Shown here piece after piece: positions 1 through 64,000 of a stretch of 64,000 nt of DNA. The number at the start of each line of letters is the position of its first letter. The stretch's first letter is position 1. The translations under genes were made by a program, and so were the position numbers. This stretch comes from Clostridia bacterium (GTDB taxonomy: Bacteria; Bacillota; Clostridia; TANB77; UBA1234), in the NCBI GenBank assembly GCA_017462965.1, contig JAFTQC010000022.1, forward strand, positions 1 to 64,000, written 5' to 3'. The notes below the pieces were generated by a model, which was not told where the DNA came from, searched no databases, and saw only the letters and a list, made by a program, of their open reading frames with translations.

Positions 1-1
1 C

Positions 2-421
2 AGCGCGATGTCGAGCTATGCCAATTCGCTGTACGGCTGTTTCTTGGCGCAACGGTTTGATCCGAAGTATATGAAGCTGGAAAGCGATGCAATCTTCTAC
101 ACGACGCAGAAAGAGCTAGATAAGCTTCAGGAAGCCGAGATGAATCAAAATGTTCATGGTGCGCCTTATCCTGGGTATACCGGTTTCATCCGTGTACACA
201 CTCGGATTGTTCCGGAAGTTCCCAAGGAGCAGCTCATGTGCGAGCGTGAGGATGGAATGGCTGATACGCCCACGACTGACGATGAGCTGAATGTGGCGCT
301 GGCTCTATATCTTCAGAACGCCGAAGATGTTGAAGTTACCATGATTTCCGAGAGCGAAGAGGTTCATGAGCTTGCGGCGTATAACTGCATGATGAGCCAA
401 AAGCCCTTCACGGAAGGCTGA
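2..421 (+). CDS. Hypothetical protein, 5' end outside window
   Basis: I do not recognise this protein. The frame is open from the window edge (Ser-Ala precede the Met at position 8), so the real start probably lies upstream. The visible 139 or so residues are soluble and acidic in the second half, with no transmembrane segment and no motif I can name. It is visibly GC-richer than the SLH gene that follows and uses CGG twice as an ordinary in-frame Arg codon (53-55 and 203-205), unlike the AT-rich genes of the window. The second site follows ACU and is followed by AUU, yet the frame continues normally to the stop. This suggests transfer or a distinct compositional class. The protein-coding call is good; function is unknown. 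Confidence 0.6.
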   Translation, partial: SAMSSYANSLYGCFLAQRFDPKYMKLESDAIFYTTQKELDKLQEAEMNQNVHGAPYPGYTGFIRVHTRIVPEVPKEQLMCEREDGMADTPTTDDELNVALALYLQNAEDVEVTMISESEEVHELAAYNCMMSQKPFTEG

Positions 422-456
422 TGCCACTCAATTTCTGTCCAGAGCAACAAATTTTC

Positions 457-484
457 GCACTTTGGGGACGTCCCTTAAAAGTGC
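457..484. repeat. GGGACGTCCC-core palindrome
   Basis: A near-perfect inverted repeat whose outer arms are GCACTTT and AAAAGTGC around a GGGGACGTCCC centre. It lies just after the first gene and belongs to the family of intergenic palindromes sharing a GGGACG core that recurs through the window. Confidence 0.7.
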
Positions 485-578
485 ATTTGAACTCGGCTGT
501 TTGCCGAAAATCCGATGAAAAAGATAAGACTCACAGTAAAATGTGGGTCTTATTTTTTGTGGCCAAGGACTAGCTAAT

Positions 579-609
579 TTATCAAAAAGGGGCGTCCCTC
601 TTGATGAAA
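579..609. repeat. Single arm of GGGGCGTCCCTCTTG repeat
   Basis: One arm of the commonest repeat family (AAAAAGGGGCGTCCCTCTTGAT) without its inverted partner. It lies directly upstream of the promoter of the SLH gene. Between 421 and 670 I otherwise see only this repeat, the preceding palindrome and a short AT-rich hairpin near 520-560. Confidence 0.65.
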
Positions 610-629
610 TATTTTGTTAACTAATTATG

Positions 630-658
630 TTGAAAAATGGCAAAAAATATGGTAAAAT
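630..658 (+). promoter_or_regulatory. Sigma-A-type promoter of SLH gene
   Basis: TTGAAA at 630-635 and TAAAAT at 653-658 are separated by 17 bp. The start codon with an AGGAGG site follows at 682. Confidence 0.7.
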
Positions 659-681
659 ATGTATGGTTTAGGAGGTATTAT

Positions 682-2641
682 ATGAAGAAATTTAAAATTA
701 TACCTATGTTAATAATGATTATGACTTTATCAAGTTCAATAGTGTTTGCAAAAGCTGATACAAAAGAGCTTAGAGTTTTAGTTATAGAGCAAAATCCGAT
801 GCTTCAAAGCCTTGGTATTACTGCTGCGGAAAAATTGGGACAAGATGATGATATAGATTTAGTGGTTGACGAAATGGTTGAAGATATAGAGTACAGTTCT
901 CATGGAAATGTGGATGTTGAAATTGTTCGGATGGGAGATTTTTGATGAATTTGTTACAAGTAAGGTCCCTATTGAATTGGTAAATGGACAAAAATCCTAT
1001 ACTTTAGATGAGGAAACTTGGTTCGATTTCATGAAAAATGGCTGGAGAACGTATTGGGTCAATAAGGATGTAATGGAACTTGGGCAATATCAATATGATT
1101 ACGATCATTTAATAAATTCCTTTGATTTGATTGAAAGAAAGAATAATGACGAGTTTGACCAGGTTTGGCTTGTTGGCGTGGATCCACTTAATCCATATGA
1201 AACGGTGATGGTTGGAGATAGTGCGTATTGGGTAAATGGACCGGCGCTTGAAAAAGATTGCGACAATTTTGTAATCATGACGCTTTATGTTAGTAGAAGA
1301 GATGCGAATTTTGAATGTTTTGGGCATATGGCTGAAAACGTGATGAGAAAGGTTTTCGGCAGAACGTATGATTCATATGAGCCTGATACAATGATAATTA
1401 ATGATAAAGATGATTTGGATAAATTAAACTTATGGGAAAGATTTTGTTTGACGGCGTTTTCTACTGATGGAACTTATGCGTCCGTTGGAAATATTCATTT
1501 TTCGCCAAATAGTGAAGCAGATTATGATTGGTTGAATGAGAAATATGTTGAGAGTGATTGGATTGATTGGGCGAATAATTATCCAAATTTGACTGGAGAA
1601 ACAGTTTTGACGAATTATGAGACATGGTGTCCAACAGGTGATAAAGATACTGCTTGCAGAGATCATCATAGATGGTGGTTTTCGCTGTTCCCACATGTTG
1701 AGGGATACACTGAAGATGGATATTCAAATGATTGGTGGGATTATTTAGTTACTCTTGATTTTGTTCTTGAAATTGAGCCAGTAGATGACGTAATAGAGCT
1801 TGAAGAAGAGGAAAAGCTTTCTAATGTTGCTTTTGAAGTAACATATAATTCAGGCAAAACCGAGAAAATTAGAATTAAGGATTTGGATGAAAATGTTGTG
1901 ATTTCAAATGAAAAAATTGCTACATTTAAAAATGGAAAATTGGTTGGTAAAAAAGAAGGTACAACTTATTTAGAGATAATGTTAGATGGAAAATCTGCCA
2001 AAGTAAAAATCAAGGTTTATGAGGCAGAGGAGGATTACGAAGATGAGGAACCTGATGATGAGTACTATGATGAGGTTCCTAACAATCAAGACAACACTTG
2101 GGAATATGCTTCAGAGTGGGCAATTGCAGAGCTAACAACAGCTAAAGAAAAGAGTTTGATTCCTGGAATTCTAGATGGAAGAAACTTTACAGATAAAATT
2201 ACGCGTGAGGAATTTGCATCTGCGATGGTTAGTTTGTACGAATCGCTAAATGGCTTGACAGCAACAGTCCCAAGCTATAATCCTTTTATAGATACTAACA
2301 ATAAAGAGGTTTTGAAAGCATATAATTTGGGGATAACAAATGGTACAAGCGCTAACACATTTTCTCCTGATGATAATATAACAAGACAGGAAATCGCGAC
2401 TATGTTGATGCGTCTAATTGAGGCTTCAGGCGTATATATTTCTGAGAACGACTTTGCAATACACATTGTGTATAACGATAATCAAGACATTGCTGATTGG
2501 GCGTCAAGATCAATTGTTTATATGAGTAATTGCGGAATAATCAAAGGATTTCCAGGTAACTTGTTTGCGCCACTTGAAAATGCTTCAATCGAGGAAGCAC
2601 TAGCGCTGTCAGTAAGAACATTGTATGAATTTAAGTATTAA
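682..2641 (+). CDS. SLH-domain surface protein, read through a +1 frameshift
   Basis: Secreted cell-surface protein. The start at 682 has AGGAGG six bases upstream. A signal peptide (MKKFKIIPMLIMIM... ending near VFAKA) begins the first frame, which stops at 943-945. The second frame is open from before 902 to 2641. It holds an unassigned aromatic and acidic region, a Big_2-like beta domain (about 1810-2020), an Asp/Glu-rich linker, and three SLH motifs (about 2110-2640) that would bind secondary cell-wall polymer. The two frames join if one base is skipped at the in-frame CGG at 928-930, which follows GUU: ...EIV then GWEIFDEFV. A slip on the T run at 939-943 would also join them. Because three other split genes here also break at CGG, I favour the CGG site. 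It could also be a pseudogene or a sequence error. Confidence 0.8.
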
Positions 2642-2677
2642 ATTGAAAGAATAGAAGTAGAAAAGTGATAAAGTGAT

Positions 2678-2713
2678 AAATCGACCACCGGGGACGTCCC
2701 CGGTGGTCGATTT
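2678..2713. repeat. Perfect palindrome with GGGACGTCCC core
   Basis: A 36-bp perfect inverted repeat (AAATCGACCACC-GGGGACGTCCCC-GGTGGTCGATTT) between the SLH gene and the next promoter. It shares the core of the repeat family but has its own stem sequence. It could act as a terminator for the SLH gene. Confidence 0.8.
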
Positions 2714-2716
2714 ATA

Positions 2717-2745
2717 TTGACTTAAATGTTAATAAAATGTATAAT
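2717..2745 (+). promoter_or_regulatory. Sigma-A-type promoter of AIM24 gene
   Basis: TTGACT at 2717-2722 and a perfect TATAAT at 2740-2745, 17-bp spacer, 25 bp upstream of the ribosome binding site. Confidence 0.8.
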
Positions 2746-2769
2746 TTTTCCATAAGGAGGTTGTTTTTT

Positions 2770-3528
2770 ATGGTAAATGTAACAAATTATTTTGATAATC
2801 CAAATATTAAATTGATTGATCAACAAGGCTCGATGAGAGTTTTTGAAATTCAAAAGGATTACACGATGAATCCACAAGCAGCACCACTTTTGTACTATTG
2901 TGATCAAATGGGGGTTAGAAGAAGACAAGCTGTAATCGAACTTCAAGGTTCTTCTTGTATCTTATCTTCTGGTGCGATGCAATGGACAGCTGGTGCTATT
3001 GAAGCGCAAACAGATATTAAAGGTGTTGGAGATTTGTTTGGAAAAATGGTAAAAGGTGCTGTAACAAACGAAAGTGCAGTAAAACCATTGTATAAAGGCA
3101 CTGGTCTAGTAGTCCTAGAGCCAACATATAAATTTTTGTTTATACAAAATGTTGAGGATTGGAATGGCGGTCTTGTTGTAGACGATGGCATGTTCCTTGC
3201 ATGTGAAGGAACTGTTGAGCAAAAAATTGCAAGACGTACTAATTTGAGTTCTGCAGTTTTGAGTGGAGAAGGAATTTTCAATTTATGCTTAAAGGGTAAA
3301 GGCTTAGCACTTTTGGAAAGCCCGGTTCCACCAAGTGAGTTAATTGAAATTAATTTGGAAAATGACACTATTAAAATTGATGGAAACTTTGCTGTTGCAT
3401 GGTCAAATACTTTGACATTAACAACAGAAAGATCTAGCAAATCTTTAATTGGATCAACAGTTACAGGCGAGGGTCTTGTAAACGTATTTAGAGGAACCGG
3501 AAAAATATTAATGGCTCCAGTAAGATAG
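2770..3528 (+). CDS. AIM24 family protein
   Basis: A 252-residue protein of the AIM24/TIGR00266-like family (beta-rich, double-stranded beta-helix-like). The function in bacteria is not established. Recognised by the overall pattern of short beta strands with Gly-rich turns, such as KGTGLVVLEPTYKFLF, the paired ...SGEGIFNLCLKGKG and TGEGLVNVFRGTGKI elements, and a C-terminal end typical of the family. There is no signal peptide or membrane segment. ATG at 2770 is chosen over an upstream in-frame codon at 2737 because AAGGAGG lies at 2754-2760 and the promoter -10 box overlaps the upstream choice. It is a single-gene unit bounded by palindromes on both sides. Confidence 0.8.
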   Translation: MVNVTNYFDNPNIKLIDQQGSMRVFEIQKDYTMNPQAAPLLYYCDQMGVRRRQAVIELQGSSCILSSGAMQWTAGAIEAQTDIKGVGDLFGKMVKGAVTNESAVKPLYKGTGLVVLEPTYKFLFIQNVEDWNGGLVVDDGMFLACEGTVEQKIARRTNLSSAVLSGEGIFNLCLKGKGLALLESPVPPSELIEINLENDTIKIDGNFAVAWSNTLTLTTERSSKSLIGSTVTGEGLVNVFRGTGKILMAPVR

Positions 3529-3535
3529 TGAGAGT

Positions 3536-3597
3536 ATCAAGAGGGACAGCCCTTTTTGAGAGAGCACGTCATCAAAAAGGGCTGTCCCTCTTGATGA
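3536..3597. repeat. Inverted pair of GGGACAGCCC repeats (stem-loop)
   Basis: Two arms (ATCAAGAGGGACAGCCCTTTTTGA and its complement) around a short AGAGCACGTC spacer form a long hairpin after the AIM24 gene. This is the AGCC variant of the common AAGAGGGACG repeat. The related fragment GTCCAAAAGAATCGTCCCAA follows at about 3611-3631. Confidence 0.8.
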
Positions 3598-3670
3598 CTC
3601 CCTCACACTTGTCCAAAAGAATCGTCCCAATTTCCATTTCTATGTGCTAAAATATTCTTGAGGTGTTTTT

Positions 3671-4591
3671 ATGAATTTTGAAATGAAGAATTTGATATAT
3701 AGGATTTTGATTGTTACGCTTATTTTAGTAATTTCAATAATTGTAGAGATTGCGGTTGATTCTAAATTTATGCCAGAAGAAAATAAGGAAGTTGTAAATA
3801 GTGGTGAAAATTCAGTTAAGACTTCGGTGAATCTGCCGATACTTATGTATCATCATCTTGTTGATGATGCGGATAATGAAATGGCAATAACGCCTGAACT
3901 TTTTGAGGAGCATATAAGAACGATTTTAGCAAATGGATATGTTCCTGTTTCGCTTGAAGAGGTTGCTTTTTTTGTTGAAGGAAGTGGGGATTTGCCTGAA
4001 AAGCCGATTTGCATAACTTTTGATGATGGGTATTTGAGTAATTATGAAATTGCTTTTCCGCTTTTGAAAAAATATAATGCGAAAGCTGCAATTGCTATTG
4101 TTGGAACGACTGTGGGGGCTACAACATATAAAGATACAGGTGTTGAAATAATTCCTCATTTTGATTTTGAGCATGCGAAAGAAATGGAGGAATCGGGCTT
4201 GATTTCGATTATTAGCCATACGTATGATATGCATCAATCTGAGCTTTTGGAGTCAGGGGATGAGATAAGAATTTCTATTGGAAAGCTTCAAAATGAGACT
4301 GAGGAAGAATACGAACGATTTTTGAAAAAAGATTTTGAAAAGATTTCTTCTATGATTCGTGAAAATCTTGGAAAAGAAACGATAGCGGTTGCCTATCCGC
4401 GCGGTGTGTCTGATGATGTTGCAAATAAAATTTTTAAGGAGGCGGGTGTCAAGATTACGCTTGCGACCACGAATGGAATTAATAAGATAGAAAAAGGAAA
4501 TTTAGATTCAATGTATAAACTTAATAGATATACGATAGGTGAGCATATTTCATGCGAAGAATTAATGAGATTGCTTGATATTGTTAAATAA
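3671..4591 (+). CDS. Membrane-anchored polysaccharide deacetylase
   Basis: A 306-residue protein of the carbohydrate esterase 4 (NodB) family, likely removing N- or O-acetyl groups from peptidoglycan or another envelope polysaccharide. Residues 8-27 form an N-terminal membrane anchor or uncleaved signal. The NodB domain shows the metal and catalytic motif TFDDG (116-120) and the second metal motif SHTYDMH (182-188, with H183 and H188). YPRG near residue 244 corresponds to the substrate-groove motif. A GAGGTG ribosome binding site precedes ATG at 3671; a second ATG 12 bases later is also possible. It stands alone and ends in a clear terminator. Confidence 0.88.
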   Translation: MNFEMKNLIYRILIVTLILVISIIVEIAVDSKFMPEENKEVVNSGENSVKTSVNLPILMYHHLVDDADNEMAITPELFEEHIRTILANGYVPVSLEEVAFFVEGSGDLPEKPICITFDDGYLSNYEIAFPLLKKYNAKAAIAIVGTTVGATTYKDTGVEIIPHFDFEHAKEMEESGLISIISHTYDMHQSELLESGDEIRISIGKLQNETEEEYERFLKKDFEKISSMIRENLGKETIAVAYPRGVSDDVANKIFKEAGVKITLATTNGINKIEKGNLDSMYKLNRYTIGEHISCEELMRLLDIVK

Positions 4592-4596
4592 AAAGA

Positions 4597-4626
4597 AAGG
4601 ACCGAGAATTCTCTCGAGTCCTTTTT
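4597..4626 (+). terminator. Intrinsic terminator after deacetylase
   Basis: GGACCGAGA pairs with TCTCGAGTCC around a four-base loop, followed by six T residues. Confidence 0.8.
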
Positions 4627-4705
4627 TCTCTGCCAGTCAATCTCTGCAAAAGTTGATCGAAAGACTGGGCAGAGTAGCGGTTTATTTAGCCATCAAATGG
4701 AGATA

Positions 4706-4730
4706 GCAGAGGGCCGCCCTTTTTGATAAA
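4706..4730. repeat. Single degenerate arm of GGGACG repeat
   Basis: GCAGAGGGCCGCCCTTTTTGATAAA is a diverged arm of the common repeat, upstream of the glucan phosphorylase promoter. No partner arm is visible nearby. Confidence 0.5.
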
Positions 4731-4749
4731 TTTTTTTCTGATTTTATGC

Positions 4750-4778
4750 TTGTCAAAATATGACGAATAGGATAATAT
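4750..4778 (+). promoter_or_regulatory. Putative promoter of glgP
   Basis: TTGTCA at 4750-4755 and TAATAT at 4773-4778 (17-bp spacer), or GATAAT at 4771-4776. A leader of about 60 bases precedes AAAGGAGG at 4828-4835. Confidence 0.5.
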
Positions 4779-4843
4779 CGTGGAGACGGAATGTTTCTTT
4801 TGGACTGTTCTGCAGATAATGCAGAAAAAAGGAGGTTTTTCTC

Positions 4844-6499
4844 ATGTATGACAAGAAGATTGCCTATTTCTCTATGGGATCGGGCATCTACAACGACCTG
4901 TTGACCTACGGCGGCGGTCTTGAAATCCTCGCGGGTGATATGATTAAGGAGGTTATGGATAATCAGAAGCTTTATCCGATTACTTTCTTTCATATCCTGT
5001 GGAAGAAGGGCTACAGCCTGCAGCGCGTGAATGAACGCGGCGAGGTCACTGACCATGAACCTCAGGGGAATGCCTGGGAAAAGTATCTCGTTGACACTGG
5101 CAAGGAAGTTGAAGTTTCCATTTTCGGCAAGCCTGTTGCCGTGAAGATTTGGAAGCTGAAGAACGGCCCTGTCTACTATCTGGACACTGACATGGAGAAG
5201 AATGGTGAGTTCTGCAATATCACTCATTTCCTCTATGGTGGTGCCTGGGACCAGCCTGAAAAGGAGCGCATCGCTCAGGAAATCGTTCTTGGTATCGGCG
5301 GCGTGCGCGCAATCGATGCTCTGGGCCTTCATATCGACGGCTATCACTACAATGATGGTCATCCGGCGTTTGTTGGTCTTGAACTGATTTCTCAGCGTAT
5401 GAAGTTCTACCAAGCTACTGAGCCGAACATGACTGAGGACGAACGCTTCCAGCGTGCCTGGCGCCATGTCAAGGAGCGCACTGCGTTTACGACTCATACG
5501 AATGTTCCGGCTGGCAACGAATCCCACTCTGTTGACCTCCTGATGGAGGTTGGCGCGAATGCTGGACTTACCCATGCTCAGCTTGAGCGCATCGGTGGCA
5601 ATCCGTTCGGTATGACGGTTGCATCTCTGCGCCTGGCATCCATGGCTAATGGCGTGTCTCGCCTGCAGGTCATGGCCGCGAAGGACATGTGGCACTGGGT
5701 CGACGGTGCTCCCAATTTCATCGCGATTACCAATGGCGTGCATCCTGGCACGTGGTGGAACCCGAATATCAAGAAGGCCTTTGAAGCCAAGGACATTCAT
5801 GGAGTCTACGGTGCTCATGAAGAATGCAAGGCGGAACTGATCAATGAAATCAAGATGCGCACGGGCGTACAGCTTCGGCAGGGTAGCATGCTGATTGCTT
5901 TTGCTCGCCGTGCGACCGAGTACAAGCGCTGGAACCTGATTTTCCGCGAAAAGGCCCGCTTTGAGTACCTGATCAAGAACTACGATCTCCAGATTGTGTT
6001 CACTGGCAAGGCTCACCGCCACGATACCAGCGGCAAGGGCTATATCTCGGAAATCTACCATCTCTCCAAGCAGTACCCCAACAACGTTGTGTTCCTCGAA
6101 GGCTACAATATCGAGCTTGCGCAGAAGCTTGTTGCCGGCGCAGATGTCTGGCTCAACAACCCGCGTGTTCCGCTCGAGGCCTGCGGCACTTCTGGCATGA
6201 AGGCTGCCATGAATGGTACCCTCAACGTCAGCACGCTCGACGGCTGGTGGCGTGAAGCTGCATATCATGGTGTCAATGGTTTCAACATTGGCAACGGTGA
6301 GTTCGGCAGCAACTTCCAGGACGAGAACGATGCGAAGGCACTCATGCATGTACTGAAGTACGAAGTCCTTCCGGCATACGAGAACAAGCCGGTTTGGATG
6401 GGCATGATGTTTGCCTCCATCATGACGGCCAAGCAGTATTCTACTGGTCGCATGGTTGAAGAGTACTTCGTAAACCTTTACAATTACCTCAAGAGCTGA
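4844..6499 (+). CDS. glgP: Alpha-glucan (glycogen/starch) phosphorylase
   Basis: Pyridoxal-phosphate enzyme that releases glucose 1-phosphate from storage alpha-glucans; cytosolic. At 551 residues it matches the short bacterial alpha-glucan phosphorylase type (TIGR02094-like) rather than the 800-residue type. The C-terminal half carries FARRATEYKR and the PLP-binding motif EACGTSGMKAAMNGT with Lys453 as the likely Schiff-base residue. The start has a strong AAAGGAGG site 8 bases upstream. The gene is far GC-richer than most neighbours and uses C/G-ending codons. CGG at 5876-5878 is read as ordinary Arg after CUU with no loss of frame. This codon style suggests acquisition or a separately selected, highly expressed class. 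A 555-codon open frame on the opposite strand is a composition artefact. Confidence 0.92.
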   Translation: MYDKKIAYFSMGSGIYNDLLTYGGGLEILAGDMIKEVMDNQKLYPITFFHILWKKGYSLQRVNERGEVTDHEPQGNAWEKYLVDTGKEVEVSIFGKPVAVKIWKLKNGPVYYLDTDMEKNGEFCNITHFLYGGAWDQPEKERIAQEIVLGIGGVRAIDALGLHIDGYHYNDGHPAFVGLELISQRMKFYQATEPNMTEDERFQRAWRHVKERTAFTTHTNVPAGNESHSVDLLMEVGANAGLTHAQLERIGGNPFGMTVASLRLASMANGVSRLQVMAAKDMWHWVDGAPNFIAITNGVHPGTWWNPNIKKAFEAKDIHGVYGAHEECKAELINEIKMRTGVQLRQGSMLIAFARRATEYKRWNLIFREKARFEYLIKNYDLQIVFTGKAHRHDTSGKGYISEIYHLSKQYPNNVVFLEGYNIELAQKLVAGADVWLNNPRVPLEACGTSGMKAAMNGTLNVSTLDGWWREAAYHGVNGFNIGNGEFGSNFQDENDAKALMHVLKYEVLPAYENKPVWMGMMFASIMTAKQYSTGRMVEEYFVNLYNYLKS

Positions 6500-6540
6500 T
6501 GCTCAGCGAAGGCATGTTGAAGGTTTGATTACACACAAAA

Positions 6541-6567
6541 AAACGACTATCTTAGGATAGTCGTTTC
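6541..6567 (+). terminator. Intrinsic terminator of glgP
   Basis: AAACGACTATC pairs perfectly with GATAGTCGTTT around TTAG and is followed by TCTTTTT. Confidence 0.85.
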
Positions 6568-6571
6568 TTTT

Positions 6572-6625
6572 TCGGAACAAAAGTCCCGTTCCTTTGTCCT
6601 GAAAGGGAGCCGTCCCAATTTCCAA
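6572..6625. repeat. Diverged GGGAC-family repeat cluster
   Basis: GGAACAAAAGTCCCGTTCC forms a small hairpin-like unit, followed by a GAGCCGTCCCAATTTCC arm. The last arm matches the GGAAATTGGGACGG family found at 9327, 34139 and 39590. It lies between the convergent ends of glgP and the U32 gene. Confidence 0.6.
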
Positions 6626-6626
6626 A

Positions 6627-8951
6627 TTAAACAGGTCTGTTTAGATGCCCATTTGTGTATTTTTCTCCAGACAATTTCTTGCCACTGCGGTGTGTATCAA
6701 CGATTTTTTGAACTTCGCTCAAAGGCTCATCAATTATATCTAAGCGAATTGAATCAACGTTCAAATCAGAAGTTTCGATTGAAGTAGTTTTTGCGTTGAA
6801 AATTCTAGATTGACAGTCGATATTATCAGGTAGAATTCTAAAATCCATATTCATGCGGTCACGCAAAAAATATTTATCAGAATTTTTATTATCGTAACAA
6901 GTTTTACATGGCATTGAGCATTTGTTTTTAGAAGTGAATTTTCCTGCAATTGCACCAACTGGGCAATATTCAGATGTCATAACGCAAGTATTTCCGTATG
7001 CGATTATTTCACGTTTTAAAGTTCCTCCAAGTGAATTTATTTGAGGCTTCGCAAGTTCAGGTGACAATGTAACCATATTAAAACCAAGTAGTTGCAACTC
7101 ATCAATCGTATAAGAATTAAAAGTATTAAAAGTGTAATTTGCGATTAGATTTGTATCAATTTCGCTAAAATACTCAAGTTGACCGATATTTGATAAAACA
7201 AATCCATCAACTTTTGAAGCTAAAGCAGAAACATTATTTTTAATTAGTTTTGCATAATTTGCTTTCGTGATTGAAGGAAGTAATATAAATTTCTTTCCTT
7301 CAAATTTCTGAATTAAATCGATATTTTTTATGGCATCTTTGAAAGCAAAATAAAAATTATCTACATTTTTTAAATTTAAATATTCATCACGCAAAATATT
7401 GAAAAATACGGAAACTTCTTTTGACCTTTGACGATAAGGTGTAATACCAGAAAGCTTAGTTATATCAACGTTTTTAGACATTTTACTAATTAAATATTTT
7501 TCATATTCTTCAAATGAATTTCTTCTAATTTCATTAAGTTTACTAATTGGCAAAAATAGACCATCATCTAAATTTAAATCAAATTTCAGAATTTCAAAAG
7601 GTGTATTTCCTGTTTTGCAAAATTGATTTTTAATTTTTTCTTCATTCAAAGATTGATTTTGAGCAACTTCAGGGACAACATTAGATGAAAATTCAAAATC
7701 ATTAATTTTAACAACTATATTTTCATCTTTTAAAATTTTCAAAGAAACGGAAACATTGCTTTTTCTAACAAATCCACGAGAAAAAGTTTCTCTCGCTTTT
7801 TGATTTAATGCCTTATCAGAAGTCTTATAAACTTTGTCTCCTACTTGAATTTCTCCATGAATTCTTCCGATTTTATTTTTAACAATTTCACTTACGATGG
7901 TTGAAGGAGAATTATTTGAACCATTCCAAACTTCAATTCCATCGCCAATATTAATTTTTGAAATATCGTCCAAGGTAATATAACGTTTTCCATCATATGC
8001 CGTAACCTTGCCAACATATGTGCCCCAATGTTTTGGCTTTTCATAGCACATCACGTCGCGTCCAGTTTTCCCTTTAAGGTAAGCCTTTGAGAACCCTCCG
8101 CGATTAAAAATCTGAAGCAAATCTTGTTTATCTTCATCAGAAATTTCAAGTTCATTAGACTCTTTAATTTTATCCAAATATTTTCTGTAAGTACCAATAA
8201 CAGTCGCAACATACTCAGGTGATTTCATTCGTCCTTCAATTTTAAGAGAAGCAACATTTGGAATTTCTTTTAAAATTTCCAAGGTAGACAAATCCTTTGG
8301 ACTTAAAAGGTATCCGCTGCCAATTTCATTTTTATTTTTTATAAGTTTGTAAGGCAAACGGCAAGGCTGCGCACATTTTCCACGATTACCGCTACGATCG
8401 CCAATCATGCTGCTCATAAGACATTGCCCAGAATAAGAAATACACTGAGCGCCATGAGCGAAAATTTCAATTTCCGTATCAGTATTTTCAACAATATATT
8501 TAATTTCCTCAATCGAAAGTTCCCTTGCAAGTACAACTCTAGAAAAACCAATTTTAGCAAGTTCGTTAACACCTTCTAAGTTATGAGTACTAAGCTGGGT
8601 GCTAGCATGAAGTTCAAGATTTGGAATATGTTCATGCAAAACTTTAGCAAGTCCAATATCTTGCACAATAACCGCATCAACGCCAATTTTATAAATTTCA
8701 TATGCAAAATCTAGAGCATCACTAATTTCAGCATCATCAAGCAAAGTATTCATTGTAATATGAATTTTAACATTTCTAAGATGCGCATATTCAACGATTT
8801 TTCGTAGTTCATCAATATCAAAATTAGAAGCATTAGCACGAGCATTAAAAAGCTTTCCGCCCATATAAACTGCATTTGCGCCATTTTCAACGGCAGCTAA
8901 AAATGCTTCATATGTACCAGCAGGTGCTAGAAGTTCAACATTTTTATACAT
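6627..8951 (-). CDS. Peptidase U32 family protein (RlhA-like long form)
   Basis: A 774-residue U32 protein. Family members studied in detail (RlhA, TrhP, UbiU/V) act in RNA hydroxylation or O2-independent hydroxylation using an Fe-S cluster rather than as simple peptidases. The N-terminal TIM-barrel part begins LLAPAGTYEAFLAAVENGANAVYMGG and carries HASTQ and the four-Cys signature C170, C177, C193 and C197. A middle region resembles DUF3656. A second Cys-rich segment (NTCVMTSEYCPVGA ... CSMPCKTC) follows near residue 660. The length and the extra Cys block fit the long U32/collagenase-like form, closest to RlhA. An AAGGAGG site precedes ATG at 8951. It is a single gene. The exact substrate is not determined from sequence. 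Confidence 0.85.
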   Translation of the reverse strand: MYKNVELLAPAGTYEAFLAAVENGANAVYMGGKLFNARANASNFDIDELRKIVEYAHLRNVKIHITMNTLLDDAEISDALDFAYEIYKIGVDAVIVQDIGLAKVLHEHIPNLELHASTQLSTHNLEGVNELAKIGFSRVVLARELSIEEIKYIVENTDTEIEIFAHGAQCISYSGQCLMSSMIGDRSGNRGKCAQPCRLPYKLIKNKNEIGSGYLLSPKDLSTLEILKEIPNVASLKIEGRMKSPEYVATVIGTYRKYLDKIKESNELEISDEDKQDLLQIFNRGGFSKAYLKGKTGRDVMCYEKPKHWGTYVGKVTAYDGKRYITLDDISKINIGDGIEVWNGSNNSPSTIVSEIVKNKIGRIHGEIQVGDKVYKTSDKALNQKARETFSRGFVRKSNVSVSLKILKDENIVVKINDFEFSSNVVPEVAQNQSLNEEKIKNQFCKTGNTPFEILKFDLNLDDGLFLPISKLNEIRRNSFEEYEKYLISKMSKNVDITKLSGITPYRQRSKEVSVFFNILRDEYLNLKNVDNFYFAFKDAIKNIDLIQKFEGKKFILLPSITKANYAKLIKNNVSALASKVDGFVLSNIGQLEYFSEIDTNLIANYTFNTFNSYTIDELQLLGFNMVTLSPELAKPQINSLGGTLKREIIAYGNTCVMTSEYCPVGAIAGKFTSKNKCSMPCKTCYDNKNSDKYFLRDRMNMDFRILPDNIDCQSRIFNAKTTSIETSDLNVDSIRLDIIDEPLSEVQKIVDTHRSGKKLSGEKYTNGHLNRPV

Positions 8952-9018
8952 AAATCCTCCTTAGATTTGAAGTTACCATAATTCTGAAAACATTCTATCA
9001 TGAAAAGAGGGGAAGAAG

Positions 9019-9060
9019 CAAGAGGGATAGCCATTTTTGCACAGGGACGGGGTTTTCTTG
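9019..9060. repeat. Diverged GGGAC-family repeats
   Basis: CAAGAGGGATAGCCATTTTTG (variant of the AAGAGGGACAGCC arm) is followed at once by a CAGGGACGGGG unit. The segment 8952-9232 also holds a TTGACA/TAAGAT promoter at 9068-9096 and nothing else I can call. Confidence 0.55.
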
Positions 9061-9067
9061 TCCAGCG

Positions 9068-9096
9068 TTGACAATTATGTTAATTGATGGTAAGAT
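9068..9096 (+). promoter_or_regulatory. Possible promoter upstream of tRNA-Gln
   Basis: TTGACA at 9068-9073 and TAAGAT at 9091-9096, 17-bp spacer. It is about 135 bases from the tRNA; a weaker TTGCAA/TAATAT pair lies closer, at about 9190-9218. Confidence 0.45.
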
Positions 9097-9232
9097 TTTG
9101 CATGGCTAACATGGATTTTAATGAAAGAAAGGAGTTTTTTCTTGCTTTGGGATAAGTAAGTTTGGATGAATAAAAAAGTACAAAAGTATTGCAAAGATGG
9201 CAATTGATTTGGTAATATGGAGTGGTAGAAAT

Positions 9233-9308
9233 TCGGGTGTCGCCAAGCGGTAAGGCATCAGACTCTGACTCTGACAGTACGTGGGTTCGAATCCTACCAC
9301 CCGAGCCA
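9233..9308 (+). tRNA. tRNA-Gln (anticodon CUG)
   Basis: A complete cloverleaf: acceptor TCGGGTG/CACCCGA, D stem GCC/GGC, anticodon stem TCAGA/TCTGA with loop CTCTGAC giving CUG, T stem GTGGG/CCTAC with one G-U pair, discriminator G and encoded CCA. Confidence 0.92.
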
Positions 9309-9326
9309 CCCCAAAAGAGTGCTATA

Positions 9327-9438
9327 AAAAACTTGGAAATTGGGACGGTTCCTTTTTCCAAATTGGGGATAGTTATATCTTAATTTATAACTCGTTTGGC
9401 AAATTTGGAAAAAGGAACCGTCCCAATTTCCAAGTTTT
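9327..9438. repeat. Long inverted repeat, GGAAATTGGGACGG family
   Basis: AAACTTGGAAATTGGGACGG... (9329-9363) and its near-perfect complement (9402-9438) flank about 38 bases of spacer. Each arm is itself partly palindromic (TTGGAAA ... TTTCCAA). The same structure occurs at 34139-34246 and, wider, at 39590-39787. It lies between the tRNA and the CPBP gene. Confidence 0.85.
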
Positions 9439-9471
9439 ACAGTCCATTTTTTAGAAATAGGAGTGAAATTG

Positions 9472-10131
9472 ATGACAGCTAAAGTTGAACGGTTTTTTAA
9501 TTTCTTACAAAGAGAAAAATGCAAAGGTTTTTTGGCATGTGCTTTCTATGTCTCAATCATAGGAATGGTGTTAGAAATTGCAATGCCCTTGCCACTAGAA
9601 ATCATTTGTACAATTCTTCGATTAATTGTAGCTCTTTTGTGGTACGTTGTAAGCATGATGGAAGTGACGGACGAACATCTAGAAAAGAAAAGTAAAAAAG
9701 AAAGACTCAAGCAGCTTGTTAAAGAGATTGTAATGTTTATTCCTGTTTTGATAGTTTCTAATTGCATCATCTACTTAGTGGCAGTCGGAAAGCCAGTAAA
9801 TCAGATGAGTATAGAAACATCAATTGGGCAGGCACCAATATACTACTCGATAAGTGCAATCATTGTCGGACCGATAGTCGAAGAATACATTTTTCGTTTT
9901 CTGCCACACAAATTTATAAAAAATCCGATAATATACGTCATATTCTCAACCTTTGTATTCGCTACGATGCACGTGGTTGACGATCCAAACGCATATTACT
10001 ATATATGGTTTTATATGATGCGGCCGTTATATTATGCATATAGATATCACAAAACACAAGATCTCGCGGTGCCAATATGTATGCATAGTTTGAACAATCT
10101 GGTCGCAACGCTGCCACTCATAATTAAATAA
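9472..10131 (+). CDS. CPBP family intramembrane metalloprotease
   Basis: A 219-residue multi-spanning membrane protein of the CPBP/Abi (CAAX protease-like) family. The family motifs are visible: EEYIFRF near residue 137 (EExxxR), a His in FATMHVVDD near residue 166, and the C-terminal HSLNN. About five hydrophobic segments are present. In bacteria such proteins serve in bacteriocin immunity, membrane protein processing or unknown roles. ATG at 9472 is preferred because AGGAG lies 8 bases upstream; a GTG at 9463 overlaps that site. It is somewhat GC-richer than most neighbours and has two ordinary in-frame CGG codons (9490 after GAA, 10021 after AUG), both without frame change. Confidence 0.85.
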   Translation: MTAKVERFFNFLQREKCKGFLACAFYVSIIGMVLEIAMPLPLEIICTILRLIVALLWYVVSMMEVTDEHLEKKSKKERLKQLVKEIVMFIPVLIVSNCIIYLVAVGKPVNQMSIETSIGQAPIYYSISAIIVGPIVEEYIFRFLPHKFIKNPIIYVIFSTFVFATMHVVDDPNAYYYIWFYMMRPLYYAYRYHKTQDLAVPICMHSLNNLVATLPLIIK

Positions 10132-10140
10132 TTTTGACAA

Positions 10141-10174
10141 AAAACAAGTCCCTTTTGAAGGGGCTTGTTTTAAT
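10141..10174 (+). terminator. Intrinsic terminator of CPBP gene
   Basis: AAAACAAGTCCCTT pairs with AGGGGCTTGTTTT around TTGA. The following 10175-10391 is AT-rich, with no gene seen. Confidence 0.8.
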
Positions 10175-10391
10175 TTATACTCTTTTTGTAAGTATCAATT
10201 TTTGCTGGCTACTTACTGCCTATAGTGTAACATCCTCATTAACTTGCAGCGTAGAATAAATATATCTTTACATTGTTTTTCTAAAAATGATACTATAAGA
10301 ATATAAATGAGTTTTACGAAATAATTGAAATTCGATTGCTAAATTAAACTTGGTAAATGATTATAATTATGGTACAGGAGAAGGGATAGAA

Positions 10392-10871
10392 ATGGAAAAA
10401 ACTATTAGAAAGGCTGTAAGATGCTATTTGATTAAGGACGAAAAAATTTTAGTTGTAAAATATAAAAATGATAATAATAAAAAAGATTTTTATGATATTC
10501 CTGGTGGAAAAATAGAAGAAGGGGAAACTCCTGAACAAACAGTGATTAGAGAAATGAATGAAGAAACAGGTGTTATGCCGAAAAATATTAAAAATAAAGG
10601 TAGAATGGTAATAGAATATCCTAAAAAGATTTTTGATTTTAATGTCTTTTATACGAATGAATATGAAGGCGTAAATCAAGAATTTGAAGATAATATATCA
10701 GAATGGATAGAAATAGATAAATTATTAAAAGAGGATAAAATATTACCTAATTCATTGATTTTAAATAGATTTTTTATTGATAGTTTGATTAAAGAAGAAT
10801 TGATTTTTGATATGCATATTGTCGTGGATGAGTTAGAGAATGTTATTAGTGTAACTTATAATATAATTTAA
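10392..10871 (+). CDS. Nudix hydrolase
   Basis: A 159-residue Nudix-domain protein that would hydrolyse a nucleoside diphosphate linked to another moiety, substrate unknown. The Nudix box is complete (GGKIEEGETPEQTVIREMNEETGV, about residues 40-63), with the REmNEE core for Mg2+ binding. ATG at 10392 is chosen over 10350 because GGAGAAGGGA lies just upstream and the added residues look unlike the family. It is very AT-rich and followed at once by a second Nudix gene. The two are probably a duplicated or co-transcribed pair. Confidence 0.88.
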   Translation: MEKTIRKAVRCYLIKDEKILVVKYKNDNNKKDFYDIPGGKIEEGETPEQTVIREMNEETGVMPKNIKNKGRMVIEYPKKIFDFNVFYTNEYEGVNQEFEDNISEWIEIDKLLKEDKILPNSLILNRFFIDSLIKEELIFDMHIVVDELENVISVTYNII

Positions 10872-10898
10872 TATTTTTTTGAAAAGGTGAATAAAAGT

Positions 10899-11330
10899 AT
10901 GAAGATATACGTAAGTACAATAATTGAATATGAAAATAAATTTTTATTAGTTAAAGAAATGAAAAAACATTGCTATGGAAAATGGAATTTGCCATCTGGG
11001 CATGTTGAAGAGAATGAATATATATTTAATGCTGCTATAAGGGAAGTAAAAGAAGAAACAAATTTAGATGTTGAATTAAAAGGATTAATATCTGTATATA
11101 ATAATATGTTTGAAGAAAATTTTTGTATATCATTTGTTTTTGCTTCTAAAATCGATAAATATAATGAAATTAAATTCGACGAAGATGAAATAAAAGAGGT
11201 GAATTGGTATTCCTTTGAGGAAATAAGAAATATGAGTGCAAACCTTAGAGATAGCGAATATATTATAAATGTAATAGAAAAATATATTAATAATGATATA
11301 AAACCATTGGATACTATTATAATAAGATGA
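10899..11330 (+). CDS. Nudix hydrolase (second copy)
   Basis: A 143-residue Nudix hydrolase with a complete box (SGHVEENEYIFNAAIREVKEETNLDV, about residues 33-58). It is closer to the ADP-ribose/MutT-like group than its neighbour and only distantly similar to it. It begins 27 bases after the first Nudix gene. ATG at 10899 has AAAGGTG about 10 bases upstream; GTG at 10887 is an alternative that would overlap this site. Substrate cannot be told from sequence. Confidence 0.86.
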   Translation: MKIYVSTIIEYENKFLLVKEMKKHCYGKWNLPSGHVEENEYIFNAAIREVKEETNLDVELKGLISVYNNMFEENFCISFVFASKIDKYNEIKFDEDEIKEVNWYSFEEIRNMSANLRDSEYIINVIEKYINNDIKPLDTIIIR

Positions 11331-11425
11331 TAAAAGATAGCTAAATTTTATTTTACTTGTAAGCGATTTTATAGTGTGATAAATTATAAGTGGATTATTA
11401 CATGAAAAACAAAGGAGAAATTAAT

Positions 11426-11602
11426 ATGGATGAAACTAAAGTAGAAACAATTGATAGAAATGCTGAAATTGCTGAACTTTTTGCTCATAAAACAGAATTA
11501 ATTGAAAGAAATAAAATGATAGACGGTGAACTTGATTTAGCAAAATCAGAGTTAAAAGAAAGAGAACAAAAACAAAGAATTGATAAAGGCGAAGATAGAT
11601 AA
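11426..11602 (+). CDS. Small charged coiled-coil protein
   Basis: A 58-residue protein, mostly Glu/Lys-rich helix with a heptad-like pattern (AEIAELFAHKTELIERNKMIDGELDLAKSELKERE). Not recognised. AAAGGAG lies 10 bases before ATG at 11426. It is directly followed, 26 bases on, by another charged helical protein, and the two likely form one transcription unit ending at the terminator near 12110. Confidence 0.65.
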   Translation: MDETKVETIDRNAEIAELFAHKTELIERNKMIDGELDLAKSELKEREQKQRIDKGEDR

Positions 11603-11628
11603 TTGCAAAAGATAAAGGAGTGATATGA

Positions 11629-12078
11629 ATGGAAAATAAAAAAGAAGATAAATATTTAGAACCTGTAAAAGAGGGAATATTCACTAAAATAGCAAATTTC
11701 TTTAAATCAATTTTTTCAAAGAAGAAAAATAATGATACAGAAATTCCAGTTGTAAAAGAAAATGTGCCAGTGCACGTTACTACGAATGTAGAAACAGAAA
11801 ACGAGACACAAACAATCAAACAAGAAGAATTTAATAAAGAAGAACATATAGAAATTTCAGAAAGCGAACCTGTAGATATAAAAGCAAAAATTGCAGAAAT
11901 TCAAAAGCGTTATGAAACAGAAGGATATGACCTAACGTTATTAACGAATGAAGAGTATGAAGAATTGAAATTATTGTATCAAGAACAAATATCTACACTT
12001 AATAGAAGATATGAAAATAGAGTTCGAGAATTAAAAACAGTTAGAACTAAAATTCAAAAGATGGAAGCGAAGGCATAA
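11629..12078 (+). CDS. Charged protein with amphipathic N-terminus and C-terminal coiled coil
   Basis: A 149-residue protein not assigned to a family. It has an amphipathic start (IFTKIANFFKSIFSKKK, residues 18-34) that could lie on a membrane, a disordered acidic middle, and a C-terminal helical region from about residue 85 (AKIAEIQKRYETEG ... RRYENRVRELKTVRTKIQKMEAKA). A GGAGTG site precedes the start. It sits in an operon-like arrangement with the 58-residue gene. Confidence 0.7.
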   Translation: MENKKEDKYLEPVKEGIFTKIANFFKSIFSKKKNNDTEIPVVKENVPVHVTTNVETENETQTIKQEEFNKEEHIEISESEPVDIKAKIAEIQKRYETEGYDLTLLTNEEYEELKLLYQEQISTLNRRYENRVRELKTVRTKIQKMEAKA

Positions 12079-12084
12079 ATTACA

Positions 12085-12122
12085 GAAAAAGAACGATGAG
12101 AGCATCGTTCTTTTTTCTTTTT
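12085..12122 (+). terminator. Intrinsic terminator
   Basis: GAACGATG pairs with CATCGTTC around AGAG, followed by TTTTTTCTTTTTT. Confidence 0.85.
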
Positions 12123-12129
12123 TGAATTA

Positions 12130-12190
12130 GCAAGAGGGACGCCCCTTTTTGATAAAATTTTTCACAAAAAGGGGCGTCCCTCTTGATGAA
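12130..12190. repeat. Inverted pair of GGGACGCCCC repeats
   Basis: CAAGAGGGACGCCCCTTTTTGATAAA and its complement form a long hairpin with an AT-rich loop. A diverged third unit (AAAAAGGAACGACCCCATTGTG) follows to about 12222. Confidence 0.85.
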
Positions 12191-12270
12191 ATTTTTTGCA
12201 AAAAGGAACGACCCCATTGTGTCAGCGAATCAAAAATGTTACTATATAAAGTAGAAGGATGGTGTGTTTT

Positions 12271-15200
12271 ATGGCTAAAATTCCGGTATGTCCATACTGC
12301 AATTCTGAAATAAATATTTCATCGAACAAGACAACGATGATTTGTCCAATTTGTAATAATGAGATTCGTATTCAAGCGGGAAAATTATATAAAAGTGAAG
12401 AGATGCCACCGGAGGTGTCATGCTGTTTTACTGGACTTTTTGCGAATATTGTGCGTGCGCATGAAGGTGGAAGAGAAGAGGAGTTTGAATCTTTTTTGGA
12501 CGACTTTTTGAGAAAACAAAATTTGACTAAAAAGCAGTACGAATATTTATATAAATTTTATAAGAAAGAAAGTAAAAAAGGCTTCTCTTTTGGAGGTCAT
12601 GAAAATAATAAAAATTATATTTTGAGGTTAAAGACTGTTATTGATGAAACATGTGCTTCTATGCCTCTTTCTGAGCAAGAACTTTATGAAGATAGTGTTC
12701 TTAGAATGATTATTAGTTTCATGAAAAAAGGTGGAGAAATAACTCCTGAACAAGTAAAGCTTATAGAGTTATATAAAACTAATTTTGGTATAGATGAAAA
12801 GAGATATAAATTGATATATTCACCTGAGTCTGAGAAAGAAGAGGAAAAGGTGAAGAAGAAAAAAGATTTGAATCAAATTTTTGATGAGATTCAATCATCA
12901 CTTTTAGAAAAAATATCGAGAGTTGATTTTGTAAGTGCCTTGGTACTTGCATTTAAGAGGCCATATACTATAAAACAACAGGAAAATAATTTTTTGAAAA
13001 ATATTATCACTGTTTATACAAATGAAACAGTCTTTGTTAGCAACCTAATCGAAGATTTAAACATGCATATGAGAAAAGAAAAACTTTTGAAAGGTGAACC
13101 AAAAGTTTTTGATTTTGTGATGTTTAAAAAGGAAGAGTCGCTTGGAAATTTTGTTAATACATATTGCGACGCTGTTAATGATGGATCTGAGATTATGATT
13201 TTTCAAAATTTTGAGTTAGGAAGCGAATCGTGTCAAACTTTTGTTAAGAATATGTGCAAATATGGACGAATCGAGATTAATACGCCTAAAGGTGTTCTTG
13301 AGATAAAGACGAATGGAGAATATTTTGTTTTTATTTCGAATAAACCTCAGCATGAGTTTGAAGATGTGTTAGGTCTTGATATTGCTGAAAATATTAAGGA
13401 TGTTATTGTTGCAAATGATTTTACTCCAGATGAAATTAATCAAATGATAGGTTCTCTTTTGGAGCATTTTAAGAAAAAATGTAAGAAAGATTTGGATGTT
13501 AATGTTGATTATACGTTTTCGTTAGAAGAGTATTTGAGAAATACGTATTCTGCAGCTACTGGAATTAATGGTGTTAATTTGTTAATTGATCACAGGATTT
13601 TTGGTCCAATTTCTGAATATAAATTGAAAGCGAAAATTAACAATAAACAGCAGTATATTATTAGTGTTGAAGAGGAGCAACTTTTTATTGAGTCTAACGG
13701 TGAAAAGTTCTTGCTTGATAATTCGTCGGATTCGAGAATTTCTAATCGTCTTGCTATTGTTAAAGCTAAGCTTAATGCGATAATTGGTCTTACTGAAGTT
13801 AAGGATTATTTGTATCGTTTAGAGGATAATATAACTGCTCAAAAAATGAGAGAGCGTGCTGGTATGAGGGTTGCTCCGCTTCCACTTAATATGATTTTTA
13901 CTGGTAATCCTGGTACTGGTAAAACTACGATTGCAAGGATTGTTGCTGAGTATTTGAGTGCGCTTGGAATGCTTGAAAAAGGTCATTTTGTTGAAGTAAG
14001 TAGAGCTAATTTAGTCGGAAGTCATCCTGGTGAAACTGCGCAAATGACTAGAGAATGTGTGGCTTCGGCTTTTGGTGGAGTTTTGTTTATTGATGAAGCT
14101 TATTCACTTTTGAATTCTAAAAACGATGAGTTTGGAAAAGAAGCGGTCGAAACTTTGCTAAAAATGATTGAAGATAATAGGGATAATTTAGTTGTAATTC
14201 TTGCGGGATATAAAGACGAGATGGATGATATGCTTAGAATTGCAACGGGCTTAAAATCTAGATTCCAGAATATAATTGATTTTAAGGATTATACAGCTGA
14301 TGAGATGTATAGAATTGCTGAAAATATTGCAAAGCAAAGTGAATATAAAATTGATGTTAATTGTTATGAACCACTTATTGAATTCTTTGAATCAAAAATT
14401 TATACTGGAAAAAATCCAAATGGAAATGGACGTCTTGTTAGAAATGTGATGGAATCAGCGATAGCAAATCAAGCTGTTAGAATTGTTAAAGAAAATGAAG
14501 TGGATTATTCACTTATTAAACTTGTTGATTTTGAACTTGAAAAGAAAGAGGAGTTTGATTTAGAAGCAACGCTTTCGAAGATAATTGGTCTTGAAAATGT
14601 TAAAGATTTTTTAAGAAATCAATATAATGTTTTAAAAGCGCAAGAAAAGAGAAGAAGTCTAGGTGTTACAACGGATGTTACTCAGTCTTTGAATATGATT
14701 TTTATAGGAAATCCTGGTACTGGTAAAACTACTGTTGCAAGGCTTCTTTCAGAGATGCTTAAAGATATGGGTTTTTTAAGACAGGGACATCTAGTTGAGG
14801 TTGCAAGAGCGGATTTGGTTGCAGAATATGTTGGACAAACTGCTCCGAAGACAACAGATGTGTTTAATAGTGCACTTGGTGGAGTTTTATTTATTGATGA
14901 AGCTTACTCGTTATCACAAGGTAGTGATGGAGATTTCGGTAGAGAAGCAATCGACACATTAATAAAACTTATGGAAGATCATCGTGGAGAAATTTTAGTA
15001 ATACTTGCAGGATATGAAAAAGAAATGGGAGATTTCTTAAAGGCGAATTCAGGACTTGAGTCTAGGTTTCCTCTAAAGCTTGCGTTCCCAGATTATTCTG
15101 CGGATGAACTTACACAAATATTTGACAAAATGATTGCATCAAGAGGATTTCAAATAACAGATGAGGCGAGAGATGTTGCTGCTGAAAAACTAGCATTTAT

Positions 15201-16167
15201 GAAAAAAACTGCTACGACTCATGCTGGAAATGGAAGAATGGTTAGGAACCTTATTGATGAAATTGTTAGAAACCAAAGCACAAGAATTGCAATGCAGGAA
15301 GATGTTGCTTTAAATGAAATCAATATTATTTTGCCAGAAGATGTTGGTAAGAAATATGAAACAGAAAATAGTGAATATGATTATGAACAAATTTTTGATA
15401 ACATCATTGGCTTAGAATCTGTAAAACAATACATTAGAATGCTTGCGGCTAGAATAAAGATTATGAATGAGCGCAAGAAAATGGGATTAATCGTTAATGA
15501 TGAACAATCGCTTCACATGATATTTAAAGGAAATCCTGGTACTGGTAAAACGATGATGGCAAGAGCTGTTGCGAACATGCTTTACAAGCTTGGAGTTATT
15601 TCTACAGACAAGTTAGTTGAAACAGATAGAGCAGGGCTTGTTGCTGGATATGTTGGGCAAACTGCAATGAAAACTACTGAAAAGGTTAAAGAGGCTTTCA
15701 ACGGAGTTTTGTTTATTGATGAAGCGTATGCGTTATCACAAGGTGGAAATAGTGATTTTGGAAAAGAAGCAATCGATACATTAATTAAATTAATGGATGA
15801 TAATCGTGATAAACTTGTAGTAATACTTGCGGGATATAGCAAAGAGATGACGGAGTTTCTTGATATGAATTCAGGACTTATGTCTAGGTTCCCAAATGTG
15901 ATAGAATTCGAGGATTATACGGTTGATGAATTAATGATTATAGCTGATAAAATGTATCAAAAGAATGGATATAATTTGACTGATGAAGCTAAAGAAAAAC
16001 TTAGAATGATTCTTGCGGTAGCGAAACAAGATGTGAGATTTGGTAATGGTAGATATGTAAGAAATGTATTTGAACGTTCATTAAACAACCAAGCGTTGAG
16101 GCTTTCAACAATGCTTTCAATGGATAAGGATGCATTAGTCAATATCTTACCAGAAGATTTAGATTAG
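12271..16167 (+). CDS. Giant triple-AAA+ (CbxX/CfxQ-type) ATPase with zinc ribbon
   Basis: A 1298-residue cytosolic ATPase. Order of parts: N-terminal zinc ribbon (CPYCNSEIN...CPICNNEI, residues 7-30); a helical region; a segment of about residues 280-440 that looks like a Clp-type AAA+ domain without Walker motifs; then three CbxX/CfxQ-type (SpoVK-related) AAA+ domains with Walker A GNPGTGKT near residues 545, 812 and 1087, and Walker B GGVLFIDEAYSL or GVLFIDEAYAL in each. Such domains remodel protein complexes, as CbbX does for Rubisco or EccA-type proteins in secretion; the target here is unknown. A single-domain relative is encoded at 27795-29201. ATG at 12271 is chosen from the GAAGGA site and the zinc ribbon start. 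The next gene follows after 12 bases. Confidence 0.9.
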   Translation: MAKIPVCPYCNSEINISSNKTTMICPICNNEIRIQAGKLYKSEEMPPEVSCCFTGLFANIVRAHEGGREEEFESFLDDFLRKQNLTKKQYEYLYKFYKKESKKGFSFGGHENNKNYILRLKTVIDETCASMPLSEQELYEDSVLRMIISFMKKGGEITPEQVKLIELYKTNFGIDEKRYKLIYSPESEKEEEKVKKKKDLNQIFDEIQSSLLEKISRVDFVSALVLAFKRPYTIKQQENNFLKNIITVYTNETVFVSNLIEDLNMHMRKEKLLKGEPKVFDFVMFKKEESLGNFVNTYCDAVNDGSEIMIFQNFELGSESCQTFVKNMCKYGRIEINTPKGVLEIKTNGEYFVFISNKPQHEFEDVLGLDIAENIKDVIVANDFTPDEINQMIGSLLEHFKKKCKKDLDVNVDYTFSLEEYLRNTYSAATGINGVNLLIDHRIFGPISEYKLKAKINNKQQYIISVEEEQLFIESNGEKFLLDNSSDSRISNRLAIVKAKLNAIIGLTEVKDYLYRLEDNITAQKMRERAGMRVAPLPLNMIFTGNPGTGKTTIARIVAEYLSALGMLEKGHFVEVSRANLVGSHPGETAQMTRECVASAFGGVLFIDEAYSLLNSKNDEFGKEAVETLLKMIEDNRDNLVVILAGYKDEMDDMLRIATGLKSRFQNIIDFKDYTADEMYRIAENIAKQSEYKIDVNCYEPLIEFFESKIYTGKNPNGNGRLVRNVMESAIANQAVRIVKENEVDYSLIKLVDFELEKKEEFDLEATLSKIIGLENVKDFLRNQYNVLKAQEKRRSLGVTTDVTQSLNMIFIGNPGTGKTTVARLLSEMLKDMGFLRQGHLVEVARADLVAEYVGQTAPKTTDVFNSALGGVLFIDEAYSLSQGSDGDFGREAIDTLIKLMEDHRGEILVILAGYEKEMGDFLKANSGLESRFPLKLAFPDYSADELTQIFDKMIASRGFQITDEARDVAAEKLAFMKKTATTHAGNGRMVRNLIDEIVRNQSTRIAMQEDVALNEINIILPEDVGKKYETENSEYDYEQIFDNIIGLESVKQYIRMLAARIKIMNERKKMGLIVNDEQSLHMIFKGNPGTGKTMMARAVANMLYKLGVISTDKLVETDRAGLVAGYVGQTAMKTTEKVKEAFNGVLFIDEAYALSQGGNSDFGKEAIDTLIKLMDDNRDKLVVILAGYSKEMTEFLDMNSGLMSRFPNVIEFEDYTVDELMIIADKMYQKNGYNLTDEAKEKLRMILAVAKQDVRFGNGRYVRNVFERSLNNQALRLSTMLSMDKDALVNILPEDLD

Positions 16168-16179
16168 GAGGAGCTTGTT

Positions 16180-16482
16180 ATGAAATTAAATACAAATACA
16201 CTAGTTCCAAAGATTATGAAGATGAAAACGGAAGTTAGCATGATCGAGAAGGTTGTTGGAGAGGTATATGCTTTGATGACAATGAATAATGAAATAGAAT
16301 TTGCAAGTTCGCTTGAGAAGACGATTAGAGAGCTTCCGGAGTTAGAATATTTTAAAGAAGAAATGGATTCAATTAAAGAATGTTTGATTGATGTTTTTGA
16401 TGGGTATGAAACGAAGGAAGATGCGGTTTTGTACATGAATTTTATGAAGAGGGTTATACAAGGAGCAAAGGATTACATGTAA
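16180..16482 (+). CDS. Small helical protein coupled to the AAA+ gene
   Basis: A 100-residue acidic, probably all-helical protein with no recognised domain. It starts 12 bases after the triple-AAA+ gene behind a TAGGAGGAG site and shares its terminator, so the two are almost certainly one operon. It may be a partner or substrate adaptor of the ATPase; this is inferred from position only. Confidence 0.7.
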   Translation: MKLNTNTLVPKIMKMKTEVSMIEKVVGEVYALMTMNNEIEFASSLEKTIRELPELEYFKEEMDSIKECLIDVFDGYETKEDAVLYMNFMKRVIQGAKDYM

Positions 16483-16496
16483 GAAGTTTTAAATCA

Positions 16497-16528
16497 AAAA
16501 AAGAGGGCTGTAAAAACAGCCCTTTTTT
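16497..16528 (+). terminator. Intrinsic terminator of AAA+ operon
   Basis: AAAAGAGGGCTGT pairs with ACAGCCCTTTTTT around AAAA. Confidence 0.85.
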
Positions 16529-16534
16529 GCTGAG

Positions 16535-16640
16535 GGGGAACTTTACTTATTCAGTTTCTTCGTTATTTTCTTCATCAGCTTCTATTCCGAAGATGGCATC
16601 TTCGGAAAATCACCGGTTTCAGCAGTCTGAGCAATTTTTT
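16535..16640 (-). pseudogene. Possible remnant of a coding 3' end
   Basis: On the minus strand a short open stretch reads SEDAIFGIEADEENNEETE then stop (about 16608 to 16550). A second frame just upstream reads QTAETGDF. They join only with a -1 shift. The acidic tail looks like a protein C-terminus, but there is no start, gene body or ribosome binding site. It may be a leftover from a deletion. Low confidence. Confidence 0.25.
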
Positions 16641-16754
16641 ATGTGGATAACAAGCAAAAAAGTTGAAAAACGAATCAGTATATGCTATATTATGTAAATG
16701 TGATGTTTGCGAAACATTAAGGTATCCCTTTTCAATTAAGAAGGAGGTTTTACG

Positions 16755-17315
16755 ATGAAACTACTGGAATTCGAATGTAATCAGAACACGGCGATGCTTG
16801 CGACAATGGTGAAAGAGCGGAGATTGGAGCTTAAGGAGACTGTCGAAACTAAGTATACTGAGAGAGAGGTTGCTAAGGCAGTAGGTTGCTCGGTGACTCA
16901 TTATGGAAGATTAGAAAATGGAAGCAGGGAATTCTACCAGGTGAAGTGGTTGTATGGCGTTGCCAAAGTGCTGGACATGCCAATCGATAAATTGTGTAAG
17001 GTTTATCTTGGACTTTCTGACGAGGAAGTGAAGAAGCATTTCACAATTACGAATGGCGACTTCTACAGTCATGACAGCGGACAGTTGGTAAAATCAAGAA
17101 GAAAAAAAGAAGGAGATATGACACAGGGAGAGTTGGCTCAGATTTCAGGATGTTCAAAGTCGCATCTTGCACATATGGAAGCTGACGGTAGAACAATCAA
17201 GGACGTTAGGCTGTTGTATGGCTTGGCAAAAACGCTGGATATACCGCTTTGGGTCCTCATTAGAAATGAGCTTGGGCTTGAAGATGAGGAGCTGAGACAG
17301 GTTATATCATTATAA
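16755..17315 (+). CDS. Regulator with two Cro/C1-type HTH domains
   Basis: A 186-residue protein with two tandem XRE-family helix-turn-helix units: residues 13-70 (YTEREVAKAVGCSVTHYGRLENGSRE) and 113-170 (MTQGELAQISGCSKSHLAHMEADGR). Each is followed by the same helix pattern (LYGVAKVLDMPIDKL / LYGLAKTLDIPLWVL). It is likely a DNA-binding repressor. It has an AAGGAGG site and an upstream TTGAAA/TATATT-like promoter at about 16662-16690. It is GC-richer than its neighbours and contains an ordinary Arg CGG (16818). It ends in a strong terminator and has no operon partner. Confidence 0.85.
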   Translation: MKLLEFECNQNTAMLATMVKERRLELKETVETKYTEREVAKAVGCSVTHYGRLENGSREFYQVKWLYGVAKVLDMPIDKLCKVYLGLSDEEVKKHFTITNGDFYSHDSGQLVKSRRKKEGDMTQGELAQISGCSKSHLAHMEADGRTIKDVRLLYGLAKTLDIPLWVLIRNELGLEDEELRQVISL

Positions 17316-17327
17316 TGAATGAAAAAA

Positions 17328-17364
17328 AAGAAGTGGAGAAATGTATTTCTCCACTTCTTTTCTT
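17328..17364 (+). terminator. Intrinsic terminator of the HTH gene
   Basis: AGAAGTGGAGAAAT pairs with ATTTCTCCACTTCT around GT, with T residues after. Confidence 0.85.
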
Positions 17365-17379
17365 CGACCACTCGTTTTC

Positions 17380-17402
17380 GAATCCTCCCATCCCATGCAA
17401 AA
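17380..17402 (+). pseudogene. tRNA 3'-end-like fragment
   Basis: TTCGAATCCTCCCATCCCATGC resembles the T loop, T-stem 3' strand and acceptor 3' strand of the tRNA-Gln at 19025-19100, but in the opposite orientation and with two mismatches. No other tRNA arms precede it. A hairpin (CCCTCA...TGAGGG) follows at 17409-17433 and could be the original tRNA-Gln terminator read on the minus strand. Confidence 0.35.
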
Positions 17403-17439
17403 ACGAGACCCTCACATCTTTCGATATGAGGGTTTTATT

Positions 17440-17453
17440 TTGGCTGGGCTGGT
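17440..17453. repeat. Left att-like direct repeat
   Basis: TTTGGCTGGGCTGG, the displaced copy of the tRNA-Gln 3' end. Confidence 0.6.
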
Positions 17454-17662
17454 CACAATATGTGATTTTGGCGTATTTTCAAAGGTGTTTCAAAGTTGTT
17501 TTGTGGGTTGTTAAAACACGTTTTGTGTGGATTTAAAAAATATTTAATTTGAAAGTTCATTCAAGAATCATACAAAGTATGTACAAAATCATTTCACATT
17601 GTGGGATATATTGTGGGATAATGTATATAAAAAATAGGCGCTTATATTTAGCGCCCTTTTTA

Positions 17663-18355
17663 TTATTTGCTTAACTTATGAGTATATGAGAAGTTTTGAC
17701 CGTCTATAACAAAATTAAATTGTGCATTATCTTTTAAAGCTTCTTGTGGCAAATTTGTATATATTTGAATATTTGCACTATATAAAGGCTCTAAACTAAT
17801 AGAATAGCTTGAAGTTCTAGGGTTTTCAGCAGCAACCAAAGTATAGCTGTAATTGTCGTCACATAATACCTTAAAAGTATTATCCCAATTAACAAATTCC
17901 TCTCTTGCAGTACCTATATTTTTTAATGTACCCTCCATTAAAACAAATATCTCTCCCGACTCTGTTGATTTAGTATAAGTGTTTAAAGAATTATCCCATA
18001 GTGATTCTTGTTGATAGTCAAAAGAATCTGTTACGCTAACGTTATTAAAAGTTATTTCCCAATTTTCTGTTTTTAATGTTTGATTTAAAACAATTTCAGT
18101 GGCTTTCTTTTTTTCTTCTTTTTGTTTTACATTCGTTTTTCCCGAAAGATTATTAGAAGAATCTGTTGATTCGCTAGATGTTTCTTTATTGGTGTTTGTT
18201 AAGCCACTAAACGCTTCTTTGAAAGTATCTGTTATTTCATTTTTCAAGTGGTTTTTGTATGCAACTATAGAAATCCATGACACCAAGGTTGTGTATAAAA
18301 CCACACTAACAATTGCTATAATAATTACATTTCTTTTGTTTTTTAAAAACTCCAT
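17663..18355 (-). CDS. Membrane-anchored DUF4352-like protein
   Basis: A 230-residue protein with one N-terminal transmembrane segment (residues 9-32), a Ser/Thr/Lys-rich disordered linker (about 45-90), and an extracellular beta-sandwich of DUF4352 (telokinin-like) type (about 90-230). The sandwich is recognised by the pattern ENWEITFNNVSVTDSF ... FVLMEGTLKNIG ... FKVL ... Similar proteins are frequent on Gram-positive prophages and integrative elements, which fits its place between the att repeats. AAGGGGG precedes ATG at 18355. Function unknown. Confidence 0.7.
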   Translation of the reverse strand: MEFLKNKRNVIIIAIVSVVLYTTLVSWISIVAYKNHLKNEITDTFKEAFSGLTNTNKETSSESTDSSNNLSGKTNVKQKEEKKKATEIVLNQTLKTENWEITFNNVSVTDSFDYQQESLWDNSLNTYTKSTESGEIFVLMEGTLKNIGTAREEFVNWDNTFKVLCDDNYSYTLVAAENPRTSSYSISLEPLYSANIQIYTNLPQEALKDNAQFNFVIDGQNFSYTHKLSK

Positions 18356-18494
18356 TTTAAAACCCCCTTTTTATTGTTACACAAATTATATCAAACTGTC
18401 GTGTGATTTAAAAGCATAATCCAAAAAACAATACATCTTTTTATGTTGCAGTCGTAATATTGAGTAAATCGAAGAAAATCAAAGGAAATAGTAC

Positions 18495-18522
18495 TTGTGT
18501 TAAAAATATAATATGTTATAAT
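18495..18522 (+). promoter_or_regulatory. Promoter of the element HTH transcript
   Basis: TTGTGT at 18495-18500 and TATAAT at 18517-18522 with a 16-bp spacer, just before the duplicated leader. Confidence 0.5.
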
Positions 18523-18532
18523 AATAACAGTT

Positions 18533-18663
18533 GAATATAACAGCTTGAGACGGGCTGATAATGTAAGTTCAGATGTAAAGATAAATGAATATAAACGGCT
18601 TATAAGGAGTCGATAATGTAAGTTTGGATAAAAAATCTGAGCTTGTATTATCGGCTCTTTTTT
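18533..18663 (+). promoter_or_regulatory. Leader with two alternative 5' arms and a terminator
   Basis: Two direct repeats, 18533-18574 and 18587-18629, each contain a GATAATGTAAGTT-type arm. Both are complementary (with G-U pairs) to the single strand at 18635-18657 (ATCTGAGCTTGTATTATCGG), which is followed by six T residues. The proximal arm makes a terminator; pairing with the distal arm would give an alternative hairpin. This looks like an attenuator controlling the HTH gene at 18689. Confidence 0.6.
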
Positions 18664-18688
18664 GTTTTTAGAAAAGAGGTGAAAAAGT

Positions 18689-18889
18689 ATGAATCAAACA
18701 AATATGGATATTAGAATCGCAATATTAAAAGCTGGATTAAAACATCAAGACATTGCGCAACGCTTGAATATGGCACAGCCAAGTTTTAGCAGAAAAATGC
18801 GTTACAAAATTAGCGAACAAGGGAAAGAAAAAATATTGCAAGTTATTGAAGAATTAAAAAACGAAAGGGGTGAAAGCCAAGGACAGTAA
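18689..18889 (+). CDS. Small Cro/CI-like HTH protein
   Basis: A 66-residue single-domain protein with a helix-turn-helix pattern (IRIAILKAGLKHQDIAQRLNMAQPSFSRKMR), typical of small phage or element regulators. It has an AAAAGAGGTG site before ATG at 18689 and lies behind the attenuator-like leader. Codons beyond its stop in another frame (about 18870-18945) could encode a short Lys-rich peptide, possibly the relic of a downstream excisionase or integrase gene. Its place inside the att repeats supports an element origin. Confidence 0.7.
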   Translation: MNQTNMDIRIAILKAGLKHQDIAQRLNMAQPSFSRKMRYKISEQGKEKILQVIEELKNERGESQGQ

Positions 18890-18971
18890 AACAAACGGAA
18901 TATCTAAAAGAAAAAGGATTCAAAACAGTCGCATTATAACGTAATTGTGGGGCAAATTGTGGGGTAAAAAT

Positions 18972-19019
18972 AAAAAAAGGACCTATAAAGTGCTTGAAAT
19001 AAGCATTCTATAGGTTTTT
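18972..19019 (-). terminator. Terminator next to tRNA-Gln (element-borne)
   Basis: An imperfect hairpin (GGACCTATAAAGTGC ... GCATTCTATAGGTT) flanked by A7 on the left and TTTTT on the right. It would end the tRNA transcript on the minus strand and also transcripts from the left. Confidence 0.65.
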
Positions 19020-19022
19020 CTA

Positions 19023-19036
19023 TTTGGCTGGGCTGG
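19023..19036. repeat. Right att-like direct repeat
   Basis: TTTGGCTGGGCTGG, overlapping the CCA end and acceptor strand of tRNA-Gln(UUG). Confidence 0.6.
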
Positions 19037-19100
19037 GAGGATTCGAACCGCCGAGATGCCAGAGTCAAAGTCTGGTGCCTTACCGCTTGGCTACAGCCCA
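19025..19100 (-). tRNA. tRNA-Gln (anticodon UUG)
   Basis: Acceptor TGGGCTG/CAGCCCA, D stem GCC/GGC, anticodon stem CCAGA/TCTGG with loop CTTTGAC giving UUG, discriminator G and encoded CCA. The T stem GGCGG/CCTCC has a C-T mismatch at its centre. The element boundary falls at its 3' end, so the 3' strand may have been replaced at integration. Confidence 0.88.
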
Positions 19101-19158
19101 ATATTTAATTTTGCATTTTTACTGCAATTTTTACTGCAATTTTGGTTAGTTATAAAAG

Positions 19159-19236
19159 TGGGGTGAAAGATGGGACTCGAACCCACGACCTCCAGGGCCA
19201 CAACCTGGCGCTCTAACCAACTGAGCTACATCCACC
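19159..19236 (-). tRNA. tRNA-His (anticodon GUG)
   Basis: Shows G-1 opposite C73, which is specific for tRNA-His, anticodon stem CCAGG/CCTGG with loop TTGTGGC, T stem GTGGG/CCCAT and encoded CCA. Acceptor pair 6-67 is a T-T mismatch. Co-transcribed with tRNA-Gln(UUG). Confidence 0.9.
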
Positions 19237-19255
19237 ATGCTCAAATGCAAGTTAT

Positions 19256-19284
19256 ATTCTAATGTATTTTTGTATAAAAGTCAA
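19256..19284 (-). promoter_or_regulatory. Promoter of tRNA-His/tRNA-Gln operon
   Basis: On the minus strand TTGACT (19279-19284) and TAGAAT (19256-19261) with a 17-bp spacer, 20 bases before tRNA-His. Confidence 0.75.
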
Positions 19285-19441
19285 TATAAAAAATAATCTT
19301 TTTTGAATGGGTGATTTTGGACTCTTTATGAAGAAAAATAGGAAATAGGATGCGTTATTGATTTTTATGTAAACTTATAATATAATGTCCGAGTAACACT
19401 GGAATCTCAATAACAATCTCTTGAAAATGGAGGAGAAAATG

Positions 19442-20239
19442 ATGAGCAAGAAGAACAAGTTTGAGCGCAACTTTGAGATTGCCATGGTGAACCACAATAA
19501 GGCTGCGAGCAAGCCGTTGACTATTCTGGAAGCAATCAACCTTTTCTTTGACGGCATAACCAAGGAACCTAAGCTGTTGCAAGAATACGTGCCTGTAGAG
19601 GGCCAGAAGAATGCAGGCGTGCTTCTTGGACCATCTTGCACGGGAAAGACCACGTACGCCAGAGAATTCCTTAAAGAGCATTCGGAGTTTGAATTCCTTT
19701 CTTTGGATGAATGTGCGGCGAAGGAACTTTTGGAAACCAACATCATTCAGTGCTTTGACGGCAATATTCTCAATAATTCTTTAGGATTTAGAGAATTCGG
19801 TACAAGGCTGGAGAAGGGCGAAAATTTGCTGATTGATGGTGGGTGGCTCCATATCAACAGTCGGAGTGCACTTCTTAAGACGTTGCGAGAGTTGGGGTAC
19901 ACCACTTGCGCGTTTTCGTTCTTGAACATCACACAAGAAGCTTATAATCAGCGCGTGATTTCTCGAGCGACTCAGTATGTTGCACAGGACTTGCTCGGGG
20001 GAGCCATTACGATGGATCCGATTGACTGGATTGGAAAGTATGCAGATGCACACAAAATATCTCGTGAGGAAGCCGTTAATAGGCTTCAGGCAACGACTCT
20101 CTTTAATATAAAATTCAGAGACGAGGTCATGGGCATTCGGGATGAGTTTGCGTCCAGCGCGCTTCAGTTCCAGCTTGAAACTGGATTTGCATATGTAGCG
20201 TTTGACAGTGTATACATGGTAAATCTGAAGGCTTCATAA
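19442..20239 (+). CDS. P-loop kinase-like ATPase (zeta toxin/AAA_33 type)
   Basis: A 265-residue protein with Walker A GPSCTGKT (residues 63-70), followed by a lid-and-base pattern (FLSLDECAA, LLIDGGWLHINS, FLNITQEAYNQRV) of the polynucleotide kinase, shikimate kinase or zeta-toxin superfamily. It probably phosphorylates a small molecule, nucleotide sugar or nucleic acid end. No antitoxin-like gene adjoins it. ATG at 19442 is chosen from the spacing to GGAGGAG. It is clearly GC-richer than the flanking genes and has two ordinary in-frame CGG codons (19862 after AGU, 20138 after AUU), both without frameshift. A TTGATT/TATAAT-like promoter lies at about 19358-19386. Confidence 0.7.
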   Translation: MSKKNKFERNFEIAMVNHNKAASKPLTILEAINLFFDGITKEPKLLQEYVPVEGQKNAGVLLGPSCTGKTTYAREFLKEHSEFEFLSLDECAAKELLETNIIQCFDGNILNNSLGFREFGTRLEKGENLLIDGGWLHINSRSALLKTLRELGYTTCAFSFLNITQEAYNQRVISRATQYVAQDLLGGAITMDPIDWIGKYADAHKISREEAVNRLQATTLFNIKFRDEVMGIRDEFASSALQFQLETGFAYVAFDSVYMVNLKAS

Positions 20240-20291
20240 CGGTCTTGGCACAAAGAGGGCTGACAACTTTAATTAGTTGTCAGCTTTTTTT

Positions 20292-20350
20292 ATCAAAAAG
20301 GGGCGTCCCTCTTGATAAAATTTTTCACAAAAAGGGGCGTCCCTCTTGCT
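20292..20350. repeat. Two direct copies of AAAAAGGGGCGTCCCTCTTG
   Basis: Unlike other sites, two copies lie in the same orientation (20293-20315 and 20329-20350), preceded by a GACAACT...AGTTGTC terminator-type hairpin (about 20261-20290) of the kinase gene. Confidence 0.75.
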
Positions 20351-20379
20351 GACTCTTGCTGAATTTTGAGTTTACAATT

Positions 20380-20679
20380 ATTTGCAATTTCGATATAATA
20401 AATATGGGAGTTACGCCTACGCACGAGTCAAAGTTTAAAGTGATTTTGATGGCGTCCTTGATTGCAAAATGTTTGCGATTATTTTGTGCGAGAAGCTTAT
20501 ATATTTAAACGGTTCTGGTTTAAATGCAAGTTTAAGTGTTGAGAAAAACTCAATTGTCGGCAAATGCCCAAAAGGCGCCAGTTTTTCTCCTTTTTTAAAG
20601 GGTGTCGACCTGTCTTCGTCAGAAAAGAAAATTGGTAAATTTATATACAGATTTCTTTGTGTATACAAGGAGAGAGATT
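20380..20679 (+). other. Leader region of the 894-aa gene
   Basis: About 300 bases without a convincing gene. A long-loop inverted repeat (GAGAAAAACT at about 20538 and AGTTTTTCTC at about 20579) and GC-richer patches (CCCAAAAGGCGCC) are visible. Short open frames run on both strands, but none has a good ribosome binding site. It may be a structured 5' leader or a remnant. Confidence 0.3.
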
Positions 20680-23364
20680 ATGAGTAGTCAAAGTTTTGTG
20701 AGTTATAATGATCTTAGGGAACAAATTCTACTTTTAAATTTTGCGCAGGATGATAGTGAAATAATTAGGTATCCAAGATTGTCTACGAGCATGCTTGATG
20801 GAGTTCGTAGACAATTTAATTTAGCTACGCTTTATGAAGCTTTAGAGAAGCATCTAGAGTTTGTATTTGAAGATGGTGTTAGTCCGGAAGCGTATGAATC
20901 TTTTTGCAAGTTTATGATGAAAAATGATTGCGAAGGATTAATTAGGTTGATACCTGATGAGGAGCTACGTATTAAGTATTTGAAGCGTGTTTTAAATCCT
21001 GCAAAAAAAGCAGATATTTTAGTTTCTATTTCGAATGATGATATAAAAATGAAATTTTTGTCTGGTTTTTCAAATGAAATTGATAAAGTACGCATAATTT
21101 GTTCCATGAATAGTGATGATAATAAAATTAAAATGTTACCTAGAATAAAGGATTTTCACAAGCAAGCTAGAATTATTGCTTCATTGGATGATGATGCAAA
21201 GAAGCTTGAATATATTTATTCTGGGCATGTGCATCCGTCAGTTATTTCAGATATTATTTTCACACTAAAGGATGATTCCAAAAAGGAAGAATTAATCTCA
21301 CTTATACCAAGTGATACAGCGAGATTTAGGGTTATTTTAGGCGTGAAAGATCCGGAATTAAAGAAAAGACTTTTTTCAGAGTATATTAGATCTGCTGAAG
21401 TTAGAAAAAGAAAGTATCCTGAATTTGTGCTTTCGCTTCCTATTTCGGAGCAGTTGCAGAATTTTAGTGATTTTGAAGATAATATTAAATTTTTAATATT
21501 AAGAAATTGTGATTTGGATACTCAGATAAAATTGATGGGTGAAATCAAGGCGGATGAATATAAGAGGAGATTATTAGAGATTTTTTCTGATGATGAATTA
21601 ACGCAATATCTTGATTCTAGATTCGGAAATACTGAGAATTACTGGGTTAGAACGGATAGTAAAGAAAAGGATCCCAACATCCCGAGAGATAGTAGACTTG
21701 AGGTTATTGAAGAAATAATTAAATATTCTAATATGCTTGATGGAACTAAAATTGCTCTTATTCATAGATTTGTGAAGGATAAAGATAAGGCCAAAGAATT
21801 GCTAAAACTGTTTGATTTCGAGACCGTCATTTCTGAATTTTTTCAAATTAAAGACGATGCTATAAATATTAAAATGCTTGAATATATTAATGCAGATTAT
21901 GATATTACTGAACTTAATGGTATTAAGCTTACAGCTGATAGATTTTTCGATTTTGATGATCCTAAAAATCTTGAAATGATAGAATTCGTTAAATCGTTGC
22001 ATTATCCTGAGTTTATTTTAAAGGGAGTTCCGCATGATTTATATTACAAGTGGAAAGAGGTTTTTGATGATTCGGATATGCTTATTACGGTTAAGGATGT
22101 TGAAGTCGATAGTGATGTAGATTTAGATACTTTGGCTGATTTGACTTCTGTCACTAAATATTTTATTGTAAATAGTCATATTGTGCAGGCACATAATTAT
22201 TGTTTGGCTAAAGAGCTTATTGAGCAAGCATTTCCGGTGTATCAGGATGCAAATTTTGATAAAGTTAGATCGGATATAGAACTTGCACTTTCAACAGGTC
22301 AAATTGGGCATACATTAGTTGAGGCTAACAGTGCTTTTGAACAGCATGGTTTCACTGAAGAGCAAAAGCAAAACTATGGTGAGAGATTGTTCGAGATGTT
22401 TTACAATAGAGATCCTTTTATGTATCCTGGGATGTATTTGGCGCTTAATGAAGAGTCGGTAGATCTTTTCCACAAGTGGGATAAGACACATCAAATTTTA
22501 GCAAGAGATTTTTCGAATATTGTTACAGATATGACTAAAGCGGGAATAAAGAGAACGGCCGAGCTTCTTGTGGGTGAAGGGTTGATTTCCGAAGAGTTTG
22601 GGATATCTTATATATTGAATTACTTATCTGAACATCATATTCCTGATGAAGGTATTAAATATGGTGAAAGGATTGTGCAAGAGTTATTGCATGAACAAAA
22701 CCTTGGTGTTGAAAATATTAAAACCCTTAATCCGGGAGCTTTTTCAGATGTTTTTATGGTTGGAGATTTTGTTGTGAAGTTGGGATTAAATCGTGAGACT
22801 AAGAAATTACCTGTTCATGACAGGATATTACCTTCAGTACTTAGATTTGAAGTGACGTCTAGTGAAGATAATGCGAATGCTTCGAATGGCGGTGTTAAAA
22901 CTTTTATTGAAGTTCAACCATATGTAAAACTTATGAATCTTGAGAAAGGGAGTACTTTTGGCGATGAGCAACCAGAAACGTTTGAAGTATTTTCAGATCT
23001 TAGACATAGCGATATCTTCTGGGGAGATGTTGCAAAGCGAAATCTTGGCTATGTTGATAAGGTTCCTAACATATCTGCAAGGTTGTTCAGCGGTTTAAAG
23101 GAAGAACTTGATGAATCAGAAAGTGTTACAGTTTATCATGATAATAACAACTTGAATATAAGAGCTAGTAGTGACGATGCTCCATATTATTTTGTTATAG
23201 ATACAGATTTTTTATATCAAATCACGGACGATATAGATGTGTGGCAACTTAGAATGCCGTCAATAATATCTTATGAATATGAACATAAATATGAAGCTTT
23301 TATTAGAGAAAAAGGTAGGGCAGATATTAAACCTACATATGGCGAAGCTTTTGGAGATAGATAG
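20680..23364 (+). CDS. Large unknown protein with helical repeats and kinase-like C-terminus
   Basis: 894 residues, not assigned to a family. Residues of about 75-330 contain repeated helical units with recurring patterns such as LIPDEELRIKYLKRVL, LIPSDTARFRVILGV and LPRIKDFHKQARIIASL. The middle is helical and acidic. The C-terminal 220 residues resemble a degenerate protein kinase: a Gly-loop-like NPGAFSDVFMVGDFVVKLG, a catalytic-loop-like HSDIFWGDVAKRNLGYVD, and FVIDTDF where DFG would lie. No signal peptide or membrane segment is seen. ATG at 20680 has an AAGGAGAG site. It could be a sensor or a pseudokinase scaffold; this is inference only. It contains no in-frame CGG. Confidence 0.7.
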   Translation: MSSQSFVSYNDLREQILLLNFAQDDSEIIRYPRLSTSMLDGVRRQFNLATLYEALEKHLEFVFEDGVSPEAYESFCKFMMKNDCEGLIRLIPDEELRIKYLKRVLNPAKKADILVSISNDDIKMKFLSGFSNEIDKVRIICSMNSDDNKIKMLPRIKDFHKQARIIASLDDDAKKLEYIYSGHVHPSVISDIIFTLKDDSKKEELISLIPSDTARFRVILGVKDPELKKRLFSEYIRSAEVRKRKYPEFVLSLPISEQLQNFSDFEDNIKFLILRNCDLDTQIKLMGEIKADEYKRRLLEIFSDDELTQYLDSRFGNTENYWVRTDSKEKDPNIPRDSRLEVIEEIIKYSNMLDGTKIALIHRFVKDKDKAKELLKLFDFETVISEFFQIKDDAINIKMLEYINADYDITELNGIKLTADRFFDFDDPKNLEMIEFVKSLHYPEFILKGVPHDLYYKWKEVFDDSDMLITVKDVEVDSDVDLDTLADLTSVTKYFIVNSHIVQAHNYCLAKELIEQAFPVYQDANFDKVRSDIELALSTGQIGHTLVEANSAFEQHGFTEEQKQNYGERLFEMFYNRDPFMYPGMYLALNEESVDLFHKWDKTHQILARDFSNIVTDMTKAGIKRTAELLVGEGLISEEFGISYILNYLSEHHIPDEGIKYGERIVQELLHEQNLGVENIKTLNPGAFSDVFMVGDFVVKLGLNRETKKLPVHDRILPSVLRFEVTSSEDNANASNGGVKTFIEVQPYVKLMNLEKGSTFGDEQPETFEVFSDLRHSDIFWGDVAKRNLGYVDKVPNISARLFSGLKEELDESESVTVYHDNNNLNIRASSDDAPYYFVIDTDFLYQITDDIDVWQLRMPSIISYEYEHKYEAFIREKGRADIKPTYGEAFGDR

Positions 23365-23421
23365 CAAGAGGGACGCCCCTTTTTGTGAAATTTTTTCACA
23401 AAAAGGGGCGTCCCTCCTGAT
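23363..23421. repeat. Inverted pair of GGGACGCCCC repeats between convergent genes
   Basis: GCAAGAGGGACGCCCCTTTTTGTGAAA with a near-perfect complement. It begins at the stop of the 894-aa gene and ends at the stop of the SDR gene, so it probably terminates both. Confidence 0.85.
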
Positions 23422-24140
23422 TAAATCACCCAGCCTCCGTTTGGGGAGATGACCTGACCCGTGATATAGTTTGCTTCATCGGTTGCAAGGAAGTATACGA
23501 TATTAGCGATATCCTCTGTTGACCCTATTTTATCTAGAGGGATGTTTGAGCGAATATCATCGAATTCTTCTACAGTATAATCGCTAACCATGTCAGTCAT
23601 TATGATGCCAGGTGCAACGCAATTTACATGAATGTTGCTTGGACCAACTTCTTTTGCAAGAGCTTTTGTAAAGCCTATTATAGCTGCTTTTGAAGCAGAG
23701 TATGCAACTTCATTTGAAGCGCCAACCATGCCCCATACAGAAGAAATATTGATGATTTTACCGCTTTTTTTTGAAATCATATTTGGTAAAACAGATTGAG
23801 CACAGAAAATAGAACCATTGACATTAACAGCAAAAATTCTATTTAATTCTTCTTCAGACAAATCTTGTAAAAGGCCAGTAGAAGAGATTCCAGCATTATT
23901 AACTAAAATATCAACACCTTTGAATTCATCGTCTGCAAATTCAATCATTTTCTTAACATCTTTTTTGTTTGAAATATCAGCTTTAAATGTTCTAATATTT
24001 GAATACTCTTGAGCTAGAGCATATGCAGCTTCTTCAGATTTTGAATAATTAACGATAACATTATATCCATTTTTCGCAAATTTCTCGGAAATTGCTCTAC
24101 CAATACCTCTAGCACCGCCAGTAACTAACACAGTTTTCAT
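23421..24140 (-). CDS. fabG: 3-oxoacyl-ACP reductase-type SDR
   Basis: A 239-residue classical short-chain dehydrogenase. It shows the NADP(H) motif TGGARGIGRA (7-16), NNAG near residue 86, and the catalytic Ser (NISSVWG) with YSASK near residues 147-151. It ends ...GQVISPNGGWVI, as in FabG-like proteins. It likely reduces 3-ketoacyl-ACP or a similar ketone. No fatty-acid genes adjoin, so a role as one of several FabG paralogues is possible. GAGGTATTTTG precedes ATG. Confidence 0.88.
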   Translation of the reverse strand: MKTVLVTGGARGIGRAISEKFAKNGYNVIVNYSKSEEAAYALAQEYSNIRTFKADISNKKDVKKMIEFADDEFKGVDILVNNAGISSTGLLQDLSEEELNRIFAVNVNGSIFCAQSVLPNMISKKSGKIINISSVWGMVGASNEVAYSASKAAIIGFTKALAKEVGPSNIHVNCVAPGIIMTDMVSDYTVEEFDDIRSNIPLDKIGSTEDIANIVYFLATDEANYITGQVISPNGGWVI

Positions 24141-24165
24141 ACAAAATACCTCTTTTCTAAATAAA

Positions 24166-24200
24166 AATGGACCAACACTAGAAGCGTAGGTCCTTAAAAT
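24166..24200 (-). terminator. Terminator between CBM-like gene and SDR
   Basis: On the minus strand AAGGACCTAC...GTTGGTCC, followed by ATTTTTATTT. Confidence 0.65.
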
Positions 24201-24211
24201 CTATAAATTGT

Positions 24212-24670
24212 TTATTCTTTTACTTTTCTCTTGAAATCTCCACTAAATAATTTTGGAAGGAATGTAATAACTTTATAAAAACCAATTCTAATTTTTTTTG
24301 CGATTATATATGATTTTTTTAATCTAGGAACGTCAATAGCAACTGTTTCTACCTTAGCTACAGTAACTTCTTCTTTAGCAATAGGCATTGAATAGTTTTG
24401 AGTTTCATTATTATCCCAATTATTATTAGCATCTCTGAAACAAAAATTAATGCTCTCGCCAGCAATTAAAGTTATATCAGCTTCATATGTATTATCAGCC
24501 ACTTTAGATAATTTAGCTTCTTGTAGGTTCTCCCACAATAAACCGAAACCGTAATGAACGTATATTTCTTCAGCATCAGCTGTCGCTAAAGCACCTTTGT
24601 ATGTAAGTTTTGCTGTTCTTCCTTCAATTAGATTAGTGGTATCAAAATAAACAGTTTCTTCTATTGGCAT
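24212..24670 (-). CDS. Starch-binding (CBM25-like) domain protein
   Basis: A 152-residue protein whose first 100 residues have the beta-sandwich pattern of starch-binding modules of the CBM25/26 kind (VYFDTTNLIEGRTAKLTYKG ... VHYGF ... FCFRDANNNWDNNETQNYSM). The FRDxxNNWDNN segment is the ligand-site-like motif. The C-terminal 35 residues are basic. No signal peptide is seen, so it probably acts in the cytoplasm, perhaps on glycogen together with the glucan phosphorylase at 4844. ATG at 24670 is preferred over GTG at 24679, given AAGGAG 8 bases upstream. The family call is by pattern only. Confidence 0.65.
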   Translation of the reverse strand: MPIEETVYFDTTNLIEGRTAKLTYKGALATADAEEIYVHYGFGLLWENLQEAKLSKVADNTYEADITLIAGESINFCFRDANNNWDNNETQNYSMPIAKEEVTVAKVETVAIDVPRLKKSYIIAKKIRIGFYKVITFLPKLFSGDFKRKVKE

Positions 24671-24791
24671 GCCATTCACTCCTTAATTTATCTTTTGTTA
24701 GTTCAATTATATATATAAAAAAATCAATCTGCAACAATTTTATGGAAATTAAATATTACAAGTTTTTTACAATAATATGTCAACTTTTGTA

Positions 24792-24888
24792 GCAAGAGGG
24801 ACGCTCCTGTTTGCAAGGAGTTCTCATCAAGAGGGACAGCCCTTTTTGATGACGCGCTCTCTCAAAAAGGGCTGTCCCTCTTGATGAA
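24792..24888. repeat. Compound GGGACG/GGGACAGCC repeat
   Basis: A diverged arm (AGCAAGAGGGACGCTCCTGTTTGC, 24792-24815) is followed by a perfect inverted pair of the GGGACAGCCC variant (24826-24888) whose spacer GATGACGCGCTCTC matches, in reverse, that at 3536-3597. This shows recent copying of the whole hairpin. Confidence 0.85.
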
Positions 24889-24978
24889 AAAAGGAAAAAA
24901 ATGTCTATATATGTTGCGTTTTATGTAATCTTGTGGTAGAATATATATGGTAATTTTTAAGTAATTTGGAGGTAAAAT

Positions 24979-26691
24979 ATGAATCAGATTCTATATAATA
25001 CATCTAAATCATCGTTTAAGACTAAATTGTTGATAATACTATTAATTACACTTATCGGTATAATTGTATGTTTATCAACTATTTTTTCGCTTACAAACAA
25101 GGATAACGAAGCTATTTTGAAAAATGTATTCGTTTCAGGGGTAGATGTTAGTGAGGAAACAAAAGAAGAAGCTAAGGTATTATTGGAAAATAATGTAAAT
25201 AAATATACTAAAAGAGAGATTACGCTTGTTCTTGATAGACAAGAATATAGAGTTTCTGCAGAGGAATTAGGTTTTTCTCCAGAGAATTTAGAGGCTGTTT
25301 TAGATGAAGCCTATAATTATGGTCGTTCAGATAATTTTTTAAAAAATAATTATACAATTTTGTTCAGTAATTTCAAAAACAAGGAAATTCCTTTAAATTA
25401 TATACTTGAGGAAGATAAATTCAGTAATTATATGAACAAAATAGTTGCATTAAATGAAAGCCTTGTAATGGATGATACATATGTACTTTCAGGAGATAAG
25501 TTGGTTATTACGAAAGGGCAAGATGGTGCTAAAATAGATATGGCAACTTTAGAAGAATATATCGTAACTGCTATAAAAAATGATATTTCGAGAGTTGATA
25601 TACCAATAATTGAATCAAAATCAGAAAAAGTTGATTTAGATAAGATATATGCAGAAATTTCAGTGGAACCACAAAATGCAACATTTATTTCTGGAGAAAA
25701 GTTTGAAGTGATTCCAGAAAAGAATGGATATGACTTTGATTTGGAAAATGCTAAATATGTATATTCAAATCATGATGGTTCAGGAGAAATCGTTATTGAA
25801 CTTAAGACTGTTGAACCAGAAATTAAGGTTGCTGATTTGGATGCGGAACTTTTTAAAGATACAATTTCTACATTTAGCACATCATATGATCAAGCTGATA
25901 CAAATAGGGTTCAAAACCTAAAAACGGCATCAGAAAGATGCAACGGAAAGATTTTATATCCTGGTGATGAATTTTCATTCCATAAAACAATTGGTACAAG
26001 AACGGTTGCTAACGGATATGCAGTTGGAAATTCATATGCGGGTGGAAAAGTTGTAACAAGTGTTGGCGGAGGCATTTGCCAAATATCTTCAACGCTTTAT
26101 AACATAGTTTTGAAAGCAGATTTGGAAATACTAGAAAGAAAACCTCATGGAATGATAGTTGCATATGCAGAGCCAAGTTTAGACGCTACAATTTCTGAGG
26201 GATCAATAGATTTCAGATTTAAAAATACTAGAAAATATCCGATAAAAATCTTTTCAGAAGTGAAAAATGGAACAGTTACAATGAGTATTTTGGGTCTTAA
26301 AGATGCTGATGAACCAACGATTGAATTGAAATCAGTTGTTTTAGAGACAACTCCGTATACAACAATTAAGCAAAATGATTCAACAATGAAAAAAGGAACG
26401 CAAAAAGTTGTTCAAGAACCAGAGAATGGATATGTTTCAGAGGCATACAAAATCGTAAAAGATGCAAATGGAAACGTAGTTTCAGAGACACTTATAACAA
26501 AAGATAGATATACTCCAATCAATGAAATTATAAAGGTGGGAACAAAGGTTGATAGACCAGTCACTCCTGTAACACCAGTTACACCACCGGTTGTTACTGA
26601 ACCAGAAGTTCCAGTAACGCCACCAGTGGAGGAGGAGCCTGATAGAGAATTACCACCAGGATGGGATTCTCCTGAAAGCCCATATGCTTAA
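24979..26691 (+). CDS. VanW-family cell-wall protein
   Basis: A 570-residue membrane-anchored exported protein. One transmembrane segment lies at residues 16-39. It is followed by a YoaR-like/PG_binding_4 region (about 60-270) and a VanW domain (about 300-430) with FSFHKTIGTRTVANGYAVGNSY and GGGICQISSTLYN. A G5-like stretch and a Pro/Val/Thr-rich tail (VTPVTPVTPPVV) reach the C-terminus. VanW-type proteins are linked to peptidoglycan, but their reaction is unknown. GGAGG precedes ATG at 24979. Single-gene unit. Confidence 0.87.
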   Translation: MNQILYNTSKSSFKTKLLIILLITLIGIIVCLSTIFSLTNKDNEAILKNVFVSGVDVSEETKEEAKVLLENNVNKYTKREITLVLDRQEYRVSAEELGFSPENLEAVLDEAYNYGRSDNFLKNNYTILFSNFKNKEIPLNYILEEDKFSNYMNKIVALNESLVMDDTYVLSGDKLVITKGQDGAKIDMATLEEYIVTAIKNDISRVDIPIIESKSEKVDLDKIYAEISVEPQNATFISGEKFEVIPEKNGYDFDLENAKYVYSNHDGSGEIVIELKTVEPEIKVADLDAELFKDTISTFSTSYDQADTNRVQNLKTASERCNGKILYPGDEFSFHKTIGTRTVANGYAVGNSYAGGKVVTSVGGGICQISSTLYNIVLKADLEILERKPHGMIVAYAEPSLDATISEGSIDFRFKNTRKYPIKIFSEVKNGTVTMSILGLKDADEPTIELKSVVLETTPYTTIKQNDSTMKKGTQKVVQEPENGYVSEAYKIVKDANGNVVSETLITKDRYTPINEIIKVGTKVDRPVTPVTPVTPPVVTEPEVPVTPPVEEEPDRELPPGWDSPESPYA

Positions 26692-26702
26692 AATAAAATT
26701 TT

Positions 26703-26732
26703 GGATAAAGAACCGTCCCTTTGTCCCGAAAA
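26703..26732. repeat. Single GGGACAAAGGGACGG-type arm
   Basis: GGATAAAGAACCGTCCCTTTGTCCCGAAAA is one diverged unit of the GGACAAAGGGACGGTTC family, between convergent vanW and splB. Confidence 0.6.
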
Positions 26733-26735
26733 AAG

Positions 26736-27741
26736 TTAGCTAAAGTATAGTATTTTATTTTCAGGAAAATATTTTTCGAGTTCGGCTTTTAAATACTCTT
26801 CGCCTTCGTTGCGGAGAGTATTTTTATATGCGTACATTCCTCGTCCGCGAACACGCATTATATCAGGATTGTAAAGTGAAATGGCGTTGGGATAGGCTTC
26901 TGAATTTATGGCGTTGTGGACATAGCTATATGTCATAAAAATGACTTCAAAGAATATGTCTTTTTTTACATCTTCCGACAATTCGTCAGCTAATCGTGTA
27001 ATAAGCTCATGATATAAAGTTTTCCAATCATCTATAAAAATTACAGGTGCAATAATAATACCAACTTTATAACCTGCATTTTTTAATCTTATGATTGTAC
27101 GTATTCTAGCATTTAGTCTAGATGTTCCAAATTCTACGAGATTTATAATTTTTTCCGGATTAACACTTACTCGTATTATTATTTTTTCTCTGCCGCAAGA
27201 TATGTTTAAAAGTGGATCTATCATATCGAATTTGGTTGGAAATGTTAAAAGTCCATGAGGAGATTTTGCGAAGTTTTCAATAGTCCAAACGAGGTTATTT
27301 GTAATTGTATTTTCTAAAATTAAATCGCTATTGCTGCCTATTTCAAAAGTCAGTTCTTTGTCAAAAGAAGCATTTGCAGTTTTTATAATTTTGTTTAGCA
27401 TTTGTTCACGATTGACAAATAAACGTAAGTATGAACACTTATTGAAGTGACAAACTAGATAGCAATATAAGCATGCAGCTGTACATCCGAGAAGATGTGT
27501 AGGGAACAAGAAAATCGGATACTTTATGATTTGGTGAGTATTTATGAGTTTTTCGAACACCTATAACAAGTTTTCTTTTTAAATTTGAAAATTCAGAATT
27601 CGATTTATTTCTTAATGATTCGATATTATTGTGGCTTTCAATTATTGTTTTAGGTATATCAGGATATTGCTTTAGTAATTGAATTCCTAAATCATATCCT
27701 TTTATAGCTTTTTCATAAAAAATTTCATCTGGTTTAAACAT
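26736..27741 (-). CDS. splB: Spore photoproduct lyase family radical SAM protein, read through +1 frameshift
   Basis: Radical SAM enzyme of the SplB type, which repairs the spore photoproduct in DNA. The first frame (27741 to about 27487) encodes the N-terminus up to VPYTSS. The rest, in the +1 frame, begins GCTAACLYCYL, holding the CxxxCxxC cluster motif, and runs to 26736. The frames join exactly when one base is skipped at the in-frame CGG at 27489-27487 (after UCU), reading GGA as Gly, which is the residue expected before the first cluster Cys. Without this shift no Fe-S motif would be made. The start is set by GAGGTG, which lies inside a hairpin. It may be recoded, a pseudogene or an error. 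About 335 residues after joining. Confidence 0.82.
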
Positions 27742-27744
27742 AAG

Positions 27745-27779
27745 AACACCTCGATAGTAGTATTACCAATCGAGGTGTT
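27745..27779 (-). promoter_or_regulatory. Hairpin masking the splB ribosome binding site
   Basis: AACACCTCGAT pairs perfectly with ATCGAGGTGTT around a 13-base loop. The GAGGTG of the 3' arm is the only ribosome binding site for ATG at 27741. It may be a terminator of the upstream AAA+ gene, a translational control element, or both. Confidence 0.55.
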
Positions 27780-27794
27780 TTAATTTGTAAATTT

Positions 27795-29201
27795 TTAAAA
27801 TTTTGTATCTTCATACTTTTTGACGGCACCATAAAAGTCAGTATCAATTAATAATTTTAAGTCATTTGTAGAAATATTATGCAAATTTACAATTCTATTT
27901 GCTTGTTCTTCAATCATTTTTTCAAAAATATTTCGCACGCCACGAGCGTTTGCAAATCTTGCTTTGTCAACAGTTTCAAAATATTTTCTAAAATCTATTA
28001 ATAACGATTCAGATACAATAAATTCATTTTTTCTTAAGAATAAATTTAAAATTTCGACTAATTCTTCAGGTGTATAATCGTCGAAGGTTATATATTTATT
28101 AAATCTTGAAGCAAGTCCTGGATTCATATCAATGAATTTATGCATTTCATCATTATATCCAGCAACAATTACTACTAAATCATCACGATGATTTTCCATT
28201 TCTTTTATTAGTTCGGCAATAGCTTCCGCTCCATAGTCATCTTGGCCGCCTTGTGCTAATGAATATGCTTCATCAATAAACAAAATTCCACCTAACGCAT
28301 TTTTTATAGCATCCTGAGTTTTTTGAGCAGTTTGGCCGATGTATTCGCCAACTAAATCACTTCTGCTAACTTCTGTTAAATGTCCTTTAGATAATATTCC
28401 AAGCGAACCGTAGATTTGAGCTATAATTCTTGCAATTGTAGTTTTACCAGTTCCAGGGTTACCAGTAAAAACAAGGTGTTTACTAGTATTAATAGGGGGT
28501 AATCTCTTTTTTACACGCATGTTATTAACGATAGCCATATTAATTAGTGTACTAACTTCGGATTTCACATTTTCAAGGCCGATTAATTCGTCAAGTGATT
28601 TCATGACTTCATCAATTGGGGTAGCTGGCTTAATGCTTTCTTCGAATTTTTTCTTTGCATTTTCAATGCTATCCCCAAAATTATTTTTTATGTAATAAGA
28701 TCCAAGTAGTTCTTTAATTAATAGTTGGCGATATTCTGTTATAAATTTGATTTCAGATTCATCAAGATCTTTATCTGATGCTGAAAAATTTAAGGCAATT
28801 TTTGTAATGCACTTGATTAAAAGTTCAAGGTGTGTGCGACTATTTCTGAATGATTTTATTTCATGTAAATAAGCCGGTATGTATGAGAAGAAATCTGTTC
28901 TTCTTTTTAGAACTGCAATCCTTTCAAATGACGAGGGTATTGTCAATTGATTAGAATTAAATAAATATTTTAAAAATTGTTCTTCATCGCGCGAAATGTT
29001 TAAATTAATTTCACCAAGAGAAATTAGAAATTTGAATAGATGAATACGCATTTCGTCAAGTGCCTTTTGCATTGAAAAGGTTTGACCGTTGCTTTCATAG
29101 ATATATTTAATATATTTTTCGAGTTCAACATAAAAATTATAAATATTGGGGATAACAGTATCCACCTTTAAAATGTCTAGATTTGGGGTATTATTAGACA
29201 T
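27795..29201 (-). CDS. CbxX/CfxQ-type AAA+ ATPase (SpoVK-like)
   Basis: A 468-residue protein with a helical N-terminal half (1-190) and one AAA+ domain of the CbxX/SpoVK type. It shows Walker A GNPGTGKTT (247-255), the pore-like segment LVGEYIGQTAQKT, Walker B GGILFIDEAYSL, sensor 1 VIVAGYNDEM and an Arg-finger-like PGLASRF. It is closely related to each of the three domains of the protein at 12271-16167. The partner is unknown. AAAGAGGTG precedes ATG. It is transcribed after mscL on the same strand, separated by a terminator. Confidence 0.9.
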   Translation of the reverse strand: MSNNTPNLDILKVDTVIPNIYNFYVELEKYIKYIYESNGQTFSMQKALDEMRIHLFKFLISLGEINLNISRDEEQFLKYLFNSNQLTIPSSFERIAVLKRRTDFFSYIPAYLHEIKSFRNSRTHLELLIKCITKIALNFSASDKDLDESEIKFITEYRQLLIKELLGSYYIKNNFGDSIENAKKKFEESIKPATPIDEVMKSLDELIGLENVKSEVSTLINMAIVNNMRVKKRLPPINTSKHLVFTGNPGTGKTTIARIIAQIYGSLGILSKGHLTEVSRSDLVGEYIGQTAQKTQDAIKNALGGILFIDEAYSLAQGGQDDYGAEAIAELIKEMENHRDDLVVIVAGYNDEMHKFIDMNPGLASRFNKYITFDDYTPEELVEILNLFLRKNEFIVSESLLIDFRKYFETVDKARFANARGVRNIFEKMIEEQANRIVNLHNISTNDLKLLIDTDFYGAVKKYEDTKF

Positions 29202-29225
29202 GAAAACACCTCTTTTTTAGTATAA

Positions 29226-29270
29226 AAAACGCTTCTGGTGAGACTTTTTGTGCCCCAAAAGAAGCGTCTT
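29226..29270 (-). terminator. Terminator of mscL
   Basis: On the minus strand AGACGCTTCT ... AGAAGCGT followed by TTTTTTATA. Confidence 0.7.
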
Positions 29271-29282
29271 CTTTAAATATAA

Positions 29283-29786
29283 TTAATTTAATTCTGATGT
29301 ACAATGTGGACATTTTGTAGCTGCAATCTTAACTGTAGATAGGCAATATGGGCATTCTTTCTCTGTTGGAGCTGCAGGAACTTCATTTTTCTTCTTTCTA
29401 GGTACAAGCAATTTTTTGAATACTATAAAAATTACAAGTGCAACTATTAAGAAGTTGATTACTGCAGTTATGAAATTTCCATATGCTAAGATAGCTGCTC
29501 CAGCTTCTTGAGCTGCTGCAAGTGATTCATACTTAGTTCCATCAAGTGAAATAAATAATTCTGAAAAGTCAAGACCACCTGTAAGAGCACCAATAAGTGG
29601 AGTGATAATGTCTTTTACTAAAGAATTGATTATGCTTGTGAATGCAGAACCAATAATCATACCTGTAGCTAAATCTACAACATTTCCTTTCATAGCAAAT
29701 GCTTTAAATTCTTTAATGAAGCTTTTTGAACCTTCTTTTACTTTGTCTACGTTAATGTCTGTTTTTACATCTTTTAATTTTCCCAT
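29283..29786 (-). CDS. mscL: Large-conductance mechanosensitive channel with C-terminal zinc ribbon
   Basis: A 167-residue Msc[45 protein letters not shown] covers the N-terminal helix and TM1, the periplasmic loop follows, and TM2 (about 107-128) ends in [13 protein letters not shown]. It releases osmolytes on hypo-osmotic shock. Unusually, the C-terminus carries a zinc ribbon ([18 protein letters not shown], about residues 145-162) not found in the classic E. coli or Bacillus protein. GGAGG precedes ATG. Downstream on the same strand is the AAA+ gene. Confidence 0.93.
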
Positions 29787-29849
29787 GGCATAGGCCTCCT
29801 TTAATTGTTTACATGAAAATAATACAATTTTAAGAGGGATAAGTCAAGA

Positions 29850-29880
29850 GGGAGGGACTATCAAGGGGCGTTCTTCTTGA
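29850..29880. repeat. Degenerate GGGACG-family pair
   Basis: CAAGAGGGAGGGACTATCAAGGGGCGTTCTTCTTG is a decayed copy of the inverted AAGAGGGACGCC pair. Confidence 0.5.
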
Positions 29881-29882
29881 TA

Positions 29883-29911
29883 TTGACAATTGTGAAAAAT
29901 GATGCTATTAT
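29883..29911 (+). promoter_or_regulatory. Strong promoter of the tRNA-like RNA
   Basis: TTGACA at 29883-29888 and TATTAT at 29906-29911, 17-bp spacer. Confidence 0.75.
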
Positions 29912-29968
29912 AACAGGGCAAAAGAGTCGTTGTTGTTATGAAAAATACTTTGGATAATTCTTTAGTGA

Positions 29969-30204
29969 GTGGGTATGGTCTAAGTAGACGTTGGAACTTT
30001 GAGCGGTGCTACCTCGAGGAGCATTGCTGAAAGGATCGGTGGACGCTCTGATTAATACACCTGTCGTAGGGGATAGTGCGGTTTATACCTTGCTATCTTG
30101 GGAGAGAACCTTACTACTTTGGTGTGTTTGAAAGCTAAGAGAGCGCCCTGCCTAGTATCCTCAAAGTTTCGAAGCTGTGGGTTCAAGTCCCACTACCCAC
30201 GCCA
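29969..30204 (+). ncRNA. Stable RNA with tRNA-like acceptor and T arm, tmRNA-like topology
   Basis: 236 nt. The 5' GTGGGTA pairs with TACCCAC at the 3' end, followed by G and encoded CCA. A T arm (GTGGG-TTCAAGT-CCCAC) adjoins. Instead of an anticodon arm, a helix of about 13 bp with wobbles (TTGGAACTTTGAG at 29991-30003 with CTCAAAGTTTCGAA at 30160-30173) opens into a structured domain. Inside are the hairpin AGCGGTGCT/AGCATTGCT and a long rod (AATACACC/GGTGTGTT, GATAG/CTATC). This order matches tmRNA, but I see no tag reading frame ending in Ala-Ala, no G-U pair at acceptor position 3-70, and discriminator G. A tRNA with an intron is less likely because the inserted ends pair with each other. 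Identity is unresolved. Confidence 0.65.
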
Positions 30205-30400
30205 TCGCGTATGCCGGTGTTATTTTAAACCCGTGTGCGGCTCCACCTCCTCGCAAAATGTGGCCATGCAAAAAAAGAGAGGCGCACTGTATTTTGCCGG
30301 CGTACGCTAAATATGAATTGAAATCTGCACGCCCTGCGGATTCGGCCGACTTCAAGTTGTCAACCCCGACTTGAGTTAGCTCTTGTAGAAGAGGAACGCT
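30205..30400 (+). other. GC-rich segment after the tRNA-like RNA
   Basis: About 170 bases directly after the CCA are much GC-richer than the surroundings. They contain an inverted repeat (GCGTATGCCGG at about 30207 and CCGGCGTACGC at about 30298). Open frames on both strands look spurious. This may be an element inserted at the 3' end of a tRNA-like gene, or a structured trailer. Confidence 0.35.
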
Positions 30401-30403
30401 TCT

Positions 30404-30440
30404 ACAAGCCCCATATTAATATATGGGGCTTTTGTTTTTT
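30404..30440 (+). terminator. Intrinsic terminator of the stable RNA transcript
   Basis: AAGCCCCATAT pairs with ATATGGGGCTT around TAAT, followed by TTGTTTTTTT. Confidence 0.85.
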
Positions 30441-30485
30441 TGGCAGGAGCGTCCATCTTGTTACTTCCGGCTGAATCTCTTGCTA

Positions 30486-30514
30486 TTGACATTTTGCCTA
30501 TTTTGGCATATAAT
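30486..30514 (+). promoter_or_regulatory. Consensus promoter of cysS leader transcript
   Basis: TTGACA (30486-30491) and TATAAT (30509-30514) with a 17-bp spacer, a perfect sigma-A-type promoter. Confidence 0.9.
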
Positions 30515-30545
30515 ACAGAAAGATTATGATGAGAGGAAGAGATAT

Positions 30546-30590
30546 ATGAAAAAATATATAATCACTAATTGTTGCTGTTGTACTTGCTAA
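30546..30590 (+). CDS. Cysteine-rich leader peptide of cysS
   Basis: A 14-residue reading frame, MKKYIITNCCCCTC, with five Cys codons (UGU UGC UGU UGU ACU UGC) directly before the stop. It begins about 30 bases after a consensus promoter and has AGAGGAAGAG as ribosome binding site. It is followed by alternative hairpins and a terminator, then cysS. The layout is that of a classical ribosome-mediated attenuator, in which ribosomes stalled at Cys codons, when Cys-tRNA is scarce, change the fold of the leader. It is below the length normally annotated. The evidence is position and composition; translation is not proven. Confidence 0.8.
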   Translation: MKKYIITNCCCCTC

Positions 30591-30599
30591 GTGCTCTGT

Positions 30600-30705
30600 C
30601 TATTGTAGATATGAGTACTATTTTGCATGCCTACAATAGTGATTATATTATTCTAATATCATTAGATAAAATAAAGCTATGTAGGTCTAAAACTACATAG
30701 CTTTT
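30600..30705 (+). promoter_or_regulatory. Attenuator of cysS: competing hairpins and terminator
   Basis: CTATTGTAG (30600-30608) pairs with CTACAATAG (30631-30639). The latter strand, extended as CAATAGTGATTAT (30634-30646), can instead pair with ATAATCACTAATTG inside the leader peptide codons (about 30558-30571). A final hairpin, AAGCTATGTAG/CTACATAGCTT (30674-30703), followed by TTG, is a modest terminator 40 bases before cysS. No T-box motif is present. Confidence 0.65.
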
Positions 30706-30744
30706 GTTATGTATATAGTAAAAATATGATTAGGAGGTTTTTTT

Positions 30745-32205
30745 ATGAAAATATATAATTCAATGACAGGAAAAAAAGAGGAGTTTAAGCCGATTAATGA
30801 AAATAAGGTAAACATGTATGCCTGCGGTATTACAGTTTATGATTTGAGCCACATTGGCCATGCTCGTCAGGCAATTGTATATGCAATGATAACAGATTAT
30901 TTTAGATACAGAGGATATGACGTTAAATATGTTCGTAATTATACTGATGTGGACGATAAGATAATTAATCGTGCAAATCAGCTTGGCAAGAATGCTATAG
31001 AGTTTTCAAGGGAACAAATTGAGGAAACTGAAAAGGATATGGCTGGACTACATATTACAGATGCTGATATTAAAACGAAAGCTTCTGAATATATCGATAA
31101 AATAATTGATTTTGTAGGTAATTTGGTTGAAAAAGGGTATGCATATCCAACTGAAAAGGGAGATGTATATTATAGAGTCAGAAACTTTAGGGAGTATGGC
31201 AAGCTTTCAAATAGAAATGTTGATGATATGTTGAATGGTGTTCGAGTTGAGCTTGAAGAGGGGAAAGAAGATCCTATTGATTTTGCTCTTTGGAAATCAG
31301 CTAAGGAAGGCGAGATTTCATGGGATTCACCTTGGGGCAAGGGTAGACCAGGATGGCATATTGAATGCTCTGTAATGGCGCTTTCAACACTTGGTGAAAC
31401 CATTGATATTCATGGTGGTGGAAGGGATTTGATGTTCCCTCATCATGAAAATGAAATTGCGCAATCTGAAGCTTTGACAGGCAAAACTTTTGCAAATTAT
31501 TGGTCACATTGCGGACTTATTAAAATAAATGGTGAGAAAATGAGTAAATCGTTAGGCAACTCATTAACAATTCGTGATGCGCTAAAAATGTACAATTACG
31601 AAGTGTTGAAATATGTTATGTTCTCAAAACATTATTCATCAGATATTGATATTTTGGATAGTGACTATGTTACAGCCGAAAGTCAAATGTATTATTTTTA
31701 TAATACGATAAAATCTATGGAAGCTTTTGTAAATCAATATGCGACAGAAAGTGCAGAAAGATTAGAGGATTCTATTGCTGGAACAATAACTGAAGAGTTT
31801 ATTGAAGCGATGGATGATGATTTTAACACTACAGCTGCGATAGCTAATCTTCATGGTATTTTTAAGTATAGTAATGGAGTAATAAAAGCCGCAAATAAAG
31901 GAAATAGAGAGAAAACAGCAAATACTTTGAAGGAAATTCTTGAAAAAGTTAAAGATGCATACAAGGTTTTAGGATTCTTTACACAAGATCCAGAAAAATT
32001 TATTTCAGAACTTAAGGTTAAATATTTAGGAAAATTAAATATGACAGAAGAGGAAATTACGAAAGAAATTGAAGCAAGAAAAGCTGCAAAAGCTGAGAAA
32101 AATTATGCTTTGGCGGATGAAATTAGAACAGGTTTAGATGAAAAAGGAATTATACTAAACGATACAGCTGCAGGAACAGTTTGGGATATAAAAGCACTTT
32201 ATTAA
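30745..32205 (+). CDS. cysS: Cysteinyl-tRNA synthetase
   Basis: A 486-residue class I synthetase that attaches Cys to tRNA-Cys. It shows the HIGH signature as SHIGHAR (about 35-41), the KMSKS loop EKMSKSLGNS near residue 265, and the zinc ligands Cys (YACGITV), Cys (WHIECSVM) and His/Glu (FPHHENEIAQSE). The C-terminal DALR-like and anticodon-binding region is complete. AGGAGG precedes ATG at 30745. It lies behind a Cys-codon leader peptide and terminator, suggesting control by Cys-tRNA charging without a T-box. The gene for tRNA-Cys is at 49375-49448. Confidence 0.96.
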   Translation: MKIYNSMTGKKEEFKPINENKVNMYACGITVYDLSHIGHARQAIVYAMITDYFRYRGYDVKYVRNYTDVDDKIINRANQLGKNAIEFSREQIEETEKDMAGLHITDADIKTKASEYIDKIIDFVGNLVEKGYAYPTEKGDVYYRVRNFREYGKLSNRNVDDMLNGVRVELEEGKEDPIDFALWKSAKEGEISWDSPWGKGRPGWHIECSVMALSTLGETIDIHGGGRDLMFPHHENEIAQSEALTGKTFANYWSHCGLIKINGEKMSKSLGNSLTIRDALKMYNYEVLKYVMFSKHYSSDIDILDSDYVTAESQMYYFYNTIKSMEAFVNQYATESAERLEDSIAGTITEEFIEAMDDDFNTTAAIANLHGIFKYSNGVIKAANKGNREKTANTLKEILEKVKDAYKVLGFFTQDPEKFISELKVKYLGKLNMTEEEITKEIEARKAAKAEKNYALADEIRTGLDEKGIILNDTAAGTVWDIKALY

Positions 32206-32216
32206 AAGGCAAAAAA

Positions 32217-32277
32217 ACAACTAATACATTTTGCTACTAAATATTTCAGTATAAAAGTATTAGTTGTTTTTTTTTTA
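32217..32277 (+). terminator. Terminator of cysS
   Basis: AACAACTAATAC pairs with GTATTAGTTGTT across a loop of about 30 bases, followed by eight T residues. The T run reaches the stop of the convergent gene. Confidence 0.8.
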
Positions 32278-32493
32278 TTGAATTGGAGTGTTTTCATCAT
32301 ACATTTTGTTCTCTTTGTTAGTTTCAACAGAAACTTTTGGTTTTGTTAGAGCTACAATTAATAGTCCAAGCAGACCTAAAAATGCAACCCAAAGAAAACC
32401 TGCTATAAAAGAATAACCCTTGTTTTGGTGAATTTTACCTCCTACGATTGCTAAAATTAAAGATAATACTAAAGACATTGCGGTGTATTCCAT
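32275..32493 (-). CDS. Small membrane protein
   Basis: A 72-residue protein with two transmembrane segments (about 5-20 and 27-50) and a short polar tail. The GFLWVAFLGLLGLLIVAL pattern resembles the superinfection-immunity/TM2-like small proteins, but I cannot assign it. ATG at 32493 has AGGAGG upstream. Its start overlaps the end of the upstream membrane gene by 25 bases, implying coupled translation. Confidence 0.7.
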   Translation of the reverse strand: MEYTAMSLVLSLILAIVGGKIHQNKGYSFIAGFLWVAFLGLLGLLIVALTKPKVSVETNKENKMYDENTPIQ

Positions 32494-33092
32494 AATAATT
32501 CCTCCTTTTCTTCACATACAACATGTTTTTTTAGAGTTTTTCTTTGTAGGGCAGTAGCACATAAAGCTGTTACAGTTATACCAATAGAGCTAATAATTAT
32601 GTATGTAGTTAGTTCTTCTTTTTCAGCTTGAATTGCTTTTTGTTTTTCGATTTGATATTCACGCATGTATTCATCAGAGTATACGCTTCCCATGATTGTT
32701 TCTGATAGTTTTATACTGAAGTCGTTTTCGATATATTCTTTGTATGCTTCTAACGAAGTTTCAATGTTGTTAAAGCAATTTATCGCACAATAAATTGCAG
32801 TCCATGTTAACATTCCAAAAAGTAATCTTGAAAGTTCATCTCTAGCAAGTTTTTTGTTTTTAAGTGTTATAGAAATTGAAATTTTCCATGTAAAAAAAAC
32901 TAAAATTCCTTGTAATATTACTTGTAAAGAGAATAATGTTATGTAGCTTATTTCCTCTGGAAGAAACATCATTAAGATTAGGTAAGGAATATTTAAAAAT
33001 GTAAGAAAAACGACAAATAATGCAATCAGTTCTGGCAAAACAAGTTTTGTTGTAAATGCTTGAGTATCGTTAATATTAGTATTTTCAGACAT
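32469..33092 (-). CDS. Four-TM membrane protein, unknown
   Basis: 207 residues. Hydrophobic segments lie at about 20-42, 53-73, 92-112 and 170-190, with a basic and acidic helical loop between the third and fourth. The family is not recognised. ATG at 33092 (MSENTNIND) is chosen from the GTGATATAT context and the lack of a site for the longer form. It forms an operon with the overlapping 72-residue gene. Confidence 0.65.
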   Translation of the reverse strand: MSENTNINDTQAFTTKLVLPELIALFVVFLTFLNIPYLILMMFLPEEISYITLFSLQVILQGILVFFTWKISISITLKNKKLARDELSRLLFGMLTWTAIYCAINCFNNIETSLEAYKEYIENDFSIKLSETIMGSVYSDEYMREYQIEKQKAIQAEKEELTTYIIISSIGITVTALCATALQRKTLKKHVVCEEKEELLWNTPQCL

Positions 33093-33150
33093 ATATATCA
33101 CCCCACTTATAACTACATTGTACCATAATTTTACATAAAATAGCAAGTTT

Positions 33151-34104
33151 TTAACAAAATTTTCCTTGCCAGCAGTCATTTTTTTCTAAATTTTTCTCGA
33201 TTCCATTTATGATCCATTTTTTATGCAAGTTCCAAGATGGTGCTAAAAGCAAGTCTTTTGGAGCATCTCCGGAGATTCTATGAATTATAATGTCTTTACG
33301 TAAATGAGCTATGATGTATATAACTGTTTTGATATATTCTTCTAAAGTTAATGGTGTATATTCTTTATTTTCAAGCATTTGCGCTAATTTTGTGTTTTTT
33401 ATTACATATGTAGAATGAATTTTTATGCCTGAAATTGGAGTGTGATTTAAAAATTCGATAGTATTTGCAACGTCTTTAAGTGTTTCGCCAGGAAGTCCAA
33501 CCATTACATGCGCAATAACTTCAATGTTCTTATCAGCTAGTAAATTTACAGCTTTTACGAAGGTTTCAGAAGAGTATCCGCGATTTATAAGCTTTCCAGT
33601 TTCGTCATTAGAAGTTTGAAATCCAAGTTCCACGAATACATGATATTTATTTGCATATGATTTTAAAAGAGCTATGATTTCTTCTGTTATACAATCAGGT
33701 CTTGTTGCTACAGCAAGGGCAACGATTCTGTCATCAATTAAAGCTGCATCATATCTTGATTTTAGAGTTTTTACATCAGCATATGTGTTTGAAAAATTTT
33801 GAAAATATGCGATGAATTTATTAGCGCGAGTAGCTTTGTAAGATGCAAAGTAGTCAGTAACTTGTTTAGAAATTGATTTGCAAATATTAGAGTTAATATC
33901 AATTGTATTTTCAAAAGAATAGCTCTTTTTAATATTTTCACCTGAACCTTGTTCACCACAAAAAATGCATCCGGAAATTCCGCATGTTCCATCTCTGTTA
34001 GGGCAAGAAAAACCTCCATCTATGCATATTTTCAGAGTTCGTTCACCGAATTTATTTTTAAAATAATCATTCAAATGATTGTATCTTGTATTTGAAGTAT
34101 TCAT
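33151..34104 (-). CDS. Radical SAM protein, YtqA/YhcC (TIGR01212) family
   Basis: A 317-residue radical SAM protein. The cluster motif CPNRDGTCGISGCIFC (residues 34-49) has the long CxxxxxxxCx3CxxC spacing typical of the Elp3/YhcC-like group. Later come GLQT-like LGFQTSNDETGKLINRGY and the family-specific HVMVGLPGET and KIHSTYVIKNT. The physiological reaction of YtqA/YhcC proteins is not settled; a tRNA-related or methylthio-type function has been discussed. GAAAGGAGC precedes ATG. It is a single-gene unit next to a long inverted repeat. Confidence 0.88.
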   Translation of the reverse strand: MNTSNTRYNHLNDYFKNKFGERTLKICIDGGFSCPNRDGTCGISGCIFCGEQGSGENIKKSYSFENTIDINSNICKSISKQVTDYFASYKATRANKFIAYFQNFSNTYADVKTLKSRYDAALIDDRIVALAVATRPDCITEEIIALLKSYANKYHVFVELGFQTSNDETGKLINRGYSSETFVKAVNLLADKNIEVIAHVMVGLPGETLKDVANTIEFLNHTPISGIKIHSTYVIKNTKLAQMLENKEYTPLTLEEYIKTVIYIIAHLRKDIIIHRISGDAPKDLLLAPSWNLHKKWIINGIEKNLEKNDCWQGKFC

Positions 34105-34138
34105 AGTGCTCCTTTCTCTATTTGAATTTGGGCAAGCC

Positions 34139-34246
34139 TTTTTTGGAAATTGGGACGGTTCCTTTTTCCAAGTTTATTAAACAAATTATAAATAAAAATG
34201 TAATTTTTGTAAACTTGGAAAAAGGAACCGTCCCAATTTCCAAAAG
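34139..34246. repeat. Long inverted repeat, GGAAATTGGGACGG family
   Basis: TTTTGGAAATTGGGACGG... (34139-34172) and its complement (34211-34246) flank about 38 AT-rich bases. It is the same unit as 9327-9438, here between divergently transcribed genes, so it is not only a terminator. Confidence 0.88.
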
Positions 34247-34276
34247 CCTCGTCTCATTTTCCACAAAAGCTTGTGC

Positions 34277-34305
34277 TTGATAATGTAACAAATTGAGTAT
34301 ATAAT
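34277..34305 (+). promoter_or_regulatory. Promoter of the DUF3006-like gene
   Basis: TTGATA at 34277-34282 and TATAAT at 34300-34305, 17-bp spacer. Confidence 0.8.
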
Positions 34306-34365
34306 GAGCCTGTCTTTTAAGACTGTTTGTGGAATAGAGAAAGTTTCGAAAGAGAGGCGGAAATA

Positions 34366-35001
34366 ATGGAATTAGAAGAAAAAAGTGTAGATGTATCTGA
34401 TGAAAAAGATTTTGATGTCATGGCTGCACTGGAAGGGTTGAACAATGAACTTAGAGAATATCTTGAAAAAGCAGAGAAATCTTTGGAAATTCCAAGAAAA
34501 GTGAATGGACTAATAAATCAGACTGTTAATTCTTTTTTGATGGAGATGGTTAGGGAATACAAGCCGGAAGGCGGATGCTGCTTTTTAGTAAAGAATATTT
34601 CTCCTGAAACTTGCGTATGTTTCGTACATAGACTTAATGAGTCTGAGAGAACTTTCGAAAATATTGAGCTTTCAGCAGTTCCACCAGAAACGAAGGTGGG
34701 AGATGTTTTGGTTATTCAGGACGGTAAGTATGCTATAAGTCTTGTAGTTACGGCAGAAGTGCTAAAGATCCGTCAAAGAATAATTCGAAGTCTTGAGAAC
34801 TCTATTGAAGAATTTCAAGTTGAGGGTGTTTCTTATATGGTTTGCGATAAAAGTGATGACATAAAGGAACCTAGAATGAGCCTAAAAATCGAGGATTCTG
34901 GTAAAGAATTTTGGGGAATCGATATTGATGAAGAGCTTTATGAGAAAATTGAATATGGCTCAAAAGTTAAATATGAAAATGGAAGATATATTCTTGCATA
35001 G
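34366..35001 (+). CDS. DUF3006-like domain protein
   Basis: 211 residues, soluble and acidic. Residues of about 78-130 resemble the small DUF3006 domain (CCFLVKNISPETCVCFVHRL ... VPPETKVGDVLVIQDGKYAI). The C-terminal part repeats a similar pattern (MSLKIEDSGKEFWGIDID ... GSKVKYENGRYILA). Function unknown. ATG at 34366 is chosen from GAGAGGCGG upstream; the longer form from 34327 would start near the promoter. Mixed codon use, slightly GC-richer than neighbours, no in-frame CGG. Confidence 0.6.
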   Translation: MELEEKSVDVSDEKDFDVMAALEGLNNELREYLEKAEKSLEIPRKVNGLINQTVNSFLMEMVREYKPEGGCCFLVKNISPETCVCFVHRLNESERTFENIELSAVPPETKVGDVLVIQDGKYAISLVVTAEVLKIRQRIIRSLENSIEEFQVEGVSYMVCDKSDDIKEPRMSLKIEDSGKEFWGIDIDEELYEKIEYGSKVKYENGRYILA

Positions 35002-35009
35002 ATTTAATA

Positions 35010-35120
35010 AAAAATGGACAAGTGGGACGGAGACATTTGTCCATTTTTCTTTTTGCACTTTTAAGGGACGTACTCAAAGCGCAAATTTTTCGTCCACTTG
35101 ACGGACGTCCCTCGAGGACG
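35010..35120. repeat. Cluster of three GGGACG-core repeats
   Basis: A hairpin AAAAATGGACAAGTGGGACGG...TTGTCCATTTTT (35010-35048, a good terminator) is followed by a GCACTTTTAAGGGACGT arm (as at 457-484) and a CGTCCACTTGACGGACGTCCCTCGAGGACG unit. Confidence 0.75.
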
Positions 35121-35135
35121 ATTTGTGAAATTTTG

Positions 35136-35164
35136 TTGAAATCAAGCTAAATTTATGCTATTCT
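35136..35164 (+). promoter_or_regulatory. Promoter of ABC exporter operon
   Basis: TTGAAA at 35136-35141 and TATTCT at 35159-35164, 17-bp spacer. Confidence 0.65.
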
Positions 35165-35212
35165 GTTATGATGTATAATGAATTGAAAATGATGTAAAAG
35201 GAGGTTAGAAGG

Positions 35213-35266
35213 GTGCTAGGAAAAGCATCTAATATTTATGATAAAAAGACTTGCAAAATGTATTAG
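35213..35266 (+). CDS. Short overlapping leader ORF of the ABC exporter
   Basis: A 17-residue frame, MLGKASNIYDKKTCKMY, starting with GTG 8 bases after AAGGAGG, the best ribosome binding site in the leader. It overlaps the ABC exporter start (ATG 35238, different frame) and stops at 35264-35266, inside that gene. The exporter's own start has no well-placed site, so its translation may depend on this frame. B. subtilis bmrCD is also preceded by a regulatory leader ORF (bmrB), but the mechanism here would differ because no terminator lies between. Confidence 0.5.
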   Translation: MLGKASNIYDKKTCKMY

Positions 35267-36971
35267 AGAATATAAATGGCAAACAATTGCTAGCCCTATT
35301 TTGGTTGGTATAGAAGTTATATTAGAAATTCTTGTTACATTTCGAATTGCACATTTAATTGATTTCGGAATCGAATTAGGAAATCTAAATGTTATTTACA
35401 AAGACGGAATTTTCCTTGTATTGATGGGATTGTTATCATTGCTTTTCGGAGTACTTTCAGGATTAATGTGCGCGAAAGCTACTGCTGGTTTTGCTAAAAA
35501 TTTGAGGAAGGATTTATATTATAAACTTCAAGAATTTTCTTTCGCTAATATTGATAAATTCTCGACTTCAAGTATTGTGACGAGATTGACTACGGATGTT
35601 ACGAATGTTCAACAGTCATTTCAGATGATTATTCGTGTTGCTTTTAGATCTCCGATGATGCTAATTTTTTCTTTTATAATGATGCATAGAATTAATCCAG
35701 ACCTTGGTCGTGTGTTTTTATGGATTGGACCAGCACTTGCGCTTGCATTATTAATTATAATAAAAATTACGTTTCCAATTTTCGAAAAAGTTTTTAAAAC
35801 ATATGATGAATTAAATAATGTAGTTCAAGAAAATGTTAGAGGCATAAGAGTTGTAAAAGCTTTTGTAAATGAAGATGTTGAGAAAGAAAAATTTCAAACA
35901 ATCTCAGAAAAAATTTATAAGTTGTTTAAAAAAGGTGAAAATCTAGTTGCATTTAATAGACCGGTAATGCAGATTGCTATACATACAGCAATGATTATGA
36001 TTTCTTGGCTTAGCGCGAAGGCGATTACAGCCGGAAACATGTCAACAGGCGAACTTACAATTGTTATTTCATATGCAATGCAAATCCTAAATAGTCTTAT
36101 GATGCTTTCAATGATTTTTGTAACGATAATTATTTCAAAGGCTTCTGCAGAAAGAATTGTTGAGATTCTTGAAGAAGAGGTTGATTTAAAAAATCCTGAA
36201 AAACCAAAAATGAAAATTGAAGATGGATCAATTGAATTTAGAGATGTTAATTTTAGTTATGTAAAAGATAAAAAGAAACTTGCTTTAAATGATGTTGATT
36301 TAAGAATAAAATCTGGTGAAACGATTGGTATTATTGGTGGAACTGGTAGTTCGAAAACTACTCTTGTACAAATGATTCCAAGACTTTATGATGCTACAAG
36401 TGGAACAGTTTTTGTTGGTGGAATTGATGTAAAGAAATATGATTTGAAGGTTTTAAGAGATAACGTTGCGATGGTTCTTCAAAAGAATGAATTATTCTCA
36501 GGAACCATTAGTGAAAATATTCGTTGGGGAAATGAAAAGGCAACTGATGAAGAAGTTATGCATGTTTGTAAGCTTGCTCAAGCAGATGACTTTATTCAAA
36601 GTTTTCCTGATAAATATAATACACACATTGAGCAAGGTGGTACGAATGTATCTGGTGGACAAAAGCAAAGACTTTGTATTGCTAGAGCACTTTTAAAGAA
36701 ACCTAAAATTTTGATATTGGATGATTCAACAAGTGCTGTAGATACCAAAACAGATGCGTTAATTAGAAAAGCTTTTAGAGAGGAAATTCCAAATACCACA
36801 AAATTGATAATTGCACAAAGGATATCTTCAGTTGAAGATGCTGATAAAATTATAATTTTAAATGAGGGAAAAGTTGAAGCGTTTGATACGCCTGCTAATC
36901 TTCTAAAAAATAATGCGATATATCAAGAAATTTATAATTCACAAATGAAGGGAGGTAAGGCAAATGGCTAG
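35238..36971 (+). CDS. ABC exporter half-transporter, degenerate site subunit
   Basis: 577 residues: six-TM exporter domain (about 1-310) and nucleotide-binding domain with Walker A GGTGSSKTT (about 372-380), signature VSGGQKQR and Walker B ILILDD. The catalytic Glu after Walker B is Asp (LDDSTSAVD), typical of the subunit forming the degenerate site of heterodimeric exporters such as BmrC, TM287 or LmrC. The partner gene follows with an 8-base overlap. Likely exports drugs, lipids or peptides. The start codon is an ATG without a clear ribosome binding site, inside the overlapping leader frame. Confidence 0.92.
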   Translation: MIKRLAKCIREYKWQTIASPILVGIEVILEILVTFRIAHLIDFGIELGNLNVIYKDGIFLVLMGLLSLLFGVLSGLMCAKATAGFAKNLRKDLYYKLQEFSFANIDKFSTSSIVTRLTTDVTNVQQSFQMIIRVAFRSPMMLIFSFIMMHRINPDLGRVFLWIGPALALALLIIIKITFPIFEKVFKTYDELNNVVQENVRGIRVVKAFVNEDVEKEKFQTISEKIYKLFKKGENLVAFNRPVMQIAIHTAMIMISWLSAKAITAGNMSTGELTIVISYAMQILNSLMMLSMIFVTIIISKASAERIVEILEEEVDLKNPEKPKMKIEDGSIEFRDVNFSYVKDKKKLALNDVDLRIKSGETIGIIGGTGSSKTTLVQMIPRLYDATSGTVFVGGIDVKKYDLKVLRDNVAMVLQKNELFSGTISENIRWGNEKATDEEVMHVCKLAQADDFIQSFPDKYNTHIEQGGTNVSGGQKQRLCIARALLKKPKILILDDSTSAVDTKTDALIRKAFREEIPNTTKLIIAQRISSVEDADKIIILNEGKVEAFDTPANLLKNNAIYQEIYNSQMKGGKANG

Positions 36972-38856
36972 AGTTGGAGGCAAAAGAGGGTTTGCTGGTA
37001 AAGTGCAAAATCCTAAGGAAACAATAAAAAGATTATTATCATATTTTAAAAGATATAAATTTGTAATGATTATTGTTGTCATTTGCATTATTCTTTCTTC
37101 ACTTACAAATGTTGCGAATTCGCTATTTATAAGGAAATTAATCGATGATTATATTACTCCGTTAATTGGAATTCAAAATCCTGATTTTTCAAATTTAATT
37201 CGTGCCTTAGCCTTTATGGCGGGGATTTATGCTACTGGTGTGATTGCAACATTTACATATACAAGAATCATGGTTTTTATTACGCAAAATATTTTGAAGA
37301 GAATTAGAAATGAAATGTTTGCGAAAATGCAATCGCTACCATTAAAATATTTTGATTCTCATACTCATGGAGAAGTGATGAGTCATTATACGAACGATAC
37401 AGATGCACTTCGTGAAATGCTTGCAGAGAGTATACCTCAGCTGATTTCATCTTTCATTACAATAGTTGCAGTATTCTTTGCGATGCTATTTACAAATCCT
37501 GCATTGACTGCTGTTGTAGTTTTGATACTAATAATTATGCTAAGGATAGTTAAAATTATTGGTGGAAAAAGTTCAAAATATTTTATAAAGCAACAAGAAT
37601 CACTTGCGAAAGTTAATGGATACATTGAAGAAATGATTAATGGTCAAAAAGTAATTAAAGTTTTCTGTCATGAAGATAAATCAAAAGAAGACTTTGATAA
37701 GATAAACGATAAATGGTGTGAAAACGCTACAAATGCGAATATGATGGCAAATATTTTGATGCCAATAATGGCGAATATTGGACATTTACAATATGTAATT
37801 TTAGCAATTGTTGGTGGAATTTTAGCATTAAAAACTAATATGGGTATCACGCTTGGTGAAATTGCAAGTTTCTTGCAACTTAGCAGAAGTTTTAATATGC
37901 CGGTTTCAAGAGTATCTCAACAAATAAATTCTATAGCAATGGCTATGGCTGGTGCTGAAAGAATTTTTGCATTAATGGAAGAGGTTCCTGAGAAAAATGA
38001 AGGTAAAGTTACTCTTGTGAATGTTGAATATAATGGCGATGAAATTTGTGAAACAGAAAAACGTACAGAAAAATGGGCTTGGAAAAAAATCGATGAATCC
38101 GGGAAATGTGAATATATTCCACTTAAGGGGCATGTTGAAGTAAAGAATTTGACATTTGGATATGTTCCTGAAAAAACTGTACTTACAGATGTTTCGTTCT
38201 ATGCAAAACCTGGACAAAAAATTGCATTTGTTGGTGCAACAGGTGCTGGAAAAACTACAATAACAAACTTGATAAATAGATTTTATGAAATTGAAGAGGG
38301 CGAAATTATCTATGATGGAATTAATATAAAAGATATCAATAAAGATGATTTAAGACGTTCTCTTGGAATGGTTTTACAAGATACAAATTTATTTACTGGA
38401 ACAATTAGAGACAATATTAGATATGGTCGTTTAGACGCGACAGATGCTGAAATTGAAGAAGCTGCTAAACTTGCTAATGCAGATGGATTTATAAAACGTT
38501 TGCCAAATGGATATGATACGTGGATTACAAATAATGGAGAAAGTTTATCACAAGGTCAAAGACAGCTTATTTCCATTGCAAGAGCTGCGGTTGCAGATCC
38601 ACCAGTAATGATACTAGACGAAGCTACATCAAGTATAGACACAAGAACAGAAGCAATTGTTCAAGATGGAATGGACAAATTAATGCTTGATAGAACTGTG
38701 TTTGTAATTGCGCACAGGTTATCAACAGTTAGAAACTCAAAAGCAATAATCGTGCTAGACCACGGCAAAATAATTGAAAGAGGAGAACACGACTTCTTAA
38801 TAGAACAAAAAGGCACATACTATCAATTATATACAGGAGCATTTGAATTAGAATAA
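36964..38856 (+). CDS. ABC exporter half-transporter, canonical subunit
   Basis: 630 residues: N-terminal basic extension, six TM helices, then NBD with Walker A GATGAGKTT, signature LSQGQRQ, Walker B VMILDE with the catalytic Glu, and H-loop AHRLST. There is an insertion between TM domain and NBD (NVEYNGDEICETEKRTEKWAWKKI), as in BmrD/TM288-like partners. With the preceding subunit it should form a heterodimeric exporter with one active site. It starts inside the end of the upstream gene behind GGGAGG, so translation is coupled. Confidence 0.93.
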   Translation: MARVGGKRGFAGKVQNPKETIKRLLSYFKRYKFVMIIVVICIILSSLTNVANSLFIRKLIDDYITPLIGIQNPDFSNLIRALAFMAGIYATGVIATFTYTRIMVFITQNILKRIRNEMFAKMQSLPLKYFDSHTHGEVMSHYTNDTDALREMLAESIPQLISSFITIVAVFFAMLFTNPALTAVVVLILIIMLRIVKIIGGKSSKYFIKQQESLAKVNGYIEEMINGQKVIKVFCHEDKSKEDFDKINDKWCENATNANMMANILMPIMANIGHLQYVILAIVGGILALKTNMGITLGEIASFLQLSRSFNMPVSRVSQQINSIAMAMAGAERIFALMEEVPEKNEGKVTLVNVEYNGDEICETEKRTEKWAWKKIDESGKCEYIPLKGHVEVKNLTFGYVPEKTVLTDVSFYAKPGQKIAFVGATGAGKTTITNLINRFYEIEEGEIIYDGINIKDINKDDLRRSLGMVLQDTNLFTGTIRDNIRYGRLDATDAEIEEAAKLANADGFIKRLPNGYDTWITNNGESLSQGQRQLISIARAAVADPPVMILDEATSSIDTRTEAIVQDGMDKLMLDRTVFVIAHRLSTVRNSKAIIVLDHGKIIERGEHDFLIEQKGTYYQLYTGAFELE

Positions 38857-38859
38857 TAC

Positions 38860-38933
38860 AAAAAATGGACAAAGGGACGGGGCTTTTGTCCATTTTTTTT
38901 CGTCCATCGGGGACGTCCATCAAATGGACGAAT
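38860..38933. repeat. Two adjacent GGGACG-core hairpins
   Basis: AAAAATGGACAAAGGGACGGGGCTTTTGTCCATTTTT (terminator of the exporter operon) is followed by CGTCCATCGGGGACGTCCATCAAATGGACG. After it, 38940-39106 is AT-rich and holds only the promoter region of the next gene. Confidence 0.8.
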
Positions 38934-39106
38934 TTGACAGAAAAACGTTGACTTCTTTAGAAATTTTAGATTTTTGAAAGCCAAAGGCGATTAAATGAGA
39001 AATTTTGTAAAATTTCAAGGTTTACAGAATTTGCAATTTTCATATTTTTATATATAATATTATGTAGAACTGATTCGAAATATTAAAATATGAGAAGAGG
39101 ATTTAA

Positions 39107-39589
39107 ATGAGAAAAATTAGGATATTGTTTGTTTGCAAAGGGAATATTTGTCGTTCAACAATGGCTCAATTTGTGTTTTTAGATAAAGCACGAAAATATG
39201 GAATTGCTGAGAGATTTTTTGTCGATTCTGCAGCAACTACAGCAGAGCAATTGGGAAGAGGTATTGCGCAAGGAACAATAGATAAATTAGAAGAAAATAA
39301 TATTGAATACGAAGAGCATCATGCAAGAAAAATGACAAAGGAAGATTACAAGAATTTTGATTATATTATTGCGATGGAAGCTTCTGTAGTGCAAGGTATT
39401 TTCGATATAATTGAAAAAGATGTTCATTATAAAGTTTTTCAATTGTATGATTTTTCAAAAGAAGCATTTGATATTGTTGACCCTATATATACAAACGATT
39501 TTGATAGAACATATCATGAAATAGATTTGGGATGTCAGATATTCTTGGAATATTTGATGAGAAATGTTGTTAAAGAGAGATATATATAA
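39107..39589 (+). CDS. Low-molecular-weight phosphotyrosine phosphatase
   Basis: A 160-residue LMW-PTP. It shows the P-loop VCKGNICRST (residues 9-18; catalytic Cys and Arg of Cx5R) and the general-acid loop DPIYTNDF near residue 128. In Firmicutes these enzymes dephosphorylate tyrosine or arginine residues (YwlE-type). The residue after the first Cys is Lys-Gly-Asn-Ile; a Thr/Ile choice two residues after Asn is used to separate arginine from tyrosine phosphatases, and Ile here points weakly to tyrosine. AGAGGA precedes ATG. Single-gene unit. Confidence 0.9.
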   Translation: MRKIRILFVCKGNICRSTMAQFVFLDKARKYGIAERFFVDSAATTAEQLGRGIAQGTIDKLEENNIEYEEHHARKMTKEDYKNFDYIIAMEASVVQGIFDIIEKDVHYKVFQLYDFSKEAFDIVDPIYTNDFDRTYHEIDLGCQIFLEYLMRNVVKERYI

Positions 39590-39787
39590 ATTTGGAAATT
39601 GGGACGGTTCCTTTTTCAAAATTTGCTAAGAGTCAAACAAAAAAAGTATTGTTTTTAAGCCTCAAACAACTCATTTTTCATTGCAAACACGATGCAATGA
39701 AAATGAGAACTCGGCAACAAAAAACAATACTTTTTTCGTTCTCTTAAATACTTTGCATTTTGGAAAAAAGAACCGTCCCAATTTTAG
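39590..39787. repeat. Nested cruciform: GGAAATTGGGACGG arms around an inner terminator
   Basis: Outer arms (39590-39620 and 39758-39787) are of the GGAAATTGGGACGG family. Inside lies AAAAAAGTATTGTTTTT ... AAAAAACAATACTTTTTT, and inside that CTCATTTTTCATTGC ... GCAATGAAAATGAG. It fills the gap between two convergent genes and should terminate in both directions. Confidence 0.85.
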
Positions 39788-40680
39788 ATTTGGTCGTCTT
39801 CTAATACTCTTTCTGCTTTTTGTTCTAAAATTTCAGGATGTAGGAATAATCCCGTGAAATATTTCAATGCTTTTGAAAGATAGAAACCGTCACCTATTCG
39901 CTCATCAGCAACAAATCTAAGTTTCATTACTTTTTTCTCAACAATTTTTCCGTTTTTATCGATAACACGTAGTTTTTTCTTTGTTCCCATTGCGATAAAA
40001 ATAGAAGTAGTCCCCCAGTTATATATGTGATGATAAATAGGACCCGAACCAATAGATCCCATATTAGTTACAAACATGCTCGTGTGAAATGGACTTATTC
40101 TGTGAATAAACTTTGGCATGTGTCCGTAAAAGTCTAAGAAAGTAAGGAAGTCTATGACGAATGAAAATAAGAAGCGAGGTAATCTATTTAATACATTCAT
40201 CAATTTGTCTGTATCATTTTTTATGCCAGTTCCACCTTTATTAGCATTTATTGTTTTTTGTAGTAGCTCAGCAACATCATCGACAGAAGAATCTTTTTCA
40301 AAAATCATTTTAATTGGAGTTGCTTCAGTTTCGATATTCATTTCTTTTTTTACAACAATAGAAAGTGATAAATCGTCTCTTGAATATAATCTTCTTCCGG
40401 CAATAAACCTATTCAAACGAGGATATTCGGCGACAGTTCTTATAAGTGCAGTAAAAAAATAGTCTAAAAAAGAAATAGTTTCTCCATTTTTTCTTCTTTC
40501 TCTTATTCTTTCTTCAATATTACTAACGTCAATTTCAGCATCAAACTCAACTTGTGCATCGTTACGAGTTTTCATGATGAAAGGTATTATAACATTTGTC
40601 GGATCAGAATGACGAACTCGTCTACCGTCATATCTGTCACCAAATCTTTTTTTAATTTTGTTTGTATTATTCTTTTTCAT
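39784..40680 (-). CDS. CAT/E2 acyltransferase-fold protein with altered active site
   Basis: A 298-residue protein resembling the catalytic domain of 2-oxoacid dehydrogenase E2/chloramphenicol acetyltransferase (RRVRHSDPTNVIIPFIMKTRNDAQVEFDAEIDV ... FVTNMGSIGSGPIYHHIYNWGTTSIFIAMG ... RFVADERIGDGFYLSKALKYF). The family motif HxxxDG is ERIGDG here, so the catalytic His is replaced by Glu. There is no lipoyl or E3-binding domain. It may be a non-catalytic or differently acting member; such stand-alone homologues are known in gut Clostridia, without an assigned role. Translation start has AAAAAGGGG upstream. Confidence 0.75.
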   Translation of the reverse strand: MKKNNTNKIKKRFGDRYDGRRVRHSDPTNVIIPFIMKTRNDAQVEFDAEIDVSNIEERIRERRKNGETISFLDYFFTALIRTVAEYPRLNRFIAGRRLYSRDDLSLSIVVKKEMNIETEATPIKMIFEKDSSVDDVAELLQKTINANKGGTGIKNDTDKLMNVLNRLPRFLFSFVIDFLTFLDFYGHMPKFIHRISPFHTSMFVTNMGSIGSGPIYHHIYNWGTTSIFIAMGTKKKLRVIDKNGKIVEKKVMKLRFVADERIGDGFYLSKALKYFTGLFLHPEILEQKAERVLEDDQI

Positions 40681-40704
40681 ATATTCCCCTTTTTAGTATA
40701 TAAA

Positions 40705-41755
40705 TTATTTTATATTATATAGATTTTGTAGTTGTTTCAAATATTCATCCAAATTGTTTTGATTATCAGACGATGTTAGCGAATTAGTAGATAGCAATAA
40801 CCATAATTGTCTATCGTCAAGCATGCGTGCTGCAAAGTTTGCTAAGTCAAATTCATTATTTGCAAGGAAGCCATTAAACTCATTTTTTACAATATTTTTT
40901 AGGCCGTTTGAAAAACATGCCAAGATAGGAACTCCTAATGCACCAGCTTCTAATGCATATATAGGAACTTCTTCATAGTTATCCACAACAAATAAAAACT
41001 TTGCTTTTGATAGAAGTGTATAGTAATCATCAACAGTGGCAACAAAAAAGATAGAATCATCTAATCCGACATTCTTTTATATATGATGAAAATGATTCAG
41101 CTAAAGGAAAGCTTGATATTACACCGCATTTAAAAGAAAATCCTCTACCTTTAAGAAGCCCCATAATATTTATAAATTTCATAAATAATTCATCATTTAT
41201 TTTATCGTAAAATAATAAAATATCAAAGAAATTTGGTACATCTTTTTCTGACAATGTGGATTTCTTAATAACGTCTTCACAATTAATTGCCTTTCTTAAG
41301 AAAACGCTTTTTTCGATTAATGATTTACTATATTTATAATTTTTAAACATTTCTTCCGAAGGCCAAATGATTTTTGTAAAATGCTTAGATGCTGATTTGA
41401 AAAGCAGCGATTCTTTTGAAAACTTATGGAAAGATTCCGTATCCTCGTGCAAGTGAGCAATTATTTTAATATCTTTTGAAAATTTACTAGCCAAAATGCA
41501 AGCTTTAAAATCATGTGCATGGATTACATTTGGTGCAAATGTTTTTATGATATTTGAGATTGATTTAAGATCCATGTTTTCTAATGGAAGATAATTTATT
41601 TCTTTTTTTCTTAATATTCTAGAAATAGGACCAGTTGGAGAAGCGTATGCGATTTCACAATCATTTTTTAGAAAATCAATTGACTGAACTATTGTATTTT
41701 CAATATCTGTAAATATTTTTGATGATAGAAGATGCAAGATTCTATAGTTTCCCAC
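40705..41755 (-). CDS. Glycosyltransferase family 4-like protein, read through +1 frameshift
   Basis: GT-B fold glycosyltransferase (group 1). The first frame carries LLSSKIFTDIENTIVQSIDFLK, NVIHAHDFKACILASKF and IIAHLHEDTESFHKF, and stops at 41057. The +1 frame continues with GLDDSIFFVATVDDYYTLLSKAKFLFVVDNYEEVPIYALEAGALGVPILA, which holds the donor-site Glu pattern. The frames join by skipping one base at CGG (41068-41066), after UGU, giving Cys-Gly-Leu; the Gly-Leu pair is usual in this family. GTG at 41755 is taken as the start because AAAGGA lies 10 bases upstream and a TATACT -10 box overlaps the longer form. Recoding, a pseudogene or an error are all possible. Confidence 0.75.
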
Positions 41756-41837
41756 AATATACACATCCTTTAATTTTTGTAAATTTGTTAGGTATAGTAT
41801 AACATATGCCACAAAAAAATCATCAAAAAATTGAAAG

Positions 41838-41876
41838 AAAAAAAGGACAAGAGAACCGTCCCCTTGTCCTTTTTTT
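41838..41876. terminator. Bidirectional terminator, GGACAAGAGAACCGTCC unit
   Basis: AAAAAAGGACAAG and CTTGTCCTTTTTTT flank AGAACCGTCCC, a hairpin member of the GGGACGG family. It terminates the ClpX-like gene on the minus strand. Confidence 0.75.
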
Positions 41877-41883
41877 GAATTAA

Positions 41884-43320
41884 TTATTCGTCTTCATCGA
41901 TGTACTTTTCGACTGGCGGGAAATCAATAGCTTCGAGAATCTTAGGATTCTTTTTGTTGTGAAGCAAAATGTTGATTTCGCCATTTTCACCAACTTCACA
42001 GACGCCATTAGGCTGGCTTTGGAAGATTCGGTAAAGAGCCGGACGAAGAACTTCATCGAGGCGAACTTCGACATCTCGTGCACCTGTTTTGGCGGCAATT
42101 ACTTCATCAGCAATCTTGTTTACAAGAAGCGGATCGAAATAGAGTTCAAAGTTCTTGATTTTGAAGAACTTGTTGTAGCGCTCAAGGTGGCTATAGATGA
42201 TGTCGACGATTGTACTATGCGAGAGATCATTCAAAGGAGAGATGATTGGAATTCGACCAATCATTTCAGGAATAAAGCCGTATTCGATGAGATCGTCTGC
42301 GGTAACTTGAGACATTGAAACAGGCATTGTTGAACTTTGAGCGCCAAATCCAATTGTAGTCTTCTTCGAACGCTTCTGAATGATTTCTTCCAAACCTACG
42401 AACGCTCCCATCATTACAACAGTTAAATTACCGGTGTAAAATGGAACAGAATTGTGTTTGATCCAAATGGTGGAAGGTTCCAGAAGCTTGAGAAGTTCTT
42501 GCTGAACAGCTTTGCCGACAACATCACGACCGCTTCCATCAGGAACAGCACGTTTTTTATCGATCTCGTCCAAAATTACAACACCGTTTTGGGCAAGTTC
42601 GATATTGCCTTTAGCAGCATCAAGCAATCTTTCAAGAACATTCTCGACTTTGTCTCCAATGTATCCTGCAGAAGTGATAGGTGTAGCATTTGAAACAGAG
42701 TATACAACGCCAAAAGCTCTTGCTGCAGTTGTTGCAAGAAGAGTTTTACCAACACCTGTTCCGCCAATAAGCATAATGTGCTTATGCTTAAAAGGTTCAT
42801 CACCAAGATCTTCCATCAGGTTAGCCATCTGATTGAAATACAATGCGTAGAGAAATTTCTGAACTGATTCGTGCTGGCCGAAAACAGTTTTTTCTACGAT
42901 TGCGGCAAGGCTATCTAATGAATAGTCGAGGCAATCGTACTTTTGCCTAAAAAGTTCAAGATCTTTTTCATCTTGAGATTTCTCTTCAACAGTTTTTACT
43001 GTCGTAATAGCAGAGCTAGCGGATGCAGAAGCCTCATTGAGATCGTCGTCATCATCAGAAAAGCCATAGTCAGTAAGAGTACCATTATTACCATTTGGAT
43101 TATTGCCAAACTTGCCAGAAGAGAATTCGAATGTGGTTCCAAGTTGCAATGCATAGTATGTAATGCATCCAGAACAGATGCATCCGATTTTATTGGAAAT
43201 GCGGAGAGTAACTAATGCGAATGATTCGTCGTCATCGTAGTTTTCTATGTCAGCATAACTACGTGGTACCAGTCGATTGCAGATGAAACAGCGGACCCGT
43301 CGATTGGAGTTATTTCCCAT
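41884..43320 (-). CDS. clpX: ClpX-like AAA+ unfoldase subunit
   Basis: A 478-residue ATPase with ClpX architecture. The N-terminal zinc-binding domain has C11, C14, C49 and C52; Walker A GGTGVGKT is at 186-193, the pore loop GYIGDKV at 219-225, Walker B GVVILDEID at 246-254, the ClpP-binding IGF loop TTIGFGA near 345, and sensor 2 TGARDVEVRLDEVL. It unfolds proteins for ClpP. It is about 50 residues longer than usual because of an Asn/Asp/Ser-rich insertion (75-105) after the zinc domain. GC-richer than neighbours, with an ordinary Arg CGG at 43299-43297. It may be a second ClpX. No clpP or tig adjoins. GGAGG precedes ATG at 43320. Confidence 0.88.
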   Translation of the reverse strand: MGNNSNRRVRCFICNRLVPRSYADIENYDDDESFALVTLRISNKIGCICSGCITYYALQLGTTFEFSSGKFGNNPNGNNGTLTDYGFSDDDDDLNEASASASSAITTVKTVEEKSQDEKDLELFRQKYDCLDYSLDSLAAIVEKTVFGQHESVQKFLYALYFNQMANLMEDLGDEPFKHKHIMLIGGTGVGKTLLATTAARAFGVVYSVSNATPITSAGYIGDKVENVLERLLDAAKGNIELAQNGVVILDEIDKKRAVPDGSGRDVVGKAVQQELLKLLEPSTIWIKHNSVPFYTGNLTVVMMGAFVGLEEIIQKRSKKTTIGFGAQSSTMPVSMSQVTADDLIEYGFIPEMIGRIPIISPLNDLSHSTIVDIIYSHLERYNKFFKIKNFELYFDPLLVNKIADEVIAAKTGARDVEVRLDEVLRPALYRIFQSQPNGVCEVGENGEINILLHNKKNPKILEAIDFPPVEKYIDEDE

Positions 43321-43382
43321 ACATTTCTCCCTCCTATTTAATAGAATAGAATTCATGTGTGATTGTGAATATTTTCTAGACG

Positions 43383-43410
43383 ATTATACCATAAAATCTT
43401 AATATATCAA
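43383..43410 (-). promoter_or_regulatory. Promoter of the clpX-like gene
   Basis: On the minus strand TTGATA (43405-43410) and TATAAT (43383-43388) with a 16-bp spacer. Confidence 0.75.
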
Positions 43411-43575
43411 CAAAAACGAAAATGGTTTGAGATGATAGAAAATAAATTCTTAAAAAGTCGAACATTCTTTCTTGACTTTTTTTAGTTTTGAGATTATATT
43501 AAATGTAGTTCAAATTTCTATGGCGTTCCTGCCGAAATTTCCCATTTGAATTTTTAATTAAATAAAGGAGGTAAA

Positions 43576-44118
43576 ATGAAAAAATTTTTAGTTTCATTTT
43601 TTATTGCAGTATCTTTTTTTTCGACAGTTGTTTATGCTGGAACATTGGTAAAGAAGGTATATTTTTCACCGTATCCAATTTTAATTGATAATGAAGAATA
43701 TTCTTCAGAGACACCAATCTTGCAATATCAAGATAGGACGTATGTTGCGTTAAGAGAATTTTCTGAAATGGTTGGGGTGGATGTGGATTTTGTTAATGGT
43801 AAAATAATTATTAATACAGAAAAAATGTCTGGAGATAATCAGAAAGAGGAGACGAAAAAGAAAGAAGAATACATTGTTGTTGAAATAAAGAAGGAAGAAG
43901 TAGTAGAAAATTCAAATTCTACTATTGTTTCTGATGCTACAAATGAAGTGGCAAGTAGTGCGACACAGTCAAATACGCGAATGGTATACGTTTCAAAAAC
44001 GGGTAAGAAATATCATAATCTATCTAATTGTAATGGTGCGGAATATACAGGAATATCAATATCCGAAGCTTTAAGCAAAGGATGTACGCCGTGTTTAAGA
44101 TGTGCAAATGTAAAATAA
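43576..44118 (+). CDS. Secreted protein: copper amine oxidase-like stalk domain plus Cys-motif tail
   Basis: 180 residues. Signal peptide at 1-21 (cleavage near VYAGT). A small beta domain like the copper amine oxidase N-terminal/stalk domain (ILIDNEEYSSETPILQYQDRTYVALREFSEMVGVDVDF) is followed by a Lys/Glu-rich linker. The C-terminal motif VYVSKTGKKYHNLSNCNGAEYTGISISEALSKGCTPCLRC resembles the Ada-type metal-binding fragment that ends many secreted Clostridial proteins. GGAGG precedes ATG. Role unknown, probably envelope-associated. Confidence 0.8.
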   Translation: MKKFLVSFFIAVSFFSTVVYAGTLVKKVYFSPYPILIDNEEYSSETPILQYQDRTYVALREFSEMVGVDVDFVNGKIIINTEKMSGDNQKEETKKKEEYIVVEIKKEEVVENSNSTIVSDATNEVASSATQSNTRMVYVSKTGKKYHNLSNCNGAEYTGISISEALSKGCTPCLRCANVK

Positions 44119-44154
44119 TTTTTCGTCCAGTGGGAACGTCCCCGCTGGACGAAA
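44119..44154. repeat. GGGAACGTCCC palindrome / bidirectional terminator
   Basis: TTTCGTCCAGTGGG-AACGT-CCCCGCTGGACGAAA between convergent genes; same core family with its own stem. Confidence 0.8.
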
Positions 44155-44162
44155 GTATATTT

Positions 44163-44774
44163 TTATTTTGAAATAATAGGTCCATTTCTATAAATATCTT
44201 TGGATTGTATTGCTTCATTACGTGTATGTGCGTGAGGAGTTGATGCTGAACCAAGTCCACAATTGTTACTAACATGTGGTTTAAAACAAGGTAATCCATA
44301 AGTAACAGTAGGTACTATGGAAACGTGTGAGCCTAAAAGAGAAATACTTAAAGAAGCAAATTCATCTCTTAAATTATCTCTTACTTTATCAGCAAATTCG
44401 TGACTATTAAGTCTAACAATTTGAGCAAATGTATAATTTCCAATAGCAAAATAAGCCGAACTTTTTATTACATCATCAACACTTCTTCTTACATCAGCTA
44501 ATGCTTGTTGAACTCGATCTAAATCATCAGCTTTATATCTGCAAGTCACGGTAGCAGATATAACTTTGCCATCATCAGTTTCGTAATAATCAGTTAATGT
44601 TCTGCTTAGAGGATTTTTTGAAACAGTTGTTGTTACTTTGTCCATTGGCCACAAAAAATAGAATCCATTTCTTTTTGTTTTTAAATAGTGAGAGTTTCTA
44701 TCGATTATTATCAAAGATTGATGTGGAACCTTTCTAAAAAAACAGATTAAAATTAATAAAATAATAAATTCCAT
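44163..44774 (-). CDS. SPFH/Band 7 domain protein
   Basis: A 203-residue protein with an N-terminal membrane segment (1-14) and one Band 7 (stomatin/flotillin-like) domain: VPHQSLIIIDRNSHYLKTKRNGFYFLWP ... DGKVISATVTCRYKADDLDRVQQAL ... VDDVIKSSAYFAIGNYTFAQI. Such proteins organise membrane microdomains or proteases. It is short, lacking a long flotillin coiled coil. The C-terminal tail is Ser/His/Asn-rich. GAAGGAG precedes ATG. Confidence 0.85.
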   Translation of the reverse strand: MEFIILLILICFFRKVPHQSLIIIDRNSHYLKTKRNGFYFLWPMDKVTTTVSKNPLSRTLTDYYETDDGKVISATVTCRYKADDLDRVQQALADVRRSVDDVIKSSAYFAIGNYTFAQIVRLNSHEFADKVRDNLRDEFASLSISLLGSHVSIVPTVTYGLPCFKPHVSNNCGLGSASTPHAHTRNEAIQSKDIYRNGPIISK

Positions 44775-44950
44775 AATTTCTTCTCCTTTACGATTGATAC
44801 GTCTATAAACTTATTGTCTAAGAAAATTATAACATTTTGAAAAATAAAAGAAAAGAATAAACTATATCTATGTTTAATAATTATTGAATTTTAGGAGTTT
44901 TTTTGATAAAATTATCACATAGTTATGTGTTTTATTGAGGAGGAAAAAAG

Positions 44951-45346
44951 ATGAGTAAAAAAACAGAAAAAGAGCTTGATCCAGAAATTGTATGGACAGA
45001 TAAAAAAAGACCGTTTTTTGGATTACCGCTATCATTTACTAGATATACTTTATATAAAGATCGTTTATATATAACGGTAAAATTTATTTCTGTACATGAA
45101 GAGGAAATAAGGTTATATAGAATATTTGATATTACTTTGACAAAATCTATTTTTGAAAGATTATTTAAAGTTGGGACAATAACTTGTCATTCAGCGGATG
45201 TTTCTTCACCAGTATTACAAATAAAAAATATTAAAAATCCAGATGAAGTTCGAACTAAGTTATCTGAATTAGTTGAAGAATATAGAGATGAGAAAAACAT
45301 TACAACAGGCGAATTTTTGTCTCCTACTGCAATGTATAGAAGATAG
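44951..45346 (+). CDS. Bacterial PH-domain (bPH2-like) protein
   Basis: 131 residues without a membrane segment, with the pattern of a bacterial pleckstrin-homology (DUF304-like) domain: FTRYTLYKDRLYITVKFISVHEEEIRLYRIFDITLTKSIFERLFKVGTITCHSADVSSPVLQIKNI. It begins a probable operon with yidD and a PilT-like ATPase (gaps of 11 bases each). GAGGAGG precedes ATG. Role unknown. Confidence 0.8.
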   Translation: MSKKTEKELDPEIVWTDKKRPFFGLPLSFTRYTLYKDRLYITVKFISVHEEEIRLYRIFDITLTKSIFERLFKVGTITCHSADVSSPVLQIKNIKNPDEVRTKLSELVEEYRDEKNITTGEFLSPTAMYRR

Positions 45347-45357
45347 AAAGTTGTTTC

Positions 45358-45621
45358 ATGATAAAGAATATTTTAATAAAATTGATAAAAGTATATCAAT
45401 CTATACCAGGTGAATGGCATGCCTCGTGTAAATATTTTCCTACATGCTCTAATTATGGAATTGAAGCGTTGGAAAAACATGGTGCTATAAAAGGAGGAAT
45501 ACTTACTTTTGTTAGATTACTTCGATGTAATCCATGGGCAAAAGGAGGATATTATCCTGTGCCTGAAAAGTTTACTCTGAAAGTAAAACATATAGATGAA
45601 AATAATGCAAAGGAAGAATAG
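45358..45621 (+). CDS. yidD: Membrane protein insertion efficiency factor
   Basis: 87-residue YidD, recognised by the N-terminal amphipathic helix and the conserved CKYFPTCSNYGIEALEKHGAIKGG ... RLLRCNPWAKGGYYPVP. It assists YidC-dependent membrane insertion. No yidC or rnpA is adjacent; instead it sits between a PH-domain gene and a PilT-like ATPase, an unusual context. Confidence 0.94.
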   Translation: MIKNILIKLIKVYQSIPGEWHASCKYFPTCSNYGIEALEKHGAIKGGILTFVRLLRCNPWAKGGYYPVPEKFTLKVKHIDENNAKEE

Positions 45622-45632
45622 AGGTTTTAATT

Positions 45633-46736
45633 ATGATAGATATAGAAAAGATTTTGGCAGATGGTGTAACTAAAGGTGCATCAGATATTCATATAGTTGA
45701 AGGATCGAAACCGCTTTATAGAATTAACAGAACGCTTGTTGAAGTAGAAGAGGTTGAAGAAGTTAATGAAAAGGACATTTTCGATATTTTTGAATTTTTC
45801 ATTAATGATAATCCAGGTTTAAGAAATATGTTTCAGAATGAAAAAAAATTAGATTTGAATTTTCAAATACTAGGTGCAAGACTACGTATTAATGTTTCTT
45901 CTGCAAGTGGGCTTCCTATATTTACGGCGAGAATTATAAATAATAAATTGCCAAGATTCAATGATTTAGGTTTGCCTGATGTTGTTAGAAGAACAGCATC
46001 TTTACCACAGGGGTTAATCCTAGTTACAGGTAAATCAAATTCTGGTAAATCTACTACATTAAATGCTCTTATAAATGAGATAAATAGAACAGAAAATAGA
46101 AAGATTCTTACACTAGAAAATCCGATTGAATATCTTCACCAATCAGACAAATCTTTAATAATACAAAAAGAAGTAGGTGAGGGAAAGGATTGTTTGTCTT
46201 TTAGTGATGGTGCAATTAATGCACTTAGAGAAGATTGCGATATAGTGGTGATTGGAGAAATTAGAGATAAAAATACAATAGATGCAGCTCTTGAACTTGC
46301 AGAGTCAGGCCATTTGGTTATAGGAACAATGCATACAAGATCAGCTGCAGAAACAATTGATAGAATATTAGGATTCTATGATTTGTCAGATCAATTGGTT
46401 GTTAAATACATTGTTTCATCTGTTTTGAAAGCAGTAATATCTCAAAGATTAATTAATGGAAATGATAATAATTTAGTTATGGTTCCTGAAATTATGATTG
46501 TAGATGATGTTATTTCTGGATTGATAAGAAAAGAAAAATTTAGTAAATCAGAGATAGAAGACGCAATACAAACAAGAATGGAAAGAGGAAGTATAAGCTT
46601 TATAAATTCTTTAGCAAATGCCGTTAGCACAAAGAAAATATCTTTATATCAAGCGAAAAAACAATTGGATGATGCAGGTTGTGAAAATTTAACAAGAATT
46701 TTAGGTCAGATAAACGAAAGAAAATTAAATTTTTAA
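45633..46736 (+). CDS. PilT-like secretion/twitching ATPase
   Basis: A 367-residue ATPase of the GspE/PilT superfamily, nearest PilT (pilus retraction). It shows the N-terminal MEMBRANE-independent domain with GASDIHIVEG, Walker A VTGKSNSGKSTT (about 131-142), Asp box LENPIEYLHQ, Walker B DIVVIGEIRD and His box SGHLVIGTMHT. The Walker A has Lys-Ser-Asn in place of the usual Pro-Thr-Gly, still with GKST. No other pilus gene is visible here. ATG follows AGAGG. Confidence 0.87.
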   Translation: MIDIEKILADGVTKGASDIHIVEGSKPLYRINRTLVEVEEVEEVNEKDIFDIFEFFINDNPGLRNMFQNEKKLDLNFQILGARLRINVSSASGLPIFTARIINNKLPRFNDLGLPDVVRRTASLPQGLILVTGKSNSGKSTTLNALINEINRTENRKILTLENPIEYLHQSDKSLIIQKEVGEGKDCLSFSDGAINALREDCDIVVIGEIRDKNTIDAALELAESGHLVIGTMHTRSAAETIDRILGFYDLSDQLVVKYIVSSVLKAVISQRLINGNDNNLVMVPEIMIVDDVISGLIRKEKFSKSEIEDAIQTRMERGSISFINSLANAVSTKKISLYQAKKQLDDAGCENLTRILGQINERKLNF

Positions 46737-46753
46737 AGATAAAGAGTAAGAAA

Positions 46754-46786
46754 AAAGGGACTGAGAAAAGTCTTAGTCCCCTTTAC
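46754..46786. terminator. Terminator between convergent genes
   Basis: AAAGGGACTGAGA ... TCTTAGTCCCCTTT, a near-palindromic hairpin after the PilT-like gene. It also contains GGGAC. Confidence 0.75.
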
Positions 46787-46791
46787 ATATA

Positions 46792-46923
46792 TTATCCGTA
46801 TTTATACATTGCATAACCAAGACCACCAATTATGAGCACAATATGAATTGCACCATGAGTTAAAAGGGAAAGTATAAAATATAAGGCTATGCAACCAACT
46901 ATTAAAGCTATTTTCTTTTCCAT
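46792..46923 (-). CDS. 43-residue membrane protein
   Basis: A small ORF, MEKKIALIVGCIALYFILSL... ending IGGLGYAMYKYG, with two short hydrophobic stretches. It has a strong TAGGAGG site 8 bases upstream and lies 12 bases after the stop of the P-II-like gene, so it is probably the third gene of the DUF1538/P-II operon. Not recognised. Confidence 0.7.
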   Translation of the reverse strand: MEKKIALIVGCIALYFILSLLTHGAIHIVLIIGGLGYAMYKYG

Positions 46924-46935
46924 TAATTATTCCTC

Positions 46936-47577
46936 CTAGATTAATATTTCTGTTACCGGTAATGAAAATAATACAGAACCTGCCTTTGAAGCTGGACCTG
47001 CTTTTTTCATTATAGCTTGCATTATTACATTTCTCTTTTCTTTTTCAGTCACAATAAAAATCATTTCTTTTTCAGATCCTACAGTTACACCAAAAAACTT
47101 TTCTGAATCTCCAGCTCCTGTTCCTCTTGCGTGAATTACAGTTCCTCCAGTTGCACCTGCTTCTCGAGCAATTTCCATAACGCTATCCACATAGCCTCTG
47201 TTTGTAATAATCATTAAAAGTTCTTTATCAAATTTTGGTGATAAGTCTTTGTGTGTATTTTCAGGTATATTTTCTGAAAGATGTTCCATTATTTGTTTCC
47301 CTCCTACAGTGGATATTGGCATTGCAAATGAATATATGTCTCTATATTTATCTTTTATTTTAGCACATACATCATAAGCCATATCTAAAGATGAAATGCT
47401 GAAAGTAATACATTTTTCTTTTTCAGCAATTCCGAGATAATCCAGCATCATATCTGTAGCTGTGCCTCTACCGTATCTACCTAAAGTCATGGGGATATTA
47501 TTTTTATTAAGTATACGGATGATTCCCTCGCTATTTTTTCTTGGTGATATATTAATAAGTGTAACTAGTTTAAGCAA
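46936..47577 (-). CDS. P-II (GlnB)-like regulator of DUF1538 transporter
   Basis: About 213 residues carrying two P-II-like halves. The second shows LLMIITNRGYVDSVMEIAREAGATGGTVIHARGTGAGD and EKEMIFIVTEKEKRNVIMQAI, the typical T-loop-adjacent and nucleotide-binding patterns. The first half, from LLKLVTLINISPRKNSEGIIRIL, is a diverged copy. P-II proteins paired with DUF1538 are thought to gate a transporter in response to nucleotides. The start is uncertain: TTG at 47577 fits a GGGAG site; the frame stays open to 47592. It overlaps the end of the DUF1538 gene. Confidence 0.85.
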   Translation of the reverse strand: MLKLVTLINISPRKNSEGIIRILNKNNIPMTLGRYGRGTATDMMLDYLGIAEKEKCITFSISSLDMAYDVCAKIKDKYRDIYSFAMPISTVGGKQIMEHLSENIPENTHKDLSPKFDKELLMIITNRGYVDSVMEIAREAGATGGTVIHARGTGAGDSEKFFGVTVGSEKEMIFIVTEKEKRNVIMQAIMKKAGPASKAGSVLFSLPVTEILI

Positions 47578-49095
47578 TTTTCCCACTCCCAATCTAATTC
47601 TATGATTTCAATACCTTCTGAGTCATCAGAATTTTTATTTAATTTATGCATTTTAATCTTATAAATTAATCCGCTAATTTGTACTGAAATAAGTGGTATA
47701 AGTGCAATCATTGCAACTACTCCAAATGCATCAGTTAATATATTTCCGCCTAAAGCTGTACAAAGTCCGATTGAAAAAGGAATTAAAAATGTTGTTGTTA
47801 TTGGACCTGTAGCAACACCACCAGAGTCAAATGCAATAGATGTGAAAATTTTAGGTGTTACGAATGATAGTAAAATGGCTATCATATAGCCTGGTATTAA
47901 GAAATACATTATAGAAATTCCATTCATGATTCTAATCATCGATAATCCGACTGCTAAAGCCATACTAATTGAAAGATTAAATTTTACAGCTTTCTCAGGG
48001 ATTGCTCCATCTGTGATTTCAGATATTTGTTTTACTAAAATGATAACTGCAGGTTCTGCAATTACTATGAAATAGCCTATAAGCATTCCTATTGGTACTA
48101 TAAGCCAACTATTTTCTATAAGCGCAATTCCATTTCCAAGAAGGTATCCAGCTGGTAAAAATCCAACGTTTACTCCAACAAGAAAAAGCACTAAACCAAT
48201 ATAAGTATATATTGATCCTAAAATAATTTTTGTAAATTCTTTCTTGTTTAGTTTAAAAACAAAAACTTGAAAAATTAAAAAAAATATTAGTATTGGTAAT
48301 GTCGCAAGTGCAACTTCATATAAATAAGTTGGCATACTATTTGTAAAATTGTTGAATATTTCAATACTATTTGAAAGATTCTCTATTGTATAAGTGGCTG
48401 TTGAAGCTGAATCAATGTTGTAAAGCATTCCTAATAATAATACTGTTATGATAGGTCCTATTGAACATAAGGCAACAAGGCCAAAACCATCATTTTCATC
48501 GCCCTTTGAATTCATAATTGAACTAGCTCCGATTCCAAGTGCTAGAATAAAGGGGACGGTTATTGGTCCTGTAGTTACACCACCAGAATCAAATGCTATA
48601 GCCCAAAAGTCACTAGGTACGAAGTAGGTTAAAGTAAAAATAAGTAAATAAAATCCAAACAATAAATAAGAAAGATTTATTTTAAATATAATTCTCAAAA
48701 ATGCAATCACTAAGAATATGCCGAACACCTATTGATACAGCACCTATCGTAATATAAGAAGGAATTGCGCTAATTTGAGTTGCTAATATTTTTAAATCTG
48801 GTTCTGCAATTGTAACTATGGTTCCAAGAATAAAAAGCATGAAAATAACATAAAGAATGTTTTTCGTTTTTGCAATGTGAGCTCCGATTCTTTGACCTAT
48901 TGCAGACATTGATATTTCAGCACCTAGAGTAAAAAGTCCCATTCCAAGAATCAAAAGAACTGTGCCTACAAAAAATGTGGCTATTGAGTCAGCAGGAAGC
49001 GGAACTAATGTAAATGACAAAAGTAAAACAATAAAAGAAATTGGCAAAATAGCCGATAGAGCTTCTTTTATTTTAGATTTGATTTTTTCGTTCAC
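47565..49095 (-). CDS. DUF1538 membrane protein, read through +1 frameshift
   Basis: A multi-spanning membrane protein of the DUF1538 family (about 509 residues, two internally repeated halves, each with IAFDSGGVTTGPIT-type motifs). The first frame (49095 to about 48721) ends shortly after YITIGAVSIGV. The +1 frame continues GIFLVIAFLRIIFKINLSYLLF to 47565. The frames join exactly when one base is skipped at CGG (48723-48721), after GUU, so that GGC reads Gly. All helices and both signature repeats are then present. It forms an operon with the P-II-like gene and a 43-residue membrane protein. Probable cation or metabolite transporter. Recoded, pseudogene or error. Confidence 0.83.
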
Positions 49096-49183
49096 ATTAA
49101 ATTCTCCTTATCTTTAAGTATAAATATTTCGTATCTAGTATAACATTTTGGTATAAGTTCTTGCAATAACCAAAAAATGGAGA

Positions 49184-49220
49184 AAAAAATAACCTTAGTG
49201 AATTTTTTCACTAAGGTTAA
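49184..49220 (-). terminator. Terminator of tRNA-Cys/tRNA-Gly operon
   Basis: On the minus strand AACCTTAGTGAA pairs with TTCACTAAGGTT and is followed by ATTTTTTT. Confidence 0.8.
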
Positions 49221-49224
49221 GATT

Positions 49225-49300
49225 GGAGCGGGAAACGGGGCTCAAACCCGCGACCTTCGCCTTGGCAAGGCGACGCTCTATCAACTGAGCTATTCCCGCA
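49225..49300 (-). tRNA. tRNA-Gly (anticodon GCC)
   Basis: Acceptor GCGGGAA/TTCCCGC, anticodon stem TCGCC/GGCGA with loop TTGCCAA, T arm CGGGTTTGAGCCCCG, discriminator T and encoded CCA. Co-transcribed with tRNA-Cys. Confidence 0.93.
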
Positions 49301-49374
49301 TAAGTCATGCGATATTTAGTATATTACAACATATTTTTTATCAAGTCAACAATTTTTTTTAATTTAAATAAAAT

Positions 49375-49448
49375 TGGAGGCGCCAATCAGATTTGAACTG
49401 ATGATCAGGCTTTTGCAGAGCCGTGCCTTACCACTTGGCTATGGCGCC
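49375..49448 (-). tRNA. tRNA-Cys (anticodon GCA)
   Basis: Acceptor GGCGCCA/TGGCGCC, anticodon loop CTGCAAA giving GCA, T arm ATCAGTTCAAATCTGAT, discriminator T, encoded CCA. First gene of a tRNA-Cys/tRNA-Gly operon. Confidence 0.93.
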
Positions 49449-49467
49449 AAAACATGTTGCATTAGTT

Positions 49468-49496
49468 ATTATAGTGTATATTAATGGATATGTCAA
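49468..49496 (-). promoter_or_regulatory. Promoter of tRNA-Cys/tRNA-Gly
   Basis: On the minus strand TTGACA (49491-49496) and TATAAT (49468-49473) with a 17-bp spacer; full consensus. Confidence 0.9.
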
Positions 49497-49644
49497 GGAT
49501 AAAAAAATATGATAAAAGATTTTATAAATTTGTAGATTACAAGGGTGTTAAAAAAATGTTACAATACCATTACAAGTATTGTAAATGGGGAAGTTTGTGT
49601 ATAGAATGAAGCTATATTATAAAACCTAATAGAAGAGGTGTATT

Positions 49645-50304
49645 ATGAAGAAAATTATTGTTGCTTTAGTTGCAACTCTAGCATTAGTTATTGGTGCATA
49701 TAGTATGTCTCATGCTGAAGAATATAAGTATAAATATCCGGACCTTGAATGGACTGAGTACGATAAGATTGGTAGACCTATAAATGTTGTTCATCCTGCA
49801 GCAAGAGAAATTGTTCAAGCTACTAATATTGGTGTAATGAATGGTTATCCAGATGGATATTTTAGACCTGATGAACCAATTATAAGATGCGAGTTTATTA
49901 AAATGCTTATTGGACTTGCTACTAATAGAAGTTTTGATTTTGCTAGTACAGATTCTGAATATACTGGATGGTATGGACCATACGTTACAATTGCTGAAAT
50001 GCAAGGTGTAATTGACAAAAATCAATACACACTTGAAGAGTTGGAAGAACCAATAACAAGACTTGAAATGATTTTGATGTTATCAAAGACTCAGATAAGA
50101 ATGAAAGGTATCCCGCAAACACAAATTGGTACGTTAGTATATACAGACATTGCCAATTTAACTCAAGAAGAAAAAGATTTAATCCTACATGCTGCTGATT
50201 ATGACTTGCTTGAAGGAATGAAAGATGGAACAGAAAAATTGTTACAACCTAATAAATATTTAACAAGAGGTGAGGCTGCAGCTGCACTTATGAGAATATA
50301 TTAA
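49645..50304 (+). CDS. SLH-domain secreted protein
   Basis: 219 residues: signal peptide 1-24 (cleavage near SHAEE) and three S-layer homology motifs. The first holds VVHPAAREIVQATNIGVMNGYPDGYFRPDEPIIRCEFIKML, the second GPYVTIAEMQGVIDKNQY ... EEPITRLEMILML, and the third LVYTDIANL ... LLQPNKYLTRGEAAAALMRIY. It has little besides SLH repeats, so it may be a small wall-bound structural protein. AGAGGTG precedes ATG. Between 50305 and 50446 there is only a weak AT-rich hairpin. Confidence 0.88.
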   Translation: MKKIIVALVATLALVIGAYSMSHAEEYKYKYPDLEWTEYDKIGRPINVVHPAAREIVQATNIGVMNGYPDGYFRPDEPIIRCEFIKMLIGLATNRSFDFASTDSEYTGWYGPYVTIAEMQGVIDKNQYTLEELEEPITRLEMILMLSKTQIRMKGIPQTQIGTLVYTDIANLTQEEKDLILHAADYDLLEGMKDGTEKLLQPNKYLTRGEAAAALMRIY

Positions 50305-50446
50305 TCCAATAAACGTGGTTATAATGAATAATTATAATATAGCCACAAAAGACTAAAGTTAGAGATAACTATGGAGTACGAAGGATTTTGAAGTACAAAT
50401 GAAATATGTTTGATAAGAACTAAAGAAACCTAAGGTACGAAAGAAA

Positions 50447-50512
50447 AATAATAAGAGGGACGCCCCTTTTTGTGAAATCTTTTCACAAAAAGGGGCGTCC
50501 CTCTTATTATTT
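50447..50512. repeat. Perfect inverted pair of GGGACGCCCC repeats
   Basis: AAATAATAAGAGGGACGCCCCTTTTTGTGAAA and its complement; 66 bp, overlapping the stop codon of yhbY. This copy begins AATAATAAGAGG instead of the usual CAAGAGG, with the change matched in both arms. Confidence 0.88.
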
Positions 50513-50800
50513 CGGAAGTACAATTTTTGGGTTTTTTGTTGATTTTCTATAAATAGTAAGTTTTTTACCTATTAATTGTACAACATCAGAATCTGTTCTT
50601 TTTGCAATTTCATCTGCGATAGTGTGTTTGTCTGCTGGTGTTGAATCTAGTAATGTTATTTTGATGATTTCTCTTGCTTCAAGTGCGTCAATTAGTTGAG
50701 CAACTTGATTATCATTTACTCCATTTTTTCCTACTTGAAAAATAGGTTCCAAATTTTGTGCTATGCTTCTTAAATAAGCTCTTTGTTTTGATGTTATCAT
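50507..50800 (-). CDS. yhbY: RNA-binding protein YhbY (CRM domain)
   Basis: A 97-residue single CRM-domain protein: LTSKQRAYLRS-type start (MITSKQRAYLRSIAQNLEPIFQVGKNGV), the GKNG loop, and ...DVVQLIGKKLTIYRKS. It associates with pre-50S ribosomal subunits. Its stop lies inside the GGGACG palindrome. AAGGGATAAA precedes ATG. Confidence 0.93.
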   Translation of the reverse strand: MITSKQRAYLRSIAQNLEPIFQVGKNGVNDNQVAQLIDALEAREIIKITLLDSTPADKHTIADEIAKRTDSDVVQLIGKKLTIYRKSTKNPKIVLPK

Positions 50801-51022
50801 TTTATCCCTTCTTTTATTTTTTGAATTATTTACATAATAATATCAGAAAGAACCTTTTAAATCAAGGTTTTTATTTGATGGTATACTTGTATCACTATAT
50901 TCATACAATATTTTAGAATAAATAGTAATGGTATTTAATTGCAATATGTCCGCATTTTATATATAATATTTTTGAAACAATGGGTCGTTCTAATCTTAAT
51001 GATTACTACATTAGGAGGAGAT

Positions 51023-52033
51023 ATGAAAAATATTTTTACTTGTATTTTTATAATAATTGGCACTATAATCGGAGCTGGTTTTGCTTCAGGACAAGAAATC
51101 TTGAGTTTTTTCAATAGGTTTGGGACTAATGGAATGTTTGGAATTATTCTTGCGTGTATGATTATAGGTATTGTTTCAAGTGTGATAATTATATTAATTG
51201 AAAAAAACAAGATAAATAGTTATGAAGAACTTGTAAAAAACAATAAAATTATAATTTGGATGATGCAAATCTTTCTTTTTATATGTTTTTGCATAATGAT
51301 GACTGGACTAATTACATTTTTTACTCAATTATTTGGTATTCCAGCAACGATTAGCAAGACAATTTCTTTTTTGATTTGTATTTTATTGCTTTTAAAAAGA
51401 TTTGAAGGAATCGAAAAAGTTAATTTTGTATTAATTCCGCTAATAATTTTGGGTGTTATTATGCTTTTATTTAATGATTATGATAAATCTATAATTGACA
51501 CCAATAATGCAATAGTGATTCCTGCAGGTTTCACAGAGAATTGGCTGATTTCAGCGATTCTTTATGCAAGTTATAATTTAATAATTGCTTTTCCTGTTTT
51601 AACTAATTTTAAAAAATATTCTTTAAGCAAAGGGCAGGCACTGCTAGTTGGAATGTTGTCCGCTTTTTTTCTTGCGGTCATGGGGCTTGTGATATATTTT
51701 GTATGTCAAAAGTTTTATCCTCAAATTTTGACGATAGAAATTCCTACATTACAAATTGCAGAGTTTTGTGGAAAAAATATTAGTGTTTTTTATAGTGCTG
51801 TTATAATGTTTGCGATTATTACAACGGCTTTTTCTACAGGTTATAGTTTTTTACGCATGCGAGATGAAAAAAATTATGTTCGTAATGCTTTTTTGATATG
51901 TACATTAGCGCTTGCTTTTTCGAATATCGGTTTTTCTAAACTTATAAATACATTTTTTCCGTTATTTGGAATTGTAGGTGTAGTACAAATTATTGGTATT
52001 ATTGTATTTCAAATAAAAAATGGTCGTAGCTAG
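51023..52033 (+). CDS. YkvI-like membrane transporter
   Basis: A 336-residue membrane protein with about ten hydrophobic segments and the N-terminal signature IIGTIIGAGFASGQEILSFFNRFG, as in YkvI proteins, distant members of the APC/SLC transporter superfamily. The substrate is unknown, perhaps an amino acid. ATG at 51023 has TTAGGAGGAG immediately upstream, so the longer form from 50939 is rejected. It begins a four-gene same-strand series (YkvI, DUF5711, CvpA, then LCP) with 11-12-base gaps for the first three. Confidence 0.85.
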   Translation: MKNIFTCIFIIIGTIIGAGFASGQEILSFFNRFGTNGMFGIILACMIIGIVSSVIIILIEKNKINSYEELVKNNKIIIWMMQIFLFICFCIMMTGLITFFTQLFGIPATISKTISFLICILLLLKRFEGIEKVNFVLIPLIILGVIMLLFNDYDKSIIDTNNAIVIPAGFTENWLISAILYASYNLIIAFPVLTNFKKYSLSKGQALLVGMLSAFFLAVMGLVIYFVCQKFYPQILTIEIPTLQIAEFCGKNISVFYSAVIMFAIITTAFSTGYSFLRMRDEKNYVRNAFLICTLALAFSNIGFSKLINTFFPLFGIVGVVQIIGIIVFQIKNGRS

Positions 52034-52045
52034 AAAGGATAATAA

Positions 52046-53155
52046 ATGAAAAAAAGATTATATATTTTTGTATTACTTATTATTTTGGGATGTTTTTTAG
52101 CATATCAAAATAAAGATCAATTGTTAACGTATTTTAGCAATCAAGATTGGAAGCAAGCTGAAGTTACTGGAACGACAACGTTAAGTAATCATTTTGCAAT
52201 TGATGGAACATCCTCTAATTTAATTGTGGTAGGTAACAATTATTTACATGGTTTTTCTAATAATGGAGAAGAAAATTTTGATTTGAATGTTTCTTTGAAA
52301 AATGCCGTTACTTCTGCAACCGGTGACTATTGTATCATTGGTGAGAAAGATGGTACTAAAGTCTATATGATAAATTCTAATGCAAAAATTTGGGAAATGG
52401 ATATTCAAGGAACTATATTAGATGTATCTGTTAACAAAAATGGATATTCAGCAATAATTTATAAACAAGTTGGATATAAATCTCTTATAAAAGTAGTAAA
52501 ACCAGATGGTACAGAGCTTTTTACTACATACCTAGCGTCTACATATGCCTTGGATGCTGAAATATCAAATGATAACAAAATACTTGCAGTTGCTGAAATC
52601 AATACTGAGGGCATAAAAGTTGGATCAATAATAGAACTTATAAATATGAGTGATTTGGAAAAGAAAAATAGCTCAAAGTTTGCTTTAGAAGACGGTACTT
52701 TAGTTACAAATATTGAGTATAATTCTAAAAATAAATTATTGATTCAAACAGATAGTGGTATTCAAATCGTTGATAATAACGAACTTAAAATGTTTGTTGA
52801 AGATTTTGATGATGGAACAAAATTTGTAACTATTGAAAATGAAAGTAGTCCAGTTGTCATTAGCAAAGTTGAAAATGGCTTGTTTGAAACTAGTTATGTT
52901 TTGAAGATTTTTGATTATAAAGAGAATGATGTTTCTTACGAAGAGTATCAAATAGATGATTCGCCATCGATTATTGCTAGTAAAGACAATAAAATTGCTA
53001 TGCTTATAGAAAAAGAACTTATAATTGTGAACTTGAATGGTAAATTGCTTAAAAAATATGATGTTTCAGGAAATATAAAGTCTATAATAATTTTTAATAA
53101 TGGAAATTCTTTAGCAGTTGTTTATAGAGATAAAATTGAGTTTATGAAAATATAA
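52046..53155 (+). CDS. DUF5711-like beta-propeller protein, membrane-anchored
   Basis: 369 residues: one N-terminal TM anchor (4-20), then repeated beta-propeller-like units on the outside (ATTTLSNHF..., NLIVVGNNYLHGFSNNGEENFDLNV, DYCIIGEKDGTKVYMINSNAKIWEMDIQ, KLLKKYDVSGNIKSIIIFNNGNSLAVVYRD). It is typical of the DUF5711 family, often found beside cvpA. No enzymatic motif is seen. AAAGGATAAT precedes ATG. Likely co-transcribed with YkvI and CvpA. Confidence 0.8.
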   Translation: MKKRLYIFVLLIILGCFLAYQNKDQLLTYFSNQDWKQAEVTGTTTLSNHFAIDGTSSNLIVVGNNYLHGFSNNGEENFDLNVSLKNAVTSATGDYCIIGEKDGTKVYMINSNAKIWEMDIQGTILDVSVNKNGYSAIIYKQVGYKSLIKVVKPDGTELFTTYLASTYALDAEISNDNKILAVAEINTEGIKVGSIIELINMSDLEKKNSSKFALEDGTLVTNIEYNSKNKLLIQTDSGIQIVDNNELKMFVEDFDDGTKFVTIENESSPVVISKVENGLFETSYVLKIFDYKENDVSYEEYQIDDSPSIIASKDNKIAMLIEKELIIVNLNGKLLKKYDVSGNIKSIIIFNNGNSLAVVYRDKIEFMKI

Positions 53156-53166
53156 GGAGAGTTTTT

Positions 53167-53868
53167 ATGGGAATAATAATTGATTTGATTGCTATCGCTT
53201 TTTTAGTTGTTTCTGCATTGGTTGCCTACTACAGAGGTTTTGTTAAAACGTTTTTTGGTTTTATTTCTGTGATTTTGGCAATTTTGCTTGCGTGTTGTTT
53301 TTCTAAACCATTAGCTATGCATATAAAAGAATCATCAGAGATGGATGAATGGATAATTGAAAGTATAACTCAAATAGGCAAGATAGAAGACGATGAAATA
53401 GAAAGTGGCGAAGAAATAGAGGAAGAAATTCAAAGTGGAGAAAAAGAAGAATTACCTACAGATGCTCTTATTGGATTTATCAATGATTTACCAGAATCTG
53501 TAAGCGAGGCTTTGGATATTGAGGAAAGTAAAAATATAGCACTTTTAAATATTGCCACAAAAACTTCAGATGTTGTAATAAATATATTTTCATGGGTAAT
53601 CATATATTTTATTGTTAGAATAATAGTTGCTGTAATTACTGTTATTTTCGATGGAATAATGAACATTCCTATTTTGAAGTCAATAAATAATTTGGCAGGT
53701 CTTGTAATTGGTATATTTGTTGGAATTTTTAGGATTTATTTATTCCTAGCTATAATTTATTTTATATCAAATATTACAAATGTTTTGATTTTTGTTAATG
53801 TTATACAAACATCGGGTATCGTAAATGCAATGTATAATAATAATTTACTTATCAATTTGATTTTCTAA
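53167..53868 (+). CDS. CvpA family membrane protein
   Basis: A 233-residue membrane protein with four hydrophobic segments and the CvpA N-terminus (IIDLIAIAFLVVSALVAYYRGFVKTFFGFISVILAI). An acidic loop (70-105) lies between the second and third helices. CvpA-type proteins are linked to colicin V production and envelope homeostasis, and their mechanism is not known. AAGGAGAG precedes ATG, 11 bases after the DUF5711 gene. Confidence 0.85.
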   Translation: MGIIIDLIAIAFLVVSALVAYYRGFVKTFFGFISVILAILLACCFSKPLAMHIKESSEMDEWIIESITQIGKIEDDEIESGEEIEEEIQSGEKEELPTDALIGFINDLPESVSEALDIEESKNIALLNIATKTSDVVINIFSWVIIYFIVRIIVAVITVIFDGIMNIPILKSINNLAGLVIGIFVGIFRIYLFLAIIYFISNITNVLIFVNVIQTSGIVNAMYNNNLLINLIF

Positions 53869-53875
53869 TATTTTG

Positions 53876-53936
53876 CACATCGGGGACAGCCCTTTTTGCT
53901 GAGGCTATCTTGCAAAAAGGACTGTCCCCATTGTGA
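53876..53936. repeat. Inverted pair, GGGGACAGCC variant
   Basis: CACATCGGGGACAGCCCTTTTTGC and GCAAAAAGGACTGTCCCCATTGTG. The outer ends differ from other copies (CACATCGGGGAC instead of ATCAAGAGGGAC), with partly matched changes on the other arm. Confidence 0.8.
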
Positions 53937-54066
53937 AAAAAATGTGAAAAATAGTATAATGACTTTTGGGTGGAACAAAATAGTATTGTATATAGTCTAA
54001 TGGTCTGATATTATTTATGGATAGATGTAGATAATAATTAAAGAATGAAAAGAGGTAAATATATAG

Positions 54067-55386
54067 ATGAATAAATTAATAGGAGTTGTTAAGGTATTAG
54101 TTGTTATACTAGTTATCCTATCAATGACTGTGCTTGGCGGAGTTTTGGCTGTTTATTATGAAAATTTAGAGAAAGATATGAGTGAAAAAGAGTCAAATTT
54201 AGCTCAATTTTTAAGTGGAATGGCGAATTCTAAAGAGAATAAGGTAGAACCAAATGTTACTTGCCTTGTAATGGGAAGAAATCAAGCGTTGACTGATTTT
54301 ATCGTGCTTGTTCAATATAATCCAAATACAAGAGAAGTTTCAATGTTATCAATCCCTAGAGATACATTTGTTGGTTCTGCATCAGTGGATGGAAAGATTA
54401 ATTCTATTTATGCAAATAAGGGGATAAGTGGTATTAAAGCAAAAGTTGAAGAAATTACTGGAATTGACGTAAATTATCATGTTTTGTTCGATGCTAGTAT
54501 TTTGAAAAAAGTTGTAAATGAATTAGGTGGAGTTACGGTGAATGTTCCTATAAATATGGATTATGATGATCCATACCAAAATCCACCTTTGCATATCCAT
54601 TTGAAAAAAGGAACTCAGTTGCTTTCTGGTTCACAAGCGGAGCAATTTGTTAGATTTAGGAAAAATAATAATGGTTATGGTTATCCTAACGGAGATATTG
54701 GAAGAATTGCAGCACAACAAAGTTTTATAAGAGCTTTGATTAGTGAACTTTTAAAGGGTGAAAATATAACTAAAGTGAAAACTTTAGCTCAGATTGTTAT
54801 AGATGGAACAAAGACAGATGTTACGATGGATGTTGTTGAAGAATATTTAAGTGATTTGGTTACATTCAAAATGGACAGGATGAGAATCGAGACACTTCCA
54901 GGCTTGGGTCAATCGAAGTCTTATAATGGCTACACGAGATCATACTATATCATGGACGAGGAAAAAAGTTTGACTGTCATTGATAATCTTTTTAATAAAT
55001 CAATTAATGAGTTGAATGCAAATTCTGGTGATATTTTGACTGATACAGTTCCTGTTGACAAGGATATTGCAGAGGAAGTTTTTTCATCAGACCTTGAGGT
55101 TGAATCTGGGGATACAGCTGAAATTAAGATAGAACTTTTGATTGCAAAGGCCAAGAATGCTAGAGTAAGTGAGCTTGCAGAAATACTTGCTGAAAATAAT
55201 TGTAATGTTGTTAAACTTGGAAATTATCCAACTGTTCAGGTCGAGCCTTCTAGAATCGTGACGTATGGACAAAATACGGCTGAAGAACTTGAATTTTTAA
55301 AGGAAATTTCTGGTATTAAGAAAGTTGAAGAAAGTGACGAAAAGTCGAATGTTAAATTTACAATAATAATCGGGGCGAATTATTAA
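54067..55386 (+). CDS. LytR-CpsA-Psr family cell-wall glycopolymer ligase
   Basis: 439 residues: TM anchor (7-28), LCP domain (about 60-290) with the conserved Arg/Asp pattern MLSIPRDTFV, KINSIYANKGISG, VGGVTV-like ELGGVTVNVP and FVRFRKNNNGYGYPNGDIGR, and a C-terminal LytR_C domain (about 345-438) with LLIAKAKNARVSELAEILAENNCNVV. Such enzymes attach teichoic acids or other glycopolymers to peptidoglycan. AGAGGTAAAT precedes ATG. It could provide the polymer that SLH proteins of this window bind. Confidence 0.92.
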   Translation: MNKLIGVVKVLVVILVILSMTVLGGVLAVYYENLEKDMSEKESNLAQFLSGMANSKENKVEPNVTCLVMGRNQALTDFIVLVQYNPNTREVSMLSIPRDTFVGSASVDGKINSIYANKGISGIKAKVEEITGIDVNYHVLFDASILKKVVNELGGVTVNVPINMDYDDPYQNPPLHIHLKKGTQLLSGSQAEQFVRFRKNNNGYGYPNGDIGRIAAQQSFIRALISELLKGENITKVKTLAQIVIDGTKTDVTMDVVEEYLSDLVTFKMDRMRIETLPGLGQSKSYNGYTRSYYIMDEEKSLTVIDNLFNKSINELNANSGDILTDTVPVDKDIAEEVFSSDLEVESGDTAEIKIELLIAKAKNARVSELAEILAENNCNVVKLGNYPTVQVEPSRIVTYGQNTAEELEFLKEISGIKKVEESDEKSNVKFTIIIGANY

Positions 55387-55390
55387 GGAA

Positions 55391-55433
55391 AAGCACTGGA
55401 TACTGAAAACATCAGTCTCTAGTGCTTTACTTT
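55391..55433 (+). terminator. Terminator of LCP gene
   Basis: AAAGCACT...AGTGCTTT with inner CTGA/TCAG pairing, then ACTTTT. Confidence 0.7.
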
Positions 55434-55491
55434 TAGCTTAAAATATAGTATAATCCATGGGTACTTTAAAAAGGCGAAAGAAGGGTTACAT

Positions 55492-57897
55492 ATGGATTAC
55501 AAATTTACAGAAATTGAGAAAAAATGGCAAGATATTTGGGAAAAGGAACAGGCTTTTAAAGCTACTAATGACTTTACAAAGCCTAAATTTTATGGACTGA
55601 TAGAGTTTCCTTATCCTTCAGGAAATGGCTTGCACGTTGGTCATCCAAAGAGTAATACTGCTATAGATATAATCAGCAGAAAAAGAAGAATGGAAGGTTA
55701 TAATGTTCTTTATCCTATGGGATGGGATGCGTTTGGACTTCCAACAGAAAACTTTGCTATTAAAAATAAAATTCATCCAGCTATAGTTACAAAACAAAAT
55801 GTTGATAGATTTAGAGAACAACTTAAGAAAATTGGTTTTTCTTTTGATTGGGATAGAGAAGTTGATACTACGGATCCTAAATACTATAGATGGACACAAT
55901 GGATTTTTCTTCAATTGTACAAAAAGGGTTTGGCTTACAAAGCAGAAATTCCAATAAATTTCTGTACAAGTTGTAAAGTTGGACTTGCGAACGAAGAAGT
56001 TGTTAATGGAGCTTGCGAGAGATGTGGAGGAGAGGTTGTTCAAAAAGTTAAGAGCCAATGGATGCTTAAAATAACTGAGTATGCCGAAAGACTTTATGAT
56101 GATTTGGACGATACTGATTTTATTGAAAAAGTTAAGATTCAACAACGTAATTGGATTGGTAAGTCTAAAGGTGCTGAAGTTAAATTTAAAATTACTGGTA
56201 CAGACGAAGAGTTAGTTGTTTTCACGACTCGTGCTGATACTTTATTTGGTGCTACTTACATGGTTTTATCTCCAGAACATAAAGTTTTAGAGACATTAAA
56301 TATTGAAAATAGAGATGAAGTTAAAGCTTATCAAGCTGAAGCTGCAAAGAAGAGCGAGTTTGAAAGAACTGAAATGAATAAAGATAAGACAGGTGTTATG
56401 CTTAATGGTGTTACTGCTACAAATCCTGTTAACGGAAAAGAAATTCCTATATGGATTTCTGATTATGTGCTAGCGTCTTATGGAACTGGTGCTATCATGG
56501 CGGTTCCTGCGCATGATGATAGAGACTGGGCATTTGCTAAGAAATTTAATATGCCAATTATCCAAGTTATCACAGGTGAAGGCGATGTTAACGAAAAAGC
56601 AAATGTTGATGTTGAAACAGGAACAATGATGAATTCTGGTTTCTTAGATGGTCTTGAAGTTAAAGATGCTATTGAAAAAATGATTGCTTATCTTGAAGAA
56701 AATAATTTGGGAAAAGCTAAGACGAACTTTAAGCTTCGTGATTGGGTTTTCTCAAGACAAAGATATTGGGGAGAGCCAATTCCAATGGTTCATTGTGAGA
56801 AATGTGGTTGGGTTCCACTTCCAGAAGAATCACTTCCACTTGAACTTCCATATGCTGAAAGCTATGAGCCAACTGATAATGGAGAGTCACCACTTGCAAA
56901 TCTTACAGATTGGGTAAATACAACTTGTCCACATTGTGGTGCTCCTGCAAAGAGAGAAACTGATACAATGCCTAACTGGGCTGGATCATCTTGGTATTTC
57001 ATTAGATATATCGATCCACACAATGATAAAGAAATTGCTGATAAAGAATTGTTAAAATACTGGATGCCAATCGACTGGTATAACGGTGGAATGGAACATA
57101 CAACACTTCACTTGTTGTATTCAAGATTCTGGCATAAATTCTTATATGATATCGGTGTTGTTCCAACTAAAGAGCCATATCAAAAGAGAACATCTCATGG
57201 AATGATTCTTGGAAGCAACGGTGAAAAAATGTCTAAGTCAAGAGGAAATGTTATTAATCCAGATGACATGATTGATAGATATGGTGCTGATACTTTGAGA
57301 ATGTACGAAATGTTCATGGGAGCATTCGATCAAGCCGCACCATGGTCTGAGCAAAGCGTAAAAGGATGCTTCAGATTCTTAGAAAAAGTATACAATTTAA
57401 TGGATATATTAGTAGATGGTGATGCGTATTCAGCAGACTTAGAAACTGCAATACATAAAACAATTAAGAAAGTTTCAAACGACTACGAGAAAATGAAATT
57501 CAACACAGCTATTGCTGGTCTAATGGAATTAATAAATGAAATAAATAAGAAAGGCGAGATTAACAAAGCTGAGCTAAAAACATTTATTACATTATTAAAT
57601 CCTGTAGCGCCACATATAACTGAAGAAATGTGGGAGCAAGCTGGTTTTGAAGGAAGATTATATCAAACGACATGGCCAGAATTTGACGAAGCTAAAACAG
57701 TTGATTCAACACTAGAAATTCCAGTTCAAATCAATGGAAAACTTCGTGCAGTTGTTAATGTTGCCAAAGGTGCTTCTGCAGAAGATGTTGAAAAGGTAGC
57801 ATTCGAAAATGAAGAAATATTGAAATTCACAGAAGGAAAAGAAATTGTGAAGAAAATATATGTACCAGAAAGAATATATACGATAGTAGTAAAATAA
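55492..57897 (+). CDS. leuS: Leucyl-tRNA synthetase
   Basis: 801-residue class I synthetase. It shows the HIGH region [13 protein letters not shown] (about 43-55), a zinc module ([24 protein letters not shown]), the editing CP1 domain with [21 protein letters not shown] and [15 protein letters not shown], a second zinc motif near 430 ([10 protein letters not shown]), [14 protein letters not shown], and KMSKS as [11 protein letters not shown] near residue 580. The C-terminal domain is complete. AAGAAGGG precedes ATG. No T-box or leader peptide is visible in the 55-base leader. Confidence 0.96.
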
Positions 57898-57902
57898 AAG
57901 AG

Positions 57903-57996
57903 AAAAAAAGGACAAAGGGACGGTTCTATTTCGGGACAAAAGCCCCGTCCCTTTGTCCCGAAATAGAACTGTCCTTCCGTCCCTATGTCCTTTTTT
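57903..57996. repeat. Double hairpin of GGGACGG family, bidirectional terminator
   Basis: AAAAAAAGGACAAAGGGACGGTTCTATTTCGGGACAAAAG... with its complement; inner GGGACAAA and TTTGTCCC arms also pair. It separates convergent leuS and the HD-GYP gene. Confidence 0.85.
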
Positions 57997-58002
57997 TATA
58001 TG

Positions 58003-59064
58003 TTAATCACCTGTTCGTGATAGTAATGTTATTTCTAAGTCTTTTTCGATTTGTTCTTTATGTTCTTTTATTGCTTCTATAAATAGAGTGGCAAGGGCAG
58101 GATCGAATTGTGCTCCCTTGCATCTGTCGATTTCATCTAATGCTTTGAATAGTGTGAAGCGTGGTCGATAGCTTCTGTCTGATGTCATGGCATCAAATGC
58201 GTCTGCTATTGCAACGATTCTGGCATGAAGTGGAATGTTTTCACCAGCTAGGCTGCCAGGGTAACCACGTCCATCAAAGCGTTCGTGGTGATGCTTTACG
58301 ATAGGAATTATTTTGTTAAATATTGTTGCTGGATTAAGAATGTGTGCACCAATTGATGGATGATTTTTGATGTCATCATATTCTTCATCTGTAAGCTTTG
58401 ACGTTTTTTGAAGTATTGCATCAGGAATTCCTATTTTTCCGATATCGTGGAATAAAGCACCATCTTTTATTGTTTCTATTTCTTCATCAGAAAGTCCTAG
58501 TTTTTTTGCTAGCATGACAGAGTAGTAAGAAACTCTATCTGAATGATTTTTTGTATAAGAATCTTTTGCATCAACAGCCAAACGAAGGGATTCCATGGTT
58601 CCACGGTATGCATTTTTTAATTCGTCGTAAGCTGCTTCAAGCTTTTCGTTAATTTCTTTTATTACTCTCATTTGTGAAACTGATTTTAAACCAGATTCAA
58701 CAAGTAAAATTATTTGATCAAACTTATCACTCTTTTCACAGTAGCCTTGAATATCAAGACGTTTAATTGTTTCAAGAGGTGGTGCTAAATCTTTGTGACC
58801 TGTAAGTAATAAAATATACAAGTCCTTATTGAATTTTCTAATTTCTTCAACAACTTTATCACCATGAATTGGCATCATTAAGAAGTCTAGAATCATCAAG
58901 TCAAAGTGTTCCTTTTTAACCAATTCAATAGCTTCAAGCGGATCAGTAACTCCAACAAAATTATATTGATTTAAGAATATTGCAAGAGAGTCGATAATAC
59001 CTTGCTCATCGTCAACAACTAAAATTTTAAAATCTGATTTTTGAATTATATCTTTTAATCTCAT
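58003..59064 (-). CDS. Response regulator with HD-GYP phosphodiesterase domain
   Basis: 353 residues: receiver domain (12-130) with phospho-acceptor Asp60 (LMILDF) and acidic pocket VVDDE, a coiled linker, then HD-GYP (about 155-345) with HDIGK (206-210), HHHERFDGRGYPG (258-270) and the C-terminal IADAFDAMTSDRSYR. It likely degrades cyclic di-GMP (or a related dinucleotide) when phosphorylated. It lies 2 bases downstream of the histidine kinase gene, so the two form a signalling pair, third in the operon led by the NRPS-type gene. GGAGG precedes ATG. Confidence 0.92.
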   Translation of the reverse strand: MRLKDIIQKSDFKILVVDDEQGIIDSLAIFLNQYNFVGVTDPLEAIELVKKEHFDLMILDFLMMPIHGDKVVEEIRKFNKDLYILLLTGHKDLAPPLETIKRLDIQGYCEKSDKFDQIILLVESGLKSVSQMRVIKEINEKLEAAYDELKNAYRGTMESLRLAVDAKDSYTKNHSDRVSYYSVMLAKKLGLSDEEIETIKDGALFHDIGKIGIPDAILQKTSKLTDEEYDDIKNHPSIGAHILNPATIFNKIIPIVKHHHERFDGRGYPGSLAGENIPLHARIVAIADAFDAMTSDRSYRPRFTLFKALDEIDRCKGAQFDPALATLFIEAIKEHKEQIEKDLEITLLSRTGD

Positions 59065-59066
59065 TA

Positions 59067-61109
59067 TTATTCCTCCTTATGCAAAGGTATAGTAATTGTA
59101 AATGTAGTTCCAACATTTAATTCAGAAGAAAACTCTATATTACCACCAAACTTACCTTTAATAGTAGAGTAAGACATGTAAAGACCAAGTCCAGTTCCAT
59201 TTTTTCCTTTAGTAGTAATCATTTCTTTAAATAATTTGTTTTTTATTTCATCGCTCATTCCTGAACCGTTATCTTTAACACTTATATAAACATTTGAATT
59301 ATCAGCTGAAATATTTAAATAAACTTTTTCATTCATCTTTCCATTATATGCTTGAATCGAGTTAGAGATTAAATTTATTATAACTTGAATTAAGTTATTA
59401 ATATCTCCGTGAAGCAATAAGGTAGGATCACAAGAGATGTTAGTTTCAAGCGTTAGCAAAGCTTTCTTGATTTCATGTTTAACTAAAATATCTACTTTTT
59501 TAGCTAAGTCATAAACTGAAAATTCAGCGTATTCAGATGTAGCAAGTTGAGACGCTTGTCCTTTAACTGCAGTAATAATATCTGACATATAAGCGGTGTG
59601 CGTTTTAATTTTTGTAATCCATTCAAGCATGTCTTTTGCGATACCACGATGATCTTCTGAATTAACTTGTGGATTATCTATTGAAGCGATATATTCTCCA
59701 ACAAGCTCTGTTAATCCCTCAGCAGCACCAGAGATTGACATTATAGGTGTTTTTAAGTTGTGAGCAATACCGCCAATCATTTGTCCAAGAGAGGCAAGAC
59801 GTTCTTGCTCAAGTAAAGTTTGTTGGTTGTTTTCAATTTGGTTAATATGTTGCGATGTTAAATCTTGCAAATTATTGAAAGCAACTACCAGGTCACCGAT
59901 TTCATCATTTGATGTAACTGGAAGTTTTTCATTTAAAGAGTCTTTTTTTCTTGTCGCAATATCTTGCATGTTTTCTGAAATCTTCGAAATCTCACTTGTT
60001 ATTGAGCGAGAAAAGAAGAAAATAGAAAAACCACAATATATAAGAATAATTACCATATTAGATAAAGTTGCACCTAATAAATGGCTTGATAAGTCATATT
60101 TAACGATAACTTTAATTTCTTGATTATTAATTGTTAAAGGAATTACAACACCTTGAATTTCAGTGCCATAATAATCGTAAACAATATTTTCGTTTTCTGA
60201 AGATAGTTCTAATGCATATTTTATAAAGAAATCAGAAACTTCTGAGTTATTGAAGTTTATGAATTCATTGTTGTTGTCTATCAAGAAAACGGCATCTTTA
60301 GTTGAAACTAAATCCATGTTGTTTACCACTTCTTTTAATTCGTTGATGTTTCTAGGTTTTGTATTTTCAATGATTGAATTTACTTCTAAAGTATAATGTT
60401 CTTTCAATATGTCAGATTTTTCTTGCATATTACTAGAGTAAAGTAGTAAAAATGTGTAAATAACTGAAACTAGCAATAAAGATGAAATCTGCATCACAGA
60501 TGTTGCAGTAAGTGAAAAATTTGATTGGTTAAGTTTTGTTGTGTTTCCTAAATATGAAAGTGCTGTTTTGAACACGTTCTTAAAAAATATGTACACAACG
60601 GATGCTGACAAGACGGAAATTGTTGTTATAACCATAATAACTTTTACATCTGCAAATGATGTGAATCCAAGTAAAATAAATGCAAGTGACAAGGCAATTG
60701 TCGGTGCTAATGCAATAAACAAGAATAATGATTGTGGCAATGTCATGCATTTTAAAATAATTTTATTAAGTTTCTTTTTGGATTCAGGTGTATTGCTAGA
60801 ATTTATTTCATTTTTTATTTTGTCCAAATTTTTAAAGTCTCTGGTTTGTACGATAATAAATACAAGTCCCAGTAAACTAAGTATGATAAATATAATGAAA
60901 TATTGCATAAAATACGTAAGTCCGCCAGAAACTTCAGAGTCAAACTTGCTGTTAATGGTGCCCGGACCATAGTTTAAGAAAATTGGTAAAAAGTAATACG
61001 TAAGTAATACGCCAAGTAGAATTGTGAGTTCAAAAATGGCGCATACTGAAAAACGTAAATGCTTACTTATCCAATTTGAAACTTTCTTCGTTTTGTGAAT
61101 TTTCTTCAT
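59067..61109 (-). CDS. Membrane sensor histidine kinase
   Basis: 680 residues. It has several N-terminal membrane segments (about 20-230, six helices by eye), an extracytoplasmic sensing region (about 240-345), one more membrane helix, and a HAMP-like linker. The phospho-acceptor motif GGIAHNLKTPIMSISG is near residue 448, and the HATPase domain shows VIINLISNSIQAY, DNGSGM and GTGLGLYM. It is the cognate kinase of the HD-GYP regulator just downstream. Its start overlaps the end of the NRPS-type gene by 47 bases behind TTGGAGG, so synthesis is coupled. The ligand may be a product of the NRPS-like enzyme; this is inference. Confidence 0.9.
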   Translation of the reverse strand: MKKIHKTKKVSNWISKHLRFSVCAIFELTILLGVLLTYYFLPIFLNYGPGTINSKFDSEVSGGLTYFMQYFIIFIILSLLGLVFIIVQTRDFKNLDKIKNEINSSNTPESKKKLNKIILKCMTLPQSLFLFIALAPTIALSLAFILLGFTSFADVKVIMVITTISVLSASVVYIFFKNVFKTALSYLGNTTKLNQSNFSLTATSVMQISSLLLVSVIYTFLLLYSSNMQEKSDILKEHYTLEVNSIIENTKPRNINELKEVVNNMDLVSTKDAVFLIDNNNEFINFNNSEVSDFFIKYALELSSENENIVYDYYGTEIQGVVIPLTINNQEIKVIVKYDLSSHLLGATLSNMVIILIYCGFSIFFFSRSITSEISKISENMQDIATRKKDSLNEKLPVTSNDEIGDLVVAFNNLQDLTSQHINQIENNQQTLLEQERLASLGQMIGGIAHNLKTPIMSISGAAEGLTELVGEYIASIDNPQVNSEDHRGIAKDMLEWITKIKTHTAYMSDIITAVKGQASQLATSEYAEFSVYDLAKKVDILVKHEIKKALLTLETNISCDPTLLLHGDINNLIQVIINLISNSIQAYNGKMNEKVYLNISADNSNVYISVKDNGSGMSDEIKNKLFKEMITTKGKNGTGLGLYMSYSTIKGKFGGNIEFSSELNVGTTFTITIPLHKEE

Positions 61110-64000
61110 TTGTTTTGTCCTCCAAAATATTTTTAATAAATAAATTTAGATATTCTTTTGAAATCATAGGCCACTTGAAGCCGTTGTGTTTCAAGTATTC
61201 TTGTGTTAATGAATCGTTTATTGTTATGCTTGTATCATAATTTAAATTTGTAGAATTATTTAAGTCAGTAATAAAGTTTTGCAAATAGTTTGAGTTATCA
61301 TCTTTTTGAATAAATTTTGTGAATTCTTTGGCTGAAATAAAATCAATTTTTAAATTATAATCGTTCAAAATTGGAAGCAAATCTTTTATCGTAACAATGT
61401 TTGAGTTTAACAAATGAAATACTTTATTTTTGTAATTTATAAGTTTTACAATTGCTTCTGCACATGAATCGATAGGAGTAAATTCAAGAAATTGATTTGA
61501 TAAATTTTTTGGTAATTTTCCAAGTTTCACAAAACCGTAAATTCTTTTGAAGTAGGCATTATCAAATTTGTTTATTTGGAATTTGCCGTCAGAAATACGT
61601 TGCATTAAATTTCCAACTCTAAAAATATTTACATTTAGCCCATCATGCATAGCTTTAAACATTTCATTTTCTGCTTCAAATTTTGTTCTAACATAAACGT
61701 TATCTTTGTAGTTTTGACCTATGTAAAAATCGTTTTCTGTATAATCATAAATTATATCATTTTTTACTAAGAAATTTCCAGATACAGATGTTGTTGAAAT
61801 ATGATTTATTGATGCGTTAGCTTCTTTTGCAAATTTTATAACACCGATTGCAGACATTACGTTTGAATTATAGAAAAGATTGTAATCTCCAAAGTGTTTA
61901 ACAAGTGAAGCAGCATTTATAATTGTATCTATTTTTGAAATTAATTGTTTATATAAATCAACTTTAATTCCAAGTTTTTCTCTTACTAAATCTCCTTCGA
62001 TTGGAATTATTCTACTTCCAATTAAAAGATCGTATTTTTCTCCAAAATAGAAATGTAAGATTTCTTTAAGTCTTTCTTCATTTGATTTTGTAGGTTTACT
62101 TCTAATTAAGCAGTACACAGTAACATCTTCGAATTGATTTAGAAGTTCTGATAATATATGAGAACCTAAAAAACCTGTAGCGCCTGTAAGTAAAATGTTT
62201 TTAGGTGCTGCTATTTTTTTGTTTAAATCATCTGTTCCATATTTAATAGGTGATGAAATTTCGATTTCGTAATTTACTTCTTTTTTCTCATTAGAAGAAA
62301 TAAAATCAGAAATAGCGCGGATAGTTGGGTTTTCAAATAAAGCTTGTGACTTTATATTTATATTGTTTTTATAAAGTATTGATTGTATTGAAATTATTGC
62401 AAGAGAATCTCCGCCAATTTCAAAAATATTATCATCTATACTTATATTTTCTTGTTTTAAAACTGTTTTCCACGCCTCTAGAATAGTGGAATCAAGCTTG
62501 TTTCTTGGAGCAACAATTACAGTATTTCGTTCCATGAATTCCATTTTTTCTAGAGCTTTTCTATCGACTTTTCCATTTGGCGTCGAAGGAAATTTTGAAA
62601 TTAAATTAATTTCTTTTGGCAACATGTAATGCGGTAAGAATTTCTTTAAATTTTGTTTCAAATCAGCAATATCAATTTCATTTTTAGTTTCTATGTATGC
62701 AACCAAAGTAGATTTTAATTCAGAACGTTTTAGTAAAACAACAACGTTTGGATTTTTTAAATATGCTGAAATCGATGATTCAATTTCTCCAAGATTAATT
62801 CTATATCCGTTGTGTTTAACTTGATAGTCAGTGCGTTCGTGGAATGTCATAAGTCCGTTTTCGTTTATAGAAACGACGTCTCCGGTTTTATACATTAAAC
62901 AATTTTCTTCGAAAGGATTTTTTATAAATCTGCTTTCAGTCAAATCTTCTCTACTAATGTATCCTTTTGCAAGTCCAGGGCCGCTTACATATAGTTCGCC
63001 TTTTATGTTGTAAGGTTGTAATTTTAAGTTTTCGTTTAAAACGTAGCATTTACAGTTGTTTATTGGTCTACCGATATAAACTTGTTCGTCATTTTTGTTA
63101 AATTTGTAATAACTTGTACATACACTGTTTTCGGTTGGACCATATTCGTTTACTAGTTCAACTTCGGGAAGTAATTCAAAATGTTTTTTCACAAGTTCAA
63201 TTGAGAAACCTTCTCCAGCCACAGTAATGATTTTGAAATTCTTTAATTCTTCTGGTATTTCATTTAATAAAACATTATAAAAACTTGGAACTACAAGCAT
63301 GTGGTTTGTTTTATGTTTTTTTATCAAAGACTCAATTAGTGGTAAATCGAAGTTTGAATTACTTTGTTTTATTAATACTAGTTTTGAACCAGAAATTAGG
63401 GGAGTGAAGATATCTTCAACTGAGCTGTCGAATGCAAATGAAGGAATTTGTAGTACACACATATTTTGATCAAATTTATATGTTTCTTTTCTCCAAAGCA
63501 AAGTGTTAACGATTGAAGAATGTCTAATCATTACGCCTTTTGGCTTTCCGGTTGATCCGGATGTATAAATAACATAAGCGATATCGTCAGGTTCATTTAT
63601 ATTATCGAAAATAATGCTATTTTTTAGTTTTGAATTATCGACAATGATTGTTTTGCAAGTATCATTGGTATATTCAAGTTCTTCCGCTTTTAAAAGCAGC
63701 TTGCAATCACTATCATTAAGCATAAAATCGATTCTGTCTGCAGGATAATCAGGATTGATTGGTACATAAGCTGCGCCTGCCTTTAAAACTGCAAGGATTG
63801 ATATAATCATTTCTAGAGAACGATTGAAAAGTACGCCAACGTATGTATTTCTTGTGATACCGCTTTTTATAAGTTCCTCTGCAAGATAGTTACTTTTTTC
63901 GTCTAAATCTTTATATGTTAGCATCTCATTATCAAAAATCAACGCAATGTTATTTGGCTTTTTATTTGCAACGTCAGATATTAAAGTTGCAATTGTAGCT
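61063..64000 (-). CDS. NRPS-like adenylation-thiolation-reductase protein, 5' end outside window
   Basis: Large multidomain enzyme; the frame is open to the window edge (KPNNIALIFDNEMLTYKDLDEKSNYLA precedes the usual A1 motif), so N-terminal parts such as a condensation domain may be missing. Visible order: adenylation domain (IYTSGSTGKPKGV, NEYGPTEN, YKTGDV, NGKVDRKALEKM), carrier domain with the pantetheine Ser in FEIGGDSLAI, and a NAD(P)H-dependent thioester reductase (NILLTGATGFLGSHILSELL ... YVRTKFEAE). Such A-T-R proteins release an amino or carboxylic aldehyde or alcohol. The start of the next gene lies inside its 3' end. Confidence 0.9.
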   Translation of the reverse strand, partial: ATIATLISDVANKKPNNIALIFDNEMLTYKDLDEKSNYLAEELIKSGITRNTYVGVLFNRSLEMIISILAVLKAGAAYVPINPDYPADRIDFMLNDSDCKLLLKAEELEYTNDTCKTIIVDNSKLKNSIIFDNINEPDDIAYVIYTSGSTGKPKGVMIRHSSIVNTLLWRKETYKFDQNMCVLQIPSFAFDSSVEDIFTPLISGSKLVLIKQSNSNFDLPLIESLIKKHKTNHMLVVPSFYNVLLNEIPEELKNFKIITVAGEGFSIELVKKHFELLPEVELVNEYGPTENSVCTSYYKFNKNDEQVYIGRPINNCKCYVLNENLKLQPYNIKGELYVSGPGLAKGYISREDLTESRFIKNPFEENCLMYKTGDVVSINENGLMTFHERTDYQVKHNGYRINLGEIESSISAYLKNPNVVVLLKRSELKSTLVAYIETKNEIDIADLKQNLKKFLPHYMLPKEINLISKFPSTPNGKVDRKALEKMEFMERNTVIVAPRNKLDSTILEAWKTVLKQENISIDDNIFEIGGDSLAIISIQSILYKNNINIKSQALFENPTIRAISDFISSNEKKEVNYEIEISSPIKYGTDDLNKKIAAPKNILLTGATGFLGSHILSELLNQFEDVTVYCLIRSKPTKSNEERLKEILHFYFGEKYDLLIGSRIIPIEGDLVREKLGIKVDLYKQLISKIDTIINAASLVKHFGDYNLFYNSNVMSAIGVIKFAKEANASINHISTTSVSGNFLVKNDIIYDYTENDFYIGQNYKDNVYVRTKFEAENEMFKAMHDGLNVNIFRVGNLMQRISDGKFQINKFDNAYFKRIYGFVKLGKLPKNLSNQFLEFTPIDSCAEAIVKLINYKNKVFHLLNSNIVTIKDLLPILNDYNLKIDFISAKEFTKFIQKDDNSNYLQNFITDLNNSTNLNYDTSITINDSLTQEYLKHNGFKWPMISKEYLNLFIKNILEDKTNEENSQNEESFKLDK

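Follow-up and report, generated by a model that had tools for sequence, protein, structure and literature searches.

The gene for cysteinyl-tRNA synthetase (cysS) in the analyzed window, a 64,000-nucleotide stretch of a Clostridia bacterium (contig JAFTQC010000022.1, assembly GCA_017462965.1), is preceded by a short reading frame rich in cysteine codons and by alternative RNA hairpins that probably form a ribosome-mediated transcription attenuator of the trp/his type (estimated probability about 0.9). Comparative evidence strongly supports this reading. Notably, related gut Clostridia carry the same RNA scaffold with histidine, leucine/valine, or arginine codons in place of the cysteine codons, in front of the matching amino-acid genes. 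The features of the locus are as follows.

30486..30514, plus strand: sigma-70 type promoter, TTGACA-17-TATAAT
30531..30539, plus strand: purine-rich ribosome-binding site of the leader peptide (GAGAGGAAG)
30546..30590, plus strand: 14-codon leader ORF encoding MKKYIITNCCCCTC, with four tandem Cys codons at 30570-30581, a fifth Cys codon at 30585-30587, and the stop codon TAA at 30588-30590
30556..30567, plus strand: strand L, formed by codons upstream of the Cys run, which pairs with strand E and would be blocked by a ribosome stalled at Cys
30590..30602, plus strand: strand 1, the 5' arm of hairpin 1:2, which begins at the leader stop codon and would be masked by a ribosome at the stop
30606..30619, plus strand: 3' arm of hairpin 1:2; strand 2 (30600-30608, CTATTGTAG) overlaps its start and alternatively pairs with strand 3
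30630..30639, plus strand: strand 3 (CCTACAATAG), which pairs with strand 2 (pro-terminator) or strand 4 (antiterminator)
30637..30648, plus strand: strand E, which pairs with L (default, terminating fold) or with the downstream A/T-rich strand inside the antiterminator
30673..30704, plus strand: intrinsic terminator 4:5; strand 4 (CTATGTAGG, 30677-30685) is shared with the antiterminator 3:4
30745..32205, plus strand: cysS, with its ribosome-binding site AGGAGG at 30732-30737

The original prediction of a promoter, a 14-codon frame with Cys codons, alternative hairpins, and a terminator upstream of cysS, with no T-box, is confirmed, although the ORF starts at 30546 and the element proper spans about 30522-30710. 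The promoter has 12 of 12 consensus matches and is also present in the sister genome G005. A search of the 2.07 Mb genome for ATG plus four tandem TGY codons gave eight matches, of which, by inspection of the sequence, only this one is in frame without an intervening stop. The RNA at 30521-30712 folds to -51.3 kcal/mol (z = -4.0; 1 of 200 shuffles as good). The predicted pairing between the first part of the peptide coding region and the strand that otherwise closes the middle hairpin is also real, as 30556-30567 pairs over 12 nt with 30637-30648, which overlaps that strand. The terminator-like hairpin has 12 pairs, but its U-tract is imperfect (TTTTGTTATG). The downstream gene matches TIGR00435 with 532 bits against a cut-off of 340, and no Rfam family matches the leader at its gathering score.

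The strands can pair in a chain of alternatives. Hairpin 1:2 has 13 pairs, helix 2:3 joins CTATTGTAG (30600-30608) with CTACAATAG (30631-30639), and the antiterminator 3:4 joins CCTACAATAG (30630-30639) with CTATGTAGG (30677-30685) with one bulge, whereas 4:5 is the terminator. In addition, the helix L:E encloses 1:2 and excludes 3:4, because strand 3 would lie inside and strand 4 outside. In the inferred mechanism, a ribosome waiting on the Cys run when Cys-tRNA is scarce covers strand L, such that L:E cannot form, and leaves strand 1 free, such that hairpin 1:2 forms; strand 3 is then free to pair with strand 4 as soon as it is made, with E folded inside, and the polymerase reads on into cysS. 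When Cys-tRNA is plentiful, the ribosome would run to the stop codon at the foot of strand 1 and break 1:2, strand 2 would capture strand 3, and strand 4 would be left to strand 5, forming the terminator; once the ribosome leaves, L:E would reinforce this state. Without translation, L:E would form by default and also favor the terminator. The stalling, the kinetic order of folding, and termination in vivo are inferred in the absence of expression data.

The Cys codons are conserved among relatives. The closest cysS orthologs carry the same leader, namely MKKYIITNCCCCTY in G005, MKQNNVVINCCCR in the named contig L016, and MRKMLFTNCCCNI in L018. Elements upstream of cysS in 16 genomes of the order, plus L016, have a leader with a Cys run, and the same scaffold with Cys runs precedes cysK (10) and cysE (5); 31 of 31 elements before cys genes have the run. 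However, several close relatives have no leader before cysS. In genome G002, where cysS is 44% identical, another short ORF with two Cys codons (MKKFEIKNTCWCS) is followed by hairpins and a terminator of unrelated sequence, and may be an independent Cys attenuator. A loose pattern search for short Cys-run ORFs was uninformative, with matches in every genome.

The helices also show covariation. In 29 Cys elements, L:E, 1:2, and 4:5 together have 91.8% of cells paired, with two-sided changes in 17 of 35 pairs and 90 cells; none of 500 shuffles reached this level, and slid controls had 24-53% paired. Individually, L:E (12 of 12 pairs in the window) has 86.9% of cells paired with 6 pairs showing two-sided changes, 1:2 has 94.5% paired with two-sided changes in 6 of 12 pairs, and 4:5 has 96.2% paired with 5 two-sided changes. 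Helices 1:2 and 3:4 together have 93.7% paired, and 3:4 alone has 95.0% paired but is mostly invariant, as expected for strands with two partners. Helix 2:3 by itself shows little covariation in the Cys class, but was recovered by RNAalifold over 50 members of all classes with two-sided changes.

A covariance model of the four closest Cys leaders (R1) hit 49 of 385 genomes of the order, including places not before cysS. A second model built from 46 members (R2) hit 96 of 385 genomes and 26 of 48 genera, with about 120 places and several per genome. Strong and chance hits are well separated: in a relaxed search of 36 genomes, nearly all hits at E below 3.1e-4 were leaders, and only two of the ten weaker candidates inspected (E 0.004-0.13) were real. 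This relaxed search added two divergent His members (L295 and L299) and no further amino acid. A class-wide search beyond the order gave mostly chance hits; only three weakly matching but convincing His-type members in one other family (before hisZ-like genes at L263 and L275 and an unidentified gene at L265) look real, plus one possible member (L272).

Leader peptides in these elements were chosen by start codon, ribosome-binding site, and stop position rather than by content, and the downstream genes were clustered and annotated. Cys runs precede cysS (16), cysK (10), and cysE (5). His runs precede hisS, hisZ, hisG, hisC, hisI, histidine-racemase-like proteins (CntK and Fusobacterium HisR families, below cut-off), amino-acid ABC binding proteins, and peptidase-like, GNAT, and phosphoribosyltransferase-like genes. 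VGLL(L) precedes ilvB (8), and RRRRH precedes argB (1). Among genes of assigned pathway, the codon class matches the gene in 92 of 94 cases, against a permutation mean of 40 and a maximum of 56 in 20,000 shuffles. Of the two mismatches, one (L141) has no recognizable leader and the other (L260) is a weak hit. The HHH leaders before GNAT (ten loci) and phosphoribosyltransferase-like (four loci) proteins of unassigned function suggest histidine-related roles for these proteins. Moreover, two His-leader attenuators lie in tandem upstream of hisG at L166 (genome G086) and L154 (genome G021), and the same scaffold with leaders MKNIFLNRWHRHLN and MNTIFLKKEHKHS precedes a radical SAM protein at L153 (genome G001) and L164 (genome G009), although the amino acid sensed there is unclear.

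These elements are not all independent, since relatives inherit them. Nevertheless, several classes in the same scaffold occur within single genomes (for example, cysS, cysE, and ilvB in G081; cysS, ilvB, and a histidine-racemase-like gene in G039), which argues for duplication and codon replacement. In addition, R1 was built from Cys leaders only, yet found His, Leu/Val, and Arg members at E about 1e-2 to 1e-12, which favors common descent over convergence, although convergence of mutually complementary strands is not fully excluded. It is likely, but not established, that one ancestral ribosome-read attenuator spread through this order of Clostridia by duplication and changed its amino-acid specificity by replacing the leader codons, giving a leader-peptide counterpart of the T-box family that controls synthetases, biosynthesis, and transport. 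Because the scaffold is shared and the codons differ, the evolution of specificity can be followed directly.

To examine the ribosome logic, transcripts ending before strand 5 were folded with an assumed ribosome footprint (14 nt upstream to 15 nt downstream of the P site) on the run or at the stop. The mean numbers of antiterminator pairs were 9.4 versus 1.5 for His elements (57 of 63 higher when stalled, 0 lower), 5.6 versus 2.2 for Cys elements (17 of 32 higher, 0 lower), 3.9 versus 0.4 for Leu/Val elements, and 10.8 versus 0.1 for Arg. The spacing is constrained, usually with 12-21 nt from the run to the stop and 15-25 nt from the stop to the 3' arm of 1:2. However, for the window's own sequence, equilibrium folding of this transcript gives the antiterminator whether the ribosome is on Cys1 or at the stop (10.7 versus 10.8 pairs), and the full-length fold always contains the terminator. 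In shorter intermediates (ends 30641-30672), folded with a footprint shifted by one base, a ribosome at Cys1 leaves strand 3 free with 1:2 formed, a ribosome at Cys4, Cys5, or the stop mostly gives 2:3, and no ribosome gives L:E or another terminating fold. The switch in the window must therefore be kinetic, which is normal for attenuators but unproven here.

Alternatively, the leader may act at the level of translation or mRNA stability, through coupling or reinitiation, rather than by termination. Leaders can act by reinitiation (PMC4833913), and the imperfect U-tract would be compatible with this possibility. However, the hairpin plus U-run is kept in nearly all members with two-sided changes, and the cysS ribosome-binding site lies outside the alternative helices, such that this explanation is possible but unlikely, being less economical given the conserved terminator.

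ALTERNATIVES. Control of cysS by a T-box or a cysteine-binding riboswitch, with the short ORF being incidental, is very unlikely. T-boxes control many synthetase genes in Firmicutes, and this genome has eight T-box matches, which lie before valS, aspS, serS, glyS (two near-identical loci), ileS, pheS, and thrS, but none is at cysS. In addition, the codon run changes with the downstream gene while the RNA scaffold stays, which a ligand pocket does not explain, and Rfam searches found nothing in 17 family members except a SAM riboswitch elsewhere in one locus. Membership in the Rfam trpB motif (RF04312), an orphan riboswitch candidate of Firmicutes, was suggested by a weak full-length match but can be dismissed as far as sequence models can show, given the score of 24.4 bits against a gathering score of 59, the different consensus (AcAGAuac...guaUCUgU), and the lack of matches in nine other family members even at E up to 10.

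Whereas the original prediction regarded a ribosome-sensed Cys attenuator for cysS as new or little described, the arrangement itself is not unprecedented. The uORFC-8-2 motif of Rhodobacterales cysS (PMC8632094) has a short ORF with tandem Cys codons and an intrinsic terminator and is also predicted to act by ribosome-mediated attenuation. That motif is alphaproteobacterial, is found exclusively upstream of cysS, and has two Cys codons at positions 14-15 inside the first stem, whereas here the run is 2-5 codons upstream of the first hairpin, inside the L:E loop, and the scaffold is shared with His, Leu/Val, and Arg versions. Enterobacterial trp/his/pheST attenuators follow the same logic of regulatory codons, 1:2 / 2:3 / 3:4 alternatives, a stop codon placed to mask a strand, and default termination without translation, with pheST showing the type for a synthetase gene; the element described here has an extra strand pair (L:E) and a chain of four consecutive alternatives, and one homologous scaffold serves several amino acids. 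The Cys leader peptides of actinobacterial cys operons (PMC1262725) also have runs of Cys codons near the leader stop, but lack a conserved terminator (Rho is suspected) and precede cys/cbs operons rather than cysS.

Among Firmicutes, His-leader attenuators with runs of 3-5 His codons, a terminator, and an antiterminator before his genes are known for hisS*/hisZ in bacilli (PMC2965389) and in the B. cereus group, Peptostreptococcaceae, and Erysipelotrichales (PMC9413887). These were described one amino acid and one lineage at a time, with no shared scaffold across amino acids described in the texts read. BCAA codons occur in single-specificity leaders upstream of ilv genes, namely the Leu-rich attenuator peptide of the S. 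aureus ilv operon (PMC5794164) and the ilvBNC uORF of Corynebacterium (PMC10272879). The T-box (RF00230) likewise combines one scaffold with exchangeable amino-acid specificity for synthetase and biosynthesis genes, but senses tRNA directly. A 2005 survey held that most synthetase genes in Firmicutes are under T-boxes and none under classical attenuation (PMC1262725), and His-leader exceptions have appeared since. Here, a whole family of leader-peptide attenuators sits beside T-boxes in the same genome, each serving different synthetase genes. A homologous attenuator family with exchangeable codon specificity appears to be new, as no description of one spanning several amino acids was found in the open-licence papers searched.

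Finally, a tRNA-like RNA lies upstream of this element at 29968-30203 of the window, with a tail to about 30440. Its acceptor stem and T arm (TGGGTA...GTGGGTTCAAGTCCCACTACCCACGCC) close a small D-like hairpin and a long branched insert, with promoter-like TTGACA/TATTAT sequences upstream and a terminator near 30406-30431. This RNA is not a tRNA or tmRNA by ARAGORN or Rfam, the tmRNA of the genome being located elsewhere, and it has no full-length relative in 189 other genomes. It is, however, well conserved in G005 (87% over 29960-30440, higher in the core).
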